Positions 1-49,988 of a stretch of DNA of 49,988 nt are shown here, in pieces. Location: positions 1 through 49,988 of the forward strand of contig RZZM01000003.1 in assembly GCA_009929845.1 (NCBI GenBank), given 5' to 3'. The number at the start of each line of letters is the position of its first letter. Positions within the stretch are counted from its first letter, which is position 1. The DNA comes from Spartobacteria bacterium (GTDB lineage: Bacteria > Verrucomicrobiota > Kiritimatiellia > RZYC01). The notes beneath the pieces are model-generated. The model saw only the letters and a list, made by a program, of their open reading frames with translations. It did not search any database and was not told the DNA's origin. Position numbers and translations under genes: made by a program.

Positions 1-363
1 TGGGGGTCAAGATGATGTAGCCAGTCATTTTTAGATCGAATTTCGACGTTATTACTTGCATATAAGGGAGATACACAAGACCGCTAAAAGAATGTCCGTC
101 AAAAATGTCCAATTTTTGGCAATTTTTCGGCTTTTTTCGCCGAAATCGGCTGTTTTCAGGCATTTTAGGCGCGAAGCAGGCGCGGCTCGCCGTGCGCGGC
201 AGGCTAAAGCCTGGACAACGAGCCTCTTTCCCCCGAGGGAATTTTACGCTGTTCGTCGTCGCTCGCCGATCCTAATCGAGCGTTCCCATCCCCAATCCCC
301 GCGGTGCAGCCTCCGGCAAGATATGCGAACAAAAGAGTGCGATTAAGATCAGCGAAAACGGCT
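1..363. other. Intergenic stretch with no assignable gene
   Basis: I see no convincing gene here. The 96-aa plus-strand ORF (56-346) has no recognisable motif, no clear Shine-Dalgarno and an Arg/Pro-rich composition typical of spurious ORFs. Two small inverted repeats are visible: tttcggc/gccgaaa around 125-145 and caggc-taaa-gcctg near 211-224. Neither is followed by a T-run, so I do not call terminators. Confidence 0.5.
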
Positions 364-476
364 CACCTAACCACCTACAACCTAACCACCTACCACCTAA
401 CAACCTAATCACCTACCACCTAACAACCTACCACCTAATCACCTAACCACCTAACCACCTAACCACCTAACCACCT
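364..476. repeat. Degenerate CCACCTAA satellite (7/8-bp units)
   Basis: About fourteen tandem units of 7 or 8 bp, consensus CACCTAAC with variants CACCTAC, AACCTAAC, AACCTAAT and CACCTAAT. The last four full units (440-471) are identical CACCTAAC. The array begins four bases beyond the stop codon of the minus-strand lipoprotein gene, so it would be transcribed as a G-rich 3' tail (GGTGGTTAGGTGGTTAGG). There are no spacers of CRISPR length. Function unknown. It may be slippage-generated, or a G-rich structured 3' end. Confidence 0.9.
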
Positions 477-480
477 GTCA

Positions 481-804
481 TCAATTGACTTTCAGGCGGA
501 AGTAGCGGGTGGGGCCGTCCTGTTTCGGGGTGGTGAATTCCATTTGTCCGTCGTTGCCGGGCAGGTTGACGGCGCCTTCAAGGGGGCGCCATTCGCCGGT
601 GAGTGATTCGGAGGCATAGATGGTATAGGTTTGGTCCACGTCGGAATTCCAGTACAACCGGATCGCTTCGCCGGAGTAATCGGCATAGAGTTTCACGCCA
701 TCGGGTTGGGCCACGGCGCCGGCGCCGGCAGGCGATTTTGTGCCGCATCCCGTTGCGGCCAGCATCGCGCCAAACAATATCATCAAGATAACATAACGCA
801 TCAT
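481..804 (-). CDS. Small exported lipoprotein with C-terminal Ig-like 'FR' module
   Basis: About 107 aa from ATG 804 (a second ATG lies at 801); the ORF track extends to a TTG at 825. AAGGGA just upstream supports the 804/801 starts. The N-terminus is a classic type II signal: a hydrophobic run followed by the lipobox LAATGC, so the Cys should be lipidated. After a Gly/Ala/Pro linker, the remaining 65 or so residues form a beta-rich module (IRLYWNS...YTIYAS...L...W..L...RYFRLKV). Its spacing of hydrophobic and aromatic residues resembles the very C-terminus of the giant protein encoded just upstream. The gap to that gene is 63 nt, so co-transcription is likely. No enzymatic motif is seen. A role as envelope anchor or accessory of the giant protein is inference only. 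Confidence 0.75.
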   Translation of the reverse strand: MMRYVILMILFGAMLAATGCGTKSPAGAGAVAQPDGVKLYADYSGEAIRLYWNSDVDQTYTIYASESLTGEWRPLEGAVNLPGNDGQMEFTTPKQDGPTRYFRLKVN

Positions 805-867
805 CGGTCCCTTTCGTTTGTGCAACCGTCTCCACTGTACCCGCGGCGATGGGTGAATGCACGTTTA

Positions 868-3800
868 TTATTCCATCTCAACCAGGAACCGGAAGAAGGT
901 GCTGCGCACGGGGAGGTTGTTGGTGACCACATAGGTGTTGACCGGCGGGGTCGCGACCAGATTGGTCGCCAGATACGTATAGGGCAGCATCAGATTGGTG
1001 GTCCACTGAATGGCATAGATACGTTCATAGGCGCTGGCCCAGCTCAGGATGACGTGGTCGTCCACAGTGGGGTACAACTGTGTCACCGCGAAGCACTGGT
1101 TGGTATCGGTCGGATCGGTGCCGGAGATGTATTCCCGGTAGTCGTCCATGCCATCGCCGTCGGTGTCGGCAAGATTCGGATCAGAGCCAAACGGCTTATA
1201 GGCGTACGGGTCCAGCCCCCATCGGAATCCGCGCGCATAGGCCTCGAAGGTGTCGGAAAGTCCATCGCCGTCGGTATCCACGGAACGACTGGCCCATTCG
1301 GTGTTGCCATAGGCCCCGATATTGATCATACCGCCGTTGGGCATCGGCTCCAGATTGCTGTCGGACTGGATATATCCCGTGTCGATACACGGGCTGTTGG
1401 TCGGGAAACTCACCCAGGAGGAGGAGGCATTCTGCCAGGCGCCCGTCGGGGCGGAACTTTGCAGGTGGAAGTCGCCATTTACGGCATCCACAAACCACGG
1501 GTTTTCACTGATGCTGTGCACGTCCTGATTGGTGACCGAGACCCAGTTGGTCAACGACGGATATTCCGGGGCGATCCCGCCCGCGTTCGGGAAGGCATAC
1601 AGGTCATTATAATCGCCATGATAATAATTGACCGTATTCGAAGCGAAGCAATAGACATGCTCGCGGCCCGTGTGTCCCGGCACGATCTCGGCAATGACAA
1701 TCGAGTTATGCACCGAACCGGGACTCAGGAACCCGATCTGGTAGTTGCCTTCGATGACGCCGTTGCCGTTGTAGGCAATCGTACAGCTTTGGATGCGGTT
1801 GGAACCGGCCCCGTCGGTGCGCACACCATACAGGAGGTTCAGGAAGACCAGGCTGTGGTCAATGGCATTATCGTGCCCGTTGATGTAAACACCCGCGCCG
1901 CATTCGCGCACAGTAACATGGGCGAGGCGATTGGAGTCCGACGTCCCGAAATGAATGCCAACGTTCGCGCACTGACCGACCAAGAGGTTGCTCAGGATGC
2001 ACGATTCCACATCGGTAAAATGCAAGGCGGAGTATCCGCCGACAAACTCGATACCGTCCAGGCAAAGGTTGGCGACTTCATCGAATTCAAACCCGTAACA
2101 ATCGTTGCTGGACGCGTTACGCGTAAAGCGCGAACCATTGGTGCTGCCGATAACAAACAGCGGGTAGCCGGGCGCGCCTGAATCGTCCGCAACAAAACGC
2201 ACATTGTTGGTAAGGAGGTATTCGCCGGTATCGACAAATACCTGGTCGCCACCGCCGAAATCATATCGGTCCAGCAGCGCCTGCAACGAGCCCTGCGGGG
2301 TCTCCGCGCTGACGCCATTGTTGGTCAGACTGCCCGGGGCGAGGCAGTATACATCATTCAAGGTTTGCGTATCGTTGACAAAACACATAAAGGGATGGAG
2401 GCTGAAGGGCGCCACATTGGTGTCGGCGATGGCGTCACTTACACTTCCGGTGGTAATCAACCAGTGACAGAGCGGGCTGCCCGCGAGGTTAGTGGCCGAC
2501 CAGTCGACAAACTGCGCGCCGACCGTGATATTGGATGCGGCGGACAGCCAGGTATTGCCATCGTCGCGCGTGATCCACAGGTCAACCGGCGTCCCGGCGG
2601 ACATATTCCCGTAGTTCCATCGCAAGGCCATGTTTGTGGGCATCTCGTATATGCCGCCGTCATTGAGACTGAGAACCAGCAGCCAGGGATTGGTGCGACT
2701 CAACGAGGCCCATTCGGTCTGGCCATAGGCCCCCAGGTTGATGCGCCCGCCGTTGGGGTCCGGCTCGTTGGTGGCCAGGGTGAACACCGGCCCGGCGTCA
2801 ATACAGGGACTGTGCTCACTGAAGTTGGTGCGGGCGCCAAGAACGTTCACCCAGGTTCCACTTTCGGTGATACTGCGTAGGTGGAGGTCGCCGGCGTCGC
2901 GGTCCACAAACAGCGGATCACGGTTAAGGCTGTAGATATCCTGCGTGGTGGCCCGCTGCCAGTCGGCCAGGAAGAGCACATCATCCTTCAACAGGCCTAC
3001 CGCCCCACCCCGTCCGGTATACAGATCGTTGTAATCGCCGACATATTGATCAATGGAATGATTGATGCAATAGCCGTTGGTATCGGCGGTGGCGATGATA
3101 TTATTATAAAGCCACGCGCTGTCGCCATCCAGGCTGACCTGCGCGCCCCGGTTATCCACGAGCGTACAATTCTCGATCCAGTTCGACCCGCCATCCACGT
3201 ACAGGCCCGGGTCCGCGTTGCGCCAGAGCACATTGTTTTCGCAACGCACATTATCTGAATTCTTGATATATATACCTGAACCGGCATTGCTCCAGATCAC
3301 GCTGCGCAGGATACGCGCATGGTTGCCTTCGGTGTACACGCCAACCTTACCGTTAAACAACCGGCACGAATCCACCGCATTGGAGACCCCCTTCATATAA
3401 ACAGCCGCCTTGGCCGCCCCCGCTATTGTGACATTGGAAACCAGGCAACGGGTTGTATCCTCCATGTTGATGGCATAGTCGCCGTTGCTCATGACCATAT
3501 TCACGATCGCCACATCCCGCGCGTCATCCAACCGCAGCCCATCCTTATTGGCCGGCCACTGGAAGAAGGTCATCGGCGCCGGATTGGTATTGCCGCACAC
3601 TGTCACGTAGCCGCCGGTGCCGCCGGAGTCCTGCGCCGAAAAAATGATGGTGCTGGTCGGATTGTAATACCCGCTGTCCACGTAGACCGTGTCGCGCTCT
3701 TCCAAGTCGTTCAGGTCCAGGAGGTCCTGCAGGCGCAGGGCCGGGGCGGAGGCGCGAATGCCCCGGTTGGTGACATGGCCGGGGGCGGTACAGAAGACAT

Positions 3801-6800
3801 CGCCCACCGTATTGGTGTCATTCACATAAAAGGCCTCCGGATTAACGGTAAAGACCCGGTCCACCACATCGGTCCAGGTCGAAGCCACCACCCGCCAGAG
3901 CATATCAATACAGGAATTGGTGATGACCCATGTATTCGTGCCGACGCCCGCGTTCACACCGACCGCAATGGTTATCCAATCCACCCCGTTGGTCGAGTAT
4001 TCAAGATCGACCGTAGTCACCGCGCTGTCCGCCAGCCAACGCAACGTAAGCGGGTTACGATACACGCCGCCGTCATTCTGGCTGAGGGCGACCACCCGCC
4101 CGTTGGTCGAGCTGAGGGAGGCCTCGACCGTGTTGCCGTACGCCCCCAGGTTGATGCGTCCGCCATTGGGGTCCGGCTCATTGGTCATGCCGAAGGAAAA
4201 CGGCGCGCCGGCATCAATGCAGGAACTGTGTTCGACATTTGCCACCCAGCCGGTGGGCGTGTAATGCCCGCTGATACTTTGAAGGTGGTAATCGTCATTG
4301 AGCGGATCAACGAAAAGCGGTTCATGCGTGAGGCTCAACACATCCTGTGTAGTGGCGGACTGCCAGTCGGCGAGGGCGATCCGCGGATAGGTATAGAACC
4401 CGGCCAGCGCGCCATGCGCGGGATAGAGGTTGTTGTAGTTGCCCGCGTAGTCTTCCGTCAGATACATGCAGTAATTGCCGCCCCCGGACGCAGTGACAAT
4501 CGAGTAGCGCATGGCCAGGGACGCGGAATCGGCGAATACACCATACTGCTCATTGGAGACCAGGGAACAATTAATGAGCGTAACATCCCCGCCATCGGCA
4601 TGCAGCCCATGGCCCTGATTGCGCGCGACCACGCAGTTGCTCAGCGCCAGTCCATCCGTGCCGTAGGAGGCCAGGCCATGGTGGGCCGAGGCCAGGAAAC
4701 GGGACCGATAGACCGTAAGCCCGTCGGCGCGGTCCGCGAACAGGGCGTTGGAGCCACAGGCGCTTACCTGGATATCCCGCAGGGCGGTATCATCCGCGCT
4801 GGCGATCTGAAGGCCGTTGCCCGCGCAACGTTCGATCACAACCTGGGCGAGCGCATTGGAATCGCCCTCATCTATGAGCAGGCCCGCTGACAGCGCATTG
4901 CGGATGATGATATTTTCCAGCGCGCAATCGGACGCCCCGCTCAGTTCGACCCCGTGCCAGGCCCCGGTGAAGGCCAGCCAGGAGGCCTGCACATAGGCCG
5001 AAGCATTCAACATCAGACCGCGACTGTTTATGTTGGTTTGCGGATCATAAATCTGTGTCCCGCCGGCGGCCGTGTTGGTGCTGCCGACAATCCGCACCAT
5101 CCCGCTGCTGGACCCGCTATCCTCCGCGGACAGCACCCACCCGTTGGTTACCACGTAGAAGCCGGTATCGATATAGACCGTATCCCCGTAGTCCAGGTCG
5201 TACCGGTCCACAACCTCCTGCAAGGAGGGCAACGGATCATTCGAGGAGGTCCCTGTCGCGCTTTCGAGGCCGACGTTCGCGCAATAGATATCGCCCGCCG
5301 TCGCGTCATCGTTGACGTACAACAGCAACGGCCGCACATAGAACGAGCGGTCCACCACATCGGTGGCGCTCCCGGCGCTGACGCGCCAACGGGCAAACGG
5401 GCTCCCGAGGCACAGGGTGGTATCCCAGGCATACAGTTCATCCGAAGCCGGCAGGTTGGTGGCAATCACTTCCCAGTTGGCCCCGTTATCCCGCGAAAAA
5501 TCAATCTGCAACGGCGTGGAAGGAACCTGCATGCCCGAGCGCCAGCGCAGGGGCACATTGGTACCGCGGGCGGTTCCGCCATCGTTGAAACTGATCGCCA
5601 GCAACCAGTCATTCGTGTCGCTCAGCGAGGCCTCGGCCGTATTCCCATAGAGCCCGAGATTGATATACCCGCCATGGGGTGTTGGCTCGTTGGTGACAGC
5701 CCCGAAGACCGGCCCCGCGTCGATGCACGGACTGTGCTCCGCGAAGTTCGTGCGAAGGCCATCGACGCCGACCACCGTCCCGCTGGCCGTGCTGCTGCGC
5801 AGATGGAAATCCCCGAGCGCTTCGTCCACAAACCACGGCCGATGACTCAGGCTGTAGACATCCTGTGTGGTCACGCGCTGCCAATCGCACAGGTAAGGCT
5901 GCGCCTTGCCCCCCTTGGAAGCCAGCAGGCAGTTCGTTGCCGTGTAGAAATCATTGTAATCGCCGACATAGGCGTTTCCATCGTGGCGGATGGCATAGCC
6001 GTTGGTGGAGGTGTTGACCGCAATGTTGCAGCGGAAGTTTGCGCTGCCGCTTGCCAGCACGAACTGGCTGTTTGTATTGCCGGTAGCCACACAATGTTCC
6101 ACCGTGTTTGAAATGCCCTTTATCGTGAAGCCGGACTTTGTATTTCGCCAGGAAGCGCAGCGCGAAACCAGCATCCCATCCCCGTCAGCATACAACCCGT
6201 CATTGCCACTACCCATCACATCCAGCCGGCACAACTTCACCCCGTCCATGCCATTTACGTAAATCCCTTCACGCGCCGTGTTGCGCACTGTCAGGTTGGA
6301 CAACACACAGCCCACCGCATCCGCGGCATACACCCCGTACTCCGTGCCGCTAAAGCACAATTCATGCACTTCCACATACTCCGCTTCATCAATGATGAAC
6401 GCCCCCTCGACACCTGTGCCCGGAATAAACAGCGAGCCTCCAAACGCATGGTTGGCGCTCCCCTTGAACCGCACGGGGGCTTGCGCCGACCCCATATCAT
6501 TCGAGGTTACAATCACATCAACATCATGCGCATACACACCGGTATCAATAAACACTGTACCGCCCGGTTCGATATCATGAATATCCAGCAGCATGGCGAC
6601 ATCCGGCGCCGGACGATTGGTGTTGAGCCCGTCAAACAGGGCATCGCCGGCCACCGAACAGTAGATATCCCCATTGGTGGAGGCATCGTTCACATAGTAC
6701 CGCATGGGGTTGATGGCGAAGCACGCATCCGATTCATCCGTCACATTCGTGTCCGACTGCAAGGTCACCTTCCATTTGACATCCGGGTAATTGGTCAGGC

Positions 6801-9800
6801 CGGAAATATCCCATTCGTAGCTGAAATAGCCATAATCAATCAGGGTCGAAGTCAACAACGTCCAGGTGGCCCCGGCATCCAGCGAATAATGCAGGTCGAT
6901 ATACTCGCCGGAACCGGCGGCATAGGCCAGCCAGTAGAGGTCCGCCGTATGGCGCGCGACCCCGCCGTCGTTGTACGAGAGCACCGACACCCAGGAATTG
7001 GTCAGGCTCTTGGAGGCCTCGGCGGTGTTGCCGTAGGCGCCCAAATTTCGACGATCGCCGTTGGGCGACGGCTCATTCGTGGCGGAGGCAAAGGGATCAC
7101 AGGCGTCGATACATGGGCTATGCTCGGGAAACATCACCCACGTATGCGTCGCACTCACATACGTCCCCTCGACCGCCCGGCTGCGCAGATGAAAATCCCC
7201 AAGAACCTCATCAACAAAAAACGGTTCATTGGCCTGGCTGGACCAGTCCCAGCCGCCGGAGGCGCTTTGCCAATCCGACAGACAGGCCTTCGACCCCTGA
7301 TGCCACGCCACATAGGCCCCGTTGGTGTGGAACCAGTTATTGTAATTGCCCTGGTATATGCCGTTCTTGAGATACAGACCGTAGGTGTAGGGCAGCGCGG
7401 AAACGATGATGTTGTAGTAAAGGGATATCGAACCGTCCGCCAGGATAATCTGATTGCTCTGGTTGGCGGCAAACACACAGTTTTCAAAGTAATTATTGTT
7501 TCCGCTGATGTAGGCCCCCGCGCCCTCGTTGGCCCAGAAGATACTGTTGGAAACGGTATTTCCCGAAGAAGAAATCAGCGCGAGTCCGTTGGTGGTCGTC
7601 TCCTGAATACGTATGCCGAAGAACTGATTGCTCGTCGAGTTTTCCACCAGGATGCCCACGTTGGTGGTACGCTCCACGGTAATCCCGTCGAGCAGGATAT
7701 TCTCCGCGCTCTCGATATGGATACCATGCGCGCTGCCCTCGAATTTCAGATCGGAAAGCTGAATGTAATCAGCCACATCAATATGGACATGCGCCTTGAC
7801 CGTGCTCAGCGGCGACGGGTCCGCTACGAAGCGCGCCCCCACCCCGTTGGTGCTGCCCTGGATGTAGAGCAGCCCGTTGGTGGACCCCGCGTCGGCAGCC
7901 GTAAAGTGCACCGTGGCCAACGACGCGTAAAAGCCGGTGTCGACATAGACGGTGTCGTCGTATTCGAGATCGTACTCGTCCAGCACCCTTACCAATGAAT
8001 TGAGCGGAACGTTGGAAAACACGCCGGAGTTGAAAGGGCGTCCCGGACGGTTGCAGTACCGGTCATTGATCGTATAACCGTCATTGACAAACAGGGTGAA
8101 CGGGCGCAACTCGAAGGTATGGTCGATGGTGTCGTAGATATTGGGATTAGACTCCGAGCGAACGCGCCACTGGGCGATGGGACTGCCCTGGAATCCGGCG
8201 ACGGTTAATGCCGTATCCCACTGGCAGATGCCATTGGTCGCCGGGACGCCATTGGTGATAATGATTTCATCCCCGTTACCCGGCAGATAAATCAGTTGCA
8301 CGGTACCCGGCATATTGGTCACCGTGGCCCAGCGCAGGGTCACCTCGCCGCGTGCTGTGCCCCCGTCGTTGTACGTGATGGCCGTTATCCAGATATTGGT
8401 GCTTTTCGAGGCCTGCGCGGACTGGCCATAGGCCCCGATGTTGGCTACGCCGCCATTCGGCTCCGGCTCGATATTGTAGATGTCCGCCCAGGGGTCCGCC
8501 GTATCAATACAGGGACTGTGTTGCATATCCTGCACCCAGGTGTCTGCATATTCATCGTAGCGTCCTACAGTACTCATCAGGTGAAAATTCCCGGCAGCCG
8601 GATCGGCAAACAACGGTTCGTGCGCCAGGCTGGAGCCGTCCTGTCCACCCGAAGCGATATACCAGTCGCTCAGCGTGGGCCGGTTCTGCGCATTGGCGTA
8701 CCCCACATAGGCGCCGCCCTCGGTGTAGAGATCGTTATAGTCCCCCGCATAGGAATACAACCCGGCACTCTCGTAGATGCAATAGCTTCCCGCCCCCTGC
8801 GCCACCAGGATGCTGTTGAACAGCTCCAGATACCCGGAGGCAAAGTTCACCTGGTCGTCGGTATTGTACGCGATGGTGCAGAAGCTGATGCCGTTGTTGC
8901 CTGTCCCGCCGGTAATGCGCACGCCGTTGCGGTTGCTCCAGATCACACTGTGCGTCAATTGGCAGTCCCTGGACCCGTCAAACATTACGCCCGCCTCGTT
9001 CGCCGCCCGAATGGTCAGTCGGCGCAACCAACAGTTGGTGCTGTCCTCGATGTACACCCCATACGCGCTTCCCGTGAATACAATATCTGAAAGCTCGGTC
9101 CACGCGCCCCCGGAAAGATGCAACCCGTACCCCGAGGCGCGGGTGTTGACAAACAGCGTGCCCATCGCGGGCGGATTGGTGCTGCCCTGTATGGTCACAT
9201 AGCCCCCAACCTGCGACCCGCCATCTGCCGCGCTGATGACAATGTTACTCGGCGTAACATAGGTTCCGGTGTCCACATACACCACATTGCCGGGTTGCAG
9301 GTCGTGCACCTGCAGCAGGATTTCAAGGCTGGCCATCGGCTCGTCCGGGCGCAGGCCCAGGTACCTGTTGTCTCCCGTCCGCACGCAATACACGTCGTTG
9401 CTTAAACTGTCGTCATTGATGTAATAAGCGGTTGGATTGACGGCAAAGGGCTGGTCCGTCTGGTTTGACACCGTACCGACCACCACCTGCCAGAGGCAGC
9501 TTGCCGAGGTAAGCGACCCCGGGTTCCAGGCGATAGACTCGACGCCCGCCACGGCCGTGCCCACCAGTTCCCAGGTCACGCCCCCGTCGATGGAATAACG
9601 CACCGTGGCTGTATCGTTTGAATTCACATTCCCCATCGTCCACCGCAGCACGGTCGCGCCACGCACGATCCCCCCATCCCCGCAACTGAGCGTCATCAGC
9701 CAGGGGTCCGTCCGTCCTTTTGAGGCCTGGCCTGTGTTCCCGTAGGCGCCCAGGTTGCGGCGTCCGCCATTGGGCGCGGGCTCGTTGGTATACACCATAT

Positions 9801-12327
9801 CCGCCTGGGCCAGGTCGATACAGGGGCTGTGCACCGTGTTTGTTATCCACGATTCCGTAGCCTTGTAATAGCATCCAAGGAGACTCTTCAAATGATAGTC
9901 CCCATTCAGCTCATCGGCAAACAACGGGTCTTCGTTGATGCTGCGCACATCCTGTCCGCCGCCCTGCCAGTCACACATGGTGGCCTTGATGCCGCCCTGG
10001 CAGCCCACCCACGCCCCGTTGGTCGTATACAGGTCATTGTAATCACCACTGTATGCGCCCATCTGGACATTTACACAAAATTGGCCCGCCCCCGAGGCCA
10101 CTACAATGGAATTACGCAGGTCCAGCGCCCCCCCGGTAATCAATATCTGGTCATTTGAACTGCCAACCACCGTCGCATTGACCAGGTTGTTGTAGAGTGA
10201 ATTGCCCTGCATGAAAACACCGCGCCATCCGCTGTCGGCCACCAGGATATTGGTCAGGCTGTTGTAGACGGATCCCTTGATGGACAGTCCATCTTCGGTG
10301 CTGCTGATCGCGTGCAGGTTCTCAATGCTGTTGGTCGACGCGTTGTCCAGGAAAAGCGCGTTTTTGGACGGATCAACAACCCGGATGTTGCGCAGGCGGC
10401 AGTTGGCGGCCTTCTTCAACCATGCCCCGTAATTCCCACGCCGGAATTCCAGATCTTCAAGCGCGATGTAGGCTACGTCTTCCATGGAAAGATAGTAGGC
10501 GGATATCCCCCAGTCAATGACCGTCGCGCCGCCGCCCCGAAAGGTCACATGCCCGTCCGGCCCGCCGCCGTCATCCGTCAGTATCCGCACGGAACTGCCC
10601 CAGGTGTACGTCCCGTTGTCGATCAACACCAGATCGCCGTATTCCAGATCATAGGCGGACAACACCCCGCTGATGCTGTCCATCGGCAGGTTGGAACTGG
10701 CCCCCCAGTTGGTGGATGCGCCCGGCGCCGTGCAATACACATCGCCCATCGTGTCCGCGTTGTTGATGTAGAAGGTATAAGGCCGCAACTGAAAGGCCGT
10801 GTCGGAGGCATCCCAAAGCGAAGGCGTCGACTCCGAGACCACCCGCCAGCGCGCGTACGGACTGCCGTGCACCCGCGAAATATCCCAGGTATACACCCCG
10901 GGACTGGCAGGCAGGCCGTTGGTGATAAGCTCCCAGTCCCAGGCAATACCATCTTTCCCGTACTGCGCGTATTCCAACCGGAACGTTTCCCCAGCGTTTG
11001 TCAGGCTCGTTCGCCAGCGCAGGTCAACCGCCCCGCGCGCCTGACCTCCGTCATTGAGGCTTACCGCCAACACCCAGTCCGATGACAGGCTTTGCGATGC
11101 ATTGGTGGTATTCCCGTAGGCGCCCATGTTGACGCGATTGCCATTCGGCAGGGGTTCGAGCGAGAAATCCATGCCGGGCGGACCGGTGTCGATAGAGGGA
11201 CTGTGATTGGTCCACATCCCGCTTGCGCTCACCTGCAGGGCGCCGGTTGTGGCGGTCCGGAGCCGGTAATTGGTGGGCGCGACGAATACCGGATTGTGCG
11301 CGAGGCTGTGCACATCCTGGGTCACAAACCGGACCCAGTCATAGAGCGAAGGACGGTTGGTGTTGATTTGGCGGCCCAGGAGGGCCGTGCCAGGGGCATA
11401 GAGATTGTTGTAGTCGCCACAGTACTCACCGGCGGTCCAATAGATACAAAACGCGCCCGCGTTGGTGGCCGCCAAAATGGAATTGGTCAGCGACAACATC
11501 CCGCCGGCCAGTTCGACCTGGCTGTCCACATTGTACGCCAGCACACACGAGAGCACCGTCCCGGAGGTGTCTTCAAATTTCACGCCCGCATCATTGTTGC
11601 GCGTCACGGAGCTTTGGGCCAGCAGGACGGCCTTGGAATCCACAAACCGGCATCCGTAGCCGGACGCGCCGCTCACCGTCAGATTCGAAAATACGGCATT
11701 GGTAACGCCCTCCAGGTGCAACGCCGTATCCCCGCCCCGCAGCCAGGTATCCATCACACTGATGTCGGACGCGCCCTGCACCGAAAGCCCGTAGGTCAAC
11801 ACGCCCGAGGCGCCCACGTTTGAGATGACACACCCCGAGCTGTCCTCAATCAGAATGGCCGCCGTGCCCCCCGTGAAGACCAGATTGTTCAGGTGCACAT
11901 GATCGGCGCCCACCAAATGCAGCCCGTATTTGCTGCCCGATCCCGCCATGCTCCGCTGAAACGTCGAGCGCATCACCGGATTGGTGGTCCCGCGAATCTC
12001 GACAGGCAACCCCGTGGACCCGCTGTTGACCGCGGTGAAAAGCATATCATTCGTCATCAGGTAATGGCCGGTATCCACGTAAATAATGTCGCCCGCCACG
12101 ACCGTATAGTCCGCCATGATTCCCTGGATGCTGGCGCGCGGACAACAGGGATTGGTGCCCGTATACTGGTCATCCCCCGCCCGCTCCGTGTACACATCGC
12201 CGTCCGTTGACGCGTCATTGATGTAGTATTCCTTTGCCTGCGCGCATACCGCCGCCATGGATACAACGACAGACAACACAAGGGTTAACACTGTTTTCCG
12301 ACTTTGGGGCAGGTTATTCTTTTTCAT
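868..12327 (-). CDS. Giant secreted eight-module parallel beta-helix protein
   Basis: 3819 aa. Residues 1-31 are a Sec signal peptide (cleavage likely AQA|KE). Eight diverged modules follow, starting near residues 34, 518, 967, 1412, 1876, 2336, 2832 and 3314. Each has the same order: a [YF]YVND..T..D.YC start; a DL..GD.VYVDTG.Y strand; a right-handed beta-helix run rich in Asn/Gly/Ser turns; GDYNDLY; DWQ..TQDV; P.FVD...DFHLRS; HSPCIDAG; NGG..NLGAYGNT..AS; and NDGG..RG...LRW leading into an Ig/FN3-like domain. From about residue 3680 there are two calcium-type motifs (DTDGDGLSD, DTDGDGMDD) and then a terminal module ending FFRFLVEME. Start is ATG 12327 with a weak GGAA-type ribosome site. It is probably a surface or outer-membrane-associated adhesin or polysaccharide-binding protein. 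No lyase catalytic site is identifiable by eye, so activity is open. No PEP-CTERM-like tail is present. Confidence 0.85.
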   Translation of the reverse strand: MKKNNLPQSRKTVLTLVLSVVVSMAAVCAQAKEYYINDASTDGDVYTERAGDDQYTGTNPCCPRASIQGIMADYTVVAGDIIYVDTGHYLMTNDMLFTAVNSGSTGLPVEIRGTTNPVMRSTFQRSMAGSGSKYGLHLVGADHVHLNNLVFTGGTAAILIEDSSGCVISNVGASGVLTYGLSVQGASDISVMDTWLRGGDTALHLEGVTNAVFSNLTVSGASGYGCRFVDSKAVLLAQSSVTRNNDAGVKFEDTSGTVLSCVLAYNVDSQVELAGGMLSLTNSILAATNAGAFCIYWTAGEYCGDYNNLYAPGTALLGRQINTNRPSLYDWVRFVTQDVHSLAHNPVFVAPTNYRLRTATTGALQVSASGMWTNHSPSIDTGPPGMDFSLEPLPNGNRVNMGAYGNTTNASQSLSSDWVLAVSLNDGGQARGAVDLRWRTSLTNAGETFRLEYAQYGKDGIAWDWELITNGLPASPGVYTWDISRVHGSPYARWRVVSESTPSLWDASDTAFQLRPYTFYINNADTMGDVYCTAPGASTNWGASSNLPMDSISGVLSAYDLEYGDLVLIDNGTYTWGSSVRILTDDGGGPDGHVTFRGGGATVIDWGISAYYLSMEDVAYIALEDLEFRRGNYGAWLKKAANCRLRNIRVVDPSKNALFLDNASTNSIENLHAISSTEDGLSIKGSVYNSLTNILVADSGWRGVFMQGNSLYNNLVNATVVGSSNDQILITGGALDLRNSIVVASGAGQFCVNVQMGAYSGDYNDLYTTNGAWVGCQGGIKATMCDWQGGGQDVRSINEDPLFADELNGDYHLKSLLGCYYKATESWITNTVHSPCIDLAQADMVYTNEPAPNGGRRNLGAYGNTGQASKGRTDPWLMTLSCGDGGIVRGATVLRWTMGNVNSNDTATVRYSIDGGVTWELVGTAVAGVESIAWNPGSLTSASCLWQVVVGTVSNQTDQPFAVNPTAYYINDDSLSNDVYCVRTGDNRYLGLRPDEPMASLEILLQVHDLQPGNVVYVDTGTYVTPSNIVISAADGGSQVGGYVTIQGSTNPPAMGTLFVNTRASGYGLHLSGGAWTELSDIVFTGSAYGVYIEDSTNCWLRRLTIRAANEAGVMFDGSRDCQLTHSVIWSNRNGVRITGGTGNNGISFCTIAYNTDDQVNFASGYLELFNSILVAQGAGSYCIYESAGLYSYAGDYNDLYTEGGAYVGYANAQNRPTLSDWYIASGGQDGSSLAHEPLFADPAAGNFHLMSTVGRYDEYADTWVQDMQHSPCIDTADPWADIYNIEPEPNGGVANIGAYGQSAQASKSTNIWITAITYNDGGTARGEVTLRWATVTNMPGTVQLIYLPGNGDEIIITNGVPATNGICQWDTALTVAGFQGSPIAQWRVRSESNPNIYDTIDHTFELRPFTLFVNDGYTINDRYCNRPGRPFNSGVFSNVPLNSLVRVLDEYDLEYDDTVYVDTGFYASLATVHFTAADAGSTNGLLYIQGSTNGVGARFVADPSPLSTVKAHVHIDVADYIQLSDLKFEGSAHGIHIESAENILLDGITVERTTNVGILVENSTSNQFFGIRIQETTTNGLALISSSGNTVSNSIFWANEGAGAYISGNNNYFENCVFAANQSNQIILADGSISLYYNIIVSALPYTYGLYLKNGIYQGNYNNWFHTNGAYVAWHQGSKACLSDWQSASGGWDWSSQANEPFFVDEVLGDFHLRSRAVEGTYVSATHTWVMFPEHSPCIDACDPFASATNEPSPNGDRRNLGAYGNTAEASKSLTNSWVSVLSYNDGGVARHTADLYWLAYAAGSGEYIDLHYSLDAGATWTLLTSTLIDYGYFSYEWDISGLTNYPDVKWKVTLQSDTNVTDESDACFAINPMRYYVNDASTNGDIYCSVAGDALFDGLNTNRPAPDVAMLLDIHDIEPGGTVFIDTGVYAHDVDVIVTSNDMGSAQAPVRFKGSANHAFGGSLFIPGTGVEGAFIIDEAEYVEVHELCFSGTEYGVYAADAVGCVLSNLTVRNTAREGIYVNGMDGVKLCRLDVMGSGNDGLYADGDGMLVSRCASWRNTKSGFTIKGISNTVEHCVATGNTNSQFVLASGSANFRCNIAVNTSTNGYAIRHDGNAYVGDYNDFYTATNCLLASKGGKAQPYLCDWQRVTTQDVYSLSHRPWFVDEALGDFHLRSSTASGTVVGVDGLRTNFAEHSPCIDAGPVFGAVTNEPTPHGGYINLGLYGNTAEASLSDTNDWLLAISFNDGGTARGTNVPLRWRSGMQVPSTPLQIDFSRDNGANWEVIATNLPASDELYAWDTTLCLGSPFARWRVSAGSATDVVDRSFYVRPLLLYVNDDATAGDIYCANVGLESATGTSSNDPLPSLQEVVDRYDLDYGDTVYIDTGFYVVTNGWVLSAEDSGSSSGMVRIVGSTNTAAGGTQIYDPQTNINSRGLMLNASAYVQASWLAFTGAWHGVELSGASDCALENIIIRNALSAGLLIDEGDSNALAQVVIERCAGNGLQIASADDTALRDIQVSACGSNALFADRADGLTVYRSRFLASAHHGLASYGTDGLALSNCVVARNQGHGLHADGGDVTLINCSLVSNEQYGVFADSASLAMRYSIVTASGGGNYCMYLTEDYAGNYNNLYPAHGALAGFYTYPRIALADWQSATTQDVLSLTHEPLFVDPLNDDYHLQSISGHYTPTGWVANVEHSSCIDAGAPFSFGMTNEPDPNGGRINLGAYGNTVEASLSSTNGRVVALSQNDGGVYRNPLTLRWLADSAVTTVDLEYSTNGVDWITIAVGVNAGVGTNTWVITNSCIDMLWRVVASTWTDVVDRVFTVNPEAFYVNDTNTVGDVFCTAPGHVTNRGIRASAPALRLQDLLDLNDLEERDTVYVDSGYYNPTSTIIFSAQDSGGTGGYVTVCGNTNPAPMTFFQWPANKDGLRLDDARDVAIVNMVMSNGDYAINMEDTTRCLVSNVTIAGAAKAAVYMKGVSNAVDSCRLFNGKVGVYTEGNHARILRSVIWSNAGSGIYIKNSDNVRCENNVLWRNADPGLYVDGGSNWIENCTLVDNRGAQVSLDGDSAWLYNNIIATADTNGYCINHSIDQYVGDYNDLYTGRGGAVGLLKDDVLFLADWQRATTQDIYSLNRDPLFVDRDAGDLHLRSITESGTWVNVLGARTNFSEHSPCIDAGPVFTLATNEPDPNGGRINLGAYGQTEWASLSRTNPWLLVLSLNDGGIYEMPTNMALRWNYGNMSAGTPVDLWITRDDGNTWLSAASNITVGAQFVDWSATNLAGSPLCHWLITTGSVSDAIADTNVAPFSLHPFMCFVNDTQTLNDVYCLAPGSLTNNGVSAETPQGSLQALLDRYDFGGGDQVFVDTGEYLLTNNVRFVADDSGAPGYPLFVIGSTNGSRFTRNASSNDCYGFEFDEVANLCLDGIEFVGGYSALHFTDVESCILSNLLVGQCANVGIHFGTSDSNRLAHVTVRECGAGVYINGHDNAIDHSLVFLNLLYGVRTDGAGSNRIQSCTIAYNGNGVIEGNYQIGFLSPGSVHNSIVIAEIVPGHTGREHVYCFASNTVNYYHGDYNDLYAFPNAGGIAPEYPSLTNWVSVTNQDVHSISENPWFVDAVNGDFHLQSSAPTGAWQNASSSWVSFPTNSPCIDTGYIQSDSNLEPMPNGGMINIGAYGNTEWASRSVDTDGDGLSDTFEAYARGFRWGLDPYAYKPFGSDPNLADTDGDGMDDYREYISGTDPTDTNQCFAVTQLYPTVDDHVILSWASAYERIYAIQWTTNLMLPYTYLATNLVATPPVNTYVVTNNLPVRSTFFRFLVEME
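1250..12235 (-). repeat. Eight diverged coding modules of about 1.33-1.49 kb
   Basis: Module starts, taken from the YVND/YIND codons, lie near 12228, 10775, 9425, 8092, 6698, 5320, 3830 and 2385, giving periods of roughly 1330-1490 bp. Conserved blocks recur in the same order but the DNA has diverged strongly. This points to old internal duplications maintained by selection rather than recent tandem amplification. Confidence 0.8.
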
Positions 12328-12784
12328 GTTCCATCATTTCCAGTGCGCCAATGCGCCACATACGCACATCCCGCGCGGGAAAAACTTTCCTCGCGCCGTC
12401 CGTCCATAATTTCCGGTTTGCGCCCGCAAGGCTATCATGCGCGGTCACAATATAACACAACTCTTTACCGCCTATACAGATACCCATTCGGGCCCGTTTT
12501 ATTAATGCCGCCGGGGGAACTATTAAACGCCCTGGCCACATTGCTGTCGTCCTGTCTTATAGGCATGTAAAGCAGGCCCCATGCCGAAATCGCCATGAAG
12601 GATACCGCGCTGCTGTTTCACATCCCGGGCAAACAACTGAATTATTTTGACCTCTTTCGATTGAAATTCGACTCGCGCGGCCCGTGCTTATCGGGGGTTA
12701 AAACCCAGCTCCTTACGGAGCTAATGTTTGACTGAGAGCGTCAAAGAAATTTCAAATATCTTTGGCCAGAAGCCCATTTTTCGC
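12328..12784. other. Intergenic region upstream of the giant gene
   Basis: 457 bases without a credible gene. The 75-aa ORF at 12314-12541 overlaps the giant gene's start and has no recognisable motif. The region holds the putative terminator of the DUF456 gene (12700-12722) and a second small inverted repeat, tttgac/gtcaaa, around 12726-12745. An AT-rich segment near 12447-12475 (minus strand ttgtgttatattgtg) might contain the promoter of the giant gene, but no well-spaced -35/-10 pair can be assigned. Confidence 0.5.
12700..12722 (-). terminator. Putative intrinsic terminator of the CsgG-like/DUF456 operon
   Basis: On the minus strand, AGCTCC-GTAA-GGAGCT forms a 6-bp stem with a 4-nt loop. 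It is followed by GGG and then TTTT. It lies about 60 nt beyond the DUF456 stop codon. The stem is short and the T-run is interrupted by GGG, so strength is uncertain. Confidence 0.45.
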
Positions 12785-13321
12785 TCATTTCATCCATGCC
12801 CCGATGGCCAGGTAGACAATCATGCCGAGGGTGGCGCCCAGTTTGAAGAGGATGACAAGGATGCGTGCCATGACGGCACCCCACGCAATGGAGGCGGCCT
12901 GCCCATCATGCCGGAGGCGATTGCGCTCGACGAGGAAGGCGGCCGCGAAGCTGCCTGCCATCATGCCGATCAGGCTGCCGAGTAGCAGCACCGGTATAAG
13001 AAATCCGCCGATCACCATCCCGGCCAGTCCGCCAACCAGGGCCGCCAGGCCGGCCCTATTGGAACCACCGCGTTTCTTGACCCCCCACGCGCCGGCCAGG
13101 GTTTCAAATACCTCCGCGGCGGCGGAAATCAGCAGGAAGAGCGCAACCATCCACCAGCCAGGAAAGCCGGTCCGGCTGATCAGGGTTAAAAGCGCCGCCG
13201 CGCCCGCCACTACCCAGGTTCCGGAAAAAGACACCGCCGACAACCCGACGCCCGTCAGGCAGAGAATCCAAACCAACGCAACCCCTGCCCACAGAGCTGC
13301 CTGATGAAAAAAAGCGGACAA
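12785..13321 (-). CDS. DUF456 family small membrane protein
   Basis: 178 aa, very hydrophobic, with about four to five membrane segments separated by Gly-rich turns. The pattern of a long N-terminal hydrophobic pair, a central GAWGVKKRGGSNRAG basic/Gly loop, then GG..G...G.L..P.LG small-residue helices and a final amphipathic hydrophobic stretch fits the DUF456 (PF04306) family, whose function is unknown. The start is a TTG (13321) preceded by AGGT. No in-frame ATG exists before the first helix, and the stop of the upstream CsgG-like gene is only 6 nt away, so the two are very probably co-transcribed and perhaps translationally coupled. Confidence 0.75.
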   Translation of the reverse strand: MSAFFHQAALWAGVALVWILCLTGVGLSAVSFSGTWVVAGAAALLTLISRTGFPGWWMVALFLLISAAAEVFETLAGAWGVKKRGGSNRAGLAALVGGLAGMVIGGFLIPVLLLGSLIGMMAGSFAAAFLVERNRLRHDGQAASIAWGAVMARILVILFKLGATLGMIVYLAIGAWMK

Positions 13322-13327
13322 TGCAAC

Positions 13328-14299
13328 CTATTCGGACTGTGTTTCGACTACCAGCGCAGGTTCAATGCCCGAATACACATTCAGGCGCATCTTCTGAAGG
13401 ATGTCATTGAGCTGTTCCGCATTGAGCTGGGTGGAAAGCATGGGCACCGTAATCTTTGTGTCCTGTTCGAGGAGAATGCGTTTGGTAACGTCCTGATACC
13501 CCGGCTTGCCGACAGCCAGGACGTGATCGCCCTTGTAGACATCCAGCCCTTCAATCGGCGAGGACCCCACCAGGATACCGTCGATCTCAATCAGGGCGGG
13601 ATCGGCGTCGGTGGAAATGCTCAGTTTGACGGTAGGACGGCCTTTCTGCTGCTCAAGACGCTTCGCCAGCGCAGTTTCGAGTTCGGGTACGGCCTTGCGG
13701 ATGGCCAGGTCCAACAGATTCAGGACATCATCTTCGCCCAGGATGGTTGACATAGCTTCCGTCTGCCGGAATTTATCACTCGCGGAACCGTCCGCCACAG
13801 CGACCACCCCGCCGTCGACCGCATCCAACGCCTGGATCATGACGCGTACCGTGACCTTGGAAAAGTCTGCCTGGTAGCCTCCCTGATTGACCATTTGTTT
13901 TCCCGTGGAAAAACTGACCAGCGCCCCGCGCAGCACAACATCCGCGCGCAAGGCCTGCGCGGCCTGGATAAACGAAGGCTTCGTGGGGGTATCGCGGCTC
14001 TGGTCCCGCAAGAAATTATGCTTGTCCGGATCTGCGCCGTCGCGGTACTGGAGGGCCTCGATCTGCTGGATAAAATCACGCCGGTCGATCAGGGCAATAT
14101 TTTCATCGCCGAGCAAATCCTTCTGAAGGAAATAGACGCCCTTGCCGGCCAACGATTCCGGAGAGATCAGGCCACCGAGCTTGGCGTCCGACCCCATACC
14201 CGTATCATCTTCAAAATCCAGGATTGCCACACGCATTGGCGCCGCATTTACCGTTGCGCCCATCATTGCCACTGCCAGCCATATGATCACTTTTTTCAT
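13328..14299 (-). CDS. CsgG-like secreted protein with C-terminal PEGA domain
   Basis: 323 aa from ATG 14299, chosen because a perfect AGGAGG sits 6 nt upstream and the protein then begins with a clean signal peptide (MKKVIIWLAVAMMGATVNA|AP). The ORF-track extension upstream looks untranslated. Residues about 20-215 resemble the CsgG/HfaB nucleotide-fold-like family: RVAILDFED start, 'ALIDRRDF..QIEAL', 'AQALRADVVLRGAL'. Residues about 223-287 are a PEGA-type carbohydrate/surface-associated domain (LSISTDADPALIEIDG..VGSSP.....GDHVLAVGKPGYQ). A 36-residue helical tail follows. No lipobox is present, unlike Escherichia coli CsgG, so a CsgG-type lipoprotein pore is not assured. It is probably a periplasmic or envelope protein. 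DUF456 follows at 6 nt. Confidence 0.65.
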   Translation of the reverse strand: MKKVIIWLAVAMMGATVNAAPMRVAILDFEDDTGMGSDAKLGGLISPESLAGKGVYFLQKDLLGDENIALIDRRDFIQQIEALQYRDGADPDKHNFLRDQSRDTPTKPSFIQAAQALRADVVLRGALVSFSTGKQMVNQGGYQADFSKVTVRVMIQALDAVDGGVVAVADGSASDKFRQTEAMSTILGEDDVLNLLDLAIRKAVPELETALAKRLEQQKGRPTVKLSISTDADPALIEIDGILVGSSPIEGLDVYKGDHVLAVGKPGYQDVTKRILLEQDTKITVPMLSTQLNAEQLNDILQKMRLNVYSGIEPALVVETQSE

Positions 14300-14305
14300 G
14301 ACCTT

Positions 14306-14311
14306 CCTCCT
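14306..14311 (-). promoter_or_regulatory. Ribosome binding site deciding the CsgG-like start
   Basis: Minus strand AGGAGG, 6 nt before ATG 14299. It decides in favour of the signal-peptide start over the 57-codon longer ORF. Confidence 0.85.
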
Positions 14312-14350
14312 CATTGTTAGGTTTTCACTCAATTCTGACTGCACTTTACC

Positions 14351-14369
14351 ACCTGAACCCATTTCAGGT
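14351..14369. promoter_or_regulatory. Operator-like palindrome upstream of the CsgG-like gene
   Basis: ACCTGAA-N5-TTCAGGT is a perfect 7+7 inverted repeat, centred about 60 bp upstream of the CsgG-like start codon. Its symmetry and position fit an operator for a dimeric regulator. It could instead form an RNA hairpin in the leader. No matching -35/-10 pair is obvious. Confidence 0.4.
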
Positions 14370-14495
14370 ACACAAGATTTGACGGATAAAAGCAGAAGAT
14401 ATTCATCGGCAACGGAGGGTATAGCTATCCAAAGGATCAGGCCTGCAGCATTGCCGTCGAACCCGTGCAAAGCGTAGACTGGTGTGGTTCAGGCG

Positions 14496-15767
14496 CTATA
14501 AGGACTGGGCGAGATGCTGTTGGAACGTGGATATCTCTTCGGGGGTCATATCGCGCCAGCGGTTGGTGCGCACGCGGAAGGCGATGGAATCCGGCTTCAG
14601 GATGAAGCTGGTGACATGTTTGCCGTCGAGGGAGAAGACATGCGCACGGCCATGGTCCCCGCAGGCGATCCAGGCGTCGCTTTTGATATCAAAAAACAGT
14701 TGCTGGGGCGTGGCGCACCGGGCGTCTTCCAGGGCCTTGTGGGTGGGCCGTTCCTTCCGGCGTTCCTCGCTGTGCTGCGTCCGGCGGCGGGCCTGCCGGT
14801 CAGTCCGCTCAAGTGAAACAACCAACTGGCGCATGACGGCAGGGATACGTTTCAGTGCCCGGGAGGCGTCTATCAGGCGTCCCTCATGGCGAAGATGGTT
14901 CACCTTCTTTTCCAGGTTCATCAGTTCATGGCGCACCAACTGGCAGGCGCGGCCGATGCCCGGCTCCCATCCGTCGGCAAAGAGTTCCTGGAGTCGCTCC
15001 CAGGGGAGGTACGAAAGCACATTCAGGTGCAGCTTCACATGGCGGGCGGGGTCGCGCGACTCAACCACCTGGAAGGTCAGCGCCAACCGGCGCTCCTGTT
15101 GCGGATGCTGCGCGTCCGCGGGCAGCATAAAATAACCCGCCACCACCTGCGCAAGCACCGCGTAGGTTTTGGAGGACTTCCCGAACGTACTCAACTGCTC
15201 GGTGGTCAGTTCCTTGCCGTACTGCAACGCGGCCAGCACCCGCGGCGGTTTGGCGTAGAGATCGCTGATGCGCTCATCGCCCGCGTCCAGGAACATCTGG
15301 CTCAGGTCCTGCCATTGCGGTACGCCCATGGAATTGAAGCCCTTGAACACGGACAATGCGGAGGGCGGCACGGAGGCCGCGGAGCCGGCCTGCTCGGTAT
15401 AGAAATCATATACATGTCCGGGGGTGTAGAGATTGCATTCCGCCTCCGCGTCTTCCAACGCCGCGCCGATCTGGTCGCGCATCGAAGGTGATACATCCAG
15501 TTGCCACTCCTCCGACGCCCGCAACGTCATGTGAAGCGCAAGCGGAATCTGTTTTTCGCGGGCGGGTGCCTTGCCGAATTTTTCCAGATACAGGTCACGC
15601 ATCAAAGTGCGCAACGCATCCACCACCGCCTGCTCCCGCCGCTCCGCGCGCGAACGCTTCGGCACTACGGGAACTATACCCTCCGGTTCCGGCGACGACA
15701 CCCCTGTCGCAATGGCGCCCTCGTCAGGACCGGCATTTTCCTCAACCTGCATGTCAATAGTATCCAT
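14496..15767 (-). CDS. Uncharacterised protein, possibly third gene of the SOS cassette
   Basis: 423 aa from ATG 15767; an upstream TTG at 15806 would give 436 aa and has a GGGAAGA-like site further away, so the start is open. I do not recognise the family. Residues 1-35 are acidic and disordered. A basic patch (PKRSRAERREQ) leads into a mostly helical body with no signal peptide or membrane span. Near residues 285-345 it is very rich in Arg/Lys and Glu with heptad-like spacing, suggesting a coiled coil. The C-terminal 75 or so residues (FFDIKSDAWIACGDHGRAHVFSLDGKHVTSFIL) look beta-rich. It lies 101 nt downstream of the polymerase on the same strand and could be co-transcribed. Probably cytoplasmic; the basic patches would suit nucleic acid binding, but that is speculation. 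Confidence 0.6.
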   Translation of the reverse strand: MDTIDMQVEENAGPDEGAIATGVSSPEPEGIVPVVPKRSRAERREQAVVDALRTLMRDLYLEKFGKAPAREKQIPLALHMTLRASEEWQLDVSPSMRDQIGAALEDAEAECNLYTPGHVYDFYTEQAGSAASVPPSALSVFKGFNSMGVPQWQDLSQMFLDAGDERISDLYAKPPRVLAALQYGKELTTEQLSTFGKSSKTYAVLAQVVAGYFMLPADAQHPQQERRLALTFQVVESRDPARHVKLHLNVLSYLPWERLQELFADGWEPGIGRACQLVRHELMNLEKKVNHLRHEGRLIDASRALKRIPAVMRQLVVSLERTDRQARRRTQHSEERRKERPTHKALEDARCATPQQLFFDIKSDAWIACGDHGRAHVFSLDGKHVTSFILKPDSIAFRVRTNRWRDMTPEEISTFQQHLAQSL

Positions 15768-15868
15768 AACAGTGGCGTTTTTAGTACAACCGCCGCATAT
15801 ATGCAATGCCTATTATCTTCCCGACCGCCATTGCTTTGCGCCAAGGCGCCGACGTCACGGGCGGCCGG

Positions 15869-17173
15869 TCAGACCTCCAGCCCCATCCGCGGGATGCGAA
15901 GGCGCTGGCGCGCGTTTTCTCCCTTGAGGAGGTTTTCTCGGCGTGCCGGGGGAACATCGCGATCGGTTTTCGGGCCCTGTTCCAGGAAAAGCGAGCTGCC
16001 GACATGGACCGTATGTTTTCCGTATTGCTGGTTGATTTGATCCACTACACGCGCGGCCCGCGCCAGGCGCTCGATACGCAAGCGGTCCTCAAAAAGCTCC
16101 ATCTGCGTACAGCGGTCTTCTTCCAGTCCGGTCAACACCACCATGGTGGTCCGGTAAAGATCGCCCGGCGCCAACAGGCGTTCAAAGAGGTCACGCACAA
16201 TCGGCAAGACCTCCTGCGTGGACGCGGTGGGACGGTTCAGGCGGGCTTCGAGGGCGTCCTGCCGGTAGTCCTGCCAGCGCAGGACCACCACAAGTTTGCG
16301 GGCGCGCAGCTTGTAGCGTCGCATCTTAATAAAGGCGGATTCCACATTGCGCACGAGTTTGGCGTAAATGAAATCGGGGTCCGAGGAGGGTGAGGTAAAG
16401 GTTTTGCCCTTGCTGATTGAGGCGTAGGTTTTCTTTTCATCGGGATCGACCGGATGGATGAGGTGTCCGCGCAACTCATGCCACAGCTCGTCCCCCACCT
16501 TGCCCATCATTTTTTTCACCCACGCCTCGGGCCGCTGAATGAAGTCATACGGGGTATTGACCCCATGCTTGCGCAGCATAGAGGCGCTGTTGGGGCCGAT
16601 GCCCCAGACCTGGTCGATGGTATGCCGCTGCAGGAAGAGTTCCACATGCGCGCCGCCCACCGCGGTGAACCCCAGGGGCTTGCGGAATTTGGACGCCAGT
16701 TTGGCCAGGCCCTTGGAGAGGCCCAGGCCCACCGAGACCCCGAGGTCCAGCTCTTCGCAAATCTCCCGCTGAATGCGCCTCGCTATATCCGGATAGGACA
16801 TGTGGTGCAGACGGCGGAGGCCGGTGAGGTCCGCGAACCCCTCATCAATGGAATACTCCTCCACCATGGGGGTGTAGCGTCGCGCGATCTCGAACATGCG
16901 CTTGGAATAGATGCTGTAGGTCTCGTAGTCGCTGGGCAGCACTACCAGCTCCGGGCACATCTTGCGCGCCTCCCACAGCGACACCCCGCGCTTAATCCCG
17001 AGCGCCTTGGCCTCGTAACTGGCACACGCGATGATGCCCCGTTCCTTGCCGGTGACCACCGGACGCCCCTTGAGCTCCGGATGCACCGACTGCTCGACCG
17101 ACGTAAAGAACGCGTCGCCGTCAAAATGCATCACCGCGTTGGGATAGGACGAATGGAACATTAATTTTTGCAT
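15869..17173 (-). CDS. Y-family DNA polymerase (DinB/UmuC superfamily)
   Basis: 434 aa from ATG 17173; the longer ORF would run into the lexA-like gene. Template-directed translesion DNA synthesis is the family role. The palm motifs are intact: HFDGDAFFTSVEQ near residues 16-28 (metal-binding Asp18) and YSIDEGFADLTG near 107-118 (Asp110/Glu111, the SIDE motif). The thumb helix-hairpin-helix region (VWGIGPNSASMLRKHGV) and a little-finger domain follow. Residues about 365-434 hold a TQMELFE segment, a short clamp-binding-like stretch, and a tail ending RLRIPRMGLEV. The gene starts 32 nt after the LexA/UmuD-like gene and has no strong ribosome site of its own, so expression should follow the LexA-box promoter. 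The cassette is UmuDC-like, but DinB-like sequence features make the subfamily uncertain, so no symbol is given. Confidence 0.88.
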   Translation of the reverse strand: MQKLMFHSSYPNAVMHFDGDAFFTSVEQSVHPELKGRPVVTGKERGIIACASYEAKALGIKRGVSLWEARKMCPELVVLPSDYETYSIYSKRMFEIARRYTPMVEEYSIDEGFADLTGLRRLHHMSYPDIARRIQREICEELDLGVSVGLGLSKGLAKLASKFRKPLGFTAVGGAHVELFLQRHTIDQVWGIGPNSASMLRKHGVNTPYDFIQRPEAWVKKMMGKVGDELWHELRGHLIHPVDPDEKKTYASISKGKTFTSPSSDPDFIYAKLVRNVESAFIKMRRYKLRARKLVVVLRWQDYRQDALEARLNRPTASTQEVLPIVRDLFERLLAPGDLYRTTMVVLTGLEEDRCTQMELFEDRLRIERLARAARVVDQINQQYGKHTVHVGSSLFLEQGPKTDRDVPPARRENLLKGENARQRLRIPRMGLEV

Positions 17174-17205
17174 GGCACACGATATCCGATCATTGTCACA
17201 TCCTG

Positions 17206-17793
17206 CTACCGATACTTGCGAATCACACTGCGTACGACGCCGCCGATTGAGCAGGACTGCTGCGGGCGGATGCGCTGGTAGTTTTTGTTGGCCGGGTCCA
17301 GGAAGACGCCCTGGCGGTCCCGCCCGAAAAATTTGAGGGTCCACTCGCCGTCCACCTGCGCCACCACCACGTCATTCCGGCGGGGGGTCACCCCCTTTTC
17401 CACCAGCACGATGTCCCCCGGCTGGATCCCCGCCTCAATCATCGAATCACCCGTCACCGTCAGCATAAAGGTCGCCTCGGGCCGCTCGACCAGGAATTCA
17501 TCCAGGCTCAATGTATCCACCAGTTCCTCTTCCGCCGGCGAGGGAAACCCGGCCTGCACCGCGCCCAGCAACCGGATGGAGCCGATCAATTTGCTGGCAG
17601 GCGCTATTTTCCCATCCCGGCTTTTGGACAGGTAGCCATACATCTCCAGGCGTTTGAGCAGCCCGTACACCGCGTTTTTGGAGCGATAGTTAAACAGCTC
17701 CAACATCTCCCCATAGCCCGGCATACGATGCTCCCTGCGCACAAAATCACGCAAACACCCAACCTTTTCCGCCAAATTTGTTTTTCGGGGCAT
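17206..17793 (-). CDS. LexA/UmuD-like S24 repressor-peptidase
   Basis: 195 aa from ATG 17793, with GGAGG 5 nt upstream. Residues 1-65 form a winged helix-turn-helix (VGCLRDFVRREHRMPGYGEM...SKNAVYGLLKRLE) as in LexA. From about residue 75 comes an S24 autopeptidase: cleavage pair Ala81-Gly82 (VQAGFPSP), Ser117 in GDSM and Lys154 in WTLKFF, all present. The linker after the cleavage site (GFPSPAEEE) and 'SMIEAGIQPGDIVLVEKG' are more like UmuD than classical LexA. The gene precedes the Y-family polymerase by 32 nt. Expected behaviour, by family knowledge: RecA-stimulated self-cleavage after DNA damage, relieving repression of this promoter and perhaps releasing a UmuD'-like fragment. It could be the genome's main LexA or a dedicated second copy. 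Confidence 0.85.
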   Translation of the reverse strand: MPRKTNLAEKVGCLRDFVRREHRMPGYGEMLELFNYRSKNAVYGLLKRLEMYGYLSKSRDGKIAPASKLIGSIRLLGAVQAGFPSPAEEELVDTLSLDEFLVERPEATFMLTVTGDSMIEAGIQPGDIVLVEKGVTPRRNDVVVAQVDGEWTLKFFGRDRQGVFLDPANKNYQRIRPQQSCSIGGVVRSVIRKYR

Positions 17794-17798
17794 AGCTG

Positions 17799-17803
17799 CC
17801 TCC
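17799..17803 (-). promoter_or_regulatory. Ribosome binding site deciding the lexA-like start
   Basis: Minus strand GGAGG, 5 nt before ATG 17793. It favours this start over the 20-codon longer ORF. Confidence 0.8.
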
Positions 17804-17862
17804 ATTTCCATGTTTTTCACGTCCCGGCCATGCCTTGCACAGCCCGTTTTCATTACACATGC

Positions 17863-17891
17863 AACATAACTGAACTATCGTTCACTTTCAA
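17863..17891 (-). promoter_or_regulatory. Promoter of the lexA-like/polymerase cassette
   Basis: Minus strand TTGAAA (-35, 17886-17891), a 17-bp spacer and TATGTT (-10, 17863-17868), about 70 bp upstream of the lexA-like ATG. Spacing is ideal for a housekeeping sigma-70 promoter, and the spacer contains the LexA box. Confidence 0.75.
17872..17883. promoter_or_regulatory. LexA box GAAC-N4-GTTC
   Basis: GAACTATCGTTC is a perfect inverted repeat, extended by one base each side to TGAAC-N4-GTTCA. It sits between the -35 and -10 of the promoter driving the LexA/UmuD-like gene, so a bound repressor would block RNA polymerase. This is the half-site arrangement known from Firmicutes LexA (DinR) boxes, not the CTGT-N8-ACAG type of gamma-proteobacteria. 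Confidence 0.8.
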
Positions 17892-18021
17892 GAAAAAAGC
17901 GCCCAATAATTAATTTTTCGGATTTTTTGCCAGAACATCGATCGCCCGCTTATCAGCCGCCGCCCCCCCCTTGGGGCCGCGCGGTATTCATGGCCGACGG
18001 CAAGGAAGGTGGGAAACAGAA

Positions 18022-19839
18022 TCAATATTCCTCAATGCCCCGTTTTTTCAGGCGTTTGCGGGCGACTTCGGAGAGGTAGAATTTGCGCAGGCGGATATTC
18101 TCGGGGGTTACTTCGACAAGTTCATCATCCGCGATATATTCGAGCGCTTCTTCGAGGCTCATTTTCCTGGCCGGGGTGATTTTCAGGGCCCGGTCCGAGC
18201 CGGAGGCGCGGACGTTGGTCAACTGTTTACCCTTCTGAACGTTCACGATAAGGTCGTTGTCCTTGCAGTTTTCCGCCACAATCATGCCCTCGTAGGCCAG
18301 TTCGCCGGGGTCGACAAAGAAGCTTCCGCGCTGTTGAAGCGCGTCGATGGCGTAGGCGGAGGTCTTTCCCTGGTCCATGCTGATGAGCACACCGTTGATG
18401 CGCTGCGGGATTTCGCCGCGGAACGGGCCATATTTGAGAAAGCGGTGGGCAATAATGGCTTCGCCGGCGGTGGCGGTGGTCAGGCGGGTACGCAGGCCGA
18501 TAAGCCCACGGGTCGTGATATGGAACTCCAGCAACTGCCGGTTGCCGCGTTTTTCCATGTGGATCATCTCGCCTTTGCGCAGTCCGACCAGCTCAATGAC
18601 CTTGCCGGCGGTGTCCGCCAGGGTATCCACCGCCAGGATTTCAATCGGCTCCTGTTTGACGCCGTCGATCTCCTTGAAAATCACATGCGGCTGGGAGACC
18701 GTCATTTCGTACCCTTCGCGGCGCATATTTTCGATTAAGATGGCCAGATGGAGCACGCCGCGCCCGCTGACCTTGAAGGCATCGCCTGTGATCTCCTCGA
18801 CCCGCAGGGCCACGTCCCGCTGGATCTCCTTAAACAGGCGCTCACGCAGATGGCGGCTGCTGGAAAACTTTGCTTCCTTGCCGAAGAAGGGGGAATCATT
18901 CACGCGGAAGATCATGGAAATAGTGGGCTCGTCAATTTTGATGGCCGGCATCGCTTCGGGATGTTCCACATCACAGATGGTATCGCCGATATCGACATTT
19001 TCGATCCCGACCACGGCGCACAGCTCCCCGCAGGGAACGGACACTTGCTCTTTTCGTTCGAGGCCCTCAAATGTCAGCAACTGCTTGATCTGCGTGAGGC
19101 GTTCTTTCCCGTTCTGCTTGAGTACGATAAACGAATCGCGGGTGTTGAGCGTACCGCGGTAGACGCGGCCGATGCCGATACGCCCGACATAATCGGAATA
19201 ATCCAGTGTGGCCACCTGCATCTGGACCGGCCCCTCCCGCATAACAGGCGCGGGGATATGTTCAATGATAGCGTCCAGCAACGGCAGAATCGAATCACGT
19301 TTACCGTCAAGCTGCTTATCAGCCCAACCGTCCTTTCCGCTCGCATACAACATCGGGAAATCAAGCTGTTCATCGGAGGCGTTCAACTCGACAAACAGGT
19401 CAAAGACCTTGTCATGCACCTCGTCGGGGCGGGCCATCGGCTTATCGATCTTGTTGATGATAACAATCGGCTTGAGATGGAGTTGAAGGGCCTTGTCGAG
19501 CACAAAGCGGGTTTGGGGCATCGGCCCTTCGGCGGCATCCACCAGCAGCAGGACTCCGTCCGCCAGGTTCAGGACGCGCTCGACCTGGCCGCCAAAATCA
19601 CTATGGCCGGGCGTATCGATTACGTTGATTTTTACATCCTTGTAATAGACACTGATATTCTTGGAGAGAATGGTAATACCGCGCTCGCGCTCCAGATCAT
19701 TACTATCCAGAAAGCATTCCTGGATTTGATCGACATTCCGGAACAGATGAATCTGTTTAAGGATTTCATCCACCAGGGTTGTTTTACCATGGTCCACATG
19801 GGCAATAATGGCGATATTGCGTATTGCATTCGTATTCAT
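18022..19839 (-). CDS. typA: Ribosome-associated translational GTPase TypA/BipA
   Basis: 605 aa, the usual family length. The N-terminus has the G1 motif AHVDHGKTT (residues 13-21), the effector [23 protein letters not shown] (G3) and NKIDKP (G4). EF-G-like domains II, III and V follow, then the TypA-specific C-terminal domain ([21 protein letters not shown].....). TypA binds 70S ribosomes and assists ribosome assembly and stress adaptation. Start ATG 19839 has only a weak GAG upstream. It lies just beyond the terminator that ends the ribosomal supercluster, so it needs readthrough or its own promoter. No convincing promoter was found in the 37-nt gap. Confidence 0.96.
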
Positions 19840-19876
19840 GTATATTCACTCAATGTCAGCGTCGCTGAATCCGGAT

Positions 19877-19908
19877 AGATAAAAGGCGCAACAACGTGCT
19901 GCGCCTTT
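19877..19908 (-). terminator. Intrinsic terminator ending the ribosomal supercluster
   Basis: Minus strand AAAGGCGCA-N9-TGCGCCTTT: a 9-bp perfect stem running into TTTTATC. It lies about 35 nt after the rplQ stop and immediately before typA, a clear end to the alpha operon. Confidence 0.85.
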
Positions 19909-19942
19909 CGTTGCCCTGAAATTGTTTGTCAACGGGTGACGA

Positions 19943-20350
19943 TTATGATTTTTCGGCCTTGGCCGCGATTTTCGAGGCGGGCTTCTGAATGGTGTAATCC
20001 TCCACCCACTCCAGGATGGCCAGCTCGGCATTGTCACCATCACGGCGGCCCATTTTGAGAATGCGGGTATACCCGCCGGGCCGGTCTTTGAACACCGGCG
20101 CGATATCCTCAAACAGAATCTTCACTCGTTCCGGGCGACGTATACGCGAGATCGCGATACGGCGCGCGGCCAGTGTGCCTTTTTTGGCCATGGTGACGAG
20201 TTTTTCCGCCACGCCACGGGCCGCCCGCGCCTTGGGCAGGGTCGTTATAATGCGCTTTTCCGCAATCAGGTCACTGACCATTCCCGCAAGCATAGCCTCA
20301 CGGTGGGCGGATTTTCTTCCCAGTTTAATTGTTTTCTTACGATGTCGCAT
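19943..20350 (-). CDS. rplQ: 50S ribosomal protein L17
   Basis: 135 aa from ATG 20350 (MRHRKKTIKLGR..., the conserved L17 start) with GGAAGA upstream. The five extra codons in the ORF track are not needed. Conserved blocks LIAEKRIITTLPKARA, GGYTRILKMGRRDGDNAE and ELAILEW are present. The C-terminal tail is Lys/Ala-rich. Last gene of the alpha operon, 26 nt after rpoA. Confidence 0.97.
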   Translation of the reverse strand: MRHRKKTIKLGRKSAHREAMLAGMVSDLIAEKRIITTLPKARAARGVAEKLVTMAKKGTLAARRIAISRIRRPERVKILFEDIAPVFKDRPGGYTRILKMGRRDGDNAELAILEWVEDYTIQKPASKIAAKAEKS

Positions 20351-20376
20351 GGTCGTCTTCCGCAATGTTTAGATAA

Positions 20377-21396
20377 TTATAATTCAAAATCAATATCCAT
20401 GGGTTCGTGAGCGCTAACCAGGTCGGCCTCAAAGGTCATGCCCAAAGACAAGCCAAGTTCAGAGAGCTTGGCTTTGATTTCATTCAACGATTTTTTGCCA
20501 AAATTCCTGTATTTGAGCATCTCGGCCTCGGTTTTCTGCGCCAGTTCGCCCACCGTCGTGATGTTCGCGTTATTCAGGCAATTGGCGGCGCGAACGCTCA
20601 GCTCGATCTCATTGACACTGATGTTCAGTTTCGAGCGCAGGGCTTCCCGTTCGGCGTCGATTTCGCGTTCATGCTCTTCAAACTCGACCAGGTCCTTGTC
20701 GTAACTGACAAAGACATCAAGGTGGTGGCGCAAGATGGCAGCGGACATGGTCAGGGCCTCATCCGGGTCCAGGCGACCGTCCGTCCAGATTTCCAACACA
20801 AGTTTATCATAGTCCGTACGCTGTCCCACGCGGGTATTTTCCACGGAATACTTCACACGGCTCACCGGGGAGAAAAGGGAATCGATCGGAATCTCGCCAA
20901 TGGGCTGATCTTCCTTTTTGTTCCACTCCGCCGGGCAGTAACCGCGCCCGATGCGCACTTCCATATCCATCTCGATCTTTCCGTCTGTATCCAGGGTACA
21001 AATATGATGGTCCGGGTTCAGGACTTCGACCGTGTCGTCGGTTTTGATATCCCTGGCGGTTATTTCGCCCGGTCCGGCGGCCTTGATGGTGATCCGGCGC
21101 GGTTCGCGCGAGTAGACCTTCAGGAGGACTTTCTTCAGGTTCAGGATGATATCCGTGACATCCTCGACCACGCCCGGCAGCGTGCAGAATTCGTGCATGG
21201 CGCCTTCGATACGGACGGAAGAAATGGCCGCGCCTTCGAGGGAAGAGAGCAACACACGGCGCAACGAGTTTCCAATGGTACGGCCATAACCGGCTTCAAA
21301 CGGTTCGGCCTCAAATTTAGCGTAATTATCCGAAGCCGCGGACTCATCCTTTGCGATGCGCTTTGGCATTTCGAAACGTGCAAGACGTACTGGCAT
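20377..21396 (-). CDS. rpoA: RNA polymerase alpha subunit
   Basis: 339 aa. The N-terminal assembly domain (to about residue 235) has GYGRTIGNSLRRVLLSSLEG, the dimerisation signature. The C-terminal DNA/activator-binding domain has ELSVRAANCLNNANI (including the UP-element-contacting Arg) and RNFGKKSLNEIK. It assembles with the RpoB and RpoC encoded further upstream in the same cluster. The tail ends with an acidic DIDFEL. Placed rpsD-rpoA-rplQ as usual. Confidence 0.98.
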   Translation of the reverse strand: MPVRLARFEMPKRIAKDESAASDNYAKFEAEPFEAGYGRTIGNSLRRVLLSSLEGAAISSVRIEGAMHEFCTLPGVVEDVTDIILNLKKVLLKVYSREPRRITIKAAGPGEITARDIKTDDTVEVLNPDHHICTLDTDGKIEMDMEVRIGRGYCPAEWNKKEDQPIGEIPIDSLFSPVSRVKYSVENTRVGQRTDYDKLVLEIWTDGRLDPDEALTMSAAILRHHLDVFVSYDKDLVEFEEHEREIDAEREALRSKLNISVNEIELSVRAANCLNNANITTVGELAQKTEAEMLKYRNFGKKSLNEIKAKLSELGLSLGMTFEADLVSAHEPMDIDFEL

Positions 21397-21446
21397 AATC
21401 TCATCTCCCAGAACCGGGCGTTAACCGGCTCATATGGTGTTTATTA

Positions 21447-22073
21447 TTACTTGGAGTACAATTCCACGATCAACTGTTCATTGATCGGAGATCCGATTTC
21501 TTCCCGTGTGGGCACGTGCTGTACTTCACCCTTATACTGTTTCCGGTCCAGCGTAAGCCACGGCACAATACCGCGGGCTTCGGCCGTCTCGACAAACAAA
21601 TCAGCGGTCGCGCGGCTGTTGGCCGACTCGCGCACCTGTATCACATCACCCTGTTTGAGGATCATGGAAGGGATGGTTGCGCGCTGCCCGTTCACATTAA
21701 TATGCCCGTGGCGCACAAACTGGCGCGCCGCTTTGCGGGAGGAGGCAAAACCAAGACGGAAGACAAGATTATCCAGGCGCATTTCAAGCAACTGGAAAAG
21801 GTTCTCGCCCGTCACGCCGCGCATCTTGGCGGCCCGTTCAAAGAAAAGATGAAATTGACCCTCGCGCATACCATAGGTACGGCGCAGGCGTTGCTTTTCG
21901 CGCAACTGTGTTCCGTAATCCGAAATTTTCGAACGGCGTTTGCCCATACCGCCGGGGATTGGCCGCCCGGTTTCGATGGGGCATTTCGCCATAAAGCACC
22001 GCTCGCCCTTAAGGAATAACTTGGTGCCTTCGCGGCGGCACCGTTTACATGCTGGTCCTGTATATCTGCCCAT
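21447..22073 (-). CDS. rpsD: 30S ribosomal protein S4, zinc-type
   Basis: 208 aa from ATG 22073 (MGRYTGPACKRCRREG); the longer ORF-track start would overlap the rpsK coding end and is rejected. S4 is a primary 16S rRNA binder and often the translational regulator of the alpha operon. The N-terminus keeps the zinc ligands C-x2-C-x13-C-x4-C (the 'C+' form). The S4 RNA-binding domain (RLDNLVFRLGFASSRKAARQFVRHGHINVNG) is intact. Confidence 0.97.
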   Translation of the reverse strand: MGRYTGPACKRCRREGTKLFLKGERCFMAKCPIETGRPIPGGMGKRRSKISDYGTQLREKQRLRRTYGMREGQFHLFFERAAKMRGVTGENLFQLLEMRLDNLVFRLGFASSRKAARQFVRHGHINVNGQRATIPSMILKQGDVIQVRESANSRATADLFVETAEARGIVPWLTLDRKQYKGEVQHVPTREEIGSPINEQLIVELYSK

Positions 22074-22117
22074 AACCCTTAGTTCTCCGAAGAAACATAT
22101 TCTATCGTTGTTTGATC

Positions 22118-22846
22118 CTACACTCGACGACGTTTGGGAGGCCGACATCCGTTGTGCGGAATCGGCGTCACGTCCCTAATTGATGTTACATTCAGGCCGA
22201 CGGCCTGAAGCGCCCGGATCGCGGACTCGCGCCCTGCGCCGGGACCCTGCACACGCACTTCCACTTCATGCATGCCATGGCCGACCGCCGCGCGCCCCGC
22301 CTCCTGGGCGACCATGGTTGCCGCATAGGCCGTACTCTTGCGGGAGCCTTTGAAACCGCACCGACCACCGGTGCTCCAGGAAATGACCGCGCCGCGCATA
22401 TCGGTGATTGAGACCATGGTATTGTTGAATGTGGCCGTAATGTGCGCGATGCCCAACGGGACATTCTTCGCGCCCTTAATTTTGACGCGCTTGGCGGGTG
22501 TTGCCGTGGTCGACAACAAATCCTCGGCCGACAGATTCGACGGGTCCGGCTCTTCTGAAGCGCCTTCTTCCGCTGCCTTCTCTGCCTTTTTAGATTTTTT
22601 CTTGGCGGGCTTTTCCCCTTCCGCAGGCGGCGCGTCTGTCACGGGCTGTTCTTCCGCGACCGGCTTCGCTTCCGCGGTGGGCTGAGCCTCTTCCGCAGGC
22701 GCTTCCGCGGTGGGCTGAGCCTCTTCCGCAGGCGCTTCCGCGGTGGGCTGAGCCTCTTCCGCAGGCGCCTCCGCGGCCGCCGGTGTTTCCTGAACCGGGG
22801 TATTCTCTTCCTGCATCTCGTTCTGCTCTTTTACTTCATCGGCCAT
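22118..22846 (-). CDS. rpsK: 30S ribosomal protein S11 with long acidic N-terminal extension
   Basis: 242 aa, against about 125-130 for ordinary S11. The S11 core occupies residues 118-242 ([63 protein letters not shown]) and looks complete. Residues 1-117 are low-complexity Ala/Glu/Pro, with three exact [11 protein letters not shown] repeats (25-57), a Lys-rich stretch (79-92) and a second acidic stretch. The ATG at 22846 has GGTAGGATGAG upstream and lies 34 nt after rpsM. No internal ATG precedes the core; only a TTG near residue 105-111 could serve. I therefore regard the extension as translated. S11 lies in the 30S platform near the mRNA exit; an exposed flexible tail is possible. Confidence 0.93.
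22668..22766 (-). repeat. Three perfect 33-bp tandem repeats within rpsK
   Basis: The unit starting gcttccgcggtgggctgagc occurs three times without a mismatch (22668-22700, 22701-22733, 22734-22766), in frame, encoding [11 protein letters not shown] three times. Identity at synonymous sites implies recent amplification, so copy number may vary among strains. Confidence 0.95.
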
Positions 22847-22880
22847 AGTCTCATCCTACCTGTATACAAAAGCTGGTTTT

Positions 22881-23282
22881 TTATTTTCCTGTTTTAGCGG
22901 CGGCGCGCGCTTCTTTGCCGCGAACGGCGCCAACGGTCTTACGCGGACCTTTACGGGTACGCGCATTGGTGCTGGTACGCTGTCCACGCACGGGCAGTCC
23001 ACGACGATGGCGCAGACCGCGGTAGCAGCCAATACTCATCAGACGGCGGATATTCTGGGAAACTTCGCGGCGCAGGTCACCTTCCGTGCGATAGTCGCTC
23101 TGAAGGATACCCGCGATCAACGTGAGTTCCTCGTCCGTCAGATCATCCGCTTTCTTGGCCGGGTCAAGCTGAGCTTTTTCGATCAGTTCCCGGGCGCACT
23201 TCGGGCCTATTCCATATATGTACCGCAGTGCATATTCCAACCGTTTCTTTCCGGGGATCTCGATACCTAGTATCCTGGGCAT
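22881..23282 (-). CDS. rpsM: 30S ribosomal protein S13
   Basis: 133 aa, slightly longer than usual because of an Ala/Lys tail. Conserved [26 protein letters not shown], the helix-turn LIAGIL, and the RNA-binding C-terminal block [28 protein letters not shown]. It has AAAGGAGA 8 nt before the ATG, overlapping the end of rpmJ. S13 contacts the A-site finger and P-site tRNA in the 30S head. Confidence 0.97.
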
Positions 23283-23296
23283 ATCAAACTTCTCCT

Positions 23297-23410
23297 TTAA
23301 CCCTGCCGCTGTTTATGACGCGGATTTGTACAAATTATGCGAACTACACCTTTACGGCGCACTACTCTACACCGTTCACACATGCGTCTTACGGAACTTC
23401 TTACTTTCAT
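23297..23410 (-). CDS. rpmJ: 50S ribosomal protein L36 (not in ORF track)
   Basis: Read directly: 37 aa, [21 protein letters not shown]...[12 protein letters not shown]. The zinc ligands C-x2-C-x12-C-x4-H are all present, so this is the zinc-binding L36. Its ATG overlaps the infA stop by one base (TAATG), indicating translational coupling, and rpsM follows at 14 nt. Position infA-rpmJ-rpsM is the classic one. Confidence 0.95.
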
Positions 23411-23637
23411 TACTCTAAATCCTTAGTCTCAAATATGATGCACCCTTTTGACATATCGTAGGGTGACATACTCACCTTCACTGTATGCCCAGCCGTTAAA
23501 CCAGCCAGCTTTGCCTTATCGGCTCCGTCGGCAAAGGCCACAATCTGGTGCCCATTTCCTAACTTCGCGTGGAAAGCGCAATCTCCTATCACACTCAGGA
23601 GTTCCGCGTCCAGCAAAATCCGTTCTTTTTTATCCAT
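23410..23637 (-). CDS. infA: Translation initiation factor IF-1
   Basis: 75 aa from ATG 23637 ([12 protein letters not shown]); the 14 extra codons in the track reach back into adk and are rejected. The OB-fold features [10 protein letters not shown] and [17 protein letters not shown] match IF-1, although the sequence is divergent elsewhere (a central [10 protein letters not shown] replaces the usual SGKMRMN..). It binds the 30S A site during initiation. It follows adk by 19 nt and overlaps rpmJ by one base. The usual map gene between adk and infA is absent. Confidence 0.93.
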
Positions 23638-23656
23638 TGTTGATCGCTTGCCGCTA

Positions 23657-24304
23657 TCAGCCCGCCAACCGATCCACAATGGCCTTCTGTGTCACTTCCT
23701 TGGGCTGTGCGGCCTCAATGCGCTCCAACACACCCTTTTTATCATAATAATCGATCAAACTGGCTGTCTGCTTATTGAACACTTCCAACCGGTTCAGGAC
23801 GGTCTCTTCATTGTCATCCGGGCGCTGGTATAATTCGCCGCCGCAACTGTCACAGACATTTTCCACCTTGGAAGGAATATTCCGCACATGGTACACGGCG
23901 CCGCAGCCACGACAGATACGACGACCCGACAAACGATCAACCAGCACATCCCGCGGGACATCCAGCATGAAAACGTGGGAGACCTTGCTGCCCGCCTCCT
24001 CCAGCACCCGGTCGAGTCCCTCGGCCTGTTCAATCGTCCGCGGAAACCCATCGAACATATACTGCGCCTCGCTATCGCCCAGCGCCAGACGTTCCTGAAC
24101 AATCCGCAAAATCACATCGTCAGGCACCAGTTCGCCGGCCTCCATATATGATTTGGCCTCCAGCCCCACCGGACGTTCCGCCTTGACAGCCTCACGCAGC
24201 ATATCGCCCGTCGAGACGTGCTCGTACCCGGTCTGCTGCTGAATGACCTCTGCTACGGTTCCTTTGCCGGCGCCCGGCGCTCCCAATAAAATTATCGCAT
24301 CCAT
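23657..24304 (-). CDS. adk: Adenylate kinase, zinc-LID type
   Basis: 215 aa; interconverts ATP + AMP and 2 ADP. P-loop GAPGAGKGT at residues 8-16, AMP-binding STGDMLR and FDGFPRT, and LID region GRRICRGCGAVYH...CDSCGGELYQRPDD with four cysteines, i.e. the long-type kinase with a structural zinc. Located 8 nt after secY, the usual spc-operon place. Confidence 0.97.
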   Translation of the reverse strand: MDAIILLGAPGAGKGTVAEVIQQQTGYEHVSTGDMLREAVKAERPVGLEAKSYMEAGELVPDDVILRIVQERLALGDSEAQYMFDGFPRTIEQAEGLDRVLEEAGSKVSHVFMLDVPRDVLVDRLSGRRICRGCGAVYHVRNIPSKVENVCDSCGGELYQRPDDNEETVLNRLEVFNKQTASLIDYYDKKGVLERIEAAQPKEVTQKAIVDRLAG

Positions 24305-24312
24305 GGCATCCC

Positions 24313-25662
24313 TTACCTTCTTGAACGAAGTTTTCCCTTTTTCAGGAATCCGTCATAATGACGCATTAACAAATGTGATTCGATCTGTCGCATGGTATCG
24401 AGCATGACACCCACCATGATCAGCATGCTGGTGCCGCCGAAGAAGGACGCCACAATAAACGGTATGCCGAAGTACTGCGCGAGGATCGATGGAATGACCG
24501 CGATAACCGTCAGGAAGACGGCGCCCGCCAAGGTAATACGGGTCATGGTACGGTCAAGGAACTCCGCGGTGGGACGTCCGGGCCGTATGCCGGGCACATA
24601 GCCGCCGTACTTTTTAAGATCATCGGCAATCTGGATCGGATTGAACTGGGTAGCCACCCAGAAGTAGGAGAAGAAAAGAATCATCAGCGCGTAGAGCAAG
24701 TTATAAATCCAGGTGCCGTAATTAAGTGCGGCCGCAATGCTTTTGAAGGCCGGATGGGGAATCATACCGAGGATTCGCGAAGGGAACATCAGGATGGCCT
24801 GCGCAAAAATGATCGGCATCACGCCCGAGTAGTTCACGCGCAGAGGCATGTAGGTGCTCTGTCCGCCATAGACCTTGCGGCCCACCACCCGCTTGGCATA
24901 CTGCACCGGAATCTTGCGTTGCGCCTGGGTCACCGCGATCACCCCGGCAATCACCAGGAAGATCATCACCAGCAAACCGACCAGGTGGAAAATATTGAAG
25001 CGGGCAATCCCGTCCACCGGAATGAACATATTGACAGTGGCCCGGACCGCGTCCGGCAACCGACTGATGATGTTGACCGTAATAATCAGCGAGATACCAT
25101 TTCCGATGCCCCGGTCGGTCATTTGCTCACCCAGCCACATCATCAGCATCGTGCCCGTTGTCATGGTAATAATGGTCAGTATCCGGAAGCCCCAGACGCC
25201 CGACATCACCACGATCTGTTCATTGATGCCCAGTGCGGCCGGATTTTGAAGCGTGGCGGCCATCGCGTAGCCCTGAATCACGCAAAGCACCAGGGTAAGG
25301 TAGCGTGTATACTGTGTGATCTTCTGCCGACCGGTATCGCCTTCACGCGCCAGCCGCTCCAGCGCGGGCACCACCGCCGTCATCAACTGGAGAATAATCG
25401 ACGCGCTGATGTAGGGCATGATTCCCAACGCCCCCACCGCGGCATTCTGGAACGCGCCTCCACTGAACATATCAAAGAGTCCGAGGAAACTTCCCCCGGC
25501 CTGGCTTTGCAGCGACGCGATAAAGTTACGCAACGCAACGGCATCCACACCCGGCGTGGGGACCATGGCAATCAACCGGCAGACAAATATCAAGCCGAAC
25601 GTAAACAGGATACGCTGGCGTAACTCGGGAATCTTAAAACTGTTGGAAAAGGCTGATAGCAT
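24313..25662 (-). CDS. secY: Preprotein translocase subunit SecY
   Basis: 449 aa with ten predicted membrane helices. Conserved features include RLIAMVPTPGVD early on, the plug/TM2 region GGAFQNAAVGALGIMPYISASIILQL, the cytoplasmic loop QRKIPVQYAKRVVGRK, and the C-terminal LLMRHYDGFLKKGKLRSRR. It forms the SecYEG channel with SecE, encoded in this window about 23 kb upstream. It would export the giant beta-helix protein and the lipoprotein found here. 26 nt after rplO. Confidence 0.97.
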   Translation of the reverse strand: MLSAFSNSFKIPELRQRILFTFGLIFVCRLIAMVPTPGVDAVALRNFIASLQSQAGGSFLGLFDMFSGGAFQNAAVGALGIMPYISASIILQLMTAVVPALERLAREGDTGRQKITQYTRYLTLVLCVIQGYAMAATLQNPAALGINEQIVVMSGVWGFRILTIITMTTGTMLMMWLGEQMTDRGIGNGISLIITVNIISRLPDAVRATVNMFIPVDGIARFNIFHLVGLLVMIFLVIAGVIAVTQAQRKIPVQYAKRVVGRKVYGGQSTYMPLRVNYSGVMPIIFAQAILMFPSRILGMIPHPAFKSIAAALNYGTWIYNLLYALMILFFSYFWVATQFNPIQIADDLKKYGGYVPGIRPGRPTAEFLDRTMTRITLAGAVFLTVIAVIPSILAQYFGIPFIVASFFGGTSMLIMVGVMLDTMRQIESHLLMRHYDGFLKKGKLRSRR

Positions 25663-25688
25663 AACAGGTCTCTACCTAAATAGTTTAC

Positions 25689-26132
25689 TTACTTGGTTAC
25701 CTCACACTGCCCGCCGGCAGCCTCGATTTTTGAACGGGCGGACTCGCTGAACGCCTGCGCCTTGACCGTCAACTTTTTGTCGAGATCGCCACGGCCCAGA
25801 ATTTTCACGCCATCAATCCGGCCCTTGGCCAGGCCGGTCTTACGCAACAGTTCAAAGGTCACTTCCGTGCCCTCGTCGAAACAGGCCAGCGCCGCGACGT
25901 TCACCGGGGCCCAGATTTTCGCTTTTATGTGCGTAAACCCGCGTTTGGGCAGGCGCCGGATCAGGGGCATCTGGCCACCTTCGAAGGCCGGGCGATGCGA
26001 GGCGCCCTTACGCGCCATCTGGCCCTTGTGTCCGCGTCCACTCGTCTTGCCTTTTCCGGAAGCCCGGCCGCGACCCACGCGCATACGGTCCTTGCGCGCG
26101 CCGACGGAATTTTTAATTGCATGCAAACTCAT
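25689..26132 (-). CDS. rplO: 50S ribosomal protein L15
   Basis: 147 aa. The N-terminal Gly/Arg-rich arm ([26 protein letters not shown]) and [17 protein letters not shown] are diagnostic; the globular C-terminal half includes [16 protein letters not shown]. It starts 18 nt after rpsE: the L30 gene (rpmD) that normally lies between them is missing. Confidence 0.97.
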
Positions 26133-26150
26133 TGTCTTTTCCTGATTCGG

Positions 26151-26642
26151 TTAAATTTCACCCTTGCGCATCATCTTGACTTCGTCCCACGTCCGAAGGC
26201 CTTTCAGCGCGTCAACGGTTGCTTTAGTTACATTCAACTGGTTGTTGCTGCCCAGTGATTTGGCCAGCACGTCGCGCAGCCCGGCCAGATCAAGCATGGC
26301 GCGCACGGCGCCGCCCGCGATCACGCCGGTACCCGGCGAAGCGGGACGAAGGAGCACCTTGCCACCGTCGTAGGAGCCGATACTTTCATGCGGGATGGTT
26401 GTCCCTTTCATGCTCACGCGAAACATGTTGCGCTTGGCCAGCGCCGTTCCCTTGCGGATCGCGTCGGCCACCTCATTTGCCTTACCCAGGCCATATCCAA
26501 CCTGCCCCTGGCGGTCGCCGACGACCACCAGCGCGCTAAAGCTGAATCTACGACCACCTTTAACCACTTTAGAACAGCGGTTCACGTGTACTACGCGTTC
26601 CTCGAGTTCCCTATCGGTACTATATTGCGCCACTGTTTCCAT
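26151..26642 (-). CDS. rpsE: 30S ribosomal protein S5
   Basis: 163 aa. N-terminal double-stranded-RNA-binding-like domain ([29 protein letters not shown]) and C-terminal block ([40 protein letters not shown]). S5 lines the mRNA entry channel and affects decoding accuracy. 37 nt after rplR. Confidence 0.97.
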
Positions 26643-26679
26643 TACACCAACCTGCTCCTTACGCGGAAGTTACTACCCA

Positions 26680-27033
26680 TCATACATGCAATCCGGCGGC
26701 CCGGATGGCATCGGCCACAGCCTTCATACGCTGACCGAATTTGAACCCGCCGCGATCAAAAACTACCTGTTCAATTCCCTGTTCTTTGGCCATTTCAGCC
26801 ACCTTGCGTCCCAATTCGGCCGCCACTTCGGCATTCACCACGCCGGAAGCGCCTTTGCCCTTGGAACTGGCAGCCACCAGTGTCCGGGCGGCCACATCAT
26901 CGATACACTGAATGTTGATATGCCGGTTACTGACATTCACACTCAAGCGGGGACGATCCGCCGTTCCTTTAACTTTGTTACGCAACCGCAGATGCCTACG
27001 TACTCTATATTCTTTTTTGTTCTTAACCTTCAT
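26680..27033 (-). CDS. rplR: 50S ribosomal protein L18
   Basis: 117 aa. Basic N-terminus (KKEYRVRRHLRLRNKVKGTADRPRLSV), then S.RHINIQCIDD and the C-terminal VVFDRGGFKFGQRMKAVADAIRAAGL, all typical of this 5S rRNA-binding protein. It starts 2 nt after the rplF stop, implying coupling. Confidence 0.97.
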   Translation of the reverse strand: MKVKNKKEYRVRRHLRLRNKVKGTADRPRLSVNVSNRHINIQCIDDVAARTLVAASSKGKGASGVVNAEVAAELGRKVAEMAKEQGIEQVVFDRGGFKFGQRMKAVADAIRAAGLHV

Positions 27034-27035
27034 GA

Positions 27036-27572
27036 CTACGCCACCGTCTTACCGGCCTTACGCCGTATATGTTCGCCTTTATATCGAATGCCCTTGCCCT
27101 TGTACGGTTCCGCGGGGCAGTAATCGCGCAGGCGGGCGCTGACTTCGCCCACCAGATGTTTATTCATACCCGCAATGATGATATTGGTGGCATCGGGGCA
27201 GGTGACCTCCACGCCATCCGGCACCGTATACTCAATGGGATGGGAATAGCCCACCTGCATTGTAAGCTTGTTACCCTGCAACTGCGCACGGAACCCCACA
27301 CCGTGGATTTCAAGTCGTTTCTCGTAGCCCTTGGTGACCCCCTCAATCATATTCGCAATCAGGCTGCGCATCGTCCCATGAAACGCGCGTGTCTGTATCT
27401 CGTTGTTTTCACGGCTGACCACCACTTCCGCGCCTTTCACGGCCACGGCGATTCCGGGCAGGATATCCTGGGCAAGCTCGCCCTTCGGACCGGCCACCTT
27501 TACCTGGCGGTCTTCTACCTTGACTGTTACCCCTGCGCCTATGGCCACAGGATTATTTCCAATTCTAGACAT
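27036..27572 (-). CDS. rplF: 50S ribosomal protein L6
   Basis: 178 aa with the two L6 repeats: MSRIGNNPVAI...VKVAGPKGELAQ at the N-terminus and the C-terminal signature PEPYKGKGIRYKGEHIRRKAGK, here written PAEPYKGKGIRYKGE. It binds 23S rRNA near the sarcin-ricin loop and factor-binding site. 24 nt after rpsH. Confidence 0.97.
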   Translation of the reverse strand: MSRIGNNPVAIGAGVTVKVEDRQVKVAGPKGELAQDILPGIAVAVKGAEVVVSRENNEIQTRAFHGTMRSLIANMIEGVTKGYEKRLEIHGVGFRAQLQGNKLTMQVGYSHPIEYTVPDGVEVTCPDATNIIIAGMNKHLVGEVSARLRDYCPAEPYKGKGIRYKGEHIRRKAGKTVA

Positions 27573-27596
27573 TATGCGTCCTCACTAAATTGTCCA

Positions 27597-27995
27597 CTAC
27601 CACACGTAGCAGAGTATTTCGCCACCTACATTACGTTTGCGCGCTTCGAAGTCCGTCAGCAATCCGGTTGAAGTGCTGATAACAGCCACACCCATGCCAC
27701 CCAATACTGACGGGATCGACGCGGCGGCCACATAGCGCCGCAAGCCCGGCTTACTGATGCGCTTAAGGCCCTGGATTACCGGTTGCTGCTCCGGCGTGTA
27801 TTTCAAATACAGCCGCAGCGTACGCTTCCCGCCATGCCCTTCGGTCGTGTAATCCAGGATGTATCCTTCCTTTTTGAGGATACGCGCGATTTCACTTTTA
27901 AGGTTCGAATGCGGCATCTGCACGGTCTCTAAACCGGCGCTGTTAGCATTCCGAACCCTGGTCAACATATCCGCAATGGGATCTGATACACTCAT
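27597..27995 (-). CDS. rpsH: 30S ribosomal protein S8
   Basis: 132 aa from ATG 27995 ([18 protein letters not shown]) with GGTGGAG upstream. The track ORF of 180 aa extends back over rpsN and is not the real start. C-terminal block [43 protein letters not shown] is typical. S8 binds 16S helix 21 and in many bacteria regulates spc-operon translation. Confidence 0.97.
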
Positions 27996-28021
27996 TTGAA
28001 CTCCACCTGGTCTTTCATAGT

Positions 28022-28207
28022 TTACCAACTGGCCTTGATCACCCCGGGAATCTTGCCTTCGGAGGCCAGTTCCCGGAAGCAAATCCGGCAAAGTTGAAAT
28101 TTCCTGATATACGCGCGCGGACGGCCGCAGCGACGGCACCGGCTGTATGACCGGGCGGCGAACTTCGGGGTCCGCTTTGATTTCGCAATTAATGATTTTT
28201 TAGCCAC
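28022..28207 (-). CDS. rpsN: 30S ribosomal protein S14, zinc-type (short)
   Basis: 61 aa, the short zinc-binding S14. [25 protein letters not shown] carries C-x2-C-x12-C-x2-C. The start is GTG (28207) with a very strong GGAGGAAAG upstream. 20 nt after rplE. Confidence 0.97.
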
Positions 28208-28227
28208 TGGTCTTTCCTCCGATAGTG

Positions 28228-28773
28228 TTACTGCGCCGTTGCAAAAGGCATTCCCATCATCTTCAACAGTTCACGCGCTTCGTCATCTGTCTGGGCGGTC
28301 GTAACAATCGTTACATCCATGCCATGGGTTGTCTTGATGTTATCCGGATCGATTTCGGGAAAGATACCCTGTTCCCGCAAACCGAGCGAGTAGTTACCAC
28401 GGCCGTCAAACGACGTTGCCGGCACCCCGCGGAAGTCGCGAATACGCGGCAAGGCGATATTGATCAACCGATCCAGAAATTCATACATCCGGTCGCCGCG
28501 CAGCGTCACCTTCAACCCGATGGGCATGCCCTCGCGCAACTTAAAGTTCGCAATACTCTTACGGGCCTTGTTGGTCAGCGGGATTTGGCCCGTGATCTTG
28601 GCCAGGTCACCCGCAATGGCCTTCATGGTGTCTTTATCCACGCTGGTGGGCACCCCGACATTGACAACCACTTTGGTAAAGCGGGGTACCTGCATGGCAT
28701 TGACATACCCGCGGCTTTTCCGCAGGGCATCGGCCACTTCTGTTTTATATTTTTCTTTCATGCGTGCAGTCAT
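28228..28773 (-). CDS. rplE: 50S ribosomal protein L5
   Basis: 181 aa. [75 protein letters not shown] and a C-terminal [18 protein letters not shown]. Start ATG 28773 has AAGGAT six bases before; an ATG four codons later is the alternative. Binds 5S rRNA in the central protuberance. Confidence 0.97.
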
Positions 28774-28813
28774 GATCTATCCTTGTCGTTTCCGAAAAAT
28801 GTAACGCGGGGCC

Positions 28814-29092
28814 TCACCCTGCTTTTTTCTTCCCGCGGCCCGTTCCGGCCTCGTGCAAAGCCAGATTGGAGACATTGATGGGAGCCTCTTTTTCAACGAT
28901 ACCGCCTTGGGGATTGTCCTGGGACTTGCGCAAATGCTTCTTCACGAAGTTGAGCCCCTCGACGAGCGCGCGTCCCGCAGCCGCTTCCACCTGCAACACC
29001 TTGCCGGTTTTCCCTTTGTCTTCACCGGCCACGGCAATCACGATATCGCCTTTCTTAATATGCGATTTGATGCTTGTTTTTTTTATCTTCAT
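28814..29092 (-). CDS. rplX: 50S ribosomal protein L24
   Basis: 92 aa. KOW motif (HIKKGDIVIAVAGEDKGKTGKVLQV) then GLNFVKKHLRKSQDNPQGGIVEKEAPI. A primary 23S assembly protein. Its ATG overlaps the rplN stop by one base (TAATG). The protein is a little short at the C-terminus, ending in a basic RGKKKAG tail. Confidence 0.97.
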   Translation of the reverse strand: MKIKKTSIKSHIKKGDIVIAVAGEDKGKTGKVLQVEAAAGRALVEGLNFVKKHLRKSQDNPQGGIVEKEAPINVSNLALHEAGTGRGKKKAG

Positions 29093-29457
29093 TAGAGAAC
29101 CTCTGGCGCCAATGAAATGACTTTCATAAAATTCTTTTCGCGCAATTCCCGGGCCACCGGTCCGAAAATGCGTGTTCCACGCGGATTCATCTGCTCGTCC
29201 ACGATGACGACCGCATTGTGGTCAAAGCTCAGGTATGAACCATCCGGGCGGCGCAACGGGTGTTTGGTGCGCACGATAAGCCCCTTGAGCACATCCCCTT
29301 TTTTGACCATTCCGCGCGGCTGCGCTTCCTTCACTGCAATGCGGATGACATCGCCCACATGAGCGACCGTCTTACGCTGGCCCAGTACGCCTATGCACTG
29401 AACAACGCGCGCCCCCGTGTTATCCGCCACATCCAATCTTGTTTCCGTCGTAATCAT
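29092..29457 (-). CDS. rplN: 50S ribosomal protein L14
   Basis: 121 aa. [57 protein letters not shown] and [28 protein letters not shown] are all canonical. Lies at the subunit interface near L19. First gene of the spc group, 23 nt after rpsQ, with no visible terminator or promoter between S10 and spc groups. Confidence 0.97.
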
Positions 29458-29480
29458 AACAACAACCTGCCCATCCGGGG

Positions 29481-29747
29481 TTAGTTCCCTTTCCGTGTAA
29501 TTTCGACAAGCCGCCAGCGTTTCATTCGGCTGTAAGGCCGGGTTTCCGTGATGATGACCCGATCGCCGATTTTTGCTTCGTTGTTCTCGTCGTGCACATG
29601 AAACTTTTTGGACCGCGTCATTTCCTTCCCGTACAGGGGATGGCGCACCCGACGCTCAGAACGAACGACGATGGTTTTGTTCATGGCGTCGCTGATGACG
29701 ATGCCTTCACGTGTCTTGCGCAAATTTCGCTGAACTACTGTTGTCAT
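29481..29747 (-). CDS. rpsQ: 30S ribosomal protein S17
   Basis: 88 aa OB-fold protein: [65 protein letters not shown]. The ATG overlaps the rpmC stop (ATGA), so translation is likely coupled. Confidence 0.97.
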
Positions 29748-29950
29748 GCCTTTACCTCTTCAACCTTCTGCCGTTCCTTGACAATCGTCTTGATCCGGGC
29801 CATGGCGCGACGCAGATCCTTGATGCGTGAGGGTTTTTCCACCTGTCCGCTGATCTGCTGAAGCCTCAGATTAAACATTTCCTGCTTAACCTCGCGGCTC
29901 CGCTGCTCGAGTTCTTCGCTTGTCAATTCTCTTAATTCACTTGCTTTCAT
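29744..29950 (-). CDS. rpmC: 50S ribosomal protein L29
   Basis: 68 aa, two long helices: [29 protein letters not shown] and [19 protein letters not shown]. It sits by the polypeptide exit tunnel next to L23. 18 nt after rplP; overlaps rpsQ by 4 nt. Confidence 0.96.
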
Positions 29951-29968
29951 AGTAAAACATCCTGCGCC

Positions 29969-30388
29969 TTATCCGTGCTGATGGCGTTGTATGAACCTGG
30001 TGGGGATGGGCAGTTTCGCCGCGGCCAGGCGCATCGCGTTGCGCGCCACCGACTCGGGCACCCCATCCATTTCAAAGAGCATCGTGCCCGGGTTGACGAC
30101 CGCGACCCATTTATCCACGGCGCCTTTACCCTTACCCATACGCACTTCCAGCGGTTTCTTGCTAATCGATTTATCGGGGAAGATGCGAATCCACAGTTTT
30201 CCCTTACGTTTCATGGCGCGGTTAATCGTCACACGGCACGCCTCAATCTGGGTGTTGGTAATCCAGGCGCCCTTGAGCCCCTGCAACCCATACTCGCCGA
30301 ATGCGATGGTATTGCCGGAATTGGCAGTCCCACGCCGTTTTCCGCGTTGAACCTTGCGGAACTTCACTCTTTTAGGCATAAGAGGCAT
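29969..30388 (-). CDS. rplP: 50S ribosomal protein L16
   Basis: 139 aa. [20 protein letters not shown] start, then [72 protein letters not shown] 30388 is favoured by GGAG 8 nt upstream, which makes the gene overlap the rpsC end by 17 nt; an ATG three codons on is the alternative. Contacts A-site tRNA on the 50S. Confidence 0.96.
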
Positions 30389-31040
30389 TGAATTTCTCCT
30401 TCGTCATATCTTCAGATGCTTCTTGTTCTTTGCAAATCCAGACCTTGATGCCGATTTTGCCCGCGACGGTGTTGGCTTCCGCAAACCCATACTGCACATT
30501 GGCGCGCAGCGTATGCAACGGAATTTTACCTTCCTTGTAGCCGGAACGGCGCGCCAGTTCGGCCCCGCCAAGTCGGCCCGCGGTTTCCACCTTGATACCC
30601 AGTACCCCCATATCCATGGCCATCTGGACCGCGCGTTTGATGGCGCGGCGGAATGACACACGGCGCTGAAGCTGAAAGGCAATGTTCTCAGCAACGAGCT
30701 GGGCGTTGGTGTCCGGATTCTTAACTTCTTTTACTTCAGGATAAATTTCCTTACCGGTCATCTTGGCAATATCATCGCGTAAACGCTCGATATCTGCGCC
30801 TTTGCGGCCGATCACGATGGCAGGACGTGCAGTGTAGATGGTCACCCTGGCGCGATTGGCATAGCGCTCGATGATTACATCCGCAACGGCAGCATCCTTG
30901 AGTCGCTCTTTAACGAGGTCACGGATCAACAAATCTTCGTGGAGTAAATCCCCGAATTCCTTTTTGTCCGCAAACCAGCGGGACCGCCAATCCTTGTTGA
31001 CAGTTACCCTTAACCCTATTGGATTAACTTTCTGGCCCAA
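30372..31040 (-). CDS. rpsC: 30S ribosomal protein S3 (TTG start)
   Basis: 222 aa. [36 protein letters not shown], the KH domain [20 protein letters not shown], and the C-terminal AKKR-type domain ([35 protein letters not shown]). The first codon of the universal MGQKVNP start is TTG here, with a strong AAAGGAG six bases upstream. S3 forms the mRNA entry tunnel with S4 and S5. Confidence 0.96.
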
Positions 31041-31046
31041 AACGAA

Positions 31047-31053
31047 CTCCTTT
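31047..31053 (-). promoter_or_regulatory. Strong ribosome binding site compensating the rpsC TTG start
   Basis: Minus strand AAAGGAG, six bases before TTG 31040. It confirms that the TTG of the conserved (L/M)GQKVNP sequence is the start. Confidence 0.8.
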
Positions 31054-31079
31054 CCTAACGAATGCTTACCTTAATGTGT

Positions 31080-31427
31080 TTACTTACGACCCGCTTTTTT
31101 CTCACTTAAGATTATGCGGATATGACTGAATTTCTTTTCAATTGGGCTGACCATACCCCGCGCACGCGGCCAGTACCGGCGCATCCGCGGACCTTCGTCA
31201 ACCACCGCCTCTTTCACGATCAGATCGTCGGCTGAGAGCCCGGCATTATTCTCCGCATTGGCAATGGCGGATTTCAGCGTTTTCCCTATCTGGAAGGCTG
31301 CTTTACGTTGGCTTGCCTGTGTAATGCTCAAAGCTACCGGCACAGGACGCCCCTGTATGGCACGCGCAACGTCACGCGCCTTTGACGGCGACATTCTTAC
31401 ATATTTTGTTATAGCTCTTACTTCCAT
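31080..31427 (-). CDS. rplV: 50S ribosomal protein L22
   Basis: 115 aa. KYVRMSPSKARDVARAIQG, a long helix, and the tunnel-lining hairpin DEGPRMRRYWPRARGMVSPIEKKFSHIRIILSE. L22 lines the exit tunnel at the constriction. Separated from rpsS by an abnormal 257-nt gap (see separate entries). Confidence 0.97.
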   Translation of the reverse strand: MEVRAITKYVRMSPSKARDVARAIQGRPVPVALSITQASQRKAAFQIGKTLKSAIANAENNAGLSADDLIVKEAVVDEGPRMRRYWPRARGMVSPIEKKFSHIRIILSEKKAGRK

Positions 31428-31570
31428 AACTTCTATCTCACTGCTCCGGCGTATCCCGTTTTTACGGGAACTCCTCTGTTAATTCTTCTCTACTCCCGTT
31501 TTTCGGGGACACTCTTCCAGCGGGCGAAAGCGATTACTGTACGCATTTATTTTTTCAATGCCAGCTAAAC

Positions 31571-31601
31571 TTTATAAAAAACTAATTTTTTTTATGTTGA
31601 A
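31571..31601 (-). promoter_or_regulatory. Possible internal promoter upstream of rplV
   Basis: Minus strand TTCAAC (31596-31601) and TATAAA (31571-31576), separated by a 19-bp very A/T-rich spacer. The spacer is longer than ideal, so the call rests mainly on base composition and location. Confidence 0.3.
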
Positions 31602-31630
31602 CTGACATCCGCCGCTTTTTCAGCGTTTTT

Positions 31631-31671
31631 GCGCACAGAACAAGCCCCTCTAACGGGACTTGTTCCTGCGC
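31631..31671 (-). other. Long RNA hairpin after rpsS
   Basis: GCGCAG-GAACAAG-TCCC on the minus strand pairs with GGGG-CTTGTTC-TGTGCGC across loop GTTAGA, giving about 16-17 base pairs with one bulge and GU wobble. It is not followed by a T-run, so it is not a standard terminator. It begins about 13 nt after the rpsS stop. Confidence 0.7.
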
Positions 31672-31684
31672 TAAATTTGTCCAA

Positions 31685-31969
31685 CTACTTGAGCGCTACA
31701 GTTTTATCGGTAGCGGCCCCATGACGTCTGAATGCACGCGTCGGGGAGAACTCGCCCAAGCGATGGCCAACCATATTCTCGGTAACGAATACGGATACAA
31801 AAATTTTTCCGTTATGTACGGCAAAAGTGTGCCCCACAAATTCCGGAAGAATCATGGAACGGCGTGACCAGGTCTTGATCACACGCTTGTCCCCGGACAC
31901 ATTCATCTTCTCCACTTTCTGAAGAAGCTTGGGCTCCACATAAAAACCTTTTTTAATTGAACGGGCCAT
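31685..31969 (-). CDS. rpsS: 30S ribosomal protein S19
   Basis: 94 aa. [63 protein letters not shown]. Located in the 30S head near the A site. Three nt after rplB. Confidence 0.97.
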
Positions 31970-31972
31970 AGC

Positions 31973-32800
31973 TTATTTCTTCCTTCTCTTTACGATAAAC
32001 TTGTTTGACGGTTTACGTTTGGAGCGGGTGCGTTTGCCCTTGGACAACTGCCCCCACGGAGAACAAGGATGCCCGCCGCCGGAACTGCGACCCTCGCCGC
32101 CGCCCATCGGGTGATCGACCGGGTTCATCGCCACGCCGCGCACGGTGGGACGGATACCCAGGTGCCGTTTACGCCCTGCCTTTCCGCTTGTTATGCTCTC
32201 ATGCTCAATATTGCCAATCTGTCCGATGGTGGCGAAGCACTCGATACTGATCATGCGAATCTCGCCGGAAGGCAGTTTGACATTGGCATAGTTTCCATCA
32301 CGGGACATCAACTGCGCCGAACCACCCGCGGTACGCACAAGCTGTCCGCCCCGCCCGGCATACAACTCGATATTATGGACCGGCAGCCCCAACGGAATCT
32401 TCGCCAGCGGCAGGGTGTTGCCTTCCACCGGTTCCGCATCCGGACCCGACATGACGCTCTGCCCAACTTGCAGGCCCGTGGTCGCCAGGATATACCGCTT
32501 TTCGCCGTCCGCATAATTCAACAGAGCAATGCGGGCCGAGCGGTTCGGGTCATATTCGATCGAGGCCACTTTGGCCGGAATACCCACTTTATCCCGTTTA
32601 AAATCAATTTTCCGGTAGTGGCGTTTGTGGCCGCCGCCGCGATGCCGCACCGTAATACGCCCGGCGGAATTGCGCCCGGCGTGTGATTTCTGTGATTCCA
32701 CCAGCGCACGTTCCGGCTCACTCTTGGTGATATCCGAAAAATCCGACAAAACGGTAAAGCGCCGGCTTGGTGTATATGGTCTGTTTTTCTTTAGGCCCAT
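31973..32800 (-). CDS. rplB: 50S ribosomal protein L2
   Basis: 275 aa. [45 protein letters not shown], and the C-terminal [28 protein letters not shown]. The functionally important Asp-His pair of DHP is kept; the third position is Met (DHPM), as is common outside Proteobacteria. Primary 23S binder needed for subunit joining and peptidyl transfer. 14 nt after rplW. Confidence 0.97.
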
Positions 32801-32814
32801 GGCTCCCGTTCTCC

Positions 32815-33099
32815 TTACGTCAAATCAATCTTGCTGTCTTTGGATAATGTTACAACCGCGCGCTTCCAGTCCGCGGTCCGCCCGAAATTAACGGTACGTT
32901 CGCGACGTTTTTTACCTTTGCGCTGCATGGTATTGACCTTGTCGACCTTGACCTTGAACAACTCCTCCACGGCCCGCTTGATGTCAATCTTGTTGGCATC
33001 GCGCGCCACCTTGAAGATGTACTTGTTCTCGGTATCGGTAAGGCGCGTGCCTTTCTCGGTCAATAACAGTTTTTTTACGATATCATACGAATCTTTCAT
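32815..33099 (-). CDS. rplW: 50S ribosomal protein L23
   Basis: 94 aa. [50 protein letters not shown] plus the basic loop [11 protein letters not shown]. Docking site of trigger factor and SRP at the tunnel exit. ATGA overlap with the rplD stop. Confidence 0.97.
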
Positions 33100-33740
33100 G
33101 ACTCACTCCCTGCCGTCCCTTGCAGACGGCCTGTCAGCTCCTGCGCGCCCTCTTTGGTCATAACGATCAGGGGATAGCGCATAATCTGATAGGTGTTGAC
33201 GGACTCGGCGGAAGTCACTTCCACCTTGGGAATATTCCTGGAGGCCAGCGCCACATTATCGCCCACGCGGTCCATCACAAACAACGCGCCCCGATTCCCT
33301 TCAAGATTTTTCACAAGCGAAGCGAAATCGCGCGTCTTTGAGCTTTCCAGGTGCATACCGTCCAGCACAATCACCTGGCCGGCGGCCACTTTTTCACTGA
33401 ATGCCCGGCGAAACGCCAGCCGCGCCACCTTCTTCAACACTTTTTTGTTATAGCTGCGGGGACGAGGACCAAACGCCACGCCGCCGCCGCGCCAGACCGG
33501 CGACTGACGATAGCCCGCGCGGGCCCGGCCCGTGCCCTTCTGTTTCCATGGCTTTTTATTGCTGCCGGCCACTTCGCCCTTGTTGCGCGTTGACGCCGAC
33601 CCCTGCCGCTGATTGGCCTGATAGGCCACGATCGCGTCGTGCAGTGCCTGCGTGCCTTTTTCAAAAATCAGCAGATCATCGGCCAGATCAAACTCGCCAA
33701 CCTGTTCACCCTTCATATTGCGTACTGGTAACTTACTCAT
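33096..33740 (-). CDS. rplD: 50S ribosomal protein L4
   Basis: 214 aa from ATG 33740 ([17 protein letters not shown]), which overlaps the rplC stop (ATGA); the 29-codon upstream extension in the track lies within rplC. Contains the tunnel-lining loop RNKGEVAGSNKKPWKQKGTGRARAGYRQSPVWRGGGVAFGP. L4 is the autogenous regulator of the S10 operon in some bacteria; no S10-type leader was identified here. Confidence 0.97.
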   Translation of the reverse strand: MSKLPVRNMKGEQVGEFDLADDLLIFEKGTQALHDAIVAYQANQRQGSASTRNKGEVAGSNKKPWKQKGTGRARAGYRQSPVWRGGGVAFGPRPRSYNKKVLKKVARLAFRRAFSEKVAAGQVIVLDGMHLESSKTRDFASLVKNLEGNRGALFVMDRVGDNVALASRNIPKVEVTSAESVNTYQIMRYPLIVMTKEGAQELTGRLQGTAGSES

Positions 33741-34381
33741 GACGCCTTCGCCGCTTTCTTGATAGATTTTCTGACAAACAAAATGCCGCCCGTCGGCCCC
33801 GGAACCGAACCGTGTACGAGGATGCAATTATCCTCAGGACGCACCTGAACGATCTTCAGGTTCTGCGCGGTCACCCGCGTATTTCCCAATTGGCCGGGCA
33901 TTTTCTTATTCTTGAAGATGCGCGCCGGCGATTCACACTGGCCGACCGAGCCGGGCCGACGATGGGTTCCGGAACCGTGCGAAGCACGACCGCCGCCCAT
34001 GCCATGGCGTTTCATCACACCCTGGAACCCGCGTCCCTTGGTCTTTCCGATCACATCCACATGCGAGATACCTTCGAAGAGATCGGCCGAAAACGAATCG
34101 CCCACCTTAACCCCGGCATCTTCCGCGCCCAGACGGACTTCGCGCAGGACATGCATCGCGTCCAATTCATTTTTCTTGAAATGCCCCGTCAACGGTTTCG
34201 TCAAGCGATGCGATTTCTGCTCGCCAAAGCCCAGTTGCACCGCTTCATACCCGTCGGCTTCCATCGTTTTCTTCTGTACAACCACACAGGGGCCGACCTG
34301 AAGGACCGTCACAGGGATCTGCCGTCCGTCCTCATCAAACACCTGGGCCATACCCACTTTTTTTCCAATTAAACCATTCAT
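33737..34381 (-). CDS. rplC: 50S ribosomal protein L3
   Basis: 214 aa. [68 protein letters not shown] and [19 protein letters not shown]. It reaches into the peptidyl transferase centre. Eight nt after rpsJ and overlapping rplD by 4 nt. Confidence 0.97.
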
Positions 34382-34389
34382 AGCTATTC

Positions 34390-34698
34390 TCAGATCTTAA
34401 TGGTAATGTCCACGCCAGCCGGCAGGTTCAGTTTCTTCAGTTCATCCACGGTCTTGGCCGTAGGATCGATGATGTCGAGCAGCCGCTTGTGCGTGCGTAT
34501 CTCAAACTGTTCCATCGATTTTTTGTTAACGTGCGGACTCCGGTTTACACAGAATCGTTCAATCCGTGTACGCAGGGGAATGGGCCCGGCCACGCGTGCA
34601 CCCGTCCGCTTGGCCGTCTCGACAATGTCACGCGACGACTGATCAAGCAACCGGTGATCGTATGCTTTCAATCGTATTCTTATCCGTTGATTGCTCAT
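34390..34698 (-). CDS. rpsJ: 30S ribosomal protein S10
   Basis: 102 aa. [72 protein letters not shown] is canonical. Also the antitermination factor NusE; NusG is encoded in the same cluster. Follows fusA by only 13 nt, so there is no room for the long regulatory S10 leader known from Escherichia coli. Confidence 0.98.
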
Positions 34699-34711
34699 AG
34701 TATAAACTTCC

Positions 34712-36844
34712 TCATCGGTTCAAAATACTTTCCTGGATCGTTTCTGGCACAATCTCAAAATGTTTTGGTTCCATGGAGTAACTCGCCCGTCCTTTTGTCA
34801 GCGACCGCAAACTGGTTGCGTAGCCGAACAATTCCGACAGCGGCACATCCGCTCTAATTATCTGGGCGACTTCCGTCGCCTCCATCTGCTTCACTCGTCC
34901 ACGGCGACCATTGATATCACCGAGTACGTCGCCCATACACTCTTCGGGCGTAATTATTTCAAGCGCCATGATCGGCTCCAGCAACTGCGGGTGTCCGGTC
35001 TTCACCGCGTCCCGCAGCGCCATCACAGCCGCCGTACGAAACGCGATATCCGTTGAATCCGTCGGGTGTACCGTTGCCCCGACAATATCCACGGCCATGT
35101 CAACCAACGGATAGTTGCCGAGAACGCCGGTGGCCAGACCATCCTTGATGCCGTTTATCGCGGCATCCCGGAATTCAGCGGGCAGCTTCATCTGGGAAAC
35201 GTGACATTCAATCACAGTACCCTGGCTCCGTTCCCGCGGCTTCACCGCGAGAACAATGTGAGCAAACTGCCCTCTTCCGCCAATCTCACGCTCAAAAGTG
35301 TTTTCCGCCTGTGCTTCGCCACTGATCGTTTCTCGATAGGCGACCATGGGTTTGCCGGCACGGGCCTGCACCTTAAACTCGCGGAACATGCGATCTTTCA
35401 GGATCTCGAGGTGAAGCTCACCCATTCCGCGGATAATGGTTTGCCCTGTTTCTTCATCCATTGCAATCTTAAAAGTTGGATCTTCTTCAGATAATGCATC
35501 CAGGGCGTCCTGCAAGGACTTTTTGTCGGCCTGGGAGCGGGGTTCAATGGCCATGGCCATGACCGGATCCGGAAAATCAATACGTTCGAGGATCACCGGC
35601 TGGTTTTCAGCGCACAAGGTATCCCCGGTGGTGACCTGCTTCATGCCCGCGATACCGCCGATTTCACCGGCGTACAAGGCATCGACCTCCTCGCGGTGGT
35701 TGGCATGGAGGCGCACGATACGCCCCAGCCGATCGCGTTTCTGCGTGCGCGGGTTGTAGACGTTCTGTCCTTTTTTAAGGATGCCCGAATAGACCCTGAC
35801 AAAGGCCAGTTTACCGATGTACGGATCCGTGGCGATCTTGAACGCCAAACAGCTTAACGGGGCCTGGTCATTGCACTCGCGTTCAACAATTTCTTCGGTT
35901 TTTGGGTGATGGCCCTGCACATGATCAATATCGATCGGGGAAGGAAGGTAGCGGCAAACAGCGTCCAGCAACGGTTGAATGCCCTTGTTTTTCAGGGCGG
36001 AGCCGCACAGAACGGGAACAATCGTGTTGCTGAGGGTCAGGCGACGGATGGCGTGCATGAGGATTTCGCCGTCCACATTGGCATTGACCATGTACGCTTC
36101 CAACACCTTTTCATCTTTTTCAGCCAGGGTTTCGACCAGTCCACCCCGTTCAAGTTCCGCATGATCCCGCATGCCATGGGGAATTTCGCATTCGATGACC
36201 TCTGCGCCGAGTGTTCCCTCATCAAAACAAAGCATGCGCATACTGAGCAGGTCGATCACGCCGCAAAAATCATCCTCCGCGCCCACCGGCAACTGCAATG
36301 GCACGACCGGGGCCGCCAGTTTCTCGCGTAATTGACGGAGCACCCGTTCAAAATTGGCCCCCATGCGGTCCATCTTGTTGACAAACGCCAAGCAGGGGAT
36401 TTTGTAGTGCTTGGCCTGCCGCCACACTGTTTCGGACTGCGGCTGAACGCCGGCCACCCCGCAAAAGATACCCACGGCGCCATCCAGCACACGCAAGGCG
36501 CGCTCGACCTCCACCGTGAAATCCACATGTCCGGGCGTATCAATGATGTTGATCTGGTGGTCATGCCAAAAACAGGTTGTCGCCGCGCTCGTGATCGTGA
36601 TGCCGCGTTCCTGTTCCTGTGCCATCCAGTCCATGACCGCGGTGCCGTCATGCACCTCGCCCATCTTGTACAGGCGACCGGTATAAAACAACATTCGCTC
36701 GGAGGTGGTCGTTTTCCCCGCGTCAATATGGGCCATGATGCCGATATTACGGATACGCGCCAAAGGCGAACGGCGTCCCTCAGCTTCACGTGAAGCTGCG
36801 GCACTCCTCTCTTTCGTCTTCGGCTGTTCCATTACGGCCACCAT
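34712..36844 (-). CDS. fusA: Elongation factor G with short N-terminal extension
   Basis: 710 aa GTPase catalysing ribosomal translocation. G1 [10 protein letters not shown] at residues 38-47, effector [33 protein letters not shown] (G3), [10 protein letters not shown] (G4), then domains II-V to [20 protein letters not shown]. Compared with typical EF-G the N-terminus is about 20 residues longer ([28 protein letters not shown]). ATG 36832 (MEQPK) with GGTGG upstream is an alternative start and would still leave an extension. No tuf follows fusA; tuf is at the head of the cluster. Confidence 0.97.
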
Positions 36845-36865
36845 AGTTCAACTCATTTTTGCAGG

Positions 36866-37336
36866 CTACCAGCGGTAGTGGGCAAAGGCCTTGTTGGCCT
36901 GCGCCATTTTATGTGTATCATCCCGCTTTTTAATCGAAGAACCCTGTCCCTTATAGGCATCCATCAATTCATTGGCCAGCGCGCGGGACATCGCCTGCCC
37001 CTTCTTGGCCCGGGAATAGTTAACGATCCAGCGCATGGCCAGGGATAACTGGCGGTTGCCACTGACTTCCATCGGCACCTGATAGGTAGCGCCACCGACC
37101 CGACGTGATTTCACTTCGAGGCGGGGTTTCACATTATCAAGCGCGATCTCGAAAACCCGCAACGGGTTTTCATTTAATGTCTGTTCAATCCGGTCCAGGG
37201 CGCCGTACACGATTCCCTGGGCCACAGATTTCTTACCACGTTCCATTATGCTGGTGATCATGCGGCCCAACAGTACACTGTTGTACTTCGGATCAGGCAT
37301 AATTTCACGTTTTTCGGCGCGTCTTCTTCTTGCCAT
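36866..37336 (-). CDS. rpsG: 30S ribosomal protein S7
   Basis: 156 aa. MARRRRAEKREIMPDPKYNSVLLGRMITSIMERGKKSVAQGIVYGALD, the beta-hairpin VKSRRVGGATYQVPMEV and C-terminal HKMAQANKAFAHYRW. Organises the 30S head and E site. 12 nt after rpsL. Confidence 0.98.
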   Translation of the reverse strand: MARRRRAEKREIMPDPKYNSVLLGRMITSIMERGKKSVAQGIVYGALDRIEQTLNENPLRVFEIALDNVKPRLEVKSRRVGGATYQVPMEVSGNRQLSLAMRWIVNYSRAKKGQAMSRALANELMDAYKGQGSSIKKRDDTHKMAQANKAFAHYRW

Positions 37337-37348
37337 AACTCAGCTTCC

Positions 37349-37723
37349 TTATGCTTTCGGCCTTTTAGTTCCGTACTTCGAGCGACCGCGTTTACGGCCG
37401 TCCACGCCCAGGCAGTCCAGCGCACCACGAACGATGTGATAACGGACACCCGGCAAATCCTTTACACGACCGCCACGCACAAGAACCATGCTATGTTCCT
37501 GGATATTGTGTCCCTCACCGGGAATATATGCCGTGATTTCTTCCCCATTGGTCAGGCGTACACGGGCAATTTTCCGCAGAGCTGAATTTGGTTTCTTGGG
37601 TGTCTGCGTCTTTACAACCAGACAAACGCCCCTACGCTGGGGGCAATTCGAAAGCGCGCGCGCCTTGCTCTTGCGCGTCGGCTTTTCTCTTCCTTGTCGT
37701 ACTAACTGATTAATCGTTGGCAT
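37349..37723 (-). CDS. rpsL: 30S ribosomal protein S12
   Basis: 124 aa from ATG 37723 ([14 protein letters not shown]) with GAGGAAAG upstream; the 18 upstream codons of the ORF track belong to the leader. Decoding-centre loops [20 protein letters not shown] and [21 protein letters not shown] are wild type, with both lysines whose substitution gives streptomycin resistance still in place. 72 nt after rpoC. Confidence 0.98.
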
Positions 37724-37748
37724 ATCTTTTCTTTCCTCAGGCAAAACA

Positions 37749-37784
37749 CAAGGGCGCAACCTATCAAAGACTTGCACCCCCTTG
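37749..37784 (-). terminator. Terminator-like hairpin in the rpoC-rpsL gap
   Basis: Minus strand CAAGGG-ggt-GCAA ... TTGC-g-CCCTTG folds into a 6+4 bp stem with a small internal loop and a 12-nt apical loop, followed by TGTTTTGC. It would need to be leaky, because rpsL onward lies downstream with no other promoter visible. Confidence 0.4.
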
Positions 37785-37795
37785 CAACTGTAACC

Positions 37796-37804
<9 letters not shown>
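37785..37804 (-). other. Hairpin overlapping the rpoC stop codon
   Basis: CAACTGTA-AGGT-TACAGTTG on the minus strand is a perfect 8-bp stem; the 5' arm and loop contain the last codons and the TAA of rpoC. A terminating ribosome would melt it, so its folding should depend on rpoC translation. Confidence 0.65.
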
Positions 37805-41983
<4,179 letters not shown>

Positions 41984-42031
41984 TGTGTTCCTCCTGCTTA
42001 ACAGGCTTCAGCTTATTGTTGAAATATCCAA

Positions 42032-45000
42032 TTAGTCTTTTGCCTGCTTCACGCGGAAATCAAGGCCAAGGCTATGCATTTCTTTCATAAGCACATTGAA
42101 TGATTCCGGCATTCCGGCTTCCAGGGAATTTTCACCCTTCACAATCGATTCGTAAATTCGTGTGCGGCCCGTGAGGTCGTCGCTCTTGACCGTGAGCAGT
42201 TCCTGAAGCGCGTAGGCGCAACCATACGCCTCCATCGCCCAGACTTCCATCTCACCAAAGCGCTGACCGCCATATTGGGCTTTGCCACCCAGTGGCTGCT
42301 GGGTAACCAACGAATACGGGCCGACCGCGCGGGCGTGAATCTTGTCGCTCACCAAATGGTGGAGCTTGAGCATATACATCATGCCCACGACCACACGCTG
42401 ATCAAACGGCTCACCGGTCCGTCCATCAAAGAGCGCTGTTTTCCCGTCCAGGGTCAACCCCGCCTCTTTCATGCATTTCATCACATGTTCCTCGCTGATT
42501 CCGTCAAATACCGGCGTGGCCGCATATAATCCCAACTGATGGCAGGCCCAACCCAGATGCGTTTCCAGCACCTGACCGACATTCATACGGGACGGCACAC
42601 CCAACGGATTCAATACGATATCCACCGGAGTTCCATCCGGGAGGAACGGCATATCCTCTTCCGGCACAATGCGAGCGATAACGCCTTTGTTACCATGCCG
42701 CCCGGCCATCTTGTCACCCACCGACAACTTTTTCTTGCTGGCGATGTAAACCTTCACCTGCTTGATAATGCCCGGGTCCACTTCATCCCCGCTCTCCAGA
42801 CGATCAAGCGCCCGTTCCTGTTCGAGTTCAAGCTCGGAGAAACGCGTGGCAAACTCACTGATGATGCCCTGAATCTTGATCTGGATCGGACTGGGATCAA
42901 TCCCGATGTGACTATGGGCCGCCGCCAGCTTACGTAAAAGGGTCTTGGTAATCTTGCGGTTGGCCGGAATGATGATCTCACCGGTTTCAATATTCACCAC
43001 ATCCAGCGGAATCTTTTCGCCCAGAAGGATATTGCTCAACGCCTCGGTCAGGTCCTCGGTCAGTTGCTGGTACCGGGATTTGTAATCTTCCTGCACCTGC
43101 TTGGCCTGCCGCCGCTTTTCCGAAGGCGTCAGCTTGGTGCGCTGGATCGGATTACGGGCGGACACCTTAACATCCATCACGATGCCCGACGTGCCGCTTG
43201 GAACGGTCAACGACGTATCACGCACATCCGCGGCTTTTTCACCGAAGATCGCGCGCAGCAGTCGTTCTTCCGGCGCCAGTTCCGTCTCGCTCTTGGGGGT
43301 GATCTTACCCACCAGGATATCGCCCGGCTTCACTTCCGCGCCCACGCAAACCACGCCGCCGTGATCCAGGTTCGCCAACGCCTCTTCGCCTACATTGGGA
43401 ATATCCCGGGTGATTTCCTCGGGACCCAGCTTGGTATCACGCGCGCCACATTCAAATTCCTCAATGTGAATGGACGTGTACACGTCCTCTTTTACCAGCT
43501 TTTCGTTGATGAGGATCGCATCCTCGAAGTTATATCCGCACCAGGGCATAAAGGCGACCAGCACATTGCGTCCCAGGGCCAGTTCCCCGCAGGACGTCGC
43601 CGGGCCATCGGCCAGCACATCGCCCTTCTTGATGCGCATACCGCAACGGACCAGGGGTTTCTGGTTCATGCAGGTGCCCGCGTTCGATCGCATGAATTTG
43701 CGCAGATGATACTCCTGATAGTCTTCCTTGGGCGTCTTCTTCGTCGGCGCGTCACCGGTCTTGGAAACCACAATACGGTCCGCGGAGACATAGGCCACCT
43801 TGCCGGCTTCCGCCGCCAGGGTCATCACGCGTGAATCACGCGCCACGCGGCTTTCCATGCCGGTCGCCACATAGGGCCGCTCCGCCACCAACAGCGGCAC
43901 CGCCTGGCGCTGCATGTTCGAACCCATCAGGGCGCGGTTGGCGTCGTCGTGCTCCAGGAACGGAATCAAACTCGCCGCCACACTGACCAACTGCTTCGGA
44001 CTTACATCCATGTAATCCACGCGGTCATTCGGCACTTCCAGGAAGTCCCCGCGATAGCGCACAGACACCAGATCCCGCGTAAAGCGGCTCTTGTCGTCCA
44101 ACGGCGCATTCGCCTGCGCAATCACGAATTTTTCCTCTTCGTCCGCAGTCAGGTAATCCACTGTATCGGTCACCCGCCCCTTGACCACCTTGCGGTACGG
44201 GCTTTCAATGAACCCAAATTCATTGACCCGCGCGTAGGTGCTCATGGAAGAGATCAAGCCGATGTTCGGTCCTTCCGGCGTTTCCACCGGACAGATGCGG
44301 CCATAGTGACTGCTGTGTACGTCACGGACTTCAAACCCGGCGCGTTCACGGCTCAACCCACCCGGCCCAAGTGCGCTCAAACGACGTTTGTGCGTCAACT
44401 CGGCTAACGGATTGGTCTGATCCATGAACTGGCTCAACTGGCTGCGTCCAAAAAAGTCCTTCACCACAGCCGACAGGGCCTTGGGATTAATCAACTTTTG
44501 GGGCGTCAGTTTATCCACCGTCGTATCAAAGAGCGTCATCCGCTCCTTGACCAACCGTTCGGTGCGGGCCAGGCCGACCCGGCACTGCGCTTCGAGCAAT
44601 TCACCGACCGTTCGTACGCGACGGCTTCCCAGATGGTCAATATCATCGATCGTGCCTTCGCCACAGCGCAGGCCGATCAGATAGCGGATCGCATCAATCA
44701 GGTCTTCCTTCTCAAGCACGCGACAGTCGCTATCTTTCTCTTCACGCCCCAGTTTCTGCTGTATCTTGTACCGCCCGACACGACCCAGGTCGTAGCGGCG
44801 CGGATCAAAGAAGATACGCTTGATCAACTGGCGCGCGTTGGCGGGCGTCGGGGGATCGCCGGGACGCAGCTTGTGATAAATATCCTTGAGGGCCTCGTCC
44901 ACGGAATGCGTCGTATCCTTGACCACGCATTTGAGGAAGATGCCCTCATCCCAGGAAACATTTACCACATCCACTTTCTTGTATCCGGCGGCCTTCATTT

Positions 45001-45781
45001 CCTTGACCAATTCCTTGGTCATCGGATCATACTGGCGCGCCAGAATCGTCTGTGAATCGGTATCGATAATGTCGCTGCGGATCACACGGTTGGCCAGGCC
45101 CTCATCTTTAATCGTTCCAGACAGACTAATCGTCTCGAACGAGTAATAAAGGCCCAGCAGCTCATCGTCGGTTCCAAACCCAAGCGCACGTAAAAATGTG
45201 CTGGCAAGAAACTTGCGACGACGACGCTTACGGTCCAGATAGATATACATCAGGTCCGAGGTATCGAACTGAACTTCCACCCAGGAACCGCGGTCGGGGA
45301 TAATACGGAACGAATATAACAGGGATCCGTTGGTGTGCACGCTTTGTTCAAAGCAAATGCCGGGTGAACGGTGCAATTGACTTACAATGACCCGCTCGGC
45401 CCCGTTGATCACAAACGTACCCTGCTCGGTAATCAGGGGGATTTCTCCCATATACACATCTTCCTCACGCACTTCTTTATCCTCTTGAAGGCGGAAGGTT
45501 ACATACATGGGGGCCGCATACGAGCTGCCCTCCCGCAAACATTCGATGGCGCTCATCTTCGGTTCGCTGATTTCGTATTTCACAAAATCAAGCACACACT
45601 GCCCATCGTAGCTTTCAATCGGGAAAACCTCCTTAAAAATAGACTGGAGGCCTACCCGCTTCCGCTTGTTCTGGGCAATACCCTGTTGCAGGAAGTCCCT
45701 GTAGGAAGACGTCTGGATCTCAATAAGATCCGGCAATTCAATGACGTCTTTCAGTTTTCCATAGTTCGTTCTTTCGACCAT
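42032..45781 (-). CDS. rpoB: RNA polymerase beta subunit
   Basis: 1249 aa. Rifampicin-region [40 protein letters not shown] is wild type, with the usual D, H and S positions; then [17 protein letters not shown], the catalytic-region [25 protein letters not shown], and C-terminal [26 protein letters not shown] 45781 has a GAGGG about ten bases upstream. The length lacks the large lineage-specific insertions seen in Proteobacteria. Located after rplL with a hairpin in the 102-nt gap. Confidence 0.98.
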
Positions 45782-45816
45782 ACGTCAACCCTCAGGTTGT
45801 TAATATATTCCATCCA

Positions 45817-45835
45817 TCCGCCATAAAATGGCGGA
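45817..45835 (-). other. Hairpin in the rplL-rpoB gap
   Basis: TCCGCCAT-TTT-ATGGCGGA on the minus strand: perfect 8-bp stem, 3-nt loop, no T-run. It sits where other bacteria place an attenuator or RNase III site that lowers rpoBC expression relative to L7/L12. Confidence 0.6.
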
Positions 45836-45883
45836 CGACACCCGTCTGTTTTCCAGCCTTGCCAATGCAACAAGCCGCGACTG

Positions 45884-46330
45884 TTATTTGATTTCCACGG
45901 TAGCGCCAGCCGCTTCCAGTTTTTCCTTCACCTGGTCGGCTTCTTCCTTGGTCACGCCTTCCTTAACCGGTTTCGGCGCATTGTCGACGAGTTCTTTTGC
46001 TTCCTTGAGGCCCAAACTTGTCAGCGCGCGAATTTCTTTGATCACCTGGATCTTGGACGAACCCGCGGCGGTCAGAACGACTGTAAACTCCGTCTGTTCT
46101 TCCGCGTCGGCGGCGTCTGCGCCACTAGCCGCGCCACCGGCGGGCATCATGGCAACCGGAGCTGCCGCGGACACACCCAGACGGTCTTCTAACGCTTTTA
46201 CAAGTTTGCTGAGTTCCAGGACGCTGATCGTTTCGATCCAGTCCACAAACTCGGCCATTTTACCTTCAAGCTGGACAGATGCCCCGCTTTCCTTCTGCTC
46301 TACTTTTTCTTCTACTACTGCTTCAGCCAT
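45884..46330 (-). CDS. rplL: 50S ribosomal protein L7/L12 with N-terminal extension
   Basis: 148 aa; canonical L7/L12 is about 120-128. The normal start aligns with residue 25 ([25 protein letters not shown]), so residues 1-24 ([24 protein letters not shown]) are extra and acidic. ATG 46330 has GGAGGAATAAGTC upstream, but ATG 46258 at residue 25 also has GAAGGT upstream, so two products are possible. The Ala/Gly hinge ([26 protein letters not shown]) is followed by the factor-binding domain [45 protein letters not shown]. It recruits EF-G and EF-Tu. Confidence 0.95.
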
Positions 46331-46359
46331 GACTTATTCCTCCTAAAGCCGCATGCACA

Positions 46360-46881
46360 TTACTTCAGTTGTTTTTCGTTTTTTTCCTGAATGGCTTTCA
46401 ACACGTATACGATACTGGCCATCTTCTGCTGCATCACGCCCATCAACTGGGTCATCGGCGCCGCCAATGTGCCCAGCAGTTGGGCCTGCATCACCGGTTT
46501 CGGTGGCAGATCCGCCAGTTTCTTTACGTCATCAGCCGAAAGTATTACGCCCTCTAACGCGCCAACCTTCAATACGGGCAGCTTGTTTTCTCGGATGAAA
46601 TCCTTGAGGACTTTCGCGGTCGCAACCACATCTCCGTCCCCGACGATCATCGCGCTGGGGCCTTTGAGGGTCTCTTCCATATCATAATTCATTTCGCGAG
46701 CTACATGACGGAACATGCGGTTCTTGACAACACGCACATGCGCCTGCACCCCGTGCAGGCGATTCCGCAGATCTTCCGTCTGGGACACCGTCAATCCACG
46801 GTAATCCGTCAGAATGACAAACAACGACCCTTTGACTTCGTTCCTGATTTGCTCAACGATAGACTTTTTTTCCGGTCTCAT
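46360..46881 (-). CDS. rplJ: 50S ribosomal protein L10
   Basis: 173 aa. KKSIVEQIRNEVKGSLFVILTDYRGLTVSQTEDLRNRLH, VRVVKNRMFRHVARE, then a C-terminal helix that holds L7/L12 dimers. Only 12 nt separate it from rplA, so there is no room for the L10-binding leader described for Escherichia coli rplJ. Confidence 0.97.
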   Translation of the reverse strand: MRPEKKSIVEQIRNEVKGSLFVILTDYRGLTVSQTEDLRNRLHGVQAHVRVVKNRMFRHVAREMNYDMEETLKGPSAMIVGDGDVVATAKVLKDFIRENKLPVLKVGALEGVILSADDVKKLADLPPKPVMQAQLLGTLAAPMTQLMGVMQQKMASIVYVLKAIQEKNEKQLK

Positions 46882-46893
46882 AATCGTTCTTCC

Positions 46894-47589
46894 TTATGCC
46901 GCGACTTCGCGCATGTTAATGTGCAGCCCCGGACCCATGGTGGACGACAGCGTACACCGCTTGATATAAATCCCTTTGGCCGCCGAAGGCTTGGCCGCCC
47001 TGATGGACTCGATGACCGCCTGGCAGTTTTCATTCAGGGCTTCCGCCGTGAATGAAATACGCCCGAAAGGCACCATCACATTGCCGTGACGGTCCATCTT
47101 GAACTCCACACGACCGGCCTGTACCTGCTGTACCGCCGAGCCGGTGTCGTCCGTGACCGTCCCGGTCTTCGGATTCGGCATCAACCCGCGCGGGCCAAGA
47201 ATCTTACCCAGTTTGCGGACTTCCTTCATCGCGTCCGGCGTAGCCACGGCTACGTCAAAATCAGTCCATCCGCCCTTGACCTTTTCGATCAAGTCATCCA
47301 TGCCCACTTCCATGGCGCCGGCCTCGCGGGCGGCATCAGCGGCCGGTCCCGTGGCGAAGACAATCACGCGCACATGTTTGCCGGTTCCGTTGGGAAGGGC
47401 GACCGTGCCGCGGACCATCTGGTCTGATTTTGTGGGATCGACGCCCAGGCGGAAGGCGATCTCGGCCGTCTCATCAAATTTCACCTGAGTATGTTCCTTC
47501 AGGAAATTGATGGCGTCCATGACGCTGTATTCCGCGCCCTGCGCGATCTGTTCTTTCACTTTTTTTAGTCTTTTTCCGTTTTTGGCCAT
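46894..47589 (-). CDS. rplA: 50S ribosomal protein L1
   Basis: 231 aa. GKRLKKVKEQIAQGAEYSVMDAINFLKEH, FDETAEIAFRLGVDPTKSDQMVRGTVALPNGTGK, GKILGPRGLMPNPKTGTVTDD. L1 stalk protein; often a translational regulator of rplKA. Two nt after rplK, so coupling is likely. Confidence 0.97.
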   Translation of the reverse strand: MAKNGKRLKKVKEQIAQGAEYSVMDAINFLKEHTQVKFDETAEIAFRLGVDPTKSDQMVRGTVALPNGTGKHVRVIVFATGPAADAAREAGAMEVGMDDLIEKVKGGWTDFDVAVATPDAMKEVRKLGKILGPRGLMPNPKTGTVTDDTGSAVQQVQAGRVEFKMDRHGNVMVPFGRISFTAEALNENCQAVIESIRAAKPSAAKGIYIKRCTLSSTMGPGLHINMREVAA

Positions 47590-47591
47590 CG

Positions 47592-48014
47592 TTATATCAC
47601 CTCAATGCCCATGCTACGCGCGGTACCTTCGATCATTTTAACGGCTCGTGCGGTCTCGCGCGCGTTCAGGTCCTTTTCCTTGGTCTTCACGATCTCTTCC
47701 AACTGGTCCCGTGTGACCTTTCCGACCTTGTCACGGTTCGGCTGGGCGGATCCCTTTGCGATCCCCACGGCGCGCTTCAACAGGGTCGCCGCCGGAGGGC
47801 TCTTCGTAATAAATGTGAATGACTTGTCCTGGTAGACGGAAATCACCACGGGGATCACCAGTCCGGCCTGCGACTGCGTCGCTGCGTTGAATGCCTTGCA
47901 GAACTCCATGATGTTCACACCCTGCTGACCCAGCGCCGGCCCTACGGGAGGTGCCGGATTCGCCGCGCCGGCGGGTATCTGCAATTTAATAATTCCTGTG
48001 ATCTTTTTTGCCAT
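47592..48014 (-). CDS. rplK: 50S ribosomal protein L11
   Basis: 140 aa. [38 protein letters not shown], the thiostrepton-site proline helix, and the C-terminal RNA-binding domain [39 protein letters not shown]. GTPase-associated centre. 23 nt after nusG. Confidence 0.98.
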
Positions 48015-48037
48015 ATCTTTTCACCTGATCAGGCTTG

Positions 48038-48595
48038 TTATGTTCGTTCAACCTGCCAATATTCCAGTTCCACCGGCGCCGACCGCCCAAAGATCGACAC
48101 CGATATTTTCAGTTTACCGCGATCCGGATCCACTTCCTCAATGACTCCATTGAAGTTAAGAAACGGGCCATCATTGATCTTCACCGTCTCGCCCGGCTCA
48201 AAGGTAACCTTCGGTTGAATCTTCTCCTTCTTGTCTTCCATCTGCCGCAGGATCACGTCCACCTCATCCTGCCGCAACGGTACGGGGCGCTCCCCGCCAA
48301 TAAAACCGATAATGCCCGGCGTCTCCTGGATGAAATACCAGGACCGTTCATGCAAATTATGTTCGCCGTCGTATAAAGCCATATGTGTCAACACGTACCC
48401 CGGATAAAACTTGCGCGTGGTCGTCGTCTTTTTCCCTTTTTTGACTTCCGAGACCTTCTCGGTGGGGATCAATACCTCATCAATGAAGTCTTCCATCTCT
48501 TCAAGTTTAAGACGCCGTTCAATACTCTCTTTGACCTTGTTCTCCTGGCCAGATAGCGTATGCAACACAAACCACTGTTTTTCCATCTCGCTCAC
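48038..48595 (-). CDS. nusG: Transcription elongation/antitermination factor NusG
   Basis: 185 aa from GTG 48595; an in-frame ATG three codons later (MEKQWFVLHTLSGQENKV) is equally plausible and gives 182 aa. NGN domain with FYPGYVLTHM and ETPGIIGFIGG, then KOW domain FEPGETVKINDGPFLNFNGVIEEVDPDRGKLKISVSIFGR. Binds RNA polymerase and S10, both encoded in this cluster. 17 nt after secE. Confidence 0.97.
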   Translation of the reverse strand: MSEMEKQWFVLHTLSGQENKVKESIERRLKLEEMEDFIDEVLIPTEKVSEVKKGKKTTTTRKFYPGYVLTHMALYDGEHNLHERSWYFIQETPGIIGFIGGERPVPLRQDEVDVILRQMEDKKEKIQPKVTFEPGETVKINDGPFLNFNGVIEEVDPDRGKLKISVSIFGRSAPVELEYWQVERT

Positions 48596-48612
48596 CGTAG
48601 TATCCCGGGTTC

Positions 48613-48816
48613 CTATCTGATTATTAAACTAAGTATCTGCATGACGATTCCGTCACTCAGCCCGACGTAGGTCCCCAGTATGACTACCGAAATAATCACA
48701 ATCATGGTCGACTCAATCAATTCAGGCCGTGTGGGCCACGCACATTTCTTCAGTTCCACTTGGACTTCCTGCAGGAATGTGCGCATCCCTGTTACCATCT
48801 CGCCAGGTTTTTTCAT
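48613..48816 (-). CDS. secE: Preprotein translocase subunit SecE
   Basis: 67 aa from ATG 48816 (MKKPGEMVTGMRTFLQEVQVELKKCAWPTRPELIESTMIV); the track's longer ORF runs into the tRNA gene and is rejected. Amphipathic helix plus KKCAWPTRPEL, then a single C-terminal membrane span. Short, single-span SecE as in most bacteria outside the gamma-proteobacteria. 36 nt after tRNA-Trp. Confidence 0.95.
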   Translation of the reverse strand: MKKPGEMVTGMRTFLQEVQVELKKCAWPTRPELIESTMIVIISVVILGTYVGLSDGIVMQILSLIIR

Positions 48817-48852
48817 CGTTGAACTTTCCCAACTTGTTTGTTGTACACAGCA

Positions 48853-48929
48853 TGGCAGGCCAGGAGGGAATCGAACCCCCAACACCCGGTTTTGGAGACC
48901 GGTGCTCTGCCAAATTGAGCTACTGGCCT
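48853..48929 (-). tRNA. tRNA-Trp (anticodon CCA)
   Basis: Cloverleaf read on the minus strand: acceptor AGGCCAG/CTGGCCT, D-arm GCTC-AATTTGGCA-GAGC, anticodon stem CCGGT/ACCGG with loop CTCCAAA (anticodon CCA), T-arm with GTTCGATTC-type loop, discriminator G. The 3' CCA is encoded (77 nt with it). It sits between rpmG and secE, an arrangement common in bacteria. A TAGAAT hexamer 9 nt upstream could be a -10, but no -35 is visible. Confidence 0.97.
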
Positions 48930-48950
48930 ACGACCATTCTATCCACATGG

Positions 48951-49103
48951 TTACTTAATCTCGCGATGAACAGTATGCTCCCGATCAAAGCGGCAGTACT
49001 TCTTCTTCTCAATGCGGTCTGGTGTGAGGCGCTTGTCTTTCGTGGTCGTATAATTGCGCCTCTTACACTTCTGGCATGCTAGCGTTATAATTTCTCTCGG
49101 CAT
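48951..49103 (-). CDS. rpmG: 50S ribosomal protein L33 (not in ORF track)
   Basis: Read directly: 50 aa, [25 protein letters not shown]...[17 protein letters not shown]. Usual L33 length and position (tuf-rpmG-tRNA-Trp-secE). The first zinc pair CQKC is kept but the second is reduced to CRFD, so only three cysteines remain. Start ATG 49103 has no strong Shine-Dalgarno; the leader has the hairpin CGTCCCG-AGGC-CGGGACG (49124-49141). Confidence 0.94.
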
Positions 49104-49123
49104 GGTTACACCCGGACTTCTTC

Positions 49124-49141
49124 CGTCCCGGCCTCGGGACG
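49124..49141 (-). other. Hairpin in the rpmG leader
   Basis: CGTCCCG-AGGC-CGGGACG on the minus strand, 7-bp perfect stem with a 4-nt loop and no T-run. It lies between the tuf terminator and rpmG, about 20 nt before the ATG. Possibly an mRNA 5'-end stabiliser or processing site. Confidence 0.5.
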
Positions 49142-49144
49142 CGC

Positions 49145-49184
49145 GAAAAACCGGAAGGCCCGCGCTCCGCGCGGGCCCCTCCGT
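49145..49184 (-). terminator. Intrinsic terminator after tuf
   Basis: Minus strand GGCCCGCGC-GGA-GCGCGGGCC, 9-bp GC-rich stem, extended outward by CGGA/TCCG pairing and followed by GTTTTT. A strong rho-independent terminator directly after tuf. rpmG and the genes beyond must use readthrough or another promoter. Confidence 0.85.
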
Positions 49185-49193
49185 GAAATTTCA

Positions 49194-49988
49194 CTATTCA
49201 ATAATTTCAGTTACCCGACCGGCGCCCACAGTGCGGCCACCTTCGCGGATGGCGAAACGCATGTGCGCTTCCATGGCGATCGGCGTGATCAACGTTACAT
49301 TCATCGTGACGTTGTCACCCGGCATAACCATCTCAACGCCTTCCGGCAGTACGATGTCGCCCGTCACGTCCGTCGTGCGGAAGTAAAACTGGGGACGGTA
49401 GCCTTTGAAGAAGGGCGTGTGACGGCCACCTTCCTCTTTGCTCAGGACGTATACTTCACCCATGAATTTGGTGTGCGGGGTGATCGAGCCCGGCTTGGCC
49501 AACACCTGGCCGCGCTCCACTTCGTCCTTCTTGACGCCGCGCAGCAGACAACCCACGTTGTCGCCGGCGCGACCTTCATCCAACAGCTTGCGGAACATCT
49601 CGACACCCGTGCAGGTAGTCTTGACGGTGTCGCGCAACCCGACAATGGCGACTTCTTCGCCCACTTTGACAACGCCACGCTCGATACGACCGGTAACCAC
49701 CGTGCCACGACCTTCAATGGAGAAGACGTCTTCGATGGGCATCAGGAACGGCTGATCAATCGGACGGGCCGGCTCTTCCACAAAGCTGTCCAGCGCTTCC
49801 ATCAGCTCCTGGATGCATTTGGCCGCTTCGCCACTCGGGTCTTCCGTCGCTTTCAACGCGGAACCGCGAATGATCGGCGTGTCGTCGCCCGGAAATTCAT
49901 ACTTGCTCAACAGCTCGCGAACTTCCAGTTCCACGAGGTCCAGCAGTTCCGGATCGTCAACCGTGTCTACTTTATTAAGGAAAACAAC
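49194..49988 (-). CDS. tuf: Elongation factor Tu, C-terminal two thirds (5' end outside window)
   Basis: 264 codons visible, running off the right edge; the ORF track's internal 'M' is a GTG inside the gene. Starts with [12 protein letters not shown] (G4 NKVD), then [14 protein letters not shown] (G5 SAL), domain 2 ([66 protein letters not shown]) and domain 3 ending [21 protein letters not shown]. Delivers aminoacyl-tRNA to the ribosome. A GTGAAATTTCAC palindrome overlaps the stop. Confidence 0.98.

Follow-up and report, generated by a model that had tools for sequence, protein, structure and literature searches.

Layout of the predicted repressor-polymerase operon and its promoter

The window, the whole stretch of 49,988 nucleotides that was analysed, carries on its minus strand a gene for a predicted repressor of 195 aa (17206..17793) which consists of a predicted LexA-like winged helix-turn-helix (HTH; residues ~7-65) and a UmuD-like S24 peptidase (residues 75-187). 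The gene is followed, 32 nt past its stop codon and on the same strand, by a gene for a Y-family DNA polymerase of ~434 aa with IMS and IMS_C domains (15869..17173, the ATG at 17173 and the stop at 15869). Upstream of both genes, the minus strand from 17891 to 17863 reads TTGAAA-GTGAACGATAGTTCAGT-TATGTT, a -35 element (17886..17891) and a -10 element (17863..17868) separated by a spacer of 17 nt and surrounding the palindrome TGAACGATAGTTCA. The predicted operator, TGAAC-GATA-GTTCA with perfect 5-bp arms (17871..17884, minus strand), thus lies inside the spacer, and the preliminary description of a GAAC-N4-GTTC box within a TTGAAA-17-TATGTT promoter is confirmed, the palindrome being conserved in most orthologues. 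The repressor start at 17793 sits ~70 nt past the box behind a GGAGG ribosome-binding site (17799..17803, minus strand) and is likely the right one, being favoured because the ATG of a 215-aa form (17853) falls roughly at the expected transcription start.

The bare 8-base core GAAC-N4-GTTC is unremarkable in the window (2 matches, 0.82 expected), the 10-base TGAAC-N4-GTTCA occurs once where 0.03 matches are expected, and the box together with the promoter elements occurs once against 0.00 expected. Across the 5.64-Mb assembly the promoter-framed box has a single match, the site at 17863-17891, and the reversed control pattern has none. Upstream on the minus strand the neighbouring gene is typA (18022-19839), which in turn follows a ribosomal protein/rpoA cluster. 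No intrinsic terminator was detected between typA and the box (17884-18022); the damage operon follows typA directly on the same strand, and read-through could affect its basal expression.

The polymerase ends in a QMELF clamp-type motif and a match to the UmuC-type DUF4113 tail that is below threshold. Among NCBIfam models its body scores 240 bits for DinB and 129 for UmuC, all below cut-off, and the operon's polymerase differs in type from the DinB of the same genome.

Conservation and variation of the proposed operator

Judged by its named relatives, the genome belongs in or near Kiritimatiellota. Upstream sequence of sufficient length was available for 79 orthologues in other genomes. Up to 130 bp before the start, the exact TGAAC-N4-GTTCA box precedes 49 of them and the relaxed form GWAC-N4-GTWC precedes 67; the 12 upstream regions without even the relaxed box include many with degenerate palindromes at the right place and others with none. 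Alignment of 63 sequences on the box yields cTTGaaa-[CG]-TG[A/T]AC-gatc-GT[A/T]CA-[GC]-tTAt, in which the operator lies between -35 and -10, the TTG is kept at the same distance from the box (T 87%, T 81%, G 70%) and the T-A of the -10 element at the same position. A search of 116 genomes of the class with the pattern TTG-N4-TGWAC-N4-GTWCA-NN-TA found 32 places (31 distinct sites) in 27 genomes, the reversed control giving 0. Of the 30 distinct sites looked at individually, 26 lie before the repressor or its polymerase and 4 elsewhere. Further members of the repressor family are found in Omnitrophota, Nitrospirota, WOR-3 and candidate-phyla bacteria, and many of these have the same box. One promoter-framed box (L228, genome G403, contig C268:9605-9629) stands before an apparent phage terminase gene pair, recognised by a weak Terminase_6N match, where a prophage may be using the operator of the host repressor.

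The arrangement of the two genes varies between genomes, from the operon seen here to a divergent pair sharing one common box (G002) and to genes on different contigs, each with its own box (G001). The most telling test is offered by UmuC-like polymerases of the class that are separated from the repressor: of 14 such genes, 11 carry the box at ≤1 mismatch, against 0 of 23 for ordinary DinB (Fisher p 4e-7). Local variants of the operator recur at both genes: two genomes (G385 and G037) have the asymmetric TGTAC-N4-GTTCA at the repressor and at the distant polymerase, and those of family f28 have a right arm of GTTCT or GTTCC type at the repressor and of GTTCT type at the polymerase. Since separated polymerases carry the local operator variant, which is hard to explain otherwise, the same protein is predicted to bind both sites. 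The earlier proposal of autoregulated control over the S24 repressor and its polymerase is accordingly supported at the level of sequence, with a spacer operator conserved across the class and beyond.

The arms of the operator differ within this one family, as summarised by the class consensus cTTGaaa-[CG]TG[A/T]AC-N4-GT[A/T]CA[CG]-tTAT. Pontiella and its relatives have TGTAC-N4-GTACA, for example CTGTACGATCGTACAG, which contains the E. coli motif CTGT-N8-ACAG; intermediates carry one TGAAC-type and one TGTAC-type arm, and another branch has AGAAC-N4-GTTCT. TGTAC in one or both arms upstream of the repressor is seen at L037, L043, L047, L048, L050, L052 and L069. The assignment of the box to a Firmicutes type in the preliminary description thus fits its core, GAAC-N4-GTTC, but not the sites of the class as a whole, where relatives have TGTAC-N4-GTACA or AGAAC-N4-GTTCT. 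The presence of TGAAC, TGTAC and asymmetric sites in one family, within one promoter frame, points to a continuum rather than to simple use of a Firmicutes box. Of 7 proteins with Thr41, a residue of the recognition helix, 6 have an A-flanked arm, two A-flanked sites occurring without Thr41; Pro45 goes with TGTAC arms. Single residues as the explanation of the arm change were rejected as not significant, with only ~4 independent operator-arm changes each, and the association of Thr41 with the A-flanked arm is best taken as a lead from sequence comparison.

Reach of the predicted regulon

All 10 exact TGAAC-N4-GTTCA sites of this genome were looked at. Apart from the operon, one further clean intergenic promoter-type site stands before the gene of a DUF134 regulator; another (L010) lies in a stretch without a recognisable target, and the remaining sites fall within open frames or at their ends. 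No box stands before recA or uvrA in this genome, nor before its second dinB; a single dnaE was found and no dnaE2. A broad SOS regulon in this genome was rejected after this survey of exact sites, and the predicted regulon here is essentially this single operon. The site before the DUF134/Nitro_FeMo-Co regulator gene is a perfect ATGAACATATGTTCAT palindrome (L004 1501-1514; G000 contig C328:9122-9135) and probably the regulator's own; TGAAC-N4-GTTCA is thus not unique to SOS repressors, and a DUF134 regulator with a TGAACATATGTTCA box means that the protein bound to such a site cannot be told from the motif by itself.

Judged by the sites found, only one other family of the class, f11, adds recA and umuDC to the predicted regulon. 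Its recA carries the box in 5 of 5 cases (L131, L132, L143, L145 and L154), against 0 of 25 outside f11, and a separate operon of a short UmuD and a polymerase (umuDC) has the box upstream at 6 of 7 loci (L291-L296). These boxes suggest that repressors of this family are able to control a wider set of genes. In f11 the short UmuD has its own Y-family polymerase, the repressor stands apart, and the window-type polymerase was not detected in the f11 genomes checked.

The preliminary description had seen textbook SOS control at the locus and had looked to recA, uvrA and dnaE2 for further boxes; recA and uvrA proved negative and dnaE2 was not found. The textbook label is not supported: in the S24 tree the repressor falls with UmuD, the assembly yielded no canonical LexA, and none of recA, uvrA and the second dinB has the box. 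The combination that had been named as refuting the proposal, a box confined to this one repair locus together with a box not conserved in relatives, does not apply: its first half holds for the repair genes checked here, but conservation is strong.

A probable UmuD-like repressor and its relation to known systems

The peptidase domain reaches the cut-off of the UmuD model PRK10276 (112.4 bits, cut-off 110), whereas the repressor misses that of the canonical LexA model TIGR00498 (107.3 bits, cut-off 110.95), and its best PDB sequence matches are UmuD. The cleavage site Ala81-Gly82 and the Ser117/Lys154 dyad are intact, all four residues being invariant among 38 orthologues. For the DNA-binding domain, the window protein has no Pfam match to LexA_DNA_bind (PF01726); 24 of the 38 orthologues match at E<=0.01, and the orthologue in G001 scores above the cut-off of this LexA-type winged HTH model. 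An AlphaFold model (pLDDT 78, with an uncertain hinge) gives the N-terminal domain helices at 7-21, 27-33 and 39-51 and a two-strand wing; its best PDB match is the LexA-DNA complex 3jso, and UmuD' over the C-terminal domain. A tree of S24 domains puts the repressor family (SH-aLRT 96) together with UmuD and UmuDAb (92) and canonical LexAs on the other side (92), a placement that is supportive rather than final, the tree being a quick one with long branches. The repressor appears to be a LexA-like winged helix joined to a UmuD-like peptidase, not a typical LexA, and to be nearer to the polymerase helper UmuD than to LexA itself; by score, tree and regulon it is not a canonical LexA.

No second LexA-type regulator or canonical LexA was found in the assembly, which is ~91% complete, so that one could be missing, and no separate UmuD was found in it either. 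The sole other S24 domain of the genome lies at the C-terminus of a 1980-aa open frame (L017, G000 contig C444:25242-25622) that also has an MrfA Zn-binding domain, and such a fusion of an S24 peptidase with an MrfA-type protein looks unusual. Canonical LexAs exist as separate proteins in other class members; one such gene (L184, in G296) has ATACTGTACGGATATACAGTAT, an E. coli-like box, upstream. A canonical Verrucomicrobiota LexA gene (L182) has TGTTCTTTGGAACA upstream, not the TGAAC-N4-GTTCA box.

The closest functional parallel comes from Acinetobacter, a genus without LexA, in which UmuDAb combines a UmuD-like self-cleaving peptidase with a DNA-binding domain, adjoins umuC in several species and has a regulon made up largely of error-prone polymerases (PMC4807011, PMC11332147, PMC8565304). 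The window protein resembles it, by its sequence, in the UmuD-like peptidase with an added, predicted DNA-binding domain and in a predicted polymerase-focused regulon. UmuDAb has an N-terminal domain that is not LexA-like by sequence, and it uses a large operator with a 5-bp core and the corepressor DdrR (PMC11332147). The N-terminal domain of the window protein is a predicted winged HTH of LexA type and its putative operator, TGAAC-N4-GTTCA, is compact and lies in the promoter spacer; nor do the two proteins fall into a single clade in the S24 tree, with its long branches. The repressor is thus predicted to work like UmuDAb, yet stands outside the Acinetobacter UmuDAb family. With canonical LexA (TIGR00498) it shares the S24 domain, the Ala-Gly site and the Ser/Lys dyad and, as predicted from sequence and model, a winged HTH and autoregulation via a promoter palindrome; it differs in a peptidase nearer to UmuD, a score below the cut-off and a predicted narrow regulon. 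S24 proteins also focus damage control on error-prone polymerases in the minimal networks of E. coli umuDC and of HdiR, the latter clustering with phage repressors (PMC8565304), although E. coli umuDC, unlike the window system, is repressed by a separate LexA.

Operators of other SOS systems resemble the box in part. The B. subtilis LexA/DinR box has C/G flanks. The Gram-positive box GAAC-N4-GTTC has an identical core and spacing (PMC3323433). The flanks of the box in the window are T/A, and close relatives have TGTAC-N4-GTACA. The neighbouring lineage also offers an SOS palindrome with a 4-bp centre, although the arms differ. For this LexA motif of Verrucomicrobia, Erill et al. in 2016 reportedly gave TGTTC-N4-GAACA.

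A proposed damage switch and what it would mean

Taken together, we consider it highly probable (close to 0.9) that the palindrome serves as operator in a small and self-contained switch by which DNA damage controls the repressor and the polymerase. What the DNA itself provides is the operator, its placement in the promoter, its conservation, the tracking of its variants between the two genes and a cleavage site and catalytic dyad that are intact; binding, RecA-stimulated cleavage and induction we infer from what is known of LexA, UmuD and UmuDAb proteins. The 195-aa protein would dimerise and bind TGAAC-N4-GTTCA between -35 and -10, and the bound dimer would block RNA polymerase, so that little would be made of either the repressor itself or the co-transcribed Y-family polymerase. 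Once DNA is damaged, RecA filaments would provoke self-cleavage at Ala81-Gly82, which would part the DNA-binding domain from the dimerising domain and empty the operator, and repressor and polymerase would then be made until the filaments vanish.

A palindrome arising by chance is ruled out by its conservation upstream of orthologues, which is the decisive evidence that the box is more than chance: although the 8-base core alone would be expected 0.8 times in the window, the 10-base and promoter-framed forms would hardly be expected at all and most orthologues keep the box, leaving this reading a negligible probability. The same palindrome before the DUF134 regulator gene lends some colour to the idea that the box belongs to another regulator and stands at this promoter by coincidence, but the box follows the S24 gene and the polymerase through operon, divergent and separated layouts, and its variants match between the two, so that this idea is very improbable. 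That an ordinary LexA of a Gram-negative lineage has come by a Gram-positive box by happenstance and runs a broad SOS regulon is improbable as well: the LexA-like winged HTH fold of the model, a core equal to the B. subtilis motif (PMC3323433) and the inclusion of recA in f11 would agree with it, whereas the missed LexA cut-off, the grouping with UmuD, the lack of the box at recA, uvrA and the second dinB, with dnaE2 not found in this genome, and the occurrence of canonical LexAs as separate proteins in other class members argue against it.

The small self-contained switch may have a further layer, in which the cleaved UmuD-like C-terminal fragment also joins the polymerase as a UmuD'-type activating subunit, so that one cleavage would switch the gene on and license the enzyme. 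This extension is possible, though we lean against it. It would account for a peptidase that passes the UmuD cut-off, just misses that of LexA and groups with UmuD, for the lack of a separate UmuD in the assembly as found, for the weak resemblance of the polymerase tail to DUF4113, and for f11, where the picture is complementary: a short UmuD exists separately with its own polymerase, the repressor stands apart and the window-type polymerase went undetected in the genomes checked. However, UmuDAb failed to complement an E. coli strain mutated in umuD, and induced mutation was no lower when UmuDAb was lost (PMC4807011), and the polymerase body, nearer to DinB than to UmuC with all scores under cut-off, may need no UmuD.

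No paper naming both LexA and Kiritimatiellota was found in the literature searched, and DNA-damage control in this class appears to be undescribed so far. The family would represent a case of a UmuD-type damage repressor beyond Acinetobacter, across several phyla. Its step from a two-gene regulon to one with recA and umuDC in f11 offers a natural case of minimal networks of different size under orthologous repressors. The graded operators TGAAC/TGAAC, TGTAC/TGAAC, TGTAC/TGTAC and AGAAC/AGAAC, all from a single protein family and set in an unchanging promoter frame, make the change of SOS motifs between lineages testable with a handful of proteins and sites. A broader and rather doubtful proposal is that of a widespread family in which one protein serves as SOS repressor and, after cleavage, as UmuD'-type polymerase subunit, its operator having drifted between TGAAC arms of Gram-positive character and TGTAC arms like those of E. 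coli via asymmetric intermediates. If true, a one-protein damage switch would operate in Kiritimatiellota and Lentisphaerota and also in Omnitrophota, Nitrospirota, WOR-3 and candidate-phyla bacteria, and the asymmetric operator intermediates would survive today in the promoters of both the repressor and the polymerase.
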